The notes beneath the pieces were generated by a model. It made no database searches and was not told the origin of the DNA. It worked only from the letters and a program-made list of their open reading frames with translations. From contig MCFE01000270.1 of the NCBI GenBank assembly GCA_002104905.1, forward strand, positions 42,891 through 106,890: a DNA stretch of 64,000 nt, in the 5' to 3' direction. This document shows positions 1 through 64,000 of this stretch, one piece after another; positions within the stretch are counted from its first letter, which is position 1; every line of letters starts with the position of its first letter. The position numbers were made by a program, and so were the translations under genes. The DNA is from Basidiobolus meristosporus CBS 931.73. Lineage: Eukaryota > Basidiobolomycota > Basidiobolomycetes > Basidiobolales > Basidiobolaceae.

Positions 1-620
1 CAGTTACTCGGGGTTTCTACTTTGCAGCCAAGATACAGCTTTCTCTACCTGTGCTATTGGACTTATCCCATTGTGTCCTGCCTGTGTGCATGGGACAATA
101 CATAGTTACAAAGAATAATTGGGTGCAATATTGTAGCTACCAGTGTGCAAGATTGCTTTTGGACATTTTGCACTCTGTGGGACAATCTTGCTCACTATGG
201 CTCAACCTGACACAATGAGAATGGCACAGATGATTACACCAGCTTGTAATGTTTGCTTAATTAAATACAACTATGGTGGTAGGTAAATTCAAGTCCTTAG
301 ATATGTTTCTGCATTGTAAATGGAAATAGATGCATATCACACTATGACCTACACTAATATTTATCAATTTGGCAACCAATACTCCAATCAAACGGTATGT
401 CAAAGGTTGATTGATCTAAAAGTAAGCTGAAGCTGTTATCCCCCAATTGGCTATTTGACTAATACACATACTACCCAATCTGCCTTCAAATATTGCACTT
501 TGCCAATTGAGGAACTAAATCCCCAATCTTAGTAATTGGACAAGGTGTCAAAGCAAGAAATACAACCAGTTGGGTAGCTACACATCAGTTTGAATAGTTG
601 CACTGGTGTCACAAATGTTA
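1..620. other. AT-rich intergenic sequence, no gene seen
   Basis: I see no protein-coding signal here. A piece at about 106-143 is the reverse complement, with a few differences, of 12679-12716 inside the gypsy element, so it is part of a dispersed repeat of unknown type. The rest is low in CpG, like the whole 1-35000 block. Confidence 0.5.
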
Positions 621-1122
621 GACTTGTTCTGTTGGATGGTGCCACATTGAGCCATGAGTGCCAAATTATGCCAAAGTGTGCCAGGGAGGCCAAGTGAACC
701 TATATTTAGCCCCAGAGCATGAAACAGTGTTATACATTGTCATGCAAAGCAGCCCCTGTGCTTCACCCATAATGTGAGAGAAAATTTGTTTTGGACACTT
801 TTTTGCAATGAATGTTGGGAGTGATGTCTTGGAGGACAGAAGGACTGCAGACATGCATCTGGTGCTCAATACACATGGCACTCTAAATTTAGCTCCTGTT
901 GCCTGTAACATGTCACAGAAATGCATCACACAATCTTGGTCTGCTGGCAAAAAATAGATTTTCTCCAACACAATGAGTGAAGCACGGAGTTTACTTTGCA
1001 TGAAGATGAAGATCTACATTTCACACTCTGTGGCTAGGCATAGGTTCATTTGGCCTCCCTGTCACACTCTGACAGCATATTGCACTCAAGGCTCAATGTG
1101 GCACTATCCCATAGAACAGGTC
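621..1122. mobile_element. Fold-back (MITE-like) element, copy 1
   Basis: The two ends are imperfect inverted repeats of roughly 170 bp. The left end begins GACTTGTTCTGTTGG and the right end closes with the reverse complement (AGAACAGGTC). Flanking 5-mers TGTTA (616-620) and TGGTA (1123-1127) look like a decayed 5-bp target-site duplication. No transposase lies inside. The open frames in it are shadows of the inverted repeat. It is related to the elements at 14990-15699 and 27720-28450. Confidence 0.75.
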
Positions 1123-2379
1123 TGGTATATACATATGCAGGGTGCTTCTTATAGAGGCACATTCTCAAGTGTGAGATGACCTTGATACTAATTATATCAG
1201 AAATATAGTGGTCACTGATCTGTGATGGCTTATTTGGATTGCAAAGTAAAATGTGTTGTTTGGATTATTACAAATTGCAACAATTCAATGCAATCTCATC
1301 ATCTTCTAGTTTTTTTTCTCACAGTTTTGCTTTCTAGTAGATGAATGCAAAGCTCAATCTTGGCTGTACTGAATTCCTTCAGTTGTAATAACAAATCCTG
1401 CCTTAAGTGCAATGCACTGACATACTCTTTTACATGCTGAAGCCTCCAGTGATGGAGGCACTTCATGCGGGTAATCATCAGTCAGCTCACTGGAAGTAAC
1501 TTACTGATAGTCAGTTTTAACTGCCTGTTCAGGTGCAACTTGATATGTTGGTATTGCCCATGGCTGAGTTTAATGTGATGTTTTATATTGATGCAACTTG
1601 GCCCACTTCAATGGACTTGTGTTTAAGCAAGTAGACTGGCAAATTCAGGTAGTATTGCTTTGAAGCACATGAATTGATCTGTTGTAAGTCAGCATGCTGT
1701 CATTCCAGGGGATGATGAGGAGTCCAGTGAGGCATGATGGCCAAACTTAATGCAGTTGTATGTGGTCTATATTCTTTCTCTTGAACCTCACCTTCTGATT
1801 CCTCAAGGTATTCACTTAACCTCTGTCTGATACTTTGAAAATGCTGGCTTGTTGAGTCCTGTGTATATTGCTCTTAGAGGCTGCTTGGCTCTACTAATAT
1901 ATCACATAATACATTAGTCACTGGAGGCAACAATTCATTCAGAATATCTTTAGATCCCAAAGCTGCGGCACCAATGGATACGTCTGGCTGTACTGTGCAA
2001 ATTGTGTACAGAATATCTTGCCCATGGCTTCCTCATCAGATCCCTTCACTCTTAGCTCACTCTTTATTTCAATACTTGTTCTGTTATATATCTTCTTGCA
2101 CGCATCCACAGGCATCTTGATGTAGAACGCATGCCACAGCTTTCTACTTACACTTTTTCATTTCTGTTGGCTCTCTGAGGCTTCCAGTTTTGCTACATCA
2201 ATGAGCAGTGCCCAAATATCTATATGAAGGCTTATCTTAAATACTTAGGCTATACTAAAATTATTTGGCAAGAACTTGAAAAGATCCATATTGACTATTC
2301 TGGTTAGATCATAACAGCCAGCTTGGCAATAGTATTTTGTAGGTTGTGCTATAGATGATTTGAAACTTGGTATATGGAC
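1123..2379. other. Degenerate AT-rich sequence without gene
   Basis: Over 1.2 kb without a supported reading frame or a recognisable repeat boundary. It is CpG-poor and probably decayed transposon sequence, but I could not assign it. Confidence 0.4.
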
Positions 2380-3030
2380 CATATTGACAGATTTGGATAC
2401 TTATACAGTAGTAAACTGACATTGACCTGATCTCTTATCAATTACATACAAAAACTAAAGTGATTGTGAATATTGCATATATTATGCATTATGCATCTTG
2501 GATTGCATTGACATGGATCAGATGACATCAATTGCAGATCTTCTAATTGATTATAGACTATTAGTAGATCATCAGTAAATCACCCAGTCACTGTTGGAAG
2601 ATAACTTGTGTAACCTAATGATGGGATACCTGGCAATTGATGGCGATTTAGTCATAATGCATGGAAAATTAGATGAATTAAGCTGATCATGCCAAATCAA
2701 ACCATATCACATCTACCTAATAACATACCAATTTGGAGATGACCTATTCATCTGAATGGTCTTTTCTCATCAATCTCATCACAACCACCGGATTTCCTTT
2801 TGCACATTAGTAGATATCTATACCAGGTACTGCTGACCATCTAGCCCCAGTCTACTTAAGGAGATTCCTTGTTAAGCTTCTCTGCTATGACAAGCAATAT
2901 TGCCCTTGAAGGTTTCATCCCACCATCCTTGGCAACAAAAGTCCTAGAAGGTTTCATTTCCAGCTGACAGCAATGGTGAACCACCTTGCAGAGGTTATGA
3001 ACGGCTTATAGTAAGCTTGGAATACTAGTG
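2380..3030 (+). repeat. Dispersed repeat R2, copy 1
   Basis: This stretch matches the reverse complement of about 17430-18040 along its length, with many point differences. Shared blocks include the region around 2530-2700 and the segment from about 2880 to 3010 that mentions CTTCAAGGGCAATA on the opposite copy. Within it a 343-bp interval (2594-2936) begins TGTTG and ends CAACA, the same termini as the copia LTRs here, but similarity continues outside that interval, so I do not call it a solo LTR. No coding capacity is visible. Confidence 0.55.
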
Positions 3031-4030
3031 AATAATATTTTAATCCTAATTCCTTGCTGAGATTCTCAAATTGTGGTCCAACTAGTGTTTTGGTCAATAT
3101 ATCTGCCACCATTTTGTCAATTGGGCAGTAAACTAACTCTACTATGTTATTTTTTACAGCTTTCCTCACATTGTGTTGTTTTTTATATCCATGTGCTTAG
3201 TTATGGCATGATTAGTAGAATTCCTAGCTAATGCAATACAACTTTGATTATTGTTGTAAATACATGTTGGTTTGTCTGAATTACAGCTAAAGTCTATGAC
3301 TAACTTTTGTAGCTATATAGCCTCCTTAGTTGCATGGCAAGCAGCCATAAATTCAGCTTCAGTTGTAGATAGGGCCACTGCTGGTTGTGTTGAAATATTG
3401 GACTATTTGGTATCATTCAGCAGCTAAAAATTTACTCAACAATTATAGACTAGTATTACTCACTTTAGAACTCATTTACTGCCTTAACCTTGCCACTTTC
3501 TCCAGATATATGATCTTACAAGTATTCCCCTATAGTCAGGATCAAATTAGACTATTACCAAACATTATGTACTAACCCTGAAACTGTTACAGAATGCTCC
3601 TGAATATTGAGAAACCCTCCCTACTTAGTGTTACAGCTGTATTACTTGTACAAAGGTATAAATACTGAGCTTCTTTATGAATAAACAACAGTTCAACTAT
3701 TATCACTATTTCTTGATAAAGTTCCTTATATCCAAATCACTTCTTAAATTGCAACAGGTTATTTCTTACAACTCCAAGTAATAGCTGCACTAGCATAAAG
3801 AAATACATACCCAATGGTAGAGCATCTGTCAATCAGACCTCTACCCTAATCTGAATCACTATAACCATTAAATTTCCACCCATTAGCTGCTCCAGAGTAT
3901 TCTAGTACTAGATTAATGGTACCTTGTAGATATCCAAAAATCTGCTAGACTGCTGTTATTTGATCTGATCCATAGTTCTGCATGATTGACTGACTATTCC
4001 AACCGCTACTGCAATATCAGGGCATGTAGG
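3031..4030 (-). pseudogene. Ty1/copia pol remnant, RNase H end (element C1)
   Basis: On the minus strand this encodes the C-terminal part of a copia polyprotein, ending near 3031 with a segment VYCPIDKMVADILTKTL, the usual terminus of copia RNase H. The same region in the copia copy at 22607-26879 is collinear. It is split by a solo LTR at 3388-3756 and is full of stops and indels. At 4030 it breaks off where an LTR in the opposite orientation begins. It most likely belongs to the same original element as 6000-8686, now separated by an inverted insertion. Confidence 0.75.
3388..3756 (-). mobile_element. Solo LTR of the copia family (369 bp)
   Basis: It begins TGTTGAAATATTGGAC and ends GCAACA in plus-strand reading, matching the LTRs at 4031-4399, 8316-8686 and 22607-22974. 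It interrupts the RNase H region of element C1. Flanks GGTTG before and GGTTA after are consistent with a 5-bp target duplication with one change. Orientation is opposite to the minus-strand host element. A lone LTR of this kind arises by recombination between the two LTRs of a full element. Confidence 0.8.
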
Positions 4031-4399
4031 TGTTGAAATGTTGGAGTATTTGGTATCATTCAGCAGCTAAAAATTTACTTAACAATTATGAACTAGTCTT
4101 GGTCACTGTGGGACTAATTTACAGCTCTAACTCTGCCACTTCCCTCAGATCTATAATCTTATGATTTTTCCCCTATAGTCAGGATTAAATTAGCACTATT
4201 GCTAAATATTATATACTAGCCCTAAAATTGTTACAGAATGCTCCTGAATATTGAGAAATTCTCCTTACTTAGTGTTACAACTTTATTACTTCCACAAAGG
4301 TATAAATATTGATCCAGTTTATTTATAAACAACAGTTTAACTATTATCACTATTTCTTGATAAGTTTCTTATATCCATATCACTTCTTAGATTGCAACA
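4031..4399 (+). mobile_element. 5' LTR of copia fragment C2 (369 bp)
   Basis: TGTTGAAATGTTGGAG to ATTGCAACA, same length and family as the solo LTR at 3388-3756. It is directly followed by GGCTATGAGCCCC, which occupies the primer-binding-site position and is similar to the sequence next to the 5' LTR of the minus-strand element near 8300. A gag-like frame follows from 4436. Confidence 0.8.
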
Positions 4400-5999
4400 G
4401 GCTATGAGCCCCAATTGCCTTAATCTATTCTAAAGATGACTTCTACTAGCCAATAGAACAACACAAGCATCTTCCCTGTAAAGGAATGGTTTGATGGGAA
4501 GAACTACAGACTTTGGAGGATCAAGATGCAGATCCACCTTGAGGAAAGAAAGACTTGATATAGAGTTACAGAAAATGAAGTTGAGCCCAAAGGAACAGCA
4601 GAAGAAGTGGAAAAGTTTCAAGAGAAGGAGAGAAAAGCCTTTATTGCCATATGTATCAATGTGCAAGATTCCTTCATTGGTCAAATCAGAAGAAGTGGAG
4701 AAGTTTCAAAAGAATGCGCCAAAGGCCTTTAATGATACATGTATCAATGTGCAAGATACCATCATTGGACAAATACATGCTTCAAATACTGCCAATGCAG
4801 CCTGGGAATCCTCAGAGAAGCTCTTTAGAGCACAGTCAGTATCAAGCAAGCTTTATTTGAAACAAAAGTTCTTCAACATGAGAATGATGATCAAGCAGAG
4901 AAAATTGAAGATAATGCTTTATTCAGTTCAGAAAGGCACTCAGAAAAGAAGGGAAAGCAACAAAACCAAAGAAAATCTGGTTGCTGTAACTACTGTAAAA
5001 AGCCAGAACACTGGGCATGGGAATGCAAGGAGAAACAAGCAGACAAGAAACAGAAGCTAGAGCTGGCAAACCATATAACCACCCATCAACAGTTATTTGT
5101 AACTGTACAAGAGAGTGTAAGTAGAAGAAGTAATGAATGGTATATTCACCCTGGAGCATTGAAGCATATTTGTGGTATAAGGAAGTGGTTCAGCAACTTA
5201 AAGACTATTCCTGTAAGAAAGGTTTATCTGGGAGATAGCTCTGCTCTGGAAGCTACTGCCAGTGGGTCTATACTACTAAATATGAGCAATAACTCAGGGG
5301 CAACAACAGCAAGACTGACTGACATACTCTTCGTACCTGGGATAGCTAGGAGCCTACTTTCAGTCATTGAAGCAACTGCGTAGGGATTGAAATTTGTTTT
5401 TACAAAGATAAGCTGCTCAATATTGAGTGAAAATGAACAAAATTAGCTTTGGGAATCAGAGATCACAGTATATACAGGTCACGATGCAAGATCATTTTAC
5501 CTGAGTACAACAGCATTGCTGAAACCAATGAAACTAACTGGGAGAAGTGGCATAGGAGGCCAGAGCACATTGAGGAAAAGAAAATGAGCCAATTGGTGAA
5601 ACATTTGCTTGTTGTGGGCCTAAAAACTCAATTCCAATCAAATTGAATGTTTGTAAGGGATGTTCATATAGTAAACAAGCTAGGCAACATTTCAAGAGCT
5701 CAGACGGCATCAATACCACCAAAATATTGCAATTGTACACTCAGACATATGTGACCTCATGAGAACACTGTCCTTTGCAGCCAAGAGACACTTTATGACA
5801 TTTATTGATGACAAAACAAGATATATGTGGGTGTACTTCTTCAAAACAAAGGATGAATCTTTAGAGATGTTTAAGCACACCAAGAACATGGCAGAAACAC
5901 AAACTGGGTGAAAACTGAAGGTACTACAAATTGACAATGGAGGAGAAAACTGCTCAAAGGAGTTGTCAAAATACTGCTTGTCTACTGGTATACTAGAAC
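4400..5999 (+). pseudogene. Copia fragment C2: gag, protease and part of integrase
   Basis: The translated plus strand starts at 4436 with a gag start like that of the two minus-strand copies, but a stop codon appears after six codons. It then shows the gag body (4491-5060), a zinc-knuckle remnant around 4980-5050 (CNYCKKPEHWAWECKEK in the broken frame), a protease segment near 5150-5380 and the start of integrase up to about 5995. It stops abruptly there, where copia sequence in the opposite orientation begins. Many stops and frameshifts mean it is dead. The partner 3' LTR is absent. Confidence 0.75.
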
Positions 6000-8315
6000 T
6001 GTCCTAATGGAGTTAAGCTTTGCAACCGGAGCAAATGTTTCCTTAAAGTCTAGTTCCTGGATCTGGAAATTGCCTTTAGCCACCAATCTAGCCTTGTACT
6101 TATCAACAGTACCATTTGAGGTTATCTTGATCATGCAGACCCATCTACATCCTATTGGCTTTCTTACATTTGGTAAATCTACCTGCTCCCACGTTGTTGC
6201 TTTGATCAGTGATTGGTACTCCTCCTGCATGGCTTGTTGCCACATAGTTCCATCTAAACTTTGCAGTGCCTGTTCCAGATTCTGAGGTTTGGCACATAAG
6301 GCAAGATAAGCTTCTTCATGATCATTGGATGGCTACCACCATGATCCAAGGGCATTTCTTATTCTTGTAGATTTTCTAGCTAGGATAATCTGCTCTGATC
6401 TGAAATTGGTAGAGTTATCATCCGTATCTGGCTGAATTTGGTACATATATTCTTCATTAGTGTTGATTGCATCATCCAGCAGCTGGCCAATGATTTCTGT
6501 GGCTTTCTGATCTGAGTTCTCCTAAAATACAATATCCCTGCTCTTGATCAGCTTCTGAATTTTGCCATCACACACTCTATACAACTCAGTATCATCACAA
6601 TACCCAAGAAAGTCCCTTTTCTACTCTTTAGTTACAGCTCTAAGCATTTTTTGTCAGGGATGTGATAGAAGGCATCACTGCCAAAGATCCTGAGGTGCTG
6701 GAGATCTGGTTTTTGCCCTGTATATGCTTCAAAGAGTGTAGAGTCTTGTAGTGCTTTTGCTGGGCATCAATTCCTGATTTATACTGCAGTAGCAACAGAT
6801 TCAGCCCAAAACGTGTAGTCCACTGCCTGATCATGTAGCATAGATCTTCCCATCTCTACTATTGTTCTATCTGTACGTTCTGCTACTCCATTTTACTGTG
6901 GAATATGTGGAACAGTGGTCTGCTGAGCTATACTAGTAGATTTGCAGTACTTTGCAAACTCATTTGAGCAGTATTCCCCTCCATTGTTACTTCAAAGTAT
7001 CTTCAATTTGCACCTAGTTTGTGTTTCTGCCATGTTCTTGATGTGCTTAAACATCTCTAAAGCTTCATCCTTTGTTTTGAGGAACTATACCCATGTATAT
7101 CTTGACTTGTCATCAATATACATCATAAAGTATCACTTGGCTCCAAAGGACAGTGTTCTCAGGGGCCCACATATGTCTGAGTGTACAATAGCCAATATTT
7201 TTGTAGTTTTGGTGCCTCCAGAGTTCCTGAAACATTGCCTAACTTGATTGCCATTTGAACATCCCTTACAGCCACTCAAATTGATTGGAATTGAGTAATT
7301 TAGGCCTGAAACAAGCAAAACGTTTCATCATTTGGCCCATTTTCTAGTTATCTCCCAGATAAACCTTTCTTACAAGGATAGTCTTCAAGTTGCTGAACCA
7401 CTCCATATACCACATATCTGCTTTGATGCTCCAAAGTCAATATACCATTCATTATTTTGGTTATTTGCACTCTCTTGTATGGTTACAAATAACTGTTCAT
7501 CAGTATTTATATAGTTTGGCTGCTCCAGTTTCTGTTTTTTGTCTGCTTGTTCTTCTTGCATTCTCTTGCTCAGCATCCTGGCTTCTTACAGTAGTTACAG
7601 CAGCCAGGTTTTCTTTGGTTTTGTTGCTTTCCATTCTTTTCTGTGTGCCTCTTGGAGCTGAATAAAGTGTTGTCTTCAATTTTCTCTGATTGATCATTAT
7701 GTTTGAGTTCTTTATGGAGAAGTCTTCCTTTGACATAGTCTAAAGTCAAGTTGTCTTCTCTGCTTTCAAAAGAAAGTATGAGTGGCTCATACTTGTCTGG
7801 TAGGCTGCAAAGCAGACAGAGTATCTTTTGTTCATCTTCTACACCAGCATTCATACTATAAGTTCTTCTGCAAGTGTCTCCATTATGGTAATGAGTTGTA
7901 GCATATCATCATCTGGCTTCTTCCTCATGTTGAAGAATTTTTGTTTTAGATAAAGCTTGCTTGGTACTGATTTTGCTCAAGATCTTCTCTAAGGATTCTC
8001 ATGCTGCTTTGGCATTTTTTGAAGCATGGATTTGCCCAATGAAGGAATCTTGCACATTGATACATATAGCTTTAAGGCCTTTCTCTCCTTCTCTTGAAAC
8101 TTCTCCACTTCTTCTGCTGTTCCCTTAGGCTCAAATTCTTTTCCTTTTATTATATTCCAAAGCTTTCTTTCCTCAAGGTGGATCTCCATCTTGATTCCCC
8201 AAAGTTTGTAGTTCTTCCCATCAAACCACTCCTTTAGAGGGAAGATGTTTGTATTATTCTGTTTGCTGGTAGAAGTCATCTTTAGGATAGGCTAAGGCAA
8301 TTGGGGCTCATAACA
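6000..8315 (-). pseudogene. Copia gag-pol remnant C3 (gag to N-terminal RT)
   Basis: Minus strand. Gag begins at 8279 (MTSTSKQNNTN...), the zinc knuckle CCNYCKKPGC lies near 7570, protease and integrase segments follow between 7500 and 6640 (VHSDICGPLRT is integrase), and the reverse-transcriptase start is at 6245-5982 (KPIGCRWVCMIK). Compared with the copy at 22607-26879, about 650 bp of reverse transcriptase is missing at the junction with C2. Gag is split over several frames, so the element is inactive. Its 5' LTR is 8316-8686 and the likely continuation is the remnant at 3031-4030. Confidence 0.75.
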
Positions 8316-8686
8316 TGTTGCAATCTTAAGAAGTGATTTGGATATAAGGAACTTATCATGATATAGTTATAATAGCTGAGCTGTTGTTTATTCATAAAGT
8401 GGATCAATATTTATACCTTTGTAGAAGTAATACAGCTGTAACACTAAGAAAGGGGGGTTTCTTAACATTCAGGAGCATTCTGTAACAGTTTCAGGGTTAG
8501 TACATAAAGTTTGCTAAAAAGTGTTAATTTGATCTTCACTACAGGGGACTAATCATTGGATCATAGATGTGAAAAAACTGGCAAATTTGGGGCTGCAAGC
8601 AAGTCCTACAGTGACCAAGACTAGTTTAGAATTGTTAAGTAGATTTTTAGCTGCTGAATGATACCAAATAGCTCAGTATTTCAACA
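8316..8686 (-). mobile_element. 5' LTR of copia element C3 (371 bp)
   Basis: On the minus strand it begins TGTTGAAATACTGAGC and ends GATTGCAACA, followed by TGTTATGAGCCCC at the primer-binding position and then gag at 8279. It matches the other copia LTRs of the window in length and termini. Confidence 0.85.
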
Positions 8687-8699
8687 GGGGCTTAGTCAG

Positions 8700-9184
8700 G
8701 AACCAGACAACTTTACCTTTTTTTTGGTGGCATATATATGGAAATGAGTCAAAGCAAAGGGCAATGGGGCTATACATACATGTTTATGTGGTGCCACATC
8801 CTTATTTATGATGCCTACTAAGGCAGGACACTGTTAAATCTTACATTCATGTAGGTGTAATGACTCAAATACATTACTGTATTAAATATACATGAGTATT
8901 GACCAAAAGATGATAGAATAGTGTAACATTGCTGGGTGTTGAACTGTTTACCCCATGGACAAGACTACTTTGATTCAACACCATAAGAGAAATAAATAAA
9001 GACCATGTGGCTATTGTAGCAAGCTTCTCAGCCATGAAGCATGCAGACAGCATATGAAGTATGATAAGGATCACAGCAAATATTTTGCCACACCAGTCAT
9101 ACTTAGCTATTCATCAGTCACTACTGCATCAGCAATATCTGGCTGGCCACTTGATGCTTCTATAATGGCACCTGGCTGTAGTTG
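8700..9184 (+). pseudogene. Divergent DNA transposon 'DT', copy 1, left part
   Basis: This segment matches 32850-33320 and, inverted, 18870-19280. On the plus strand it encodes the decayed start of a zinc-finger protein, beginning MDKTTLIQHHKR at 8947, with a C-x2-C pair (CGYCSKLL) and a downstream HMKYDKDH segment; a stop interrupts it after about 14 codons. The gypsy element 9185-14322 is inserted in it, and the same gene continues at 14323-14831. At the left edge, the start of the opposite-strand partner gene (with the GGTGGCATATATATGG block) is recognisable. Confidence 0.6.
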
Positions 9185-9553
9185 TGTTATAAGTCTTGGT
9201 ATAAGAGTTGTAAAGGAATAGGGAGTTTAACTACTACTGTATCCACTAAAACTTGGATTGACCTCTATCAAAATTTCAGCAGCTCCTTATGTACATTTTG
9301 CCAGATCAATTGCTGACTAATTGTATCTCCTAATGTAGGCTGTGGCTGATTACTCATTTGATTGCATCATCATCAACCAATAAGATCTTACTTAATATAT
9401 CTATTCCTGTCTGATAAGGATCTGCTGATTCATTTGCTGACTAATGCTACTGATTTGATAGATAATACTGATGTACTGATAAGCTAAGCACGTAACTAAT
9501 TGATTTGACTAAAAACTGATCTAACTTAAACATTCAAGTGGCAGGTCATATCA
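9185..9553 (-). repeat. 3' LTR of the gypsy element
   Basis: Plus-strand reading TGTTATAAGTCTTGG to GGTCATATCA. It is about 95% alike by eye to 13954-14322 and has the same length. The divergence between the two LTRs suggests that the insertion is not recent. Confidence 0.85.
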
Positions 9554-9563
9554 TTCTCCCCTG

Positions 9564-10776
9564 CTAAAGTTGCAAGGGTTTTCCTGAATCTCTATTCTTG
9601 TGATACCAATATTTTGTTGGTTCAGTATTAGTACTAAGTCTTGCAAGCTTGTGTCTGTCCCTATGTACTAAGCCTTCCCAGATATTGCCTTGTTTGTCCA
9701 CTAGTTGGTAAGTTGCAAATGGACATTCTCTGATGATTTTGAATGGTCCTGTCCATTGTGGCTCAAATTTCTTCCAAGTGTTGTTTTGTAGCAATACAAA
9801 GTTTGTAACTGTCAATGCCTCTGGTGCTATAGTCTTATCAGATCTCTGCTTCATCTTTTCAGCACTTTGAGATACTTTGGTCTGTGCCTATTGGCATCTT
9901 TGTTCCAGTTGCTGGTGTCTACTTGGCTGAACAAGCTCATCTTCTAAGGTGTCTGTAAGCTTTAGTTGTGTGAGATCTCCTGGAATCCTTGGTTCACATC
10001 CATACACTAAGTGAAATGGCATTTGTTGGGTGGTGTTGTGTACTCTGACTCTGCATGAAAAGAGTGCTTGGTCTATATGCTTATCCCATCTACTGACAGC
10101 TCCATTTGCATACCAGATCAGCATTTTTCCAAATAATCTATTAAACTGTTCAGTGACTCCATTAGTTCTGGGGGATATGCCAAGGTTTTCAAGTGTTTGA
10201 TCTGCTGCATTTCCAGGTAAGCTCCCAATATCTTGCCATAAAGTTTGCACCTCTATTGGAGAGAATCTCTACAGGGCATCCAAACTTCATAAGGATCTAA
10301 TGGCAGATGAAACTTGTAACTTCTTGTTCACTGGCTATAGGTACAGCTTTAGCCACTGGCCATTTAGTGGCATGATCAATTGCTACTAGGATCCAATAGT
10401 TGCATTTCCTGGTAGTTGGCAGTCTTTCAGCAAAGTCAATTCCCCCTCTTTCAAATGGTCTTAGAGGCTCCAAGGGAAAGAGTTCTGTAATTCTCTGTGG
10501 TTGGCCTTGGTTGATTTGGCAACTTGCACATGTTTTCACTTGCTTCTCAATGTCATGTTTCATTCTGGGCTACTGTGCTCTGGCTTTCATAAGGCTATAG
10601 GTTCCTTCAATTCCAAGATGTTCATATCCATTGTGTAGCTTATATAATAAATCTGGGTGAGCAACATAAGGGCAATAGGCAATAGGGCTTCCATCAACAA
10701 TATGGTAGAGTGTTTCATCCTGTACTGCAAATTTGCTGGCTTCATCCCGGATTATCTTCTTGATATCTTCATCCAC
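9564..10776 (-). pseudogene. Gypsy integrase (zinc-binding domain, core, C-terminal domain)
   Basis: Minus strand from 10776. The HHCC zinc-binding domain is seen as HNGYEHLGIEGTYSLMKARAQ-type sequence near 10600 followed by CASCQINQG near 10530. The catalytic core begins GGIDFAERLPTTRKCNYWIL with the first catalytic Asp, then continues at 10250-9888 including an E-bearing segment near SPRTNGVTEQFNR. The C-terminal part at 9854-9564 (WTGPFKIIRECPFATYQLV) is the SH3-like domain. Frame breaks near 10566, 10270 and 9870 split it. Confidence 0.85.
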
Positions 10777-10824
10777 CTCATTACAAATGGCTTGGTCCTC
10801 CAGGTACTTTGGTAATAGGCTAGG

Positions 10825-12350
10825 TCAATATGATTCATGCACCAAGTTGAGTTGTGCAACTTGTGCTAATCTTGATAAGGTGTCAGCAACTGTGTTGTTT
10901 TTTCCAGGGCAGCAGACTATCTCCAAATCAAATTGCTGAATGTATTCACTCCATCTTGTCATTCTTCTAGAGAGTACTTTCTGAGTAAATATATACTTGA
11001 GGGAGGCATGATCATTCTTCACAGTGCATTTGACTCCTTCAATAGAGCATCTCCATATCTTCAAACAGTGTATTATAGCAAGCATCTCATTCTCATGCAC
11101 TGGATAGTTTTGTTCTGCTGAGTTCAGTCACATGGATTCAAAGGCAATGGTGTAGTCCTTTCCCTTGTGCTCTTGGCTCAACACTCCACCAATTGCATAA
11201 TCTGAAGCATCTGTGCAGGGAGTATACTCTTTTTGAAAGTCAGGTATTCTTAAGCTTAGTAGCTTAGCAAAATCATTCTTGAGCATCTGTAAGGCAGTCT
11301 CACCAGATATGTCCCACTTGTAGGTATTGTCTTTCTGGAAGATATCAGTTAAAGGGGCTACAATACTTGTAAAGGACTTGACAAATCTCCAATAATAGGA
11401 AACCATTCCAAGGAATGATCTGAGCTCTGATATGCTATGAGGCTGCTTCAGATTCTTGATAACTTCAGCCTTCTTAGGGTCTAAGGTTACTCCTATGCTA
11501 GTCACTATGTGTCTCATATATTCAACGTGTTCCTTGAAGAATTCACACTTGAGTAGCTTGCCATAAAGCTTGTTCTCTCTTAGCTTCTTCAAGACCTTTT
11601 CAATATGCACCAAGTGATCCTCTCCTGTCTTGCTGTATATCAGTATATCATCTAGGTAGATTATCACAAACTTGTCTAAGTACTCCTGGAAGACAGTCTG
11701 CATCAGGGTCATGAATGTTGCAGGGGCATTGGTAAGGCCAAAACTCATGACTAAGTACTTGGAATGTCTATATCTGGCCCTGAATGCTGTCTTAGGGATG
11801 TCTTCTGGCTTCACCCTAATCTGGTTGTATCCTGACATGAGGTCAATCTTGCTGAAAATAGTGGCTCCATTGAGTTGGTCCAAAAGCTCATCAATCCAAG
11901 GTGTGGGGTACTTGTTCTTCACAGTAACTGAGCTGAGGGCTCTGTAGGCAATGCCCATCCCAAGTGTTCCATCCTTCTTCTTCACAAAAAGTACTGGAGC
12001 TCCCCAAGGTGACATGCTGGGTCTGATATATCCTTGCTCCAGTAACTGATCTATTTGTCTTATCATCTCTTCCAACTCCAATGCACTCATTCTGTAGGTG
12101 TCTTACTGACTGGAGGGCTATCTCCTGTTTCAATGGCATGTTCTACATCTCTGACTGGTGAGAGGCTTACAAGCTCATCTGGAAATACATCTGAGTGATC
12201 CTTCAAAAGAGTCTGGACCTTGTGGGGTACTTGAGTAGAGGAATTCTCCTGTAATACTGACATGAGGAGCATCTGGGTGCCTTCTCTTAGTGCTCTACAG
12301 AACTGTGTCTTGCTAAGTTCACTTGTTTCACACACACTGGAATTGATCAA
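10825..12350 (-). pseudogene. Gypsy reverse transcriptase and RNase H
   Basis: The best preserved part of the element. RT at 12090-11128 runs 320 codons open, with the YLDDIL catalytic motif, VLFVKKKDGTL upstream and FSKIDLMSGYNQI containing the first catalytic Asp. The connection and RNase H start with CTDASDYAIGGVLSQ near 11200 and continue at 11100-10825 (LADTLSRLAQ-like end). The segment 12350-12087 carries the link from protease to RT. One stop or frameshift near 11115 and another near 12100 break it. Confidence 0.88.
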
Positions 12351-12452
12351 GTTAAAATCCAGTCTGGCAGGTAACAGCTCATAGGTCTTGTTGTCCTTCT
12401 GGATCTGAGTGGCATGGGTTCTCCAGTTGATTGATGGATTACAACAAAATAG

Positions 12453-13245
12453 CTAGGTTTTCCCAAGTACAAGGTCAAACTTGCAGTTCCCAGATATATA
12501 GGCCTGTAGATCTTCTTCATAGTCATTGATTTTCATCCTCACTGGCTGAGTACCATGGTTGATTATGTGAGAGTTCCCATCAGCTGTTGAGACTGAAGTT
12601 GATTTGGTGAGTTCTGAAACAAAGAAGCCAGCGCTACTGTTGTAGCTTTGATACAAGAGTGTGTAGCTGAGGGGACTTCTGGTAGCTATAATATTGCGCC
12701 CAATCATTCTTTACAACCGCGGATTGCGCCACACACCCTGGCATGGTACAATGGAACAAGTCTATTATGTAAGAGCTCCCATGAGCTGTTGAAACTGAAG
12801 TTGATTTGGTGGGTTCCAAGTTGAATCCAGCTTTCAAAGCAAATTGCTCTGACATGTACTCATGCAATGCTCCTGAGTCAATCATGATCTTGGCAGGTAC
12901 TCCATTGAGTACTCCACTCAAGTATAATAGTTTTCCTGAGTTTGAGGTCATCTGGGATAGGTATTCTTCTGTCATATGGAAGGTGAGTTCTGAGACTTCT
13001 TGAAGTTCATCCTCCATGTTACTATGCTCCAGGGCCTCAATATGGTCAAAGGTTCTTGATGGCTGGTGCCCATTTCTTCTCTGAGGGCAGTACTTTGCAA
13101 TATGTCCCTGCTGGTGGTAATTGAAGCAAAATCCTTTCTTCTTATATTTTTCTGCGGTAGGGTTCTTCTGCATAGTGTCTATTTCCATTGGCACTGCTTC
13201 TGATTTTCTTGTTTCATAGTGATTGTAGCCTCTGTGATTAGTCAT
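12453..13245 (-). pseudogene. Gypsy zinc knuckle and aspartic protease, interrupted
   Basis: From 13245 on the minus strand: a CCHC-type knuckle CFNYHQQGHIAKYC, then protease with IDSGALHEYMS, where DSG is the catalytic motif. After about 150 codons the frame runs into foreign DNA: a 60-bp piece of the telomeric LINE 3' end (12615-12674) and about 90 bp of other filler. A duplicated gypsy segment (KSTSVSTA-H/D-G) lies on each side. The protease C-terminus resumes at 12610-12453. Confidence 0.8.
12615..12674 (-). mobile_element. Captured 60-bp fragment of telomeric LINE 3' end
   Basis: This stretch is practically identical to 59455-59514 and 60546-60605, the last codons (ending in HTLVSKLQQ) and first 3' UTR bases of the RT-type telomeric LINE. 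It lies inside the gypsy protease region, 46 kb from the telomere, and neither the 3' hairpin nor TTAGGG repeat is attached to it. Confidence 0.85.
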
Positions 13246-13953
13246 TGTGGGCTCCCAACTCCAAACATAGCTGAGTCATAGTCAATGGCAATCTTGATGG
13301 CTTCTTCATTACTCTGAGGTCTTCAATTATTCTCTTCCTTAGGAGTTCTTTCTTTCAACCCATCAATAAAGTATTCAACTTGATCCAGAGGGTCCGTTCT
13401 TTCAATTTGCCCAAGTAGACATCTATATTCATAGATGTACTCTTGGACCATTCCTTTCTGTCTGAGTGTCTTCAACTTTCTTCTTAGTGGTGTCTGTTGG
13501 TGTGGAGGCTTAAAGGCATCCCAAATTTTGGACACAAGCTCATCCCAGATAGAGATTGTAGAGCATCCCTTCATGGTGGCTGACCTGATCTTGTTGTGGT
13601 ACCACAATAAAGCTGCATCTGCCAGTTAAGCGGCTGTATAATGTAACTTGCCTTCTGGAGCAATTCCCTTAGCCTTGAAAGCTTCTTCAATCTGGAAGAA
13701 CCAAGTTCCCAGGTTTTCATTGACTCTACCATGGTACCAGTTGACCTTGTGACTAAAGTAGCGCTTGACAGGGTTTTGCTGGCTTTGGGCCATGGTAGTC
13801 ATTCCTTGTTGCTGCTGGCTAAGGATCTGGAGTAACTGTTGTTGCAGGGCCAGGATTTGTTGCATATCCTTCTTCCATTCTTAATTTTAGCACATCTTGA
13901 GGGAGACTTCTTCTTTCTTCAGGAGGGATGTTTCTGGTTATTGCTGCTACCAA
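13246..13953 (-). pseudogene. Gypsy gag and leader
   Basis: Minus strand, gag begins at 13865 (MQQILALQQQLLQILSQQQQ), a glutamine-rich start, and continues after a stop near 13620 at 13607-13323 with capsid-like sequence (KLKTLRQKGMVQEYIYEYR). The leader between gag and the 5' LTR (13866-13953) holds the primer-binding sequence. A frame break near 13310 separates gag from the zinc-knuckle part. Confidence 0.8.
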
Positions 13954-14322
13954 TGTCACAAGTCTTGGTATAAGAGTTGCAAAGGAATAGGGAGTTTAGC
14001 TAGTATTGTATTCACTGAAACTTGAACTGACCTCTATTGAAATTCCAGCAGCTCCTTATATACATTTTGCCAGATCAATTGCTGACTAATTGTATCTCCT
14101 AATGTAGGCTGTGGCTGATGACTCATTTGATTGCATCATCATCACCCAATAAGATCCTACTTAATATATCTATTTCTGTCTAATAGGAATCTGCTGATTC
14201 ATTTGCTGACTAATGCTACTGATTTGATAGATAATACTGATGTACTGATAAGCTAAGCATGTAACTACTTGATTTAACTAAAAACTGATCTAACTTAAAC
14301 ATTCAATCAGCCGGTCATAACA
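13954..14322 (-). repeat. 5' LTR of the gypsy element
   Basis: Plus-strand reading TGTCACAAGTCTTGG to GGTCATAACA, 369 bp. A related solo copy is at 26893-27247. Confidence 0.85.
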
Positions 14323-14831
14323 CTTGTCACCTTGCACAAGCTGAGTCAGGTAAACTTGTGACACCATTAGACTCACCCCAGCCTTCTGAGTATGGCATGC
14401 AGAGTGATAGTCTATAGAAGCAGGCTCACCAATGGATTATGAGCCCATTTGCCCTAACAACTGTACTCTGCATGAGTCCAGCAAAACCCAATTTGCAATG
14501 AGCAGTACCCATCAAACAAAATACCTAGTATTCTTTATGGAGTGTAGTGGGCCTAGAATCCATTGAATGGTGAATGACATGATGTTGTGGCTAGAGAAGT
14601 GGCATATTTCCACTAATATCAGTAATGGGGTCATTGAGCATTTACTACTGCTTCTTGCCAAAAGTGTCCCGGGATGCAACTGACCATGAGCATGGCATAA
14701 ATGGACAACCATCATGCAGCTGGCAACATTTGTCCCGGAGACCATCCTGATGCCAGTATGTGTTGACAGTTGCATGGCATTCATATCAAAATATGCAATC
14801 AATGTAAGGAGTCCAACTTCTCAGGAATCTG
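14323..14831 (+). pseudogene. Divergent transposon 'DT', copy 1, right part
   Basis: This continues the gene interrupted at 9184. The broken plus-strand translation parallels DT copy 2: a segment like LVTPLDSPQPSEYGMQSDS, then the region that in copy 2 reads VWLAKWCITTNISNGGLEDL, then VCVDSCMAFISKYAI. A hydrophobic segment followed by a Cys-x3-Cys patch is reminiscent of the N-terminal region of fungal tnp2/KDZ-type transposases, but I cannot confirm that. It ends at the left arm of the large palindrome. Confidence 0.5.
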
Positions 14832-15857
14832 CCACCATTGAGGGAAAACATTGTTCACACTCCAGATATATTCATATAATAACCTACCTAAAGAAGCTTG
14901 TGCAGTCTAACAAATATTGCAAAGTTATAAAGTACCATTCTCAATATCAATCAGCCTCATACATATTTAGCATTAATATTGAGATATAAGACTTGTTTTA
15001 ATGGATAGTGCCACAGTGAGCCATGAGTGTCAATCATGCCTTAGTGTGCCAGGGAGGCCAAGTGGACCTACACTTGGTCACAGAGTGTGAAACAAATCTT
15101 CATCTTCATGCAAGGCAGCCCCTCTAGTACACCCATTGTGCAGGGGAAAATCCATTTTTTGACTTTTTTTTTGGGACAAATTTTCTGCAAGATGAGGAAG
15201 AGCACAGATAGACTGATGGCATGCATATGGTACTCTATACCCATAACACCTTGAATCTAGCTCCTGTGGCTTGTACCATATCACAAAGAAGCATGGCATT
15301 ATTTTGGTCTACTGCACTATCTAGCACTATAAGTGGTTGTATAGGCTTTAATTTAAGGCTAATATTAATATATAGTGCCTGATAGTGCCAGTAGACTAAG
15401 ATAGTGCCATGCATTTTTGTGACATGTTACAGGCCACAGGATCTATAATCAGAGTACCATATGCATGTTGTCAGTACCTGTGTGCCCTTACACATCATGC
15501 ACAACATTGATCTTAAAAAAAAGGGCAAAAAATGGATTTTCTCCAGCACAATGGGTGAGACACAAGGGCTGCTTTGCACAAAGATAAAGAGCTATGTTTC
15601 GCACTCTGTGCCAAGTATGGGCTCATTTGGCCTCCCTGGCATACTATGGCATCATTTGCCACTCATTGCTCAATGTGGCACTATCCATTAAAACAAGTCT
15701 TATATCTCAATATTAATGCTAAATTTGTTTGAGGCTGATTGATATTGAGAGTGGTACTTTATAACTTTGCAATATTTGTTAGACTGCACAAGCTTCTTTA
15801 GGTGGGGTATTATAGGAGTATATCTGAAGTGTGAGCAATGTTTTCCCTCAATGATGG
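14832..15857. repeat. Large palindrome, about 1.03 kb
   Basis: The two halves are inverted copies, over 90% alike by eye, with the centre near 15345. The outer arms (about 14832-14989 and 15700-15857) match each other in order, from CCACCATTGAGGG on the left to its inverse at 15840-15857. The inner part is fold-back element copy 2. Such an arrangement can extrude as a cruciform or hairpin. Confidence 0.85.
14990..15699. mobile_element. Fold-back (MITE-like) element, copy 2
   Basis: It starts GACTTGTTTTAATGGATAGTGCC and ends with the inverse. The whole element, including its middle (TAGTGCC repeats around 15315-15405), is symmetrical. No transposase is present. It differs from copies 1 and 3 in that the surrounding DNA is also palindromic, so no target duplication can be recognised. 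Confidence 0.8.
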
Positions 15858-15894
15858 GCTTCAAGCAACACTCATACACCTATGCAACAATATA

Positions 15895-16720
15895 AGTGCA
15901 AGTGCTGGATGAGTTGGTTATGTCTTTATTCAAGTGGCCTACTGAAGTCATTTCTACTAAGAGTACATTGAAAGTATTGGTAGTCATATGTTGATACTGT
16001 TGGAGTAATTATCCATGAGTAGATCACCAATGCCAACTTGATGCATCTGCAGCTTTTGTGCAAGGAGGTTGTTACTGGACTTGAGCAGCTATACTACAAA
16101 CATAGAGCTGAACATCTGGATCTCTACCTCTGCTGTATCCATTCTGTACTCCATCTTGCATGGTGTGTGGAGAGTACTGTGACTTGCCTTTCCTTTTGGT
16201 AGTTTCCTATGGGGCAGATGTGTGGGCAGATAGGAAGACAAGTCAAGTTGCAGGTACTACCATATCCAGTCTAATCAGGAATATTAACTTCAAGTCCATC
16301 ATGGATGTGATGAATTGGCACATGAAGGAGAGCCAGGGAGAGCTGGAAAAAACTAAGGACAAATGTGCACATAAAGACACCTATGCCTATGGCAGCATGA
16401 AGCTAAGCAGCCCCAAAGCATGGCTGATCAGTAAGTAAAGCTAAGTTGGGTCAGGTGCAACAAGCAACTAATCTTTCTTTGGAAAACTCCACCAAAGCAT
16501 GCCAGGCTTCTATTGGTCACAAGCAAATTTCTATACCACTTGATACAAAGCCCACATAAACAAGAGCTCATGCCCACCTGTAAGGGGGACCAGAATCCAG
16601 CAGGGAGAAGGAATAAATTGGACTTGTTTGGTTGGATAATGAAATATTGTTCTAGCATGTTAATAATATCAGATCAATCTGGCACTCTACAGTACATTCT
16701 AGCACTCTAATTTCTACCAT
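15895..16720 (+). repeat. Dispersed repeat R1, copy 1
   Basis: It is alignable by eye to 21655-22600 and in parts to 27330-27719 plus 28451-28690. Landmarks in all three include TCACCAATG near the start and ATCCAGCAGGGA towards the end. A 92-codon frame (16160-16438, including RKTSQVAGTT) is partly kept in copy 2 (KKSQVAGAVI), so the repeat may descend from a coding transposon, but I recognise no domain. Near 16622 a TIR-like GACTTGTTTGGTTGGATA resembles the fold-back ends. Confidence 0.55.
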
Positions 16721-16922
16721 GATGCCAGCAATATGATACAGCTACTGGAAATCTGATTCAATCTGGATTATGTTGCTCAGAACAGTTCTTTTCTTACCTT
16801 ATTTGCTCTTCATATTGCTCCAGACCCATTTCTCTCAGTATATGTTTTGTAAGAATATTTGGTGCATTAGACTGTATCTTAGCTATTTTACCTATTTTGC
16901 TATTTTCTTCTGTGTATGACTC

Positions 16923-17290
16923 TCATTTGTATTTACCTATCAATAAGCTGAATCTCATTAAATATGCAAATGTATGCTGTACTCTCACTCTGAAATGATT
17001 AAATATCTCATTGTAGAGCTTCTGCTTCCTACTAAGCACACCATTCCTTTGCTTCCTATGAGCTCCAATACATCCAAATCTCTTACCATCATCTCCTATA
17101 TATGCTAAGTCTGCCATGTATATCTCTCCTCTACCAAGTGCTGTATCATTCTCTACCCAGAGTGCTTTGTCATGCTTACTTCCAGCTAATGATCCACTGA
17201 ACCAGATGATGTTACCCTTGGTGTCAGACAGTGCTTGAAACTTCACACAGTGTGCATTGTATTTGCCAGAATAAAAGTGCCTCTGCCCCC
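16923..17290 (-). pseudogene. Harbinger/PIF-like transposase fragment (DDE_Tnp_4 type)
   Basis: A 107-codon minus-strand frame at 17246-16923. The segments IIWFSGSLAGSKHDKALW and YMADLAYIGDD resemble the conserved second-Asp region of PIF/Harbinger nucleases (typically 'GS.HD' followed by 'laDkGY'). Further on, RKQKLYNEIFNHFRVRVQHTF fits the 'N..hs..R..vE' end with the third acidic residue changed. No N-terminal half, partner Myb-like protein or TIRs are seen, so it is a relic. Confidence 0.65.
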
Positions 17291-17429
17291 TAGCAGATCA
17301 GTTAATCCTGACTGAAAAGGTATCCAAGATATTCCTGATATTTAATCTGTTGCTGAACACTCTGGGATATGGAAGGCAATTGGAGCTTCTGAACCTAGTT
17401 TTCAAGCTTGCTCTAAGCCATTCATACCT

Positions 17430-18040
17430 TCTGCATGGCAGTTCTCAATTGCTGTCAGCTGGCAATGAAAGTTTTTAGAAATTTTGTTGCTAAGGATGGT
17501 GGGATGAAACCTTCAAGGGCAATAGTACTTGTGATAGCAGAGAAGCTTAACAAGGGATCTCCTTGAGTAGATTGGAGTCAATGGTCAACAGTACCTGGTA
17601 TAGATTTCCTCTAGTGTGTCAACAGGGAATCCAGTGTTAGTGATGAGATTGACAAGGAAAGACCATTTGGATGAATAAGTCCTCTCCAGACTGATATGTT
17701 TTCAGTTAGAGGTGATATTAATTAATTTGGCATGATGAGCTTAATTCATCTGATTTTCCATGCATTATGACTAAATCTCCATCAATTGTCATGTATCTAA
17801 TTATTATGTTACAAAAGTCATCCTCAAACATTGACTAGGTGATTACACTGATGATTTGCTGCAAGTCTATAATCAAATAGGAAATCTGCAATTGATGTCA
17901 CCTGATCCTTGTCAATGCAATCCAAGATGTGTCATGCATAATATACAGAATATTCAGCAATCATATTAGTTTTCTTAAATATTACATATAGGACCAGGTT
18001 GATGCCAATATACTACAGTATAAGTATCCAAATCTGTTGC
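17430..18040 (-). repeat. Dispersed repeat R2, copy 2
   Basis: Inverted relative to copy 1 at 2380-3030. The shared landmarks run in reverse order, including the GATGGTGGGATGAAACCTTC block near 17500. No coding capacity is visible. It lies just left of DT copy 2. Confidence 0.55.
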
Positions 18041-18402
18041 TATAGTCCCTATGCCAAGTCTCACCTCATCATTTGAAAAACCTAGTCAAAACCCATCCCC
18101 AGCTCACTAGTAGGGTCCAGACTAGAAGAGGAAAAGTTTCTTATGTGGAGTTCTGGCCAAATAATACAAGTAAATACAAAGGAAAGTCATGTATAGACAA
18201 AAATAGCAATATAGGTAAAATAGTTAAAGTACTGTTTGATTCACTGAAGACTCTTACAAGAAGACATATACTGAGAGAAATGCATCTGGAGCAATATGAA
18301 GAGCAAATAAAGTGAGAAAGGCACTGCTCTGAGAAACATAATTAAGATGGAATAAGATTGCCAGCAGCTGTATCCTATCACTGGCGTCATGGTAGAAATC
18401 AG

Positions 18403-19029
18403 CTACATGATAGTTGTCCACTTGTACTGCGTACATGGTAAGTTGCATCCTGGTATGATTTTGGCACAAAGTAGTAATAAATCTTCAAGGCCCCCATTAC
18501 TGATATTAGTGGTAATGCACCACTTTGCTAGCCACACAATTATATCATTCACCAGTTGATGGATTACTGGGCTCACTTGGCTCCATAAAGTATCCTTGGC
18601 ATTTGTTATAATGGGTGTTGTCCCATTGCATATATGGACTTTACCAGGCTCATATGTGGTATTGCCATTAGAGGAGAAAGGCTCAAAATCCATCAGTGAA
18701 CCTTCTTTGTCCAAGCTATCACTCTTTGTGCCATATTCAGAAGCCTGAGGTGAGCCTAAAGGTGTCACAAACCCACCTGACTCAATTTGTGCAAGGTGAC
18801 AAAGACAGATAGGTGCCAATAAATAAGTATCAACTGGCTGGCAAGATAATGCTAGTACAGTAGTGACCAATGAGTGTTCAAATATGACTTGTGTGACAAA
18901 ACACTGGCTATGATCCTTGTAGTACTTCCTGCGCTGTCTTTGTGCTTCATGTCTGAGAGGCTTGCCACAATAGCCACATGGACTTTTTTATCATATCTTA
19001 CAGTATTGAGTCAAAGAACTTTTCTCCAT
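18403..19029 (-). pseudogene. Divergent transposon 'DT' copy 2: zinc-finger, transposase-like gene start
   Basis: Minus strand from an ATG at 19029 (MEKSSLTQYCK), with two stops soon after. Then a zinc-finger-like CGYCGKPLRHEAQ...YYKDHSQCF segment. From 18870 a 155-codon open frame holds an acidic stretch around SDSLDKEGSLMDFEP and a hydrophobic segment VNDIIVWLAKWCITTNISNG. This is the best preserved copy of the gene that also occurs at 8947-14831 and 33096-33545. The order zinc finger, acidic linker, hydrophobic helix is compatible with the N-terminus of fungal tnp2/KDZ-type transposases; no DDE core is in the window. Confidence 0.55.
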
Positions 19030-19255
19030 GGGGCAAACAGTTTGATATTTAACAATATAATGCATTGTATTACTTTTTGGTCAATACTCATGTGAATTTA
19101 AGACAGTCTTGTAGTTGAGCCATTGTACATACGTGAATGTAAGATTAGTTGATAACCTGATAGAGTAAGCATTAAAAATAAAATTGTGGCACCATACACA
19201 CACATGTATATGTAACACTATTTCCCTTATAGTTTGACTCACTTCCATATATAGG

Positions 19256-21196
19256 TTGCCAAAAAATAAAGCAAAGTTGTCTGGTTCCAAACCAAGCCCC
19301 ACCACTGATAGCTGCAGAAGAATGGTTGGACAACAGCTTGCTTTGAGATTCAGTGCAACAAGCAGGGCTACATCCAAAAAAGGCCATGTTAACTGTGTGC
19401 CCACTGAAGGTAATAATGCAAACTCCTCAGGCTCTCAGTCAAGTAGGCAATTGAGAACCTCTGCAGAGCCACAAGCTGACTATTATGCTCAGGCAGATGA
19501 TAATGTAACAAACACAGTATCCTCATTTGAAGACCAGCAAGTGGCTGTTGTAACATCACCACCACCCATATTAGCAAGTATGTTGTCAGTTCATACCAAA
19601 GCATTAATGAAGCAATTAGGTGCAGTGGCAATAGGATGGATGCAATGGCCCAGAGAAATCAGGGAATAGTCCGGAAACAGGATGGGCAGATAACACATGT
19701 AGAGCAATCAATATCCCATGTAGAAAAAGCAGTTTCTTTGCTGCAAAGAAGGAACTCAGGGAGCTCAATGTCACAGCCAAGAATTGAGCCATTTTCTGAT
19801 GTAACAGCAGAAGAACACCATACAGTCCTTGAAACACAACAACAGTGCCCAAGATAAAGCCCACCAAAAAACCCATCATATCATGGGAGGGAAACAATGT
19901 GGTGTTGATACCAAAGCCTAAAAATCAAAAGACATTGAAGATCTGTGAAGCCATTGAGTGCATTGATGAAGAGTGGGCTAATATTCAAGTGGCTGTCAGA
20001 AGTCTAGTATGCCATCACCTTAATGCTGGCATACCATGAGACCATCAGGAACTCTAGGCCAAGCAGAATGCATTTTACTTATTCCATGAGCATTATCCTG
20101 GATTCAAATGGGCAAACAGATTTTGGGCCAGTATTTGTATGCTAAGAAAGCATCATAAGAATAGCATAAACTATCAAAGGAAGAAGAACAAGGGTGCCAT
20201 GGCCAAAAACCAGCAGCTTCCTCAAGAGCCCATTGCAAGCAGGGCCAAAAGCTCCAGACAAGTGTCAAACAGATGTCAGGTAGCTGGAAGAGTGCCAATT
20301 TGGGACAAGCAAGCAGACACAGATTCACCAGCACAACATTTCTCAAGGAAAAAGTGTAGTCCCACTCAAGACACACTCAGTCAAAGTAGCAGTAAAGGAC
20401 CTGGCAGTGATAAAAACCAGCTGCTTTTACAGGAGCCTGCTGCAACTACACTTGAGAGCTCAAAACAAGCATTAAAGAAACGTCAAGTTGCCAGAAGAGT
20501 GCAGCAAGGGACAAGCAGGCCAAAATAGATGGGTTAGAGCAGAACTTAGCAAGGAGAAAAAGTAGTTCTTTACAAGAAGCACTCAGACAAAGTAGCAGTG
20601 AAAGACCTGGCAGTGATAAAAGAGAAGGTAAAGGGGAAAATGTCTACCCAAGCCTGAGACAGGGAGGCATGCAAAAGAAACTGCAGTTCTTTCTAATTAA
20701 CACTGCAAGCCTGGAACAGACTGAATCTCATCATAACCAAGCAGAATTACCATCAAAAAAACAGCTGTTTTCACAAGAGTTGGATGTGCAGCCAGTTGAG
20801 CTACACTCCAGCAAGGTAGATGAGTTTGCAGAGAATGGCAATTCATCTACCCCAGTCTTCACATCCTCCATTGCCAACAGAGTGGAGATACCACTGACAG
20901 ATAAGGCTACAACATTGAGAGCTCAAAAGACTATTACAATGCCTTCAGTGGAATTTTGTAACATTAATAGGCACACCAAGAGGTTGCAGCACTTCTTCAA
21001 GAGCTGTGCTGAACAAAACACACTTGAATATTGCAAGGATTTATTGCAAAGACTGGCAGATGAGGTGCTAGACCTTACAGTGTTGGCTGAAGATCATGGC
21101 ATGTGGGAACCAGTGAATGAACAGTGTCATAATGCCATTGGGTTCCTGCCAAAGCTGGGTAACCAGAGTGTTACAGCAGAAATACTTATTGAGTAG
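19256..21196 (+). pseudogene. Divergent transposon 'DT' copy 2: second gene
   Basis: It is transcribed away from the zinc-finger gene, with about 225 bp between the two starts. The N-terminal frame (19256-19669) contains RRMVGQQLAL and FSATSRATSKK, and is kept in copy 3 (32436-32891, minus strand). A 1-nt loss near 19630 shifts the frame, which continues at 19636-19857 with a likely coiled coil (QITHVEQSISHVEKAVSLL), then 19845-20039, 20139-20528 and 20669-21196. The later parts are rich in Gln, Ser and Lys, with the RRNSGSSMSQ-like and SKQALKKRQVARRVQ repeats. I do not recognise the family. A DNA-binding accessory protein of the transposon is a guess. Confidence 0.55.
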
Positions 21197-21654
21197 TGGA
21201 TTTTGAAGGAGCTACTTGTTGAGTGAGGGGTTGAGCTTAACATTGGTGTAGGGTACAGGGATTTGTATAAGTCAATACAATTGGCAATTGAGTTACAACT
21301 GAAGTTTCAGCAGAAATAAATCAATTTGTACACATGAAAAGTAAGAGAAACAGTTGAGTCAGGAAGTAAGGAGTGTGAAAAAGAGGCAATAGCCAATCAA
21401 TGCACACAAATGTAGGAGGTGATAGAGTGCCTAGGACCAGAAAGTGAGCAAATTGGCAGGGAACCAATTAAAAGCCACTTATACATTGTTTTGATGAAAA
21501 TTTTTGACTAAGTTTTTTTGTGAAATCTGGGGTGCAATTATTTTTCAATGGTCTTTGGACAGTGTCCTGATGGGATCATTACCTCTTAGTTATGGGACTT
21601 TAACCCTGTGATAGCCTTTTGGTGGGATCATTGCAATAGTTTTTCATAGGGAAT

Positions 21655-22600
21655 ATATATGCAAGGATTGAATGGGCTGGTTGCATGTTTATTTAAGTGG
21701 CATTTTGAGGCAATTTCTACTTGGAGTACACTGTAGGCATTGAGAGTTAGATGTTGACATTGTTGTAATACCTGCTTTAAGGCAGATCACCAATGTCAAC
21801 TTTCTGCATCATCAGCCTTCATGCAAGGAGTTTGTGATAGAATTTGGGTTGCTACATCTCAGGCTTAAAGCTGGGCTCAGCATTATCTGTCACTACTGTA
21901 TCTATTCTCATGTCCATCTTGCTTAGTGTGTAGAGAATATTGGATCTTGCTTTGCATTTCAGGAGTTTCCTATTTAGCACTTGTGAGGGGAGATATGAAA
22001 AAAAGTCAAGTTGCAGGAGCAGTTATAACCCAATCTCATCAAGAATATTACCTTCAGGTCTATGATGGAAGTAATGAGCTGCCACATGGTGGACAGCATG
22101 GAAAAGTTGGAAAATAACAAGCACTGATGTGCATAAGAAGCCACCTATGTCTTTGGCATTAAGAAGCTAGGCAGACCCAATGCACAGGTACTTATTCATA
22201 TAGTGCTAGGTAGCACTGGACACTACCAACAACTAATTTTTATTAGGACAACTATGCCAAAGTATGTCAAGTATCCCTTGGTTACAGGCGTATTCTCATA
22301 CCATTTAAAATAGAATTTGCAAAATTAAAGAGCCAAAGAGCATCTATAAAATAGACTAGAGTCCAGCAGGGAAAAGGATTATATTTGCTAAGCAGAGGAA
22401 AGGCATCTTGCAGATATTTGAGAGGTACTAGCAAACATATTGGCAGCAACCAAGTATAAGCTTGCAAGATGTATGTGTTAATGGCAATATATGACATATA
22501 GCAGCTTTGCAAGTATTACACCAAAAGCTGTAGTGTTGAGGTGCTAGAAGTCTGGTAATATATATATTCGTAGAAGTTAGTAAGCAGGAAGCTGTAGTGT
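21655..22600 (+). repeat. Dispersed repeat R1, copy 2
   Basis: Diverged from copy 1 at 15895-16720, same order of blocks: TTTAAGTGGC near 21700, the block with GATCACCAATGTCAACTT near 21786, TTTCCTATTTAGC near 21965 and AGTCCAGCAGGGAAAAGG near 22352. It ends at or just before the LTR at 22607. Confidence 0.5.
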
Positions 22601-22606
22601 CTCTTA

Positions 22607-22974
22607 TGTTGCAATTTAAGAAGTGATTTGGATATAATGAACTATCATGAAATAGTGATAATAGTAGAACTGTTGTATATTCATTAAGGGGGTTAGTATT
22701 TATATCATTATAGAAGTAACACAGCTGTAACACTAAGTAAGGAGGGCTTCTCAGCATTCAGGAGTATTCTGTAACTGTTTCAGGGTTAATGCATAATGTT
22801 TGGTAATAAGTGTTAATTTGATCTTGACTACAGGGGAATAATCATAGGATTATAGATATGAAGAAACTGGCAAAGTTGGGTGTGTAAATTAGTCCTACAG
22901 TGACCTAGACTAGTCTAGAACTGCTAAGTAGATTTTGGCTGCTGAATCATACCAAATAGTTCAATATTTCAACA
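22607..22974 (-). repeat. 3' LTR of copia element C4 (368 bp)
   Basis: Plus-strand reading TGTTGCAATTTAAG to ATATTTCAACA, same family as 8316-8686. Confidence 0.85.
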
Positions 22975-22984
22975 CTCCCTCTCA

Positions 22985-24680
22985 ACTAAATAATTTTTTA
23001 ATGCTAATTCCTTTCTGAGATTCTCAAATTGTGATCTAACTAGTGGTTTTGTCCATATATCTGCCACCATTTTGTCAGTTCAACAGTGAACTAACTCTAC
23101 TAAGTTATTTTCTGCAGTTTCCCTCACAAAGTGGTGTTGTATATCTATGTGTTTAGTTCTGGCATGATTGGTAGGATTCCTAGCTAATGAAATACAGCTT
23201 TGATTATCTTTGTAAATACATGTTGGTTTGTCTGAATTACTGCCAAAGTCTATGCCTAACTTTTGTAACTATATAGCCTCCTTAGTTGTATGGCAAGCAG
23301 CCATAAATTCAGCTTCAGTTGTAGATAGGGCCACAGCTGGTTGTTTCTTGCAATTCCTAGTAATAGCTGCACCAGCATAAAGAAATACATACCCAGTGGT
23401 AGAGCATCTGTCAATCAGATACCTACCTCAATCTGAGTCACTATAACCATCAAACTCTTGGCTATTAGCTGCTCCAGAGTATCCCAGTTCCGTATTTATG
23501 GTACCTTGTAGATATCTGAAAATCCACTTAACTGCTGCAATTTGATCTTATCCCTGATTGTGCATGAGTTGACTGACTAATCCAACTGCCACTGGAATAT
23601 ATGTACATGTAGACATCATCAAGTACATCAGCCTACCATCCATTGAGCAATAGGGAATGTTTGGGCCTTATTTGATTCGCTTTTACCTAAAACTAGTTGC
23701 AATTTGCTAAGTTTTAGAGTGTTGTCCAAAGGGGTATCTGCAGGTTTGCAATTTTCTATTTTGAAGCATCTAAGAATGTCCCTGATGTACATAGAATGAT
23801 TCAGCACAATTTTCTGTGCAGGGATGTCATATTTCACTTCAATACCAAGAAAATAGTTCAATATTCCAAGATCTTTAATCTCAAACTTGCTGAAGAGATC
23901 TAATTTTGTCTGTTAAGTGCCTCCTGGTCACTTGGAGCTATTATTAGGTCATCCACATAAAGAAATAGGATGATAACACCCTTTTTGAGCTGTTTCACAT
24001 ATACTGTTATCTGCAGTGCTACAAATAAACCCCATCTCCTATAGATATGTGTCAATCTTGTTATACCTTGCTCTAGGTGCCTGCCTAAGCCCATACAACA
24101 ATTTCCTAAGCCTGCACACCTTATGGGGGCCTTTTGGATTGGTAAAACCTTCTGGTTGCCCCATTTATAGAGTTTCTTGCAAACCTCCATCTAGAAAGGA
24201 AGTTTGATTTCCATTTGATATTGATCTAGATTGTGTACAGCTGCCAGTGAAAGAACTGTCCTAATGGAGTTAAGCTTGGCAAATGGAGCAAATGTTTCCT
24301 CAAAGTCTAGTCCCTGGATTTGGGAATAGCCTGTAGCAACCAATCTAGCCTTGTACTCCTCACCAGTACTATTTGAGGTAATCTTGCTCTTGTAGACCAT
24401 CCACATCCTATTGGCTTTCTCCCAATTGGAAAATCTACCAGTTCCCACATTTTTGCCTTGATGAGTGATTGGTACTCTTCCTGCATGGCTTGTTGCCACA
24501 TAGTAGCATCAGACTTTGCATTGCCTGTTCCAGATTCTGAGGTTTAGCACATAAGAGAAGACATGCTTTGTGATGATCATTGGATGTCTGCCACCAGGAT
24601 CCAGGGGCATTTCTTATTCTTGTAGATCTCCTAACTGCAACAATATGCTCTGATCTGGAGCTGGTAGAATTATATCCCAT
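22985..24680 (-). pseudogene. Copia C4 reverse transcriptase and RNase H
   Basis: The RT start is near 24500 (MWQQAMQEEYQSLIKA). LFLYVDDLIIAPSD near 23950 contains the catalytic YVDD. NYFLGIEVKYDIPAQKIVL at 23861 is the thumb-side segment. RNase H is broken up between 23600 and 22990 and ends at the purine tract. There are frame breaks near 24190, 23900 and several below 23620. Confidence 0.8.
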
Positions 24681-24761
24681 ATCAGGCTGAATTAGGTATG
24701 CAACTTCTTCATTGGTGCTGATTGTATCATCAGGCAGCTGGCCAATAATTTCAGTGGCTTT

Positions 24762-26102
24762 CTAATCTGAATTTTCCTCAATCACACTGTCTGTGCTCTT
24801 AATCAGCTTCTGAACCTTGCCATCATACACTCTATACCCTTTAGTATCTTTGCAATACACAAGAAAGATCCCTTTTCTACTCTTTGGCTCCAGCTTTGAG
24901 CGTTTTTTGTCAGGGATATGATAAAAGGCACCGCTGCCAAAGATCCTGAGGTGCTGGAGGTCTGGGTTTTTGCCTGTAAATGCTTCAAGTGGTGTAGAAT
25001 CATGTAGTGCTGTTGTTGGGCATTGATTTGTGATGTGTACCGCAGTAGCAACAGATACAGCCCAAAACTTGTAGTCTGTTCCCTTATCATATAGCATAGA
25101 TCTTGCATCTCTACTATTGTTCTAGTTGCACATTCTGCTATTTCATTTTGCTGTGGAGTAGGTGGAGCAGTGGTCTGTTGAAGTATACCAGTAGATGAGC
25201 AGTATTTTGCAAACTCCTTTGATCAGTATTTTCCTGCATTATCACTTCAAAGTACCTTCAACTTACACCCAGTTTGTGTTTCTGCCATGTTCTTAAAGTG
25301 CTTAAATATTGTTAAAGCCTCAACTTTAGTTTTGAGGAAGTACCCCCTTTTATATCCTGTCTTGTCATCAATGCATGTCATAAACTATCTCTTAGCTCCA
25401 AAGGACAGTGTTTTCATGGGCCAACATTAGACCAAGTGTTCAATAGCCAATACTTTGGTGGTGTTGATGCCTCCTGAGCTCCTGAAATGTTGCCTAGCTT
25501 GTTTGCCATATGAACATCCCTTACAAACACTCAGTTTGTTTGAATTGAGTAATACAGGCCTAAAACAAGTTGATATTTCACCACTTGGCTCATTTTCTGT
25601 TTGCCAATGTGTCCAAGCCTCCTATGCCATGTCTCCCAGTTAGTTTCATCAGTTTCAGCAATGTTGGCATGCTCAAGAACAATGATCTTTCATTGTAACT
25701 TGTACATACTGTGATCTCTGATTCCCAAAGCTAATTTTTGTCCATTTTCACTCCATATAGAGCAGCTCAGCTTAGTAAAAATGAATTTCTATCCCTGAGC
25801 AGTTGCTCTACTGACTGAGAGTAGATTCTTAGCCATTCCAGGTATTTAGAGTATGTCAGTCAGTTTGCTGTTGTAGCCCTTGAGATATCACTCATATTTA
25901 GTTGCATACACTCACTGGGGGCCGCTTCCAGTGCAGAGTTGTCTCCCAGATAAACCTTTCTTATGGGGATAGTCCTTAAGTTGCTGAGCCACTCCTCTAT
26001 GCCACAAATAAGCTGTGATACTCCAGAGTCAATGTACCATTCATTATCTGGGTTACCTGCACTCACTTGTACAGTTCCAAATAACTGTTCATCAGTAGTC
26101 AT
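24762..26102 (-). pseudogene. Copia C4 protease and integrase
   Basis: The protease segment at 26102-25860 has EWYIDSGVSQLICG, where DSG stands for the catalytic motif. Integrase remnants cover about 25640-24762, with a 111-codon frame (25097-24762) that carries the C-terminal half, including CPTTALHDSTPLEAFTGKNP and the following FGSGAFYHIP block. The segment 25110-25640 has stops in all frames. Confidence 0.75.
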
Positions 26103-26162
26103 ATGGTTTGCCAGCTCTAGTTTCTGCTTTGCTTCTGCTTGTTTCTTCTTGCATTTTGTTGC

Positions 26163-26876
26163 CTAGTGTCCTGGCTTCTTACAGTAGTTACAGCAACCAG
26201 GTTCTCTTAGGTTTTGTTGCTTTCCCTTCATTTCTGTGTGCCTTTCTGAGCTGAATAAAGCATTGTCTTCAATTATCTCTGCTTGATCATTACATCTGAG
26301 TTCTTCATGAAGAAGTCTTCCTTTAACATAGTCTAAAGTCAAATTGTCTTCTCTGCTTTCAGAAGAAAGTAGGGGTGGCTCATACTTGTCTGGTAGGCTG
26401 CAAAGCAGACCAAATATCTTTTCTTCACCATCTACACCAGCATTAATACTGTAAAGTTCTTCTACAAGTGTCTCCATTCTGGTAATGAGTTGTAGCATGT
26501 CAGCATGCAGCTTCTACCTCATGTTGAAGAGCTTTTGTTTTAAATAAAGCTTGCTTGATACTGACTGTGCTCTAAAGAGCTTCTCTGAGGATTCCCAGGC
26601 TGCTTTGGCAGTATTTGAAGCATGTGTTTGTCCAATGATGGTATCTTGCACATTGATACATATATCATTAAAGGCCATTGGCTCATTCTCTTGAAACTTC
26701 CCCACTTCTTCTGCAGTTCCTTTTGGCTCAACTTCTTTTCCTGTTACTATATTCCAAAGCTTCCTTTCCTCAAGGTGGATCTGCATCTTGATTCTCCAAA
26801 GTCTGTAGTTCTTCCCATCAAACCTCTCCTTTACAGGGAACATGTTTGCATTGCTCTGTTTGCTGGTAGAAGTCAT
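26163..26876 (-). pseudogene. Copia C4 gag with zinc knuckle
   Basis: Two frames, 26876-26514 and 26498-26163, give a nearly complete gag. It starts MTSTSKQSNANMFPVKERF and has the UBN2/DUF4219-like body (FDGKNYRLWRIKMQIHL). It ends in a CCHC knuckle CNYCKKPGH. A single break near 26505 separates the parts. The identical layout in C2 and C3 confirms the family. Confidence 0.8.
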
Positions 26877-26892
26877 ATTTATTATAGCCTAG

Positions 26893-27247
26893 GCTACAAG
26901 TCTTGATATAAGAGTTGAGGAGGAATAGAGAGTTTAGCTACTATTGTATTCACCAAAACTTGATCTCATCTTTATTGAGGTTCCAGCTGCTCCTTATATA
27001 CATTTTGCAAGATCAATTGCTGACTAATGTAGGTTGTGGCTTATGACTCATTTGACTGCATCATCAGCACCCAATTATGTGATTCTTAATGTATCTATTT
27101 CTGTATGATAAGGATCTGCTGATTCATCTGCCAACTAATACTACTGATCTGATAGATAACATTGATATACAGATGGGCTAAACATAAAACTAATTGATTT
27201 GATTAATAACTGATGTAACCTGAACATTCAAGCAGTAGATCATAACA
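26893..27247 (-). mobile_element. Solo LTR of the gypsy family
   Basis: From ACAAGTCTTGATATAAGAG to TCATAACA, matching 13954-14322 and 9185-9553 in order, a little shorter because of internal loss around 27020. No gypsy internal sequence adjoins it. It has taken the place of the 5' LTR and primer site of copia C4, probably by insertion followed by deletion. Confidence 0.75.
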
Positions 27248-27329
27248 CCTAAGTGACAATGTTATTTGGGTATTTAGGAGCTATTGTAAAATTCTCCTCA
27301 ATTCCAACACCTTTTGTAGTAGAACTCAC

Positions 27330-27719
27330 ACAAAATATATTGGAGCCCACCTATGAAAGGGACTAGAGTATATCTGCGTGAAGTATATAATTGCCAAGTA
27401 TAGAGCAGTATTTTGTGAGTATCTGGATGTATTCTTGGCTATGGTGGTATATTGGAAGTACTTAGAGTTATATGTTGATATAGTAGGAATATTTATACAG
27501 ATGTGTATCACCAATGCTAGTCCAGTACACCTATAGCTTTTATGCAGAGAGTTTGTGATGGGGTTTGAGCAGCTAAGTAACAAACATAAAGCTGAATGCA
27601 TAGACCTATTCCACCACTGGTTACAAGCCAAGTACTACACTACTAAGCTCAGAATTCATACAAGACCAGAGCATACCTAATAGGGGGACTAGAATCCAGC
27701 AGGGAGAAGGTAAATATTG
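27330..27719 (+). repeat. Dispersed repeat R1, copy 3 (split; resumes at 28451)
   Basis: Blocks around 27480-27600 (TGTTGATATAGTAGG...AGTTTGTGATGG) and 27690-27712 (AGAATCCAGCAGGGAGAAGG) follow copies 1 and 2. The fold-back element 27720-28450 interrupts it, and the remainder (28451-28690, TTGGCAAGATGTATATATTA) corresponds to 22460-22560 of copy 2. Confidence 0.5.
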
Positions 27720-28450
27720 GACTTGTTCCATTGGATAGTGCCACATTGAGCCATGAGTGCCAAATGATGCCATAGTGTGCCAGGGATGCCAAGTGAGCCT
27801 ACACTTAGCTACAGAGTGTGCAGCACAGCTCTGCATCTTCATGCAAAGTAGCCCCTGTGTTTCACTCATTGTGATGGAGAAAATCCATTTTTTGACCTTT
27901 TTTTTAGGTAAATGTTATACAGGATGTGCAAGTGCACAAAAGGATTAAAGATATGTATCTGGTACTCAATACCCATGGCACTCTGAATCTAGCTCCTGTG
28001 GCTTGTAACATGCCACAAAAATGCATGGCACTATCTTGGTTCACTGGTACTATCCAGCACTATAAGTGCTTTGTATTGATCTTACTTTAGGGCTAATATT
28101 TAATTAAAGTGCCGGATAGTACCAGTGGACCAAGATAGTGCCATGCATTTTTGTGACATGTTACAAGCCACAAGAGCTAGATTCAGAGTGCCATGGGTAT
28201 TGAGTACCAGATGTATATCTTCAATCCTTTAGTGCTCTTACACATCCTGCACAATATCGATCCACAAAAAAACGTCAAAAAATGGATTTTCTCCTGCATC
28301 ATAGGTGAAACACAGGGGCTGCTTTGCATGAAGATGCAGATCTATGTTTCACACTCTGTGGCCAAGTATAGGCTCACTTGGCCTCTCTGGCACACTATGG
28401 TATCATTTGGCACTCATGGCTCAATGTGGCACTATCCAACAGAACAAGTC
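27720..28450. mobile_element. Fold-back (MITE-like) element, copy 3
   Basis: It starts GACTTGTTCCATTGGATAGTGCC and ends with GGCACTATCCAACAGAACAAGTC-type inverse sequence. The whole 731 bp is symmetrical, with arms of about 360 bp. A perfect 5-bp direct repeat TATTG flanks it (27715-27719 and 28451-28455). The perfect duplication and high arm identity suggest that it is the youngest copy. It carries no gene. Confidence 0.85.
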
Positions 28451-28690
28451 TATTGGCTAGGTACCAAAAAGTACTTTGCAGATATTCCAGAGGTATTTAT
28501 GGCAAAAGGGGTGGTAATTAAGCACTTGTTGGCAAGATGTATATATTACCAGCAATACTAGGAATATGGCAGCTTTCAGGTATCACTTTGAGAAGCTCTG
28601 AAGTTGAAATGATGAGAATGTGTTGATTGCAGCAGGTATGCATATATGTTGAGGTTAGTAAGCAAGAGGTCATAGTATCTTAACTCAAAC

Positions 28691-29390
28691 TATATGTGAA
28701 ATACTCATGGTAGTGGTGTGTATGCAAATAAATTAGGGCAATTCTGCAATGGAATACATTGATGGTGCAAAGGGAGGTAGCAGAAGTAAATACCATTTGG
28801 TAAATCTGTATGGTAACATAACACAGTACTAGCTTTGGGCTGATTTTGCTGCAATTATCATGCCAACAGATGTCTGCTTCAAGGCTGTCAAAATATTGCA
28901 AAGTTTTTTCATATATTGGTATGGTTGCTAGTTTGCCTAGTCTCCTCCTGAAGAACTTGTTTGCTTACCTGTCCATCAGCTAAGAACAAAGATATTGAGA
29001 TTTGTCAATTTTGAGAAACTTGGAATTCAGCTGATACTATGATGGTATTTTGCTGGCCTTTTCTCAATTTTTTTTCTTGAGGAATAGGACCATTTGAATG
29101 CTATCCAAATCCCATTATAGGACTGCCAAAAAACTGTCAAGTTGATTTACCTCTTTAGCAGTAAAATCAGCAAAACACTTCATGATTCAATCATAAGATT
29201 GCAAAGCGGTTTAATAAATCCTAGCTGCCAGCCTTAGAATGTCCTCATGGTGGGATCTTGACAGTCAATCAAGATCAAATCCACCCACAAGGCCAAATTA
29301 TTTTTCATAGGGGTATTGGGGAAAGATTTTGAGCACACAAGTTCTAATGCATCCTGTGCTTCTCTTTGATTATATGAGCTTGAAAATATT
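28691..29390. other. Degenerate AT-rich sequence, no gene seen
   Basis: No reading frame with recognisable content and no repeat boundary that I can support. Confidence 0.4.
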
Positions 29391-30081
29391 AAATATGATT
29401 GGGGCAGGTAGACTCTGTGGTTTTCCACATGTTGACATATTGAGTGCTAAGTGGAATTTATACTTCTATACAATATTGGCAAAACAAGAACTTGGAATAT
29501 GCCAAGAAAGGTCCAAGAACATAAAAGTTAATCTAATATCTTTCATGTCCTTATTGCCTGATATTTTAGTGAATAATTCCACAAATATCCTGCCAAGAAA
29601 CTTGGCCAGAGTTCCCTAAAATCTGCATACTATTGTCTAAGTGGCCATATGATGTAAACATTTATATGCAATCACAAAATTTGCCATACCTCTGATATCA
29701 TGGAGAAAACTAATTGAACTCTAGAAAACCATCATGTATAGCACTTTCCATCATAGATGCAGAGTATGTAGCATCCTGCCATGCTGCATAAGTAGCAATG
29801 GGGATAAAAAAGCTCTTCAAATATTCTGACATGTGTCAAGATTCTCTTACTATTATATCTCAGTATAGTGATGGATGTGAGTAATCCGCTAGAAGTTCAT
29901 CTTTTTATGCCAGTACTTTGCACAGTGATATTAAGTCTGATTTCATACATGAGCCACAAGCTGTCACTCTCTGTAATGTGTACTATTGCTATCACTGGAA
30001 TTTGTCCTTATGCTGAAGAGTTGGAGGGATCTTGTTGTAAGAGTTTTGGAGATATAGGAAGTGATTTAGAGGACAAGTAGA
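29391..30081 (+). pseudogene. Decayed copia RNase H relics and LTR pieces
   Basis: Around 29755-29890 the plus strand reads DAEYVASCHAA...VAMGIKKLF, which corresponds to the 'TEAEYMAACEA...MWLRKLL' end of RNase H in the copia element to the right. At 29391-29640 and 30030-30080 are weak matches to the LTR at 30082-30431. These are remains of older members of the second copia family. Confidence 0.5.
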
Positions 30082-30431
30082 TGCTGTAAGAGTCTTGGAG
30101 ATATTGGAAGTGATTGGGAGAACAAGTAGATTATGTGGTTTTCACTTAATGATTCATTGAATGTAAAAGTAGTATTTATACTTTTACCTGGTCTTGGCAT
30201 TACAAACACATAGAATAGGCTAAGGAAGGTCCCAAGAATATGTGTGCAAAGCTTGGGGCTGTTTGGACAACTTTGAGAATTTTCATGTTCTGGGTACCTG
30301 GTATTTTGGTGAAAATATTCTAAGTAAATCCCAACAAGGAATTTGGTCAGTATTCTCTAGGATTTGAAGGTAATGATATAAGTGACTAAGTTAGGTGAAT
30401 ATTTAGGTGGAAATACAAATTTTTTGCAACA
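30082..30431 (-). repeat. 3' LTR of copia element C5 (350 bp)
   Basis: On the minus strand it begins TGTTGCAAAAAATTTG and ends CTCTTACAGCA. A purine tract GAGTGGGAG lies before it. The same LTR, inverted, is at 33726-34074. This family is distinct from that of C1-C4. Confidence 0.85.
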
Positions 30432-30442
30432 CTCCCACTCAG

Positions 30443-32305
30443 CTAAATGTTCATACTGACTAGTCCTAATTTTGACCTAAGATATTCAAACTTGTCTCTA
30501 GCTAATGGTTTGGTAAATATGTCTGCAATCATTTCATCTGTAGGACAGTAAACTAAGCTAACTAAGTTATTCTCTATAGCTTCACGTATGAAATGATGTC
30601 TAATATCTATATGCTTGGTTCTAGCATGAAAAGTTGGATTTCTACCTAATTGTATACATCCTTGATTATCTTGAAATAAAGTAATAGGCGTTTTTTGACA
30701 TAGGCCTAAATCTGTAAGCAGCTTTCTTAACCACATTGCTTCTTTTGTAGCTTCACAGGCTGCCATATACTCTGCCTCTGTGGTGGAAAGTGCTACAGTT
30801 GGTTGCTTTCTTGAATTCCATGAAATTGCTCCTTTATAGTAAAGAAAGGTGCATCCTGTGGTGGATCTTCTGTCTTCTAAATTTTGTCCCCAATCTGCAT
30901 CAGAGTATCCCACAAGATCTTGTTCTGAGTCCTTATAGGTGTATCTTAAGCAAATATCAGCAGTTCCTTTTAGGTATCTAAAAATCCGCTTAACTACTGC
31001 AATGTCATCAGATCCATAGTTCTGATTATGTTGGCTGACAACTCCCACTGAATATGAGATATCTGGACGTGTTCCAAGCATGATATACATCAGACTGCCA
31101 ACCATAGATTGATAAGGAAAGTCAGGGCTTTCAGATGGCACCAAGCTCTCTTGATTTGGTTGAGTTTTGACCAAGTTAAGGTTTGTCTCCATTGGGGTAG
31201 CTGCCGGTTTACAGTCTTCCATTTTGTACTTCTTTAGTATAGCTGGAATATACTTGGATTGGCTAAGGGTAATAGTCTGGGTACTTCTGTCTATGGAGAA
31301 CTTAATCCCTAAGTAGTTACTAAGTTCTCCTAGATCGGACATCTTGAACTCCTTAGATAGGCTGGATTTAGTCTCTTCCAATGTTTCTAGGTTATTGGCG
31401 GCTATAATAAGATCATCCACATATAGAGCTAATAGAACTGGATTTGCTCTATCTGGCTTATAGTATATACTATAGTCAGCATTACTTCTTTTGAAACTCA
31501 AAGATTCCAAATAAGAATCTATCTTGCAATTCCAGGCTCTTGGTGATTGTTTGAGACCATATAGTGACTTTTTAAGCTTGCAGACCAAATGGGGGTTATC
31601 TTGGTCAATAAACCCATCAGGCTGGTCCATATACACATCCTCATCAAGTTCTCCATTCAACAATGCAGTTCTTACATCCATATGATGAATAAAAAACTTA
31701 TATTTGGCTGCAATTGCCAATATTAATCTGATGGAATTAAACTTGGCTACTGGTGCAAAGGTCTCTGTGTAGTCAAGTCCTTTTGTTTGAGAGTATCCTT
31801 TGGCTACAAGTCTTGCTTTGTATCTCTCAATTGTACCATCAGCCTTGTATTTTGTCTTGAAGACCCATCTGCATCCAATTAATTTTTGGTTGATTGGTAA
31901 TTTGACCAAGTCCCAAGTTTGATTTTCCATCAGGGCCTGATATTCCTCAGTCATTGCAGATCTCCAAAACTTTGTCTGAGGGCTATTTAGGGTCTCTTTT
32001 ACAGTCTGGGGTTCATCAATATGGACTGAAAAGGCATAGGCTAAGTTTGTACCCTCATTTATATAATAATTTGGCCTATTTCTTGTCCAATTGGATCTCT
32101 GAGCATTTGATACTGGAATGATCACTTCTGGGATATTCCTGGGCACTGATTCTGGCTGAACCACAGTTGTAGAGTCCTCTGGAGTGTAAAAATTTTCATT
32201 GTTTTGCTCTGATTCAATTCTGACAATTGATGGACTTGAGATCAAATTTTTGTCATCATCTGATGTCATTTTTTGTGAAAATTCTGAATTTTCATCAAAC
32301 AACAC
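30443..32305 (-). CDS. Copia C5 polyprotein fragment: open RT-RNase H frame (620 codons)
   Basis: Minus strand, uninterrupted. RT begins around residue 120 (FWRSAMTEEYQALMENQTWDL), followed by CRWVFKTKYKADGTIERYKARLVAKG. LALYVDDLIIAANNLE holds the catalytic YVDD. Later come YLGIKFSIDR, the copia hallmark GTRPDISYSVGVVSQ and RNase H (WNSRKQPTVALSTTEAEYMA), ending in DIFTKPLARDKFEYLRSKLG. Gag, protease and integrase are absent: at 32316 it joins DT copy 3. The 3' LTR follows 12 bp after the stop. The open frame suggests recent activity or recent arrival; without an upstream half it cannot be autonomous. Confidence 0.85.
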   Translation of the reverse strand: MLFDENSEFSQKMTSDDDKNLISSPSIVRIESEQNNENFYTPEDSTTVVQPESVPRNIPEVIIPVSNAQRSNWTRNRPNYYINEGTNLAYAFSVHIDEPQTVKETLNSPQTKFWRSAMTEEYQALMENQTWDLVKLPINQKLIGCRWVFKTKYKADGTIERYKARLVAKGYSQTKGLDYTETFAPVAKFNSIRLILAIAAKYKFFIHHMDVRTALLNGELDEDVYMDQPDGFIDQDNPHLVCKLKKSLYGLKQSPRAWNCKIDSYLESLSFKRSNADYSIYYKPDRANPVLLALYVDDLIIAANNLETLEETKSSLSKEFKMSDLGELSNYLGIKFSIDRSTQTITLSQSKYIPAILKKYKMEDCKPAATPMETNLNLVKTQPNQESLVPSESPDFPYQSMVGSLMYIMLGTRPDISYSVGVVSQHNQNYGSDDIAVVKRIFRYLKGTADICLRYTYKDSEQDLVGYSDADWGQNLEDRRSTTGCTFLYYKGAISWNSRKQPTVALSTTEAEYMAACEATKEAMWLRKLLTDLGLCQKTPITLFQDNQGCIQLGRNPTFHARTKHIDIRHHFIREAIENNLVSLVYCPTDEMIADIFTKPLARDKFEYLRSKLGLVSMNI

Positions 32306-32316
32306 ATCCCTGGACT

Positions 32317-32891
32317 TCAGTTACATTGGAAAATGGCTCAACTCTTGGCTGTGACATTGAGCTTCCTGAGTTCCTTCTTTGCAGCAAAGATACTGCTTTC
32401 TTGACCTGGCATATTGATTGCTCTACATGTATTATCTACTCATCCTGTTTCTGGACTATTTCCTGATTTCTCTGGGCCATTGCATCTATCCTATCAGCCA
32501 CTGCACCTAACTGCTTCATTAATGCTTTGGTTTGAGCTGACAACATACTTGCTAATATGGGTGGTGGGGATGTTGTGATGGCCACTTGCTCATCTTCAAC
32601 TGGAGGTACTGTGTTTGCTACACTCTGATCTGCCTGAGCATAATGGTCAGCTTGCAGCTTTGCAGAGGTTCTCAATTGCCTACCTGACCAAGAGCCTGAG
32701 GAGGCTGCATTATTACCTTCAGTGGACACAATGTTAATATGGCTTTTTTTGGATGTAGCCCTGCTTGTTGCACTGAATGTCAAAGCAAGCTGTTGTCCAA
32801 CCATTCTTCTGCTACCATCAGTGGTGGGGTTTGGTTGAGAACCAGATGACTTTGCTATTTTTTTGGTGGCATATATATGGAAGTGAGTCAA
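32317..32891 (-). pseudogene. Divergent transposon 'DT' copy 3: second gene, N-terminal part
   Basis: The frame 32891-32436 contains SRRMVGQQLALTFSATSRATSKK, an acidic VEDEQVA segment and QLGAVADRIDAMAQRNQEI, which is the unshifted version of what copy 2 encodes. It continues in another frame to the copia junction near 32316. The gene runs away from the zinc-finger gene at 33096, so the divergent layout is the same as in copy 2. Confidence 0.55.
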
Positions 32892-33095
32892 GCCAAAGGG
32901 GAAATAGTGTTACATATACATGTGTATGTGGAGTCACAACTTTATTTATAATGCTTACTATGGTGGGTCATCTTTATATCTTACATTCATGTAGGTGCAA
33001 TATCTCAAATACAAGACTCTCTTAAACTCACATGAGTATTGACCAAAAAGTGATACAATAGTGTTACATTGCTGAAGGTCAAACTGTTTGCCCCA

Positions 33096-33545
33096 TGGAC
33101 AAGACTACTTTGATTCAACACCGTAAGAGAAGAGAAAAAAGACCATGTGACTATTGTAGAAAGCCTCTCAGCCATGAAGCACACTGAGAGCATAAGAAGT
33201 ATTACAAGGATCATGGCCAGTGTTTTGCCACACAAGTCATATTTGGCCATTCATCAGTCACTACTGTACCAACATTATCTTGTTAGCCAGTTGAGACTTC
33301 TATATTAGCACCTGGCGGTCTTTGTAACCTTGCGCAAACTGAGTCAGGTGAGTTTGTGATGCTTTTAGGCTCACCTCAGCCTTCTGAATATGCCATGCAG
33401 AGTGATAGCTCTGACAAAGAAGACTCACTGATGGATTGTGAGCCTATCTCCCCTAAAATCAGTACCAGCCATGAGCCTGGTCAAATCCCAATATGTAATG
33501 CAACAGCACCAGCTGAAACAAATGCCAAGGATACTTTACTAAGCA
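33096..33545 (+). pseudogene. Divergent transposon 'DT' copy 3: zinc-finger gene start
   Basis: Plus strand from ATG 33096 (MDKTTLIQHRKRREK), then CDYCRKPLSHEAH and EHKKYYKDHGQCF, a zinc-finger-like Cys-x2-Cys with downstream His and Cys. Stops follow at about codons 31 and 63. From 33356 an open stretch contains SDSSDKEDSLMDCEPISP. It ends where copia sequence starts at about 33545. Confidence 0.55.
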
Positions 33546-34074
33546 CATAGATGTTAGACATCATTTCATACATGGAGCTATAGAGAATAACTTAGTTAGC
33601 TTAGTTTACTGTCCTTTGGATGATATATTTGCAGACATATTCACCAAACCATTAGCTAGAGACAAGTTTGAATATTTTAGGTCAAAATTAGGACTAGTCA
33701 GTATGAGCATTTAGCTGAGTGGGAGTGTTGTAAAAATCTGTAGTTCCACCTGAATATTCACCCAACTTAGTCACTTAAATCATCACCTTCAAATCCTAGA
33801 GAATACTGACCAAACACCTTATTGGGATTTACTTGGAATATTAACACTTAAATGTCAGGTACCCAGAACATGAGAATTCTCAAAGTTGTCCAAACAGCCC
33901 CAAACTTTGCACACATGGTTTTGGGACCTTTCTAAGTCTATTTTATGTGTTTGCTATGCCAAGATTATGTCAAAGCATAAATACCACTTTTACATTCAAC
34001 AAATCATTAAGTGAAAACCACATAATCTACTTGTTCTCCCAATCACTTCCAATATCTCCAAGACTCTTACAACA
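33545..34074 (+). mobile_element. Copia fragment C6: last RNase H codons and 3' LTR
   Basis: From 33545 to 33715 the plus strand encodes HLDVRHHFI-like to LARDKFEYFRSKLG, the same terminus as the C5 frame, with a few changes. The LTR 33726-34074 (TGTTGTAAAAATCTG to CTCTTACAACA, 349 bp) follows. It is the same family as C5 in the opposite orientation, so DT copy 3 lies between two inverted copia pieces. Confidence 0.8.
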
Positions 34075-34135
34075 GTAGCAACCTTAAATATCTCACAATA
34101 TAACCAAGCCAAATTAATTTAAATAGCAAGTTATT

Positions 34136-34260
34136 TTGTTAAGTCCATGTAAAAGTGTAAATGCCACTCTTCCATACATTAACTCATTAGGCAAAAGCCA
34201 TCAGATACTTGTTCTCCTAAAAACATTCAATAGCCTTAACAAAATCAAAGCTAAGTGGAA
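34136..34260 (+). repeat. Diverged LTR fragment of the C5/C6 family
   Basis: The order AAGTCCATGTAAAAGTGTAAATGCC, then CATTAGGCAAAAGCC and ACTTGTTCTCC parallels the last third of the LTR 33726-34074, at perhaps 75-80% identity by eye. Confidence 0.5.
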
Positions 34261-34733
34261 GTGGATGGGTCTTGTAGACAAAATACAAGAACTATGTCAC
34301 AATTGGAAGATACAAAGTAAAGCTTGTAGCCATTGAACACTACAAAACAAGTAAGGTGGGCTGCACTGATGCTTCTACACCAGTAGCAAAGCTCATTAAC
34401 ATTAGATCAATAATGATTATAATGGCCAAATATTTGTTCTCACACATCATTGGACATTAAAGCTGTATTTTGGAATTGAGAACTGGATGGAGTTATGTAA
34501 ATGGACCATACTGATGGATTTGCTGGCCAAGATAGCCCTTGCTTGGAATGCAAGCTAAAAGGTCTTGGAATGCCCTTGAGCAATCATTTGGAGCTTAGAA
34601 TTGCAAGATAGGATATTCAGGTGTAGATACCACAATTACAACATCACATCAGTCTTGTCATATGATCCACACACTGAAAGCCTTTTGATTGTAGGAAGTA
34701 AGGTCACTGAGGGGGCAATAGTGCAAAGGGACA

Positions 34734-34976
34734 TTAGATAGAAATCCAAGTAAGAGAGCACACCACCTGGATCTTGGAGAGATACTTCATGATATTGGGA
34801 AGAGTGAACCCAACTTCAAAGGTATAGTGAGAGTGCTCAGTTAGCAGAACCGGTCTGATCTCAATTGCATCTAGTGCCCAGCAAATGCCCGTATACCCCT
34901 TCCTTGTTGGGATCCAATCCAAATGCATACACCACACCCTTTGATTCATGCGATGTTGGAAGGATGCATCAATCAA
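34734..34976 (-). pseudogene. Possible Harbinger-like transposase relic
   Basis: An 80-codon minus-strand frame with GICWALDAIEIR, which resembles the first catalytic-Asp motif (GCvGAiDgthI) of PIF/Harbinger transposases. Without a second motif this is a weak call. It marks the right edge of the transposon-rich block. Confidence 0.3.
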
Positions 34977-35252
34977 ACCTTGGAATCATTTTATGTTGCC
35001 GTTGATACGACCCAAACAAATGACCGCTACTTGACTGTTGTGTGATCTCCATATTACGATTTCTTCTTTTCCGCTACAAGCTAGGCGTTGACGGGAAAAA
35101 ACCTGGGAAACGTGTGGCCAACATCTCCCAAACATCACTTTATTGAACGAATAGAATACATGGTATTGTGGGGGGGGGGATAAATCAGGTTCATAGGATC
35201 CTCCAGAAGAACCCCACTGGACATTTGGAATTCTCCCTCAACCGGAACATCG

Positions 35253-36333
35253 TCAAGCAGTCTGGAACTCGCCGAAGTCCGAGGATACACTTTGAGGTCT
35301 TGGGGACCCACGGCGCTTTCGGTTACCGGCGGGTGGGGGCGGAGGCGGTAACAATGGCATCACTAACAACAACGGGAAAGCGAGGAGTGAATGAGTGATT
35401 AATAACGCCAAACTATGGAATACAAAGGGGTACCTCCTTCGGTCGAGGTGACATCGGCATGTCGCGGTTTCGAATCCCCAGAGTTCCCGATCTAACTACC
35501 GGTTAGCTGAGACCTCGAAAAGAGACGGGACTGAAAAGTTACCTTGCCGATCTTAAGACTTAGCATCTCCCCGTCCTTGAGAGAATAGTCATGTTTGGGA
35601 TCATTGCTGAGGCTGGCATCCTGGGTGGAGGTGCTACATTCGGCGATCTCCTTCTCGGTCTTGAGACGACTGAAAGAATCGGATGAATACGACAACGAAC
35701 CGGAGTGAGTGGGGCTGTATAGTTAGTGTAGATACCGAGAGAAATCCTGCAACGCTACGTTGAAGTCGAACGCTTCGCTTCGTTCGAGGAAACCCATCCC
35801 TACAAAGGCATGTCGACCTGGGGACCAATTAGTAACCAAGAAAACCCTCACCTCCCGGTTCGTAACGCTTACCATTATCCTCGATCCTCAACACGAAATA
35901 CCGACTTGAGTCCAGCACCGGCTCCACACTGTTGTTTTCTGGAGTGTACGGGCAAACCGCAAACAACTCCCCTAAAGGTACATGAGTTTAGATGGAAAGG
36001 CGGTTGAGCAAGAAGGGGTCATTAGCTCCAACCAGTGTTCTCATCTTCAAGACGAATGTCGCATTTCTCTCCGGTAGCGACCACCCGCAACCTTCCCTTC
36101 CACAGAAAACTCTCCACGTTCCAGTCTTGGGCCCTGTGTACGTCCTATCAGACGGCAACTCAGGGTGTGAGAGGGGTGAAGCACTTACTTGTATCCAGCA
36201 TTTCGCATCCGCGGGGGGATTCGATAGACTACAGGTAGGGGACGGGTAAGAAACACATCTGCTGATGGAAGTAACTTAAACAGGTACCGTAGCATTCCCG
36301 AATAACTGCTAATACCGATTCATAATCGTCCAT
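35253..36333 (-). CDS. NECAP-like adaptin-ear-binding endocytic protein
   Basis: Eight exons on the minus strand: 36333-36288, 36228-36189, 36133-36033, 35971-35873, 35817-35736, 35669-35543, 35491-35434 and 35362-35253. All phases agree and give about 220 residues. The PH-like NECAP domain fills residues 1-160: MDDYESVL start, VYRIPPRMRNAGYKAQDW, GRLRVVATGEKCDIRLED, SSRYFVLRIEDNGRHAFVGM and EAFDFNVALQDFSR, each characteristic of the family. The proline-rich tail (PLLPPPPPAGNRK) ends FGEFQTA. In animals NECAP binds AP-2 and accessory proteins at clathrin-coated pits on the plasma membrane; the same role is inferred here. Introns are 50-70 nt; one has a CTAAC branch site. A poly(A) signal AATAAA lies at 35144-35139, about 110 nt after the stop. 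This is the first gene right of the transposon block. Confidence 0.9.
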
Positions 36334-36800
36334 TATCCTGAAAGTGTGCGTGTAGCGTAAGTATCCTTGTCAAGTAGCGTGCAGGCCAGGGAGGCTGGTG
36401 AAATTGTAACTATATGCTAAGGTCAACTAGGGATTCTCTGGGAACCCACGGTTTATAGCACTCCAATGATTCACCATCACCGTCAATGTGGGTGAAAATT
36501 CACTGATGCACTCACAACCCGCGGAATAAATTAAGCGCTGGCTAATCGGGCGCATATCTGCGAAACCCATGTTCCATCACTTCAGCATTTGATTTGCAGC
36601 GAGTTCCAGCTAAAGATATTCACTTTCGTTTATTCCAACGCCTCTGCCTCAGGCTAACAAGGGCTGTCTACAGACAAAAATGGTTTTACGGTCCTGAACA
36701 GCGCATGCATCAACAGACTTGGTGCTGCCAGTTTGGAAACCTCAGCCTTCACTCATGATTGGCACGCCTCTTGCCAAGTGAAAAGGAGAGTGTCTACGTG
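36334..36800. other. Intergenic region between NECAP and tyrosinase
   Basis: About 470 bp without a gene. It contains the NECAP promoter and 5' leader on the right side of that gene and the tyrosinase 3' UTR. No clear regulatory motif stands out. Confidence 0.4.
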
Positions 36801-38325
36801 CTAAAGATTTTTTACCGTGGAAGGCAGATTGTTGATGGGAGTGGGGATGTATCTTACGTCTTGGCGTATCCCCTCAAACAGCCTGGTTGAGAGTGGGCAG
36901 ATATGGGCCCACTGATTAGCATCCGGTATTCTGGGATCTGACTGCTCACCAGAGTTGTAGGGAGAGGGATATTTTTCCCCCATCTGTATCAGAAGCTTGA
37001 TGGTTGATTCCACATTCTCCAGAGAAACCGGGGAGGTGTAGTTCATCTGGTGAAGCTTTTGCAGCAACGCGGCGTTCGTCTGCTCGTATCTTCTGGTTTT
37101 CACAATATCCATGCGACGCTGTTCCAGCCACTCGTTCTCCAAGGCCTTGGGGATGCGTAGATTGTGCTGATCGGTTCGATCCAATGCCGATACTCCTTTA
37201 AATATCTCGGCGTAATCCGGGTTTTGTAGCAATTGGACTTTGTTCAGCGGGATGATCGGCTGCGAGAACGGAGCCCGTATGAAGTCACCTGGACTATCGG
37301 TGTAGGTGTAACAGAGACCTGGGGCTGAAATATCCATCACCGAACTAACCGGAACGTTGAACGGCACAAGGTTGTCGCACAACGTGGCCGAAGCGTTGGG
37401 AGAGACCTCCTCGGAGCTGTTACCGGAACGAACGATACCGCCGTAGCCGTACTGAACCTCCGGATGGAGCTTCTGCCATCTGTACCAGATCTTGTCTATG
37501 TACGCGTGGTGGATCCAGAACAGCGGGCTGCGTCAAAAAACCCGATTAAAATCGTTCGAGCGATGCCATTGAAACGGCCATGGTGACCACTTACTCATTC
37601 GGACTGTATAGCTCACCCATGTCCCCGCCGATGGCTCGATGAACATTGTTGTGGGGCCCGTACTCCATGATGTCGTGGAATTGAAGGTAGTCCGCCGCAA
37701 CGTCGATGAAGTTATTCAATGATTCGGGCGAATAGACCGAAGCCATCTTGTCCCCCCCGTTGAATATTCTTTTCAGACAGCCTCTTGGAATTTCGTTCAT
37801 CCATCCCGCAAACCGCCCTCTCAGCACGCAATTCTCCGGGCCCATCCCGTTGCCTCCGCTCTGTTGCATAGCAAAATGGTCCTCTGGTGATTGGGAGTCA
37901 ATCGACCAGTCCTGTGGAGAGCTCGATGAACACCACGTTTGTATCTAGATGGCTAATCTGGCACTTACCCAGTACGGGAGAACCACGTTTGGATCGATCT
38001 CCTGAAGTCTACGCTCGAAGATTCTGAGGTAGTACCTGTGCCAAGGGAAGAAGGTGGGTGTCTGATGGGCCCAGATATCATAATCCTTGTGCAGAGGCAC
38101 GAGGTAAGTATGAAGGCCAGTATCGTGAAGCTTTTGGAAAGCGTTTACGAAGCCATCCCACTCTCGTTGAGACATCTGACGAACCTCCTTGCGGATGGAG
38201 ATCTTGGTGCACGATGTGGGAAGCCCCTGTGGACCGCTGAAGCCGCTGTACTCCACATCACCACTTACCTCGTAACCAATTACTAAGGCACACAGTGTCC
38301 AGCTCAGTCGAACGCTTATCTTCAT
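36801..38325 (-). CDS. Secreted tyrosinase-like type 3 copper oxidase
   Basis: Three minus-strand exons (38325-37969, 37911-37595, 37527-36801) give about 466 residues. A signal peptide is likely (MKISVRLSWTLCALVIG). The six copper-binding histidines are present: CuA H79 (VPLHKDYD), H87 (WAH) and H96 (FFPWHRYYL); CuB H206 and H210 (GPHNNVH) plus the IHH at 231-232 (DPLFWIHHAYIDKIW). NCVLRGRFAGW and HRAIGGDMG are typical of the fungal tyrosinase common central domain. Such enzymes oxidise phenols, often towards melanin or in wall cross-linking; the substrate here is unknown. I chose the start that gives the signal peptide rather than the longer frame from 38514. A GTAAGT inside exon 1 is not spliced, because the next acceptor is too near. 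Confidence 0.9.
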
Positions 38326-38525
38326 TGATTTATTACTAAATGCTCGAGCGTAAGAGATATTGGCCTGAGCAGGACACGGGAAGAGACAAAGGTGAAAGCT
38401 GGCAAAGGAACCTTCCATCCGGATAGGATTGCTCTTATAACTGAGCAATATCTTGTGGATCGACAGCGACTGAGATTCGATCCTGTAACTGGAACTGATT
38501 AGCATGCATATCACGCAGACGCTTG

Positions 38526-39124
38526 GAGACCATCAATTTCAAGCAATACCACAGCGGCATCTATTTGGGAATCTGTGTTTCAGCTACCAACAGTGTTTGT
38601 GTTAAACTAGGAGGCGCTTCGGCATCTGCTCGCAAATGACGGATCCAACAGCACCTCGTATGAACGAGGGTGATTTGGGCATTCCTCAGCGTAAGCGGGA
38701 TTAGCCCGTTGAATTGGATCCCGCCATGCTGCAGCTACGCAAGGCATCTCCGATATGAAATCAGTGGCAGAATCGGATTGATATGCATGGACGATAGAAG
38801 GTTGATACGTTTCATCGCTTCTGGTGTGTTTGACGTTTTTTCTCGTGTGAGAACGGCTTCATATATGCAGTCCACCAATCCCATCTCCCCTGACGGAACG
38901 TCAAACGCTCATGTAGCATGTGGCGATCGTGGCCCCTTAAAGACACTCGTCGATTGGCCTGAATTGTGTGCGCTTGGGGCGGTTTTGAATGTATGTGAGC
39001 CTACTATATACCTGCTCTGCGCAATAGGCGCAACGGCAACATAGCATTGGATAAAAGGACATATGGCATAGGATATGAACTTTATTTCACTACAAGATCG
39101 ATGTACATGCTTAGAAACGGTCAC
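38526..39124. other. Intergenic region between tyrosinase and PMT gene 1
   Basis: The tyrosinase promoter lies on its right side. Around 39090 is the 3' end of the PMT gene. Frames here lack domain content or a consistent splice pattern, and I see no gene. Confidence 0.4.
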
Positions 39125-41434
39125 TCATGGGTCATACAACTCCCAGCTTCTGAGCCATTCACGTGACTCAAGGTCTTTGGCAGGGTAATCAAATCCGAAG
39201 GCAAATGGTGCAAAGTAAACAAACACTCCAGCCAACAAGACCAGAGCTCCAACCAGCACCGCCCATTGGATGAGCGAGGAGCGCTCTCGAGTGCCGAAGT
39301 CGATCAAGAAGCTGGTCATAAAAATGGCGTAGTAGAGAGCGGGAAAATAATGATGCAGGTATGTGACTCGACCCATTAGAAAGAAGGGGAAGTAGTGCAG
39401 AAACCATCCAGTGAACAGCATCTTCCCGACCTGAAGGAACTTATTTGCCCGGATGGAATTCCTGAAGAGAAGTATGTTGCGTTGACTAGCGATGACCTGG
39501 GCTGCGTATATACTTGCGAAGATAACAATGGAGGCTGCCCCACCCCACCATATTACGGGATGGCCGATCAACCAGTACTTTGTGTCTTCATTTCCCCATG
39601 AGCACATCCTCAGCGCGGTGTTAAGCAGTGGCCAGTCTACGGGTGCCGAGGCGAGCTTATCGATACGATCAGAATCAGGGACGAGCGCGTTGTTTGTCTT
39701 CCACATCGCATGATTCAAGTGTAGAAAATCGGCCCAAAAGCTGGTCTGCAGATCGTGCGGCTCGGCTTTGGGTAAATGCTCATTTTGATGGCTCTCGATG
39801 TTCCATATAGTGTTCGATCCCCACCCCCCCTCCGGATCACAAGTAACCTCTCCTTGGCCATATCCCCATTCTGGTAAAGTTTTCGTGTTGGTCCTCAGAA
39901 CGCACCCCGTCGATCGATGACGGAGACGGAATCTCGTGGTTAGAGAGCGAATTTTTTCTGGCTTGGCCACCACCATATCGTCTAGAATCTCTATATACCA
40001 GTAATCATTGGTGTCTCCGAAAGTGCTATTTCCATATGCGCTCGCTTCGAATTGACCTTCGGTCAATGGGGCTGGAATTCCGTGTGAATGAAGATTTCCA
40101 CCAGTAGTCACGTGGGCCAATCGTATCAAGTCCCCGTTTTTCACTAGGGAGACATCTTCACTGCGAGGCTGGGATTCCTCCCTGGGCTTTAGCACGAACC
40201 AGTTGTTATTTTCGTCTTTATGGCCATATATTGTGACTTGCTGTTGATGAGATCCCGTGGGGTAAAAGTGAGCGTGTGAGTGTAACAGACCGTTGAACTC
40301 GCCATTACTCCTCAAAGTTATGGAGGAGCCATAAGCCAGTTCTAAAGGGACGTTCTTCAGATCGCTACCCTCCAGGTTAGCTTGAAATAGCGATGACATG
40401 ACTCCATCGCTTTTACCGCTCTTCGTTAGTAGAGAAAAGTGGACTTTGAAGCAGGCAACGTATATCCCGAACGGTATAAGGATCAAGCAAATCACTCTGG
40501 AAAGCCAATGCATCACATACTTGACCTTGGGCATCTCGTAGTCACCAAACTTCACCCATAGATCTTCGATCGTCTGAACTCCAACCCAGGCCGTGGTGAA
40601 CAGGCCCACCCACTTGACACTCGCCACACAGCCTATACTTACTCCGGTGAACACCAGCCAGCTCCACCACTTTAGGGAAAACGCGCTATTGTGGTGATAG
40701 CGAAACCCAGAGAATCCCCAAAGAGTGCTTGCTGTGAAGCAAAGAAGTATAGGATCTAGCAGAATGAATCTACTGATTGTGAGTGTAGTTGTATCCATCA
40801 GCACCATACATGCGCACAGAAACGCTCCCTTCTTTGTGTATCCAAGATTCAGACAGGTCCAATAGGATAGTGGTATCATCAGGGCTCCAAAAGCGGCAGT
40901 AAACTGCCTCATCCGAAGGTAATCCAGATTCTCGGGATAATTTTCTCCGCTGTTAAAGTTGTACGACCCATCGTAGCCAGCAAGGTATCCGCCCAGTCCG
41001 ACAAGCATTTTTCCTAGCGGCGGGTGCACATCATGGTAGAATTCATGGCGCAGATAATATGAGCCAAACTAAATAGAGAGTTAGTCGATGCTCGGCCAAG
41101 CTGGGTACAGTGGTGCACAAACTTTTCCGAAGTGAGCTTCGTCCCAGACCACCTTGTTGGCCTTGCCCAGTTGATAGAAGCGTGTAAAGATGGCCATAGA
41201 TGTCAGAAAGATAACGGACCCCCATACAGCAAAGGTGTTTTTCTAGTTGAAATGTAAATAAATGGGGTTGAATGAAACCGTACGTTGGCGAGCTATTACC
41301 CATTGAGAGAATGTGACTCTGCTTATGCTGCCAGGTGTTTTTTCTTTGGCTGTGAAGTCGTCCGGCACGGCAGGTCCAACTGGCTTTTTTAGTTGTTGCT
41401 TTTTATGACGAAGACGCAGGTTGTCCCATACCAT
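39125..41434 (-). CDS. Protein O-mannosyltransferase, PMT2 type (gene 1)
   Basis: Three exons (41434-41300, 41242-41123, 41068-39125) give about 732 residues. The enzyme transfers mannose from dolichyl-phosphate mannose to Ser/Thr in the ER lumen. The first luminal loop has the catalytic WDEAHFGKF and [21 protein letters not shown]-like sequence ([16 protein letters not shown]) follows. Multiple membrane helices occupy both ends. A central luminal MIR region lies at about residues 310-500 ([37 protein letters not shown]). The C-terminal helices contain [16 protein letters not shown]. The [17 protein letters not shown] segment is typical of the PMT2 subfamily. It is divergently arranged with a paralog at 42533, about 1.1 kb apart. 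Codon use is less biased than in the paralog. Confidence 0.93.
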
Positions 41435-42532
41435 AGTGCTAAATGATGAAAGAGGGAATTCGCGGGACGGGCATGTTTACATGGTCTACAGATGCACACA
41501 CTTTATATAGCCCCGCCGAAGTTGGAGCATCTATTCCTGCATTATAAACAAAGCTTGAATTAGACATGAACCGCCCTAGAGTCGGTGACCATTACCAGTG
41601 GACCTCACTATGACAACAAAGAGATGGCATATTTTTATGAATGTCTTGGATTCATTTTTATATACATTCAATCATGTTGGGTTATGCTATTATTACGCTC
41701 AGTGTGATGACGAGTTTGTCCTTGGTGACAATCTACAAGTGGGCTCGATTGGTAGGCGTAGTGCTACACGCACCAAAGTGTATTTCATGTCAACGACCTG
41801 AGCTGCCCTTCTACCATGATATGACCGTTCCTCATCAGACACAAGCGATCGTCGAATTTTTGAGCTCCGCTACTACCTGAAGCGTGTTTGTTATGTTTGT
41901 GCAACATCAAAATCAATTAAGCTAACTCTGTACGTATGTACCGAGAGTAGTCAATGGGATGCAGGCATGTGAGCGTGGCACAGGTCTATTTATGGGCATC
42001 TCATGACGTTCGCGGTAAGTCAAGATCTAGGCTTCGATTGTGATCTGATTCGTGGTGTGTGCTCTGCTGTCTCAGACCAAGCTACGTCTGGTGTTGCTAA
42101 CAGCTGCAAGCACCCGGCAATCAGAACAATGCTGGCTAAGCTCTCTACCTCGGTCCCAACAAGCTTAGTGGTTGGTATGGGATCGGATACGGACGTTTGT
42201 TGTTCGAATCCCACCACAATTGCGCGTTGAGAGAGCGAGTAAAAATAGCAACCAAAGTCTACTGATATGGAAAATGATGAAAAAAAAATGCCATAGGCTA
42301 GACAGCGCGCCAAATGAAAGCGCGATATACCACATCATTAGGAATCGTTTGCATACCGTTGAACAATCCGAGCGGATTTGTGTTTTTGTAAATCTCATCG
42401 GGGCAAATCGAATCAGTTTCCATGGTCACTTTTTTATATATTTTCCCCGAGGATTATTTTCACCATTCGAGTCTTCGTTAACTACTCTATCCTCCAAGCT
42501 TTCCTCCCGCCTCAGAAAAGGGACGTACATCA
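41435..42532. other. Shared upstream region of the two PMT genes
   Basis: About 1.1 kb between two divergent starts. It must contain both promoters. A tRNA-like B-box string (GTTCGAATCCC) at about 42199-42213 is present but does not fold as a tRNA. No credible gene is seen; the short frames have no domain content. Confidence 0.45.
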
Positions 42533-44833
42533 ATGGTATCTGAACCTTTGCGGCAAAGACACGCCAAAAAACCTGGGTCGAAACTACCCTCGAACAATGA
42601 GGTTTTGGAAACAAAGGATGTCAAGGTTCATTCGGAACCTGTGAAACAATCCAAGGTGAGTCGCTCAGGCGGCTGTTGTGTTTGGTCCTTTGGCTCATCA
42701 ACCCATGCAATTAACTTGTAGTGCTCGCATATTGACTGGATCGTGGTGCTGATCCTGACAGGACTCTCGATTTTCACCCATTACTTCCAGCTAGCCAAAG
42801 CTGGAAGAGTCATCTGGGATGAATCTCACTTTGGAAAGGTAGTAATTGGTTGCAATGTTCGGCCGCCACATCTTGGCTAACAGGCTTATCATACCTAGTT
42901 TGGCTCTTTCTACCTTCGTCGCGAGTTTTACCACGACGTTCATCCTCCACTTGGTAAGATGTTGGTCGCACTAGGCGGCTACCTGTCCGGCTACGACGGA
43001 TCGTTTGATTTCGGAAGCGGCGGCACTTACACCGAAGGAATGAACTATCATGGAATGCGCATGTTCACCGCATTTTTCGGCATGGTCATGGTGCCCGTAG
43101 CGTACCTGACCGCTTTGAATTTCGGGTATACGCGTAAATGCGCCTTCTTGGCTGCTTCCATGGTGTTATTGGATACAACTACATTGGTGATCACCAGGTT
43201 TATCCTTCTTGATCCGATGCTGCTTTGCTTCACTGCGACCACCGGGCTAGCCTTGTCTTACTTCCGTAAACACAAGCACGCCGAATTCTCCACCAAGTGG
43301 TGGATCGGGCTTGTTGCAACCGGCGTCAACCTGGGACTCGTGGCTTCCGTCAAGTGGATCGGCCTTTTCACCATCGCCTGGGTTGGCTGGGATACCATCG
43401 AGGAATTGTGGGACAAGTTCGGGGACTACAAGATGCCAAAGTTGCGCTATCTTCAACACTGGATTGCTCGCGCAATCTGCTTGATCGTCATACCTTTGAG
43501 TATTTATGTCGCCTGCTTCAAGATTCACTTTGCTATCCTGACCAGAAGTGGCAAAGACGATGGTGTCATGAGCTCATTGTTCCAGGCCAACTTGGAAGGT
43601 AGTGAGCTCAAGTCCGTTCCTCTCGAATTAGCCTATGGTTCTGTGGTGACTGTGCATGGGTCTACTGGGCTCCTTCATTCCCATTCCCATCTTTACCCTG
43701 AAGGTTCGAAGCAACAGCAAATCACGACGTATACTTACAAGGACTCCAACAACGAATGGAAGGTTCTGAAGCCAAGAAACGTGGAGCAACCAGCCGAGGA
43801 AGATGCTGTGCTGGTGAAGGATGGGGACTTGATCAGACTGGTCCATACCGCCACCCAGGCCAATCTCCACGCGCACAAAGTTCAAGCCCCAGTCAGCAAA
43901 GCCCACTGGGAAGCCAGTGCTTACGGAAACCTTACATTTGGTGATCAGAACGATTACTGGTATATCGAGGTTCTTGACGATGTCAACACGAAGACCGAAT
44001 ATATCCGCACCCTGACCACCCGATTCCGCTTACGTCACCAAGGGACTGGATGCATCCTCAGGACCACTTCGGAGAATCTTCCTGCCTGGGGCTACAACCA
44101 AGGGGAAGTCGCCTGCGATAAGGAGACCAGCTACTGGGGACAGGGTGCCGTGTGGAATATCGAGGGACATGTTAACCAGCACCTGCCAATTGCCGAGCCC
44201 CAAAACTTCAAAACCAGCTTCTGGCATGACTTCGTTCACCTCAACATTGCTATGTGGAGAACAAACAATGGGTTGATCCCTGACCCAGACAAGGACGATC
44301 ACCTGGCATCTCAGCCCTACGAATGGCCCCTTTTGATAACCGCCATGAGAATGTGCTCGTGGGGAGATAACGACATCAAGTTCTGGCTAGTGGGCCATCC
44401 CTTTATCTGGTGGGGCAGCATCCTGGCATTGTGCAGTTTCGTCGGCATCACTGGGCTCTACCTGATCATGCAACAGAGAAGAATTCAGCTATTCGGCAGC
44501 TCGGCCAGATCCAACGAATTCTTCCCTCTTGGAAGATTACTGTTTGTCGGCTGGTTCCTGCACTATTTCCCGTTCTTCTTGATGGGACGTGTCACCTACC
44601 TGCATCATTATTTCCCAGCGTTGTACTTCGCCATCTTCATGTTCACCTTCTTGATCGACTTCTTCATCAAGAACCGCTCGGAGTTCGTTCAATGGGCCGT
44701 GGTGTTGGCCGTATTCTCGGTTACCCTGTGGGTGTTCCTGTTGTACAGTCCGTTCGTATTCGGATTTGATTATCCAGCCCGGGATCTGGCCAATAGAGAG
44801 CTGCTTAATCGTTGGAAGTTATACAATCGGTAA
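42533..44833 (+). CDS. Protein O-mannosyltransferase, PMT2 type (gene 2)
   Basis: Three exons (42533-42655, 42722-42838, 42899-44833) give about 724 residues. Intron positions match gene 1: both have an intron after the basic N-terminal cytoplasmic stretch and one after the WDE-HFGK motif. Catalytic-loop motifs VIWDESHFGK and [13 protein letters not shown] are present, then [31 protein letters not shown], the MIR repeats (GLLHSHSHLYPEGS, NLHAHKV, RFRLRHQGTGCILRT) and [16 protein letters not shown]. It acts in the ER membrane, usually as a heterodimer with a PMT1-type partner not seen here. Codons favour C-ending forms strongly, more than in gene 1, which suggests higher expression. AATAAA at 44895 is a likely poly(A) signal. 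The 3' end faces the WLM protease gene. Confidence 0.94.
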
Positions 44834-45005
44834 TCCCATCGTGTTCGCATGGGACGACCTCTGGGTTTATTTAAAGTTATACAATTAAGAATGAAATAAA
44901 AAGTGAAGCCGTAACATCGTGAGCGTGTAGTATCGAGGTGAATGAAGGCCATCGGGTGTGGTGGAAAATTACATTAGATATTCTACATGGACGGAGTGGG
45001 TGACG

Positions 45006-46191
45006 CTACTTTTGGGGACCACCCGACCCGCAACCCTCGTCCAGTTCTTTCTCGATCGCGGTCAGACGCAACATGGCCGCATTCGCCATCACCTCGCGCT
45101 GGCTTAAAGAAGGATCGCTTTTGGCACCGCCCAAGACCCTGGAAGTGCTGGGATTCGCATCGCTATACGACACGTCGTCCGGATCGAAGAATTTCTTCTT
45201 GGAAAGGGTTTTCCCGTTGGATTTGGTCCAGTTCAACTCCACTGTTGGAACATGGGTTAGTCTAAGCCAAGACGGGTTGGGGCCATTCAACGAGCCACTT
45301 ACCAACTTCTTTGTTCAGTTTCCGGTCCAGCTGATGGAAATTTTGGTCGTGCTCCGACCAAACCATGTGGGTGAGCTCGTGTAGTAGCACCTTCAGTAGC
45401 ATGTCGTAGCCTCGAAATCCCTCCAGATCGTCAGTGCGTAGTCGAATGGCTATGGTCTCCCCCTTGTTTCTGTTGTACCCTAATATCGAGCGCTCCGAGG
45501 GGGAGAGTTCGATGAGGGCCCCCACGGACCATTTATACTTCTTCATGATCTCACGTACACCGAGGTCCTCTTTTAGTCTCTGCAACAGACTGCGGGCTCG
45601 CTCCTGTTGCGAAAATTGAGGGAGCACCTCGATTCGATGGAAAGTGTATTGGTCATCTTGGCTTGTGCGCACCGGTTTGTATGCCTAAGAAGCGTGTGAG
45701 CCATTGCCGGATTCGCCGAGGGTTAGGTGGCCTCGATGACTTACTTGAACCTTTCGGGGCAACACCCGATCGAAGGGGATCTTGCTGACCGCGTTCTGGT
45801 CCAGCTCTTGGATTTTTTGTACCTGGTTGGGCGAGGTGGCCAGTAGCATCACCTTGCTACCTGGCAACAGATTGCTTTCTCCCAGGGTATGCTCGTCTTT
45901 CAGCTTCCCTAAAGACGTGGTTAGAGGTAAGATAAGAAGCCTTCGAACCAGGAAAGGGGGGCTAACCTTTGTAGAGTAGTTTTTGATACTCGGGCTCCAC
46001 ACCGGTTATCTCACGAATATGTTCCTTTAAAGTTTGTACAGTGGAATCCAGTGGGCGGGAAATGTCGTGGGGCTTTCCTTTATATGTTACAGTGAAAGTA
46101 ACTATTGTTGAGATGGAAAGTTGCGGGGTCAGCATTGGAGGGATCGGAAGTTGCTTATGAATGGCGGCAACTTACTGTTTTCAGCATCCAT
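45006..46191 (-). CDS. Ubiquitin-like + WLM metalloprotease (Wss1/SPRTN-like family)
   Basis: Five exons (46191-46176, 46101-45967, 45908-45745, 45684-45303, 45241-45006) give about 310 residues with consistent phases. Residues 1-75 form a ubiquitin-like fold (ITFTVTYKGKPHDISR...LKEHIREITGVEPEYQKLLYKG...LLPGSKVMLLA). The WLM zinc-protease domain covers roughly 110-235, with HELTHMVWSEHDQNFH giving the HExxH motif and a third ligand. A C-terminal tail (DPSLSQREVMANAAMLRL) resembles the end of such proteins. Family members cut DNA-protein crosslinks or SUMO/ubiquitin-bound proteins in the nucleus. The Ubl at the N-terminus is like the fission-yeast Ubl-WLM protein rather than budding-yeast Wss1. 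The substrate is inferred only. Confidence 0.88.
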
Positions 46192-46577
46192 GGTAGGGCT
46201 AATCGATGAGGTAAATGCGAAGAAAATAATGAACAAATTAACCAAACGCCCGCCAACACCATGATTTATAGTGACGAAGGATCCGCAGTCCCGACCAGGT
46301 TTATGTAAGCGGGTTATTACTAATCAACCAGTATATTCTAGGAGGATTATCCTGGAATCCCTGGCGGAGATGGGTTGCTGTGCCTCACTATATCTTGTGG
46401 TGAATTTGGGTGGCTAACTAATAAAGACCACTGCGCGCCAAGCAACACTCCTAGCTTGGGAGACATCTTGCCACCATCCAATTGGTTCAGGTAAAGCGAT
46501 GCTTGTACTAATTCGAGAAAACTAGTCAATGCCTTTATTAACTTGGGCATCAATGTTCCCGCGTGCCGCAGTCGGCA

Positions 46578-48465
46578 TCACAGTTTGATTAATGGGCGAA
46601 CCACCTGGTTCCAATTATCTGACCATCTGACGCGCTGGAACTGAGCAATATTCCGGCGCATCTCCTCCAGCTTGGGATTCTCGTTCAGCTTGAGAGTAAA
46701 GAGCATCTAGGTTGAGGTTACGCGTGAATGCCATGGGCATATGAGGGACCCTGGGTGAATGCATACCTGCAACTGTTCATAAAGCTCCTGGTGATTCTTG
46801 AACACTAGACCGTTCTTTTGATGCTGCACCAGTTCATCAAGACTGGCGAAATAGAAGGGTTAGCCCGTCCCAACGTAGGTGTACGTAACAAGGAATTCGT
46901 ACCAGGAGAAGTCAATTGCACAGACAGGGAGTCCACAGCCAAACATGTCGACCACCTTCATTGGCAGATCCAATCCAGAAGAGGATTTATGCAAACATAC
47001 CCCAAGATCCGCGGCGCCTATTCAACAGTCTAGTTAGGTTCAGGTTGCATAGACTTCATGCCAGTTGACTTGCCTAAGAGAGCTGGATAGTCTTCAGCAG
47101 ATAACCACAAGGTACCAATACAAACATGCGTCATGCTCAAGTCTCGAATCTTCTGTTCGTACATCTCACGCAGTGGCCCTTTTCCAGTGATGACGAAAAT
47201 AAGGTTGGGAAGTCCCGATTTTGGTTGGGATGCCCTTTGATTGTACTCCTTGGCTGCTTCAAGAAGAACCGAGAAGTCTTCATCCTCGGTCCAACTGGTG
47301 CTACTGACAATCAACGCTGGTCGGTCAGCTCTAAACTGGGCTGGAGAGTTCTGTTTGGTCTTCACGGTCAACAAAGTGCTGCGAACGCCAGGCTCACGGA
47401 CAATCCAATCCTGGTCGGCTCCTTGTTGGATCAAGAGATCACGAAGATTTAGTCGAGACAGAAGCTACGCGGCAGGTTGAACGATTGTAAGTATATATGC
47501 ACTAATTCGACGGAGGTCTCCGATGACTACCTGGTGGATTTCTTCAACTGCCAATCGTCTAAAATGAGACGGTGGTCGGTCGTATAACGTCACGGTGTTT
47601 CCCCTATTGCAATGGCGTTAGCGAGATTGGAGCAGCAACCAGCCGCTGGGTAATACTTACTCTATGCCCCAGCTTTCCTGAAGCTCCTTTGCCATTGCCT
47701 TGGTGACGCAGAGATGAGCGTACGCCTTGCGGCCAAACACCTTTTCATACCTAGGGCAAACGCTCAGCATCATGCCTGCAACTATGACTATCTAGGAACT
47801 ATCACCGACCATTTGGCAAACTTCACCACGAAATTCGACATGCCTAAATTCAAACCAAGTATAGTGTATCCGAAATTGTGCCAATCGATGATCAATTTCG
47901 CCCCTCTCAAAAACGCAACGCACTGCGCAATAAGAAGTGTCGGGATAGCTGGGGGATTCTATATAGCAAAAGCCGGTTTAGCTCGTGTAGTTGTGAGGGA
48001 AAAGCCAAAGGACCCTGTACTTGGAGAAAGATGTAGTCCGGTTTGGATACGGTGAAAAGAAGTATCCAGAATAACTGGAGGATCTGGAACAACACTTTGA
48101 ATGGAGCATACAGAAGAAAGGCCAGCTTTGGTAGGCCAGGTGGTAACTTCCATGGCGCTTGGATGTACTGAAGCTTGATATAAGCTGAGTTTACGACATT
48201 CTCCATAGGGATTGAACCTACATGGAAGAGCCTTAGAGTTTATCTTTCAACGGTCAAGGAAATCTAGGCCAGTCTAATCAATACCTTCGTAACCAACAAA
48301 ATCCACAAAGTACCCTTGTTCAGCAAAAGAAAGCGCGTGGTATTGCATACGAGGCGAGCGCCCAACATCGCCCAACACCAGTAGGGTCACCCGTTTCCCT
48401 GAGGCTTCCGAAGCCTCTCGAGAGGCCTTGGGAGTATTTCTGTTTCTTTTACGTTTCGGGGCCAT
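46578..48465 (-). CDS. ALG1: ALG1, chitobiosyldiphosphodolichol beta-mannosyltransferase
   Basis: Nine exons (48465-48285, 48217-48021, 47958-47810, 47750-47661, 47603-47531, 47464-47074, 47017-46903, 46842-46767, 46706-46578), phase-consistent, about 466 residues. It adds the first mannose to GlcNAc2-PP-dolichol on the cytosolic face of the [19 protein letters not shown] is the N-terminal signature of the family, then a hydrophobic segment ([18 protein letters not shown]), [51 protein letters not shown] and the sugar-nucleotide loop [20 protein letters not shown]. Exon 6 ends at a GC donor (G|GCAAGT), so one intron is GC-AG type. The basic N-terminus ([11 protein letters not shown]) is unusual because a membrane anchor often comes first in this family. 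Confidence 0.93.
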
Positions 48466-48469
48466 TCAA

Positions 48470-49456
48470 TTAGAGATAGGTTGAATCAGGCAGGTAGCAG
48501 CGATATGGGAATCCCCGAATGGATAGGCATAGCCAGGGATTTTAACCCAGGAATCTCGATCTCGGCTATTTTCCAGCATCCTCCTCGTGCCTCTGGATGA
48601 TAGGTAAAAATGAATCAACACTACGCGTTGGGCAGTCTGACTAGAAAATGATTTGCGAAATCTGAGATAGCTTCCGTTCTGTAAAATCTTGCATAACTTA
48701 CCCCCCAACAGTTGTATAGTGACTGAGATGGTTACTTGGTGATAGAATAAGCCGAAGTTCCAACTTGGAGGCCCTCCACTGTAGCATGTTTCTCTCTCCA
48801 ACCACAAGCCTGTGCTTGCTCGTCTACGGAATAGACACATTTCAATCATGAAAAGACGTGACAACTATTCCTTGGCCCTGTCTCCTGCTAGCTCTTGGTC
48901 ATTAACTTCACCATCCTAGGATCACAGTGCGATCGGTCATTAATCCACCCTGTAGGTGGGCAATCAATGAGATCAGCCAGCGGTTGGCTGCTGCATCTGA
49001 ACAGAATTGTTGGGAATTCTTTTTCGTGGACGATCCTCGATAGTTAAACTGGCCATAGACACTTGATTGCACGGTACTTCCTAGGGCATGCTTACATAAA
49101 ATGACTGACCTCAAGTCCAGCACTTTAAATCTTTTCGAAAACTTCAAACAAAAGTAAATGTTTCAAAACGTCGCTACTTTCTATGTTGATCGGTTGAATA
49201 ACCGCTGATTTGCCTCCAGTGTTAACAAGTGGGAGGAGGTTCAGGAGGAGGGACTCCAGTTGCTCTCACGCTGGAACAGAAGCGGAGGTAATCTCGCATT
49301 TCCAGAAGCACCCCGCTGTTGCTCGTAAGCTTGGGATTGACCCCTCTATTTGATCTAGCGGCAGAAGAAACTGTCTACCTGCTCACTCAAGTTTTGGAAA
49401 AACGTAACCCCTCTCTGCCCAATTTTATTTTCCTTCGTACATGCTAAACCGAAAAC
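48470..49456. other. Intergenic region between ALG1 and a small unknown gene
   Basis: About 1 kb. A 132-codon minus-strand frame at 48864-48466 directly upstream of ALG1 has no domain, odd composition and no splice support, so I treat it as chance or leader sequence. The rest must hold two divergent promoters. Confidence 0.45.
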
Positions 49457-49955
49457 ATGTTCTCTCCCGAAACAACAAAAGTTCGAGCCCTCTTGCATGA
49501 TATGCACCAGGGTAAACACCAATTGCTCGCGCTCTTAAGTTCACAGCCGATCAGCTCGGCAAAGGTAGTGTGTCTACTCTATCAGGCTTCATTGGGACGG
49601 GGCTAATAGAGATTTACACTTCTCCTCCATTTATCCAGCTGGCGGTGGATCACGGGGTAGATCGCAAGTTTCCCTCCGTTGTGGATATCATCGACTTTAT
49701 GAGCATATATATCGATATGTACGAGCGTGAAGTCCTGCTAAAGGTAAGTTGGACCGGCCACCATGCCAGGCCTTGCAGCCACTTCGTGTATCTAACGGCT
49801 ACTTGGCGACATAGGAAACTATAGTCGCGTCTGCCAGCGACTCCGAGCCTACTCAACAGCGCTCGGACTCTTTATTCGCCCTCTGGAAGTCCCAGACCTA
49901 TGTTGACTCGAAACAGACAGAGTATATCGAGGATAGAATGAGGTTGTTCAACTAA
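49457..49955 (+). CDS. Small hypothetical protein, three exons
   Basis: Exons 49457-49511, 49586-49743 and 49815-49955 join in phase to about 117 residues, with good GTAA donors and CAG/TAG acceptors. It begins MFSPETTKVRALLHDMHQG and ends YVDSKQTEYIEDRMRLFN. The middle is VDHGVDRKFPSVVDIIDF followed by MSIYIDMYEREVLLK, probably helical and without a signal peptide or membrane span. I do not recognise the family. The matching phases across both introns and normal CpG content support a real gene. A missed upstream exon is possible. Confidence 0.6.
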
Positions 49956-49959
49956 CATA

Positions 49960-50855
49960 GAGGCAACCCTGGCATGGTTGGACGCTAGAATAGGACGCGG
50001 TTCTACAGCCTGCATGTATGGTTCGACCATTTATTGCACCAATAAAGGCACGGTGCAAGAGGTGACTGCACCAAGATCCTCAACGGTGTGTATGTAATAG
50101 CACTGCTCCAGCCATGAAACCATCCACCCTGAGCAAGTGCTGATTGATGTGCGATGTAGAGGACACTCGGCCAATTGAATCCCAGCCGTCGTTGGGACGT
50201 TGGTAGCACTAGATTAATTAAAGTTCCAAATATGAAGGATCGGCTGATGAGCAGCGTTGATCAGAGCGTTGCTAATGGCAAACCTAGGCCCACCCACGAT
50301 GGCCCAACGCCTTCGCTTGTGGTCAGGGAGCCAGTCCCGGGATGGGTTTCGTGTTAGCCCTGTATGACCATCAATGGCCCATGGTCGTGGCGGCTCTGTG
50401 GGCATTGGTGTGCGTGTGGTTGGGCTGTTTGATCTCCAGAGAGCCGCTGGCAGGGCTGGACATGGCATGGCATGGCGTGGGATCACTAATCGGTTCGCAT
50501 GAGGCGAGGGCCAGCTTTCCGACTGAACAGACCTGCGCTGTAAATGGAAAATCAAGGGATGAGGGTCAGGGTTTGGCATCTCGGTGTAGGAGTCAACAAT
50601 GGCTACTCTGAGATAGGGTAGTGGCTGTAGGTTAATATCGAGAGGGGTGTTGTGCAGATTGAGGTTGGCCAGTGATTGGTTGTGATATTTAATTCCCCTT
50701 TACCCTCTCACACCCTAACCTACCATAGTTGGACCAGTGATCCGTACCTGTTCAAATATATCCGCATCTAACACGTTTCGTTTCGTTTCGTTCCGTTTCA
50801 ATAAAGCTTTTTGAAAGTCATTTCCCACCGTTGTTCTCTAACTTGATAAATTCGA
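49960..50855. other. Intergenic region upstream of the septin gene
   Basis: About 900 bp. It contains a CGTTT-type microsatellite at 50776-50800 (TTTCGTTTCGTTTCG) close to the septin start, which may be part of its promoter. I see no coding frame worth reporting. Confidence 0.45.
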
Positions 50856-52994
50856 ATGGCACCACTCACTGGTAGGTATTCCCGTAGCCAGCTCGAATCC
50901 AGGCCTGAGCCTTTGTCGCACCCAGTGCCCGTCCCGTACTGATTTTCCTCTCATCCCTCTATCCTGTAGTCGACAGTCTTCCCAACGACTCTCCAACGAT
51001 TGCCAACGGGCTAAAAGTAAGTGCGAAGAAAACGAGGAGAGGTGCTGAATCTGCCCGACCCGGCGCCTAAATCTCCCTCGGAAGATTTCAATCTTGTACG
51101 GAAACTCAACCACAACCTCTATTCCAGTCCCTCGTTAAGAAGAAGCCTCAAGGATATGTTGGTTTCTCGAATCTCCCTAACCAAGTGCATAGGCGCTCCG
51201 TGAAACAAGGCTTCTATTTCACGTGCATGGTAGTTGGTAATATTTCCTGCTTTTTCCTTTCTCGCCAAGTCCGGCCAAGTAATTCGTGTGGGGTCCTCTA
51301 GGGGAGTCTGGTCTGGGAAAGTCCACCTTGGTGAACACCCTCTTCAACACCGCGCTATATCCCCCGAAGCAACAGGCTCCGTTGTTGGAGGAATCCCCCA
51401 AAACGGTAGAGGTTCAAGCCATTAGTGCAGGTATGGAGTTTGTCAAGGGAGGGTGCTTAAAGCCCGGGCTTACCCTCATTACATTGAAGATATCATCGAA
51501 AACGACGTCAAATTGAGACTGACCGTCATCGACACCCCTGGTTTTGGCGACTATATCAACAATGAGGACAGGTACGTGCGGAGCCGCTAGTGGACTAGTT
51601 TGCCCCGACGAGTAACCCCCTTGTGTTGGCTAGCTGGAAGCCTATCCTGGATAACATAGAGTCTCGTTTCGATGCTTACCTGGAGCAGGAAAACCGGGTC
51701 AACCGTAGCCGCATGGTTGATAATCGGGTTCATGCCTGCATGTATTTCATCGCCCCTACCGGCCATTCGTAAGTAGATGCGGGGTTGCCTTGGTTGGGAA
51801 TTCCCCTCGTCCAGCTCACGCAACTTTCTCTTCCTTGCCCGTAGCCTCAAACCACTGGACGTGGAATTCATGAAGCGCCTCCACACGAAAGTCAACCTGA
51901 TCCCGGTTATCGCCAAATCGGACACCCTGACCGAAGAGGAGATCCAAGGATTCAAGCAGCGCGTACGAGTTCATGCATCGTGAGAATAATGTTGGGTGCG
52001 CGATACTGACGCTTCCTGGGACTAGATTCTCGCCGACATCCACCACCACGGGATTCAAATCTTCACGCCCTCTGACTACGCCAACGATGAGCCCGAGACC
52101 ATTGCCCAGAACAAGGAGATCGTGGTAGGTGTTTGTACTGCGGACGGGCTGGTGTAGCACCCAAAAGACTTACGTATGTCGACCCATCTCTAGAACAAAA
52201 TCCCATTCGCCATTGTTGGAAGCGACAAGGAGGTCGAAGTCAACGGCAAGATGGTTCGCGGCCGCAAATATCCCTGGGGTGTCATTGAAGGTACCGCTTG
52301 GCCTCTGTCAACTTGTGGCCATCTCCCACTAATCACTATAGCGGCTATCCAGTGGACAACGAGGAGCACTGTGATTTCTCGCAGCTGCGCCAAATGCTGA
52401 TCAGGTACGTCTAACCAGCTGACCTACGCAGCAGAACCCCATCGATGCTAACCCGGCTTCCGCTCGGCCAGAACGCATATGGAGGAGCTGAAGGAGCACA
52501 CCAGCACCATTATCTATGAAAACTACCGCTCGGCCAAATTGCAAGAGCTCGGCATTGATCAAGACCCCTCGGTTTTCAAGGATGTCAAGTAGGCTTCGAC
52601 TCGATGTGCTGACCGTCCACCCACAGGTGCTCACTCACCATTGTTTTTCCTCGATAAGCCCTCTAGCTAAGATGGAGGAGGAGCGCAAGCTCCATGAAAG
52701 TAGGATGGAGAAGATGGAGGCCGAAATGAAGATGGTGTTCCAACAAAAGGTCCAGGAAAAAGAAGACAAACTGAAGCAGACCGAGGAGGAGGTATGTCAG
52801 AGCCATGGGTTCTGATGATTCCGCACTAGACTCATCCATCTTCGATGTAGCTCTACACCCGCCACAAGGAGATGAAGGAGGCATTGGAGAAGCAAAGATA
52901 CGAGCTGGAGCAGAAGAAGAAGAAGCTCGAGGCTAGCGAGCGGAATGGCACCCTGGAGAAGTCCAGGAAGAAGACCTTCGGGTTCAAGAACTAA
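50856..52994 (+). CDS. Septin, Cdc3/Spn1-like
   Basis: Thirteen exons (50856-50871, 50970-51016, 51128-51236, 51302-51430, 51490-51571, 51634-51768, 51845-51962, 52026-52124, 52194-52290, 52353-52404, 52472-52588, 52659-52791, 52851-52994) give about 425 residues, in phase throughout. The GTPase domain has G1 GESGLGKST (58-66), G3 DTPGFGDY and G4 [24 protein letters not shown] before G1 is the polybasic/Cdc3-type lead-in. The septin unique element follows as [20 protein letters not shown]-terminal coiled coil (about 330-405, [20 protein letters not shown]...) ends KKTFGFKN. Septins form filaments at septa and branch points. AATAAA at 53150 is a likely poly(A) signal. The gene converges with COQ8. 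Confidence 0.93.
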
Positions 52995-53377
52995 TCGGGC
53001 CTCCACGCGACGGCCCCCTGAAGCAGCCTCATTCTTAGAAATAATCCCATCGAGCTATCGTTGATTTAATTTGCAATAATTCTTTCCCCAACATTTTTTA
53101 ACACCATCTTAAGTATATGTTGTCCTTAACAAGGAGGATCGACAACGCTAATAAAAATCCTTTCTAATTTACGATTTATTTTTTCTCGGCGCCATGTGCC
53201 GGGGTTGAGACAAAGTGGAAGGAAGTGATGCGTACAAACTAGAGTCAAACCATGTGTTGCGCTGGCCATCCGGGGAGGCCCGACTGGAAAAGATTGATGG
53301 GTAAACTGATGTGAAGAGTGCAGTGGTTGTGATGAGCCAGTGGTGGGCCGTGGGACCCGTGGTCGGCAAACGGGGGT

Positions 53378-55485
53378 TTAGTCGATGTCGGCGTCGAACT
53401 GGTACTTCTCGACTACCTCTTGGAACATCGTCTTGCAGGGCACATCCGCCTTCAATTTCGAGCAAAGCAAGAACGCTCCAGAAAGCTTTCGATGAAGACT
53501 GTATGTTTCGTCGGGAGGTGGGGTGAGTCGGTGGCGAATCATCGTTGGTATGGTGTCGGTGACGCGGTCGGTGATGGTCTGTGTGGAGAATGGATAGACG
53601 TCGGGCGCGTCTACTTGGAAAGGCTCCCCGAGGGTTAGCATGGAGTCCACGTGCGCTTGGTTCATGACCTCGGTCTCGTAGCCGGTGAGGAATCCAAGCT
53701 TGCGAGAATAGTGAAGGCAGCCCTCACGATCCTTGTTAGTTGCGGCAATCAGGTTCTTCAGATAAAGGTCCACAAATTTCTTGTTGAAGCCACGGCTGGC
53801 TCCAAAGTCCAAGAGCTCGATCTAAAAGAACCAGTTAGAAGGTGTGGGCTGTGGTTAATCAAAAATCACCGAGAACCTTCTTGGTCTTCTCGTTGTAGAG
53901 GAAGTTGGTCCAGTTGGGATCGGTCTGCATGTAGCGGAACTCGAACAACTCACGCAGACATAGTCTTAGGATCTTCTCGCCAATCTGAAGGAAGCATGCC
54001 CGGTTAGCACTTCAACTGCCGATGAGTGATTCATCCCGCTTACCATATTCCGGGTTTGCTGATCAAAGCGAGACGCCTTGTTCAATGGGACGCCGTTCAT
54101 GAATTCCGTGGTCAGGATCATTGATGTGGACAGCTCTGGGTACATCTTCGGCACGTCGAAGTGGGGATCGTTCTCCAAGTAGGATCGGAAGGTCTCTATG
54201 CATTGGGCCTCACGGTCATAATCGCATTCCCAGCCAAGCTCTCGTCTCATGGCCTTGATGGAGTTATCCAAGTAAAGGCCTTTCGGAAGCAGGCTGCTCA
54301 TCAACAAGAGCGACTTTAAGCTCTTCAAATCCCCATCAATCGACTGGGCAACTCCGGGGTATTGCACCTTAACGGCCACCAAAGTGTTATCCGGGAGTTT
54401 GGCTCGGTGGACTTGTCCAATGGAGGCGGCGGCAACCGGAATGGTCTCGAAATCCATGAATTTCTCTCGCCACTCGGCCCCCAGCTGCTCCTTCATGATG
54501 GACTCCAGTTGAGACTGCGGCATGTAATTGGCGCTGTTTTGGACTCTAGTCAGGATTTCCTGAAGCTGAGGTGGGAGCAATTTGTTGTCCTGGATACTAA
54601 TCATCTGGCCCAGCTTAAGGGCAGCTCCGCGCATGCGTGACAATTTGGTCACCAGACGGTCCACATTAGCTTCGCTCATAAATACGTTGCCGGAAAGGGA
54701 AGAGCTTCCGGTGGCCCGACGAACAGCCTCACCAACGGCCCCAAACCCAATGCCCAAGCCCAAGCCTGCATTTTCACTAAATAAGCGATCCATTGAGAGG
54801 GGTGACTAATGATACTTACTGCCATATTGCCACAAGCGGCCAATTCGACTAGTGGGGACCTTGGATTCCTTGAGCAGAACTTTTGGATCCTGCGAAGGCA
54901 TTACTTTCAATCGCTCTTGGTTGCTTGAACGAAAAGCTTCCTTACCTCGTAGGCTACCTCTTCGACGAAACCAACCGGCTGCGAGCCCAAGATTGGCTCC
55001 GGAGCGTTGATGCCGGTGGGCTTTTCTTGTTCCACCTCCTTGCTATTGAATGGGGGAACGCCTGACGTTGGTGTGAGGTCTATATGAGGCTCCTTAGGGG
55101 GTTTTACTTGCTCTAAATGAGGTCTAGCCTCTACTCTCTGCTCTGTCGCTACACTGGAAGCTACGTTGTTGGATACACTGTCCAACGGCTCTACCGGAGT
55201 AGGAACTTCCACTGGGGATTTTGGGATGGTGGCTGCTCCAGTGTAATTGGCCTCCGGAAGGTTGTTTTCAGGCTGTATCGGAGTTATCGAAGGGAACTTG
55301 CCAACTTCCGTTTGGGTTGCGGCGAATGATTTCACGGTATTCTGCGAGGTTTGGGCGAGTCTAGTGAGGGAAGAAGTTTTCAAGTGATATTTCACGGACT
55401 CTGCTTGGTTTCTGGCAACCCTGAAGGCTACATTACCGGCCACGTCCAACAACGAATATAGATCACCAAGCCTCTTTGAACCCAT
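53378..55485 (-). CDS. COQ8: COQ8/ABC1 atypical kinase, mitochondrial ubiquinone biosynthesis
   Basis: Five exons (55485-54946, 54889-54820, 54765-54044, 53984-53877, 53821-53378) give about 627 residues, phase-consistent. The family's KxGQ motif is [12 protein letters not shown] (254-257); the Ala-rich loop reads [14 protein letters not shown], the lysine motif AVKVQYPGV, and DFGASRG is the metal-binding DFG. IELLDFG begins the last exon. UbiB-family members support coenzyme Q synthesis at the inner mitochondrial membrane. The first 200 residues are a long low-complexity Pro/Glu/Thr-rich extension after [20 protein letters not shown]; part may be a mitochondrial targeting region, although the start [13 protein letters not shown] is not a classic one. 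[19 protein letters not shown] resembles the membrane-associated helix. Confidence 0.93.
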
Positions 55486-56399
55486 TCTTTTGTGCAGTGC
55501 GTTGGACTCCTTGGAAACACTACACTAACAAACTTTTCGTTCAGTAGGATTTTAATGAAATAAAAATAACTCTGGGCAATGATTTTGTGGCCCAGCATTG
55601 CATTCTCGATCAAATTCATGTCAATATATGGAAGCGTAGTGAATAGTCAGGACACTCGGCGGCTCTATCAATAAATAGAGTAAGTATTGTATTCCAGTCA
55701 CAAGAGCCGGTTAGTTACATTTCTAACGTCAGAATCATATTGGGCGCCCCAAATCAAGGCACCGAATCACCTCCGCAGTCACCTATCAAATAAACCAGTG
55801 AAGGTCACCAAGAACAGAACAGATGCCATGTCGCTTCGTTACGCGAGAAGGGCATTGGGAAAGACCGTAGCCAATGGCGCATTGTTCGTGTACAGCATAT
55901 CGCTTGGATGATTCCTGTGAGGCAGAGTCTTGTGCATTTAGTTCGTTTCGGTAACGAATGTCCTGACTAACCCCAGAGTCCATTTTCCTCAGCTCCTTCA
56001 ACTCCCAGATAGTGGTGCATGTGTAGGCGTGGTGATCCACCCGCTCTCGTCCCGTCGTTCGCAACACCTACGAAACGTGATGACCCGAGATCCAGATTCA
56101 ACTCTATGTTGGCGGGAAATTCCGATTGCCGACGCGCTAAGGATTAGCAGGCATTGGTGCGCAGATATCATTGGTGGAGCCACTCGCTAATTGGAGCTCA
56201 CTATTTGAAGCTATTCATTGAGGATCACTAGATTGTTTTGGAAGTTGCTCGAAATCGCTGGAGGCTGCTGGGCATTGATCGATATCCAATTATAGTAAGT
56301 CGTGTGCAAGATAAATGCCCGATTGTCACCGGGAACAATTCAGTTTCATCAGCTTTTAGTCCTCCATCCTCACTCGCACCTCAGTAGGCAAGCTACCTC
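55486..56399. other. Divergent promoter region between COQ8 and the BAG gene
   Basis: About 900 bp separating two divergent starts. Frames here have no recognised content. Confidence 0.45.
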
Positions 56400-57440
56400 A
56401 TGTATTCCCCGCTTTATAGTTTCACCCCATTCGACCTATTTGGCCAGCAACATATACATCAGCAGCCATCTTGGTATTTTCAGCAATCGCAGCCAGAAGA
56501 ATATCTCTTTCCCGAACACATCGCCACGCAGCCTAGCCTGTACAGATATCCCATGATGCAACCTCGACATTGCCATTCCCAACAGCCAGGAAAATGCTAT
56601 GTACTACCATCCAGACACCCAGGTCCACTTGCTCGGGAGTTCTTAAGCCCTCGCTCCACTACAGGATACATGGATATTGAGGAATCGCAGCAGCCTTTCG
56701 AAGTTCGCCCAGGTTGGTCTGAAGACGAGCAATCGTCCGATTCCGAGCAGGATGTAGATTTGGGCCAGCCAGCATTCACAAGCTCCCAGTCTACCCACAG
56801 TGGCACTCAACAAGTCAACGAGCGATCAAGAAGCAGGAAAAGATCGCACGACACCCTGAAGCCACAGCAGCCACACAAGAAACGTAGTGGAAAAGAAAAG
56901 AGACGCGACCGTAAGTCCAAAAAAACCCATCGCAAAGAAACCAAGAGATGGAAAGAAGCGGTCCAGCAATTCAGGTATAATCGGGCAGTAAAGCTCATCC
57001 AACGTCAGTGGCGTCTTTACCAACAAAAGCGTAGAGAAGAGGCGTCCAGAAAGATCGTGGGATTTATCCATGCGCGCCTAGAAATCCGTCAAGCACAGCA
57101 GGTTCTACAGCATCTCCGACAACTGCGCTCTTTCGAGACAGAACTTGATCTCACACACGAACGCCAGGCCCCTAGAGTTTTCAAGCGGCCCCTCAAGTTT
57201 GCTTCCGATTCAACCCCGGAATCGATAAAAATCCCGCCGGTGAAGGAAAACCAGTGCTATCTTGGGTACGAAGATGCTTTGCTAAGGCTACTCATGCGTA
57301 TTGATGGAGTTGACAGTATTGGGTCGGACATTGTGCGGCATGCCAGAAAGTCCTTGGTGAATAAGACCCAGTCCCTCTTGGATCAACTCGATGAATTCAA
57401 GAAATCCCAATATAGCACGTTGGTTACAAGTCGCAATTAA
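56400..57440 (+). CDS. BAG-domain co-chaperone with IQ motif
   Basis: An intronless frame of 346 codons. Residues 1-130 are Gln/Pro/His-rich and probably disordered. An acidic Ser stretch (SEDEQSSDSEQDVD) lies at 107-120 and a basic Lys/Arg-rich segment at 145-190. An IQ-type calmodulin motif is around 193-215 (AVKLIQRQWRLYQQKRR). The BAG domain covers about 288-336 (LGYEDALLRLLMRIDGVDSI...RKSLVNKTQSLLDQLDEFK), with the expected R-x2-RK-x-LV core that binds the Hsp70 ATPase domain. The IQ plus BAG arrangement is known from plant BAG5-7-type proteins and some fungi. It probably works as an Hsp70 nucleotide-exchange factor regulated by calmodulin. The ATG at 56400 starts the full frame; the alternative frame at 56302 overlaps it and is a shadow. 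Confidence 0.85.
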   Translation: MYSPLYSFTPFDLFGQQHIHQQPSWYFQQSQPEEYLFPEHIATQPSLYRYPMMQPRHCHSQQPGKCYVLPSRHPGPLAREFLSPRSTTGYMDIEESQQPFEVRPGWSEDEQSSDSEQDVDLGQPAFTSSQSTHSGTQQVNERSRSRKRSHDTLKPQQPHKKRSGKEKRRDRKSKKTHRKETKRWKEAVQQFRYNRAVKLIQRQWRLYQQKRREEASRKIVGFIHARLEIRQAQQVLQHLRQLRSFETELDLTHERQAPRVFKRPLKFASDSTPESIKIPPVKENQCYLGYEDALLRLLMRIDGVDSIGSDIVRHARKSLVNKTQSLLDQLDEFKKSQYSTLVTSRN

Positions 57441-58687
57441 TGACGAAAGGCCAGTTGTATCATATTTTACTCATTAATGCATCCACCAGCCGTCTCGATC
57501 AACATATTACATCCCATATCACCTCAACAGTAATAAATCATCTGTGTATAATACCACACTGTACTGCGTGCGCTTTCTTTCGAATGAAAGAGTCAACACT
57601 AAGCCATGAGGGGCATTGGTTGTTACTTAGTATTGAGTTGAGGCAGCGATAGAGATCCAGTGTAGTTCTAGTTGGAGGGAGTCTCAGTCTATGTCGGTGC
57701 TGGTAGAAAGAGCTACCCGCGTTAATGACATGCGATAGTTCTGGCGACTGGAGTTATAGCTCTGGGTGATACTAGTGACCTATGCCGAGGCACAGAGCCT
57801 CAATGCAAGAAAGGTGGTAGACACCCGTAGGGTGATATGAGATGCCTTAGTAACATGTAAATTCCCTGCCCCCGTGCAACTGTCTAAGCCTGAATATACA
57901 TAGATGCCACCTGTATTCATACCTTCAGCAACATAGTCAACTGACTCTGCTAAGACTGCCAGTGTCGGTTAGTTTGGTAGGGAATAAATCAAAATGAGAA
58001 CTTCGTACTTTGTAAATATCTTGGTGGACTTCGCGAATTAACTCAATACTCAAATTTGTGTCTAACAAATTGTGGAAACACGAAGAATGGCTATTTTCAA
58101 ATTGCCCATTAGCCCCTGAGTATTGCATATATCCTTCCATATTCTTCAAAACATTTTGATAGGTACCTTTAGCAAGTTCCTACGCCCAATAAATATACTG
58201 GTTGAATCCACTCATTACCTATGCAACTCCAGGTCAAAATCCAACTTACATATTTCAGAAGGTCCAGCATATAGTAAATTGTAGAAATCCACTTGGTAGA
58301 AGTTAATTTGCACTCAGTGCTATCAACAAAATCTGTACTAATATTACACACTCATTGTGATATACTGCCAAGCCATATGCTGGAGACTTGATTACTAACT
58401 CTGGTATTTTTTGTTTCCAATAGAGTATACTTCCAAACTTAAGAAGTTTTGTGAGTTTCAAACCTCTGCAAAGGACCTCATACTGCCATATTGCCCCCAG
58501 TTATCCCAGTGAAGGCCTAAATGTTATTGTATTCCCAAATTTATACCAAAGGCCCCAATATTTGTACACTACCTCCTGAAACCTTTCTTCTAGCACTCTT
58601 GCCATTTTCCCACAAAGCTCCCCTTACAGTGTACACATATCATCAGAGCTCAATAAAGCAAACCTTCCAGCTCTCCAGGTCATCTGA
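57441..58687. other. Subtelomeric transition without recognised gene
   Basis: About 1.25 kb between the last gene and the first telomeric LINE. CpG becomes rare beyond about 57900. No frame has recognisable domain content. I see no telomeric repeat within it except at the right edge. Confidence 0.5.
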
Positions 58688-58695
58688 TTAGGGGG
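58688..58695 (+). repeat. Minimal telomeric junction (TTAGGGGG)
   Basis: The innermost junction between chromosomal DNA and the LINE stack, at the 3' end of ORF1-type LINE copy B. It carries just over one TTAGGG unit. Confidence 0.7.
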
Positions 58696-59410
58696 AGGGA
58701 AAGTCACCAAAGTAGGTGAAATCTTTATTTGATTTCAGACAAGTCTAACTACAAATAAAGAAGCCAGCTGGGAATAGAAGATTCCCAAAGTAAAAACTAA
58801 GTTGACTATAAATAAATCTAAGCTAAAGTTAAGGCAGTATCCCAGAGTACACTGGAGTTCAGGTTCATGGGGGAGTGAAGTAGATAAGCTTGAGAGATAT
58901 AATAATCTTTTAAGAAGTGGGTAACAGCAGGTGAAGGGGAGTTTTTGATAAGTGAAGTGAATCTTGAGATCAGAGATTCCTCTAATGAGAAGGTCTTGTA
59001 AACTGGAGAATCAGGAAACTCTTTGAAGGCATGGTCAGTAGGTTCCCAGTAAAACTGGTCAGAGACATTTTGAGAGAATCGTTTAGCAATACTTTTGTCA
59101 AGTACTACCTCCAGAGTGTGATGGTTGATAAATCTCATGTTGACAATCTTGGATAAGTTGTAACCTTGTTGCTTGAGATACATCCTATGCTCAGATATAG
59201 GAATAAACTCCACATTGGCAAAGTAGCAGACAGCCCAGTCAGTAGCAGGAGGCAAATCAGAAGTGGCAGGAAACTTTCTTTTGGTCTTGGGAGGAGCAGC
59301 AGGATGTCTTGAGGAAGCAGGAACAGACTTTTTGACAACTTCAGAGTAGGAAGAGTGAGCAGGAGCAGATGATTCTTGGGGAGTCTTGATGGCAGGAAGA
59401 GTTGGCACAC
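58696..59410 (-). mobile_element. Telomeric LINE, ORF1-type, copy B (5'-truncated)
   Basis: Minus strand. The ORF1 protein is truncated at its start (from about 59410; the frame ends at 58818) and the coiled-coil part is lost. It has the segments TPQESSAPAHSSYSE, DWAVCYFANVEFIPISEH and SDQFYWEPTDHAF. The 3' UTR of about 120 nt ends in the hairpin TCACC-x-GGTGA and TTTCCCTCCCC. About 97% alike to copy A by eye. At its 5' side it joins the tail of RT-type copy B through TTAGGG. Confidence 0.85.
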
Positions 59411-59419
59411 TTAGGGGGG
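59411..59419 (+). repeat. Short telomeric junction (TTAGGGGGG)
   Basis: A single TTAGGG-like unit between ORF1-type copy B and the 3' tail of RT-type copy B. Confidence 0.75.
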
Positions 59420-60488
59420 AGACAGTCACCAACAGGTGAAATCTTTATTTCAGTTGAAACAAAGAAGCCAGCGCTACTGTTGTAGCTTTGATACAAGAGT
59501 GTGTAGCTGAGGGGAATTTGTAGGTAAGTTAATAAGAAGTGATGATAGTTCTTCAGTGCTCAAGACACTGTTCAGTGGGAAGGGGGATAGCAAGAGAGGT
59601 AAGAATGACTTGTGAACAACATTAATGAGGGGAATGTGATAAGGATTGATGTTCATCATAAAGGGAGTGTGCTGCTGCAGATATTGCTGCCAAAGGTCTG
59701 TCAAGTACTTCAGGTAGGCCAGCTTGGGTTTTTCTGACTGCAGAATGTAGTGAGCAAACTTCTTGACTTCAGGATCTCCAAGTATAGTTCTCCAGCAGGA
59801 GCCAGGTATTGTGTGGTGTGTTCTCTTCCAGGCCTTAATCAGTGGGTTGTTGCAGTTGTGAAGTCTGAGGTATAATCTGGTTCTAAGGTAGAGAAGTCTG
59901 ATCTTATAGGGCATAAACCCAAAAGCACCAAGAATAGCATGTCTGTAGGGGCATTCAGGCAAATGAGGCACCAAGGAGGTAATGCACCATACTGCAAACT
60001 TGTCAAGCTTAGTGCAGTCTCTAGAAGTAAGAGAGAGAGAAGTGGTAAGCCAAATTCCAGGACAGGGAAGACAAACTGCTTGAGTAGAAGGAGGCAGCTG
60101 GGAGCTGAAGTTGTAGGAGGAGTAACAGCCAGTAGCTTGTGGAGTGCCTGTCTTGCTAGGATAATTCTCTTCTTCAGGTGTGCTCCAGAGTCTAGTCCAG
60201 TAGGAAGGAAAGGAAAGCCAAGATATGTAGCAGAAACCTGAGCAGGTAGAGTGAAGTTCTCCAAGTTGATGGGAGAGCCCAAAGGTACTGTCTTTGCAAT
60301 GGAAAGCTGGAGATTATTCTTCTGCAGATACTGGTGGATGGTCTGGGAGTCTTGTTGCACATTGGAGGAGGATATTCTGATGTCATCAGCAAAGAGAGTA
60401 ACCAGGCAGTCAGCTGAGAGTCTTGGGAAATCATTCAGGAAGATGGCAAACAGTATAGGACCAAGCACAGAGCCTTGAACCACTCCAT
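59420..60488 (-). mobile_element. Telomeric LINE, RT-type, copy B (5'-truncated)
   Basis: Minus strand. It begins in the middle of RT at NGVVQGSVLGPILF, directly after telomeric repeat. It retains LVTLFADDIRISSS (catalytic ADD), then the thumb and C-terminal region to HTLVSKLQQ at 59474. A 2-nt insertion in a GA run near 60031-60040 shifts the frame. The 3' UTR of about 55 nt ends in the hairpin TCACC-TGTT-GGTGA and CTGTCTCCCCCC. Confidence 0.9.
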
Positions 60489-60510
60489 TTAGGGTTAGGG
60501 TTAGGGGGGG
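60489..60510 (+). repeat. Interstitial telomeric tract, about 3 repeats
   Basis: TTAGGGTTAGGGTTAGGG plus extra G. It separates RT-type copy B from the 3' tail of RT-type copy A. Confidence 0.9.
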
Positions 60511-62712
60511 AGACAGTCACCAACAGGTGAAATCTTTATTTCAGTTGAAACAAAGAAGCCAGCGCTACTGTTGTAGCTTTGATACAAGAGTGTGTAGCTG
60601 AGGGGAATTTGTAGGTAAGTTAATAAGAAGTGATGATAGCTCTTCAGTGCTCAAGACACTGTTCAGTGGGAAGGGGGGTAGCAAGAGAGGTAAGAATGAC
60701 TTGTGAACAACATTAATGAGGGGAATGCGATAAGGATTGATATTCATCATAAATGAAGTGTGCTGCTGCAGATATTGCTGCCAAAGGTCTGTCAAGTACT
60801 TCAGGTAGGCCAGCTTGGGTTTTTCTGACTGCAGAATAAAGTGAGCAAACTTCTTGACTTCAGGATCTCCAAGTATAGTTCTCCAGCAGGAGCCAGGTGT
60901 TGTGTGGTGTGTTCTCTTCCAGGCCTTAATCAGTGGGTTGTTGCAGTTGTGAAGTCTGAGGTATAATCTGGTTCTAAGGTAGAGAAGTCTGATCTTATAG
61001 GGCATAAACCCAAAAGCACCAAGAATAGCATGTCTGTAGGGGCATTCAGGCAAATGAGGCACCAAGGAGGTAATGCACCATACTGCAAACTTGTCAAGCT
61101 TAGTGCAGTCTCTAGAAGTAAGAGAGAGAAGTGGTAAGCCAAATTCCAGGACAGGGAAGACAAACTGCTTGAGTAGAAGGAGGCAGCTGGGAGCTGAAGT
61201 TGTAGGAGGAGTAACAGCCAACAGCTTGTGGAGTGCCTGTCTTGCAAGGATAATTCTCTTCTTCAGGTGTGCTCCAGAGTCTAGTCCAGTAGGAAGGAAA
61301 GGAAAGCCAAGATATGTAGCAGAAACCTGAGCAGGTAGAGTGGAGTTCTCCAAGATGATGGGAGAGCCCAAAGGTACTGTCTTTGCAATGGAAAGCTGGA
61401 GATTATTCTTCTGCAGATACTGGTGGATGGTCTGGGAGTATTGTTGTACATTGGAGGAGGATATTTGATGTCATCAGCAAAGAGAGTAACCAGGCAGTCA
61501 GCTGAGAGTCTTGGGAAGTCATTCAGGAAGATGGCAAACAGTATAGGACCAAGCACAGAGCCTTGAACCACTCCATTAGGAACTGAGAACACAGCTGATT
61601 GCTCACTTGGGTGCAGAATTCTTGCTTGTGGATCCAGAAACAGAGACCTGATAAGGAGGGTGAGAGAGGTACTGGAGAAGCATTGCAGCTTGGACCAAAG
61701 CAGATTTCTGTCAACTGAATCAAAGGCCTTAGTAATATCAAACAGAACAGAGGGATACTTGCACTGGAGAGAGTGATCTTGGCTAAGTATGACTGCATAT
61801 TCCAAGGAGAGGCCAGGAACAAAGCCAAACTGTGCAGGATGAAACTTGAGGGAGTCAGAGTAGAGCTCCTGAGCAAGCAGAAGCTCAAACACCTTTCTGC
61901 AGGAGGGCAGCAGAGATATTGGCCTGTAGGAGCTAGGATCCGGGTGCTTTCCTTTACCCTTATACAGTGGCAGAACATTTGCAAAGGACCATTCCACAGG
62001 AGTAGAAAGCTGGGCTGAGCATTGTTGAAACAGTGGAAGCAGAAGTGCAGACATGGCCTTGGTACTAGTCTTCAGAAGCTCATAGGGGATTGTGTCCACA
62101 CCTGGAGCAGTAGAGTTGGGAAGCCTCTTGAGCACATTATGGATTCTCCTTTGATCAAGTGCAATTGGGATGGGCAGAGTCTTGAAGTCAGGATGAAAGC
62201 CAGGAGTTGAGTACTGCTTTGTAGAGAAGAAGATGTTAGCCAGCTGTTCTGTTGAAGGTAACTTCCTGGAAGAGGGCCTCATTGCTCTGTAGAGTCTTGA
62301 TACTGTTCTTGTTATAGAGTTGGAAGATTGCAGAGGCAAAGAACTCATAATATGATCCCAGAGCTGAGTATGCAGAGTGTGGTGAATTGCCTTGGAGTGG
62401 TGTATTGCTGTCAGGAGGAGTTTCTCTGTTTTTGGGTTAGGGAAACTCAGGTAGCTTTGTTGCAGGGCTGAAACAATGGATTCCCATTTTCTTGAGGCAA
62501 CAGCAGTAGTCTTGCATGGCAGTGAGAGGGAGGCAGACACCAGAATCAGATGCTTCACAAAGAGCCAGGCATAGTTGAGATCATCTGGCAGAGAAAGTAG
62601 CAAACTGGCAAGCTTCAAGTAGTTCCCAAAGTCTTTCTTCTGATTCTTTGTAGCTTTGTGGGTGAGCACAGTAAGTTTTGGCAGCTTCTTCTTCACAACT
62701 GGTTGCATAGAA
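60511..62712 (-). mobile_element. Telomeric LINE, RT-type, copy A (5'-truncated)
   Basis: Minus strand. From 62708 the frame (MQPVVKKKLPKL...) runs to about 61465, where a 1-nt deletion relative to copy B shifts it, and continues at 61371-60565. RT motifs in order: VLPLYKGKGKHPDPSSYRPI, QFGFVPGLSLEYAVI, VLFDITKAFDSVDRNLLW (first Asp), NGVVQGSVLGPILF and LVTLFADDI. No endonuclease domain precedes RT: the copy begins just after telomeric repeat, so its 5' part is lost. The 3' end has the hairpin. It ends at telomeric repeat on both sides. Confidence 0.92.
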
Positions 62713-62734
62713 GGGTTAGGGTTAGGGTTAGGGG
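62713..62734 (+). repeat. Interstitial telomeric tract, about 3.5 repeats
   Basis: GGGTTAGGGTTAGGGTTAGGGG between RT-type copy A and the 3' tail of ORF1-type copy A. Confidence 0.92.
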
Positions 62735-62856
62735 AGGGAAAGTCACCAAGGTAGGTGAAATCTTTATTTGATTGCAGACAAGTCTAACTACAAATAAAGA
62801 AGCCAGCTGGGAATAGAAGATTCCCAAAGTAAACACTAAGTTGAATATGAATAAAT

Positions 62857-63660
62857 CTAAGCTAAAGTTAAGGCAGTATCCCAGAGTACACTGGAGTTCA
62901 GGTTCATGGGGGAGTGAAGTAGATAAGCTTGAGAGATATAATAATCTTTGAGGAAGTGGGTAACAGCAGGTGAAGGGGAGTTTTTGATAAGTGAAGTGAA
63001 TCTTGAGAGCAGAGATTCCTCTAATGAGAAGGTCTTGTAAACTGGAGAATCTGGAAACTCTTTAAAGGCATGGTCAGTAGGTTCCCAGTAAAACTGGTCA
63101 GAGACATTTTGAGAGAACTCTTTAGCAATACTTTTGTCAAGTACTACCTCCAGAGTGTGATGGTTGATAAATCTCATGTTAACAATCTTGGATAAATTGT
63201 AACCTTGTTGCTTGAGATACATCCTATGCTCAGATAGAGGAATGAACTCCACATTGGCAAAGTAGCAGACAGCCCAGTCAGTAGCAGGAGGCAAATCAGA
63301 AGTAGCAGGAAACTTTCTTTTAGTCTTGGGAGGAGCAGCAGGATGTCTTGAGGAAGCAGGAACAGGCTTTTTGACAGCTTCAGAGTAGGAAGAGTGAGCA
63401 GGAGCAGATGATTCTTGGGGAGTCTTGTTGACAGGAACAGCTGGCAGAGAGACAATAGATTCTTGCAGATCAGAGAAGGCAGAAAACAGCTTTTGAACTT
63501 GTTTCTTGAGTAAAGCATTTTCAGCTTCAACAAGTGCAAGCCTTTCCTCAAGGAAGGAAATCTGAAGGGAATGGAGGGAAGGCATAAGAAATAAGAAGAA
63601 GAGGGTAAGATGGGGTGGGTGGGTGGGAAAATTAGCAGGGAGAAGAGAAGGAAGGAGCAA
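62857..63660 (-). CDS. ORF1 protein of the telomeric ORF1-type LINE
   Basis: 267 codons, open. Residues 1-30 are hydrophobic and Pro/His-rich; 30-75 form a leucine-rich coiled coil (LEERLALVEAENALLKKQVQ). A Ser/Pro/Lys-rich linker (KTKRKFPATSD) follows. A globular region of about 120-240 (DWAVCYFANVEFIPLSEH, VNMRFINHHTLEVVLDKS) has the beta-alpha-beta look of RRM-like ORF1 proteins. There is no CCHC knuckle. It may bind element RNA and bring it to telomeres, as ORF1/Gag proteins of other LINEs do; that is inference. The start may be a later Met (at residue 27, MPSLHSLQISF). Confidence 0.8.
   Translation of the reverse strand: MLLPSLLPANFPTHPPHLTLFFLFLMPSLHSLQISFLEERLALVEAENALLKKQVQKLFSAFSDLQESIVSLPAVPVNKTPQESSAPAHSSYSEAVKKPVPASSRHPAAPPKTKRKFPATSDLPPATDWAVCYFANVEFIPLSEHRMYLKQQGYNLSKIVNMRFINHHTLEVVLDKSIAKEFSQNVSDQFYWEPTDHAFKEFPDSPVYKTFSLEESLLSRFTSLIKNSPSPAVTHFLKDYYISQAYLLHSPMNLNSSVLWDTALTLA
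63626..63651. repeat. 26-bp direct repeat, inner copy
   Basis: GGAAAATTAGCAGGGAGAAG plus six more bases in the 5' UTR of ORF1-type copy A. Repeated without change at 63727-63752. Confidence 0.85.
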
Positions 63661-63726
63661 AAATTCCAGAAGTCAGAATTTATAGATGGATGGACAAGGG
63701 TAGATGGATGGATTATTCCTGGGTTA

Positions 63727-63752
63727 GGAAAATTAGCAGGGAGAAGAGAAGG
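63727..63752. repeat. 26-bp direct repeat, outer copy at the telomere boundary
   Basis: Identical to 63626-63651. It is placed between one GGGTTAGG unit on the inside and the long telomere tract outside. Confidence 0.85.
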
Positions 63753-64000
63753 GTTAGGGTTAGGGTTAGGGTTAGGGTTAGGGTTAGGGTTAGGGTTAGG
63801 GTTAGGGTTAGGGTTAGGGTTAGGGTTAGGGTTAGGGTTAGGGTTAGGGTTAGGGTTAGGGTTAGGGTTAGGGTTAGGGTTAGGGTTAGGGTTAGGGTTA
63901 GGGTTAGGGTTAGGGTTAGGGTTAGGGTTAGGGTTAGGGTTAGGGTTAGGGTTAGGGTTAGGGTTAGGGTTAGGGTTAGGGTTAGGGTTAGGGTTAGGTT
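63751..64000 (+). repeat. Chromosome-end telomere, (TTAGGG)n
   Basis: About 41 uninterrupted TTAGGG units running 5' to 3' towards the right end, which is the G-rich orientation of a right telomere. The window's last bases (TTAGGTT) lack a G, probably a sequencing or assembly artefact at the end. Confidence 0.98.

What the first reader, a model, noticed from the sequence alone, without database searches (positions are those of the whole stretch)
58688..63752. Two-component telomeric retrotransposon stack: ORF1-only and RT-bearing LINEs alternating in TTAGGG repeat
Seen directly: from the telomere inwards, ORF1-type A, RT-type A, RT-type B and ORF1-type B lie head to tail on the minus strand, each with its 3' end facing inwards, and are separated by TTAGGG tracts of 1 to 3.5 units. 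The ORF1-type ends right after its ORF1 plus about 120 nt of 3' UTR, both times, so it is a family of its own and not the front half of the RT element. Established knowledge: Drosophila HeT-A supplies Gag only while TART/TAHRE carry RT; TRAS/SART and fungal MoTeR elements insert into telomeric repeats. Inference: the ORF1-only element is mobilised in trans by the RT of its partner, giving a HeT-A/TART-like division of labour in a fungus that still has telomerase-type repeats.
Basis: partly seen in the sequence, partly recalled or inferred. Interest (0 to 1): 0.88.

Follow-up and report, generated by a model that had tools for sequence, protein, structure and literature searches.

The report
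Telomere retrotransposon guild with gag-only elements
The chromosome ends of this fungus are layered with several kinds of jumping genes that share the same RNA tail, including kinds that make no copying enzyme and probably borrow one from their neighbours, much as in fruit-fly telomeres but in an organism that still has ordinary telomeres.

Summary
In detail: from the terminal TTAGGG tract inwards lie ORF1-only (O1), RT-bearing (R1), R1 and O1 copies, minus strand, 3' ends inwards, with 1-3 TTAGGG units at each junction. Genome-wide they belong to a larger guild; five families were found: two LINEs (R1, R2: ORF1, TGA-CTA, endonuclease-RT), two ORF1-only families (O1, O2) and a 0.5-kb SINE-like element (S). 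All share a two-hairpin 3' tail. Its core pattern matches 1,646 times (reversed control 0); 87 of the first 100 listed run into CCCTAA within 16 nt. O1 is not a recent deletion of R1: R1 has its own ORF1, 35% identical, and the best 40 O1 DNA matches all reach the same 3' end. Mobilisation in trans is inferred, not shown; R1 and R2 carry their own ORF1, so mutual HeT-A/TART-style dependence is unlikely. MoTeR1/MoTeR2 is a published fungal precedent for an RT-bearing plus RT-less pair in TTAGGG arrays. New here: coding, apparently constrained gag-only families and a telomeric SINE-like element sharing one tail with LINEs.

The parts
63754..63993 (+). terminal telomere, 40 perfect TTAGGG units at the contig end
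62734..63753 (-). O1-A: ORF1-only element with one 5' repeat unit (TATA inside), the common 5' end, ORF1 and 3' tail
62857..63585 (-). O1-A ORF1, 242 aa: long N-terminal helix (4-45), RRM-like core (104-170), helical C-terminus in an AlphaFold2 model
62736..62804 (-). O1-A 3' tail, two hairpins
62716..62733 (+). 3 TTAGGG units between O1-A and R1-A
60507..62715 (-). R1-A: 5'-truncated RT-bearing LINE copy; reading frame interrupted
61284..62708 (-). open part of R1-A ORF2 with RVT_1 (E 5.7e-21)
60489..60506 (+). 3 TTAGGG units between R1-A and R1-B
59416..60489 (-). R1-B: more strongly 5'-truncated R1 copy (C-terminal part of ORF2 and 3' tail)
59411..59416 (+). 1 TTAGGG unit between R1-B and O1-B
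58695..59407 (-). O1-B: 5'-truncated ORF1-only copy
58688..58693 (+). single TTAGGG unit joining the array to other subtelomeric DNA

Best explanation
The window shows a piece of a telomere-bound retroelement guild. R1 and R2 are LINEs that express ORF1 and, probably by read-through of a conserved UGA-CUA stop, an ORF1-ORF2 (endonuclease-RT) fusion. O1 and O2 are gag-only elements with an ORF1 of the same family, probably an RNA-binding protein, but no RT. S is a SINE-like RNA with a Pol III-type promoter. Each RNA ends in the same two hairpins. A LINE RT (R1, R2 or both; for O1 and S the tail leans slightly to R2) binds that tail and starts copying at a TTAGGG 3' end of the chromosome, so copies lie 3' inwards; telomerase then caps the outer end. 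Shown: anatomy, orientation, shared tail, fixed 3' ends, a common 5' end in many O1 and S copies, TGA-CTA junctions. Inferred: priming site, read-through, mobilisation in trans, which RT serves which RNA, capping.
For: Tail: two hairpins in all five families (six sequences folded, z -2.3 to -4.2; 97.3% of cells paired against 36-50% when slid). Genome: 1,646 tail matches, reversed control 0; 87 of the first 100 listed are followed within 16 nt by CCCTAA. O1 3' end: the best 40 DNA matches run from the ORF start to the same end (40 of 468 candidates scored). O1 5' end: 10 of 24 distinct copies start at the same base beside CCCTAA although they hold 1 to 10 repeat units, and the start of a unit lies 35 nt after the TATA of the unit before it, as expected of an RNA intermediate. 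S: 14 of 14 near-full copies begin in the same register and hold no TTTT (95.6% of shuffles do; 22 further hits are partial); 15 distinct heads are each preceded by CCA and CCCTAA-type sequence. An A-to-B box pair occurs in 3 of 100,000 mononucleotide shuffles of S, 14 times in the fetched loci, always in the S head sequence, and not in the window. ORF1: O1-O2 45%, R1-R2 48%, O1-R1 35% identical at E 4e-21, so the gag-only and RT lineages are old. O1 ORF1 dN/dS about 0.40 over 29 distinct intact copies; 66 of 70 full-span hits have no stop (my count). Junction: 27 of 27 ORF1-ORF2 borders read TGA CTA; 14 of 15 distinct contexts with enough flank are open on both sides in that frame. Stem and loop recognition of 3' tails by LINE ORF2 is published for zebrafish LINEs (PMC4176376, abstract read). 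Telomerase RNA-binding domain present.
Against: No movement was observed; arrays may also grow by telomere recombination, as MoTeR arrays do (PMC7367193, passages). The 40 O1 matches are the best-scoring ones, so complete copies were favoured; 14 of 24 distinct O1 5' regions do not have the common end beside CCCTAA. The dN/dS set is mostly the top 30 by protein score among 70 full-span copies, required to be intact, which lowers dN/dS; variants shared by 4 or more copies are 7 N: 3 S (ratio 0.97). Tail covariation rests on one exchanged pair, helix 2 never varies, and further pair types are no more than in shuffles. The lean to R2 is weak: in the terminal part O1 matches R2 in 27 of 29 columns and R1 in 25 of 32, but over the whole tail, gaps left out, O1-R1 (48 of 52) is not below O1-R2 (62 of 70). 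Endonuclease Pfam matches are under the cut-offs (R1) or absent (R2); only short motifs are there (meaning recalled). S has no tRNA match in Rfam, and the box pattern was written after S was seen. 13 of 100 tails do not run into CCCTAA within 16 nt. Read-through was not tested.
Confidence: 0.73

Rival explanations
1. The arrays are spread mainly by recombination between chromosome ends (break-induced replication at interstitial TTAGGG). The ORF1-only and short elements arose long ago and are carried along passively.
For: MoTeR arrays in Magnaporthe grow and shrink this way (PMC7367193, passages read). 20 R1 hits have the same score (903.3 bits), which would fit copied blocks as well as a recent burst.
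Against: Recombination alone does not explain a common O1 5' end 35 nt after a TATA box with 1 to 10 repeat units, the shared S 5' end, or mixed family order with an exact 3' tail at the junctions.
Confidence: 0.14
2. True HeT-A/TART-style division of labour: the gag-only elements supply a telomere-homing ORF1 protein that R1 and R2 need, while R1 and R2 supply RT.
For: Most full-span O1 and O2 hits keep an open ORF1, with signs of constraint for O1; HeT-A ORF1p is reported to determine the location of TART proteins (PMC4700185, passages read).
Against: R1 and R2 carry their own ORF1 of the same family and give 54 of the first 100 tails.
Confidence: 0.1
3. O1 is a recent internal-deletion derivative of a LINE.
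For: O1 shares the ORF1 family and the tail with R1 and R2.
Against: O1 and O2 ORF1 are 45% alike and further from R-type ORF1; the best 40 matches share their 3' end; no O-type ORF1 with an RT was seen.
Confidence: 0.03

Closest known systems
MoTeR1 / MoTeR2 (Magnaporthe oryzae)
   Same: Fungus with TTAGGG telomeres; RT-bearing and RT-less elements in mixed head-to-tail arrays separated by short TTAGGG tracts; the RT-less one is thought to use its partner's RT (PMC7367193, passages read).
   Different: MoTeR1 has a restriction-like endonuclease; MoTeR2 shares 860 bp of 5' and 77 bp of 3' sequence with MoTeR1 around a 786-bp stretch without obvious function. Here the LINEs have two ORFs and apurinic-type motifs, and the RT-less elements keep a coding ORF1.
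FoTeR (Fusarium oxysporum)
   Same: Telomere-bound non-LTR element in a fungus (PMC12857005, abstract and passages read).
   Different: Restriction-like endonuclease, one large ORF; the words non-autonomous, MoTeR2 and SINE do not occur in its main text.
HeT-A / TART / TAHRE (Drosophila)
   Same: A Gag-only element beside RT-bearing elements at chromosome ends; the Gag-only one depends on a foreign RT (PMC4700185, passages read; 3'-inwards orientation recalled).
   Different: The fly has no telomerase gene and no canonical repeats; HeT-A's promoter lies in the 3' UTR, here a TATA lies in each 5' repeat unit. I know of no shared hairpin tail or SINE tier there (recalled).
TRAS / SART (Bombyx)
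   Same: LINEs bound to telomeric repeats (PMC7265360, abstract; PMC10088271, passages).
   Different: SART1 needs a long poly(A) tail for accuracy; here the 3' end is two hairpins and a C-rich end without poly(A).
Stringent LINE/SINE pairs with a shared 3' stem-loop (zebrafish ZfL2; eel UnaL2/UnaSINE1 recalled)
   Same: LINE ORF2 recognises stem and loop of the 3' tail (PMC4176376, abstract read).
   Different: To my knowledge those are dispersed in the genome; here the set sits in telomeric arrays.

Membership tests
LINE (non-LTR retrotransposon): R1 and R2 | LINE-type reverse transcriptase | tested here: met
   RVT_1 E 2.6e-25 (R1) and 1.6e-20 (R2); best solved relatives by sequence are LINE-1 ORF2
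LINE (non-LTR retrotransposon): R1 and R2 | apurinic-type endonuclease | tested here: inconclusive
   short motifs LNCNS, GDLN/GDIN and SDH present, but R1 Pfam matches are below cut-off and R2 has none
MoTeR1/FoTeR | restriction-like endonuclease with CCHC-type motif and RHD / R(A/P)D | tested here: not met
   CX1-3CX6-8HX3-4C, RHD, RAD, RPD and KPD absent from R1 and R2 ORF2 (motifs from the FoTeR paper)
MoTeR2-like RT-less partner | long 5' and 3' stretches shared with the RT element | tested here: not met
   only the short 3' tail and the ORF1 family are shared
HeT-A-like gag-only element | Gag/ORF1 but no RT, telomere-bound, 3' inwards | tested here: met
HeT-A-like gag-only element | moved by a partner's RT | not testable with these tools
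   only indirect: shared tail
HeT-A-like gag-only element | stands in for a missing telomerase | tested here: not met
   TTAGGG ends and a telomerase RNA-binding domain are present
SINE: S element | short element with Pol III A and B boxes and a LINE-like 3' tail | tested here: met
   (box consensus recalled; transcription not tested)
SINE: S element | tRNA fold or descent from a named tRNA | tested here: inconclusive
   no tRNA match up to E 10
L1 ORF1p-like protein (coiled coil, RRM, C-terminal domain): O1 ORF1 | coiled coil followed by an RRM-type domain | tested here: inconclusive

The most novel reading that the evidence does not exclude
Chromosome ends of this telomerase-bearing fungus host a three-tier telomeric retroelement guild: LINEs, two old gag-only families and a telomere-bound SINE-like element compete for the same RTs through one two-hairpin tail. 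The gag-only ORF1 protein brings these RNAs to chromosome ends in trans, so the RT elements in turn depend on it, and the guild lengthens telomeres together with telomerase.
Probability: 0.13. Interest if true: 0.92.

Novelty: new variant of a known kind. Interest (0 to 1): 0.72.

Why it matters
Gag-only telomeric elements are best known from flies, which have no telomerase. Two old gag-only families living beside TTAGGG repeats and a telomerase domain would show that such sharing of work can arise without telomerase loss. A SINE-like element held to telomeres by the same RNA tail gives a natural test of how a LINE RT chooses its templates: five tails, same stems, different loops, with more than 1,600 tail matches in one genome.

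Tried and rejected
ORF1-only as the front half of the RT element: rejected, R1 and R2 have their own ORF1. R1 as the sole partner: left open, the tail comparison leans slightly to R2 and is not decisive. S as a true tRNA: no Rfam tRNA match even at E 10; the mir-318 match in L071 (below its gathering score) was taken as chance. Telomerase seeding of truncated copies: of 18 junctions found, 4 have intervening bases and were left out; 11 of the other 14 share 1 or more bases with the repeat against 47% expected (p 0.018), only a hint. My first structure for pair counting was mis-registered in helix 2 and was redone. L1 ORF1p did not appear by name among the fold matches, which excludes nothing. 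Organism: not established; genome size and contig count reminded me of a zygomycete-type assembly, but no call confirmed it. Prior art: in the listings (capped lists; titles and abstract starts seen) I noticed no paper on a telomere-bound SINE in a fungus. A paper on Aspergillus SINEs and a frog genome paper with the words subtelomeric SINE were not opened. Subscription journals are mostly not held.

Full report
What was checked. The four elements, their order, their strand and the TTAGGG tracts between them are present at the stated coordinates. The window ends at the end of its contig C503 with 40 perfect TTAGGG units.

What the rest of the genome shows. A search with the O1 ORF1 gave 154 matches (150 of 550 candidates scored); with the R1 RT, 90 (90 of 1,257 scored); with the R2 endonuclease region, 150 (150 of 286 scored), R2 copies first and then copies at about 39% identity that lie at R1 places; with the O2 ORF1, 145 (144 of 543 scored), O2 copies first and then O1 copies at about 48%; with S DNA, 75 (40 of 416 scored). 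These counts are lower bounds. By my reading, 59 of 60 fetched ORF1 and RT loci have the 3' end inwards relative to the nearer contig end; the exception is in a 12-kb contig.

The families. R1: a 5' UTR with an internal double CCCTAA, ORF1 (502 aa from the first ATG of a 523-codon frame), then an ORF2 frame of 922 aa; about 4.5 kb, the 5' end placed from two copies only. R2: ORF1 (318 aa seen in a 5'-truncated copy) and an ORF2 frame of 949 aa. R1 and R2 ORF2 are 47% identical. O1: 242-aa ORF1, 101-nt 5' repeat units and about 120 nt of 3' UTR; O2: 265-aa ORF1 and its own 5' repeats. S: about 0.52 kb. Counted by hairpin loop, the first 100 listed 3' tails are R1 48, S 28, O1 12, R2 6 and O2 6 (typed; loops assigned from copies read; three one-off R1-like or O1-like loops were put with their nearest family). 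So RT elements outnumber ORF1-only elements in that list.

The shared tail. Each family ends in GGCTTCTTT, a spacer, AATAAAGATTTCACC, a 4-6 nt loop, GGTGA and a C-rich end that mostly runs into CCCTAA. Two hairpins form in all six sequences folded (minimum energies -12.1 to -17.4 kcal/mol, z -2.29 to -4.16). The consensus has 15 pairs; 97.3% of cells pair, against 36-50% when slid; but 6 of 10 pairs of helix 1 and all 5 of helix 2 never vary, only one pair is exchanged on both sides, and S breaks two pairs. Conservation, not covariation, carries the case. The tail with CCCTAA within 16 nt matches 1,638 times (some places twice, control 0); without CCCTAA 1,646 times (control 0). Of the first 100, 87 are also and 13 are not.

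Ends. In the DNA search the best 40 O1 matches span 1-867, ORF start to 3' end; three further matches are short pieces. Of 24 distinct O1 5' regions, 10 start at the same base beside CCCTAA with 1 to 10 repeat units; the other 14 are truncated, have other neighbours or run on from another unit. The start of a unit lies 35 nt after the TATA of the preceding one. S: 14 of 14 near-full copies begin in the same register, 22 hits are partial; 15 distinct heads are preceded by CCA and CCCTAA-type sequence.

How it works, best reading. RNAs starting in the 5' repeats or at the S boxes end in the shared tail. LINE ORF2 binds the tail, uses a TTAGGG 3' end as primer and lays the copy down 3' inwards; telomerase adds TTAGGG to the outer end, including on shortened copies. 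The steps after transcription are inferred from layout, from published stem-loop recognition (PMC4176376, abstract) and from telomere-targeting LINEs (PMC7265360, abstract). Which RT serves which RNA is open: in the terminal part O1 is nearest to R2 (27 of 29 columns; R1 25 of 32), and S too (R2 24 of 28; R1 22 of 30), but over the whole tail with gaps left out O1-R1 (48 of 52) is not below O1-R2 (62 of 70).

Comparison with known systems. The fungal layout is close to MoTeR1/MoTeR2 (PMC7367193, passages), but R1 and R2 lack the restriction-like endonuclease motifs, and the RT-less partners keep a coding ORF1. The gag-only idea matches HeT-A (PMC4700185, passages), but R elements have their own ORF1 and a telomerase domain is present (one of its two pieces holds a stop, possibly an intron edge). 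The list of telomeric elements in PMC10088271 (passages) names MoTeR1 alone for fungi; FoTeR came later (PMC12857005, abstract and passages).

Verdict. Observation confirmed; interpretation partly supported; new variant of a known kind. The main uncertainties are whether O1, O2 and S move by the RT of R1 or R2, and whether the LINEs get anything in return.

Noticed in passing
whole genome G000: TTAGGG x3 matches 8,002 times on the + strand and 103 times on the - strand, so nearly all telomeric tracts lie at right-hand contig ends; there may be around 200 telomeric ends (rough inference at about 40 matches each).
   Followed up: no
L071:923-2491 (R1 ORF1): R1 ORF1 has an N-terminal cysteine motif (CPNCGNKG ... 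CKC, zinc-ribbon-like by eye) that O1 and O2 lack; only weak Pfam matches below cut-off.
   Followed up: partly
L031 and L036, 5' repeats: An 83-nt variant of the 101-nt O1 5' repeat unit, nine spacings in a row in L031 and one in L036.
   Followed up: no
window 39125-41029 (-) and 42959-44833 (+): Two divergent protein O-mannosyltransferase genes (PMT, MIR, PMT_4TMC).
   Followed up: partly
window 11128-12090 and 30443-32305 (-): Pieces of LTR-type polyproteins: RVT_1 with RNase H, and copia-type RVT_2; a copia-type gag-pol piece also in L069.
   Followed up: partly
window 56400-57440 (+): 346-aa ORF with a BAG domain, the last ORF of 250 aa or more before the array.
   Followed up: no
C880:173109-173423: Two matches to the telomerase RNA-binding domain, over the cut-off, one with a TAG inside.
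   Followed up: no
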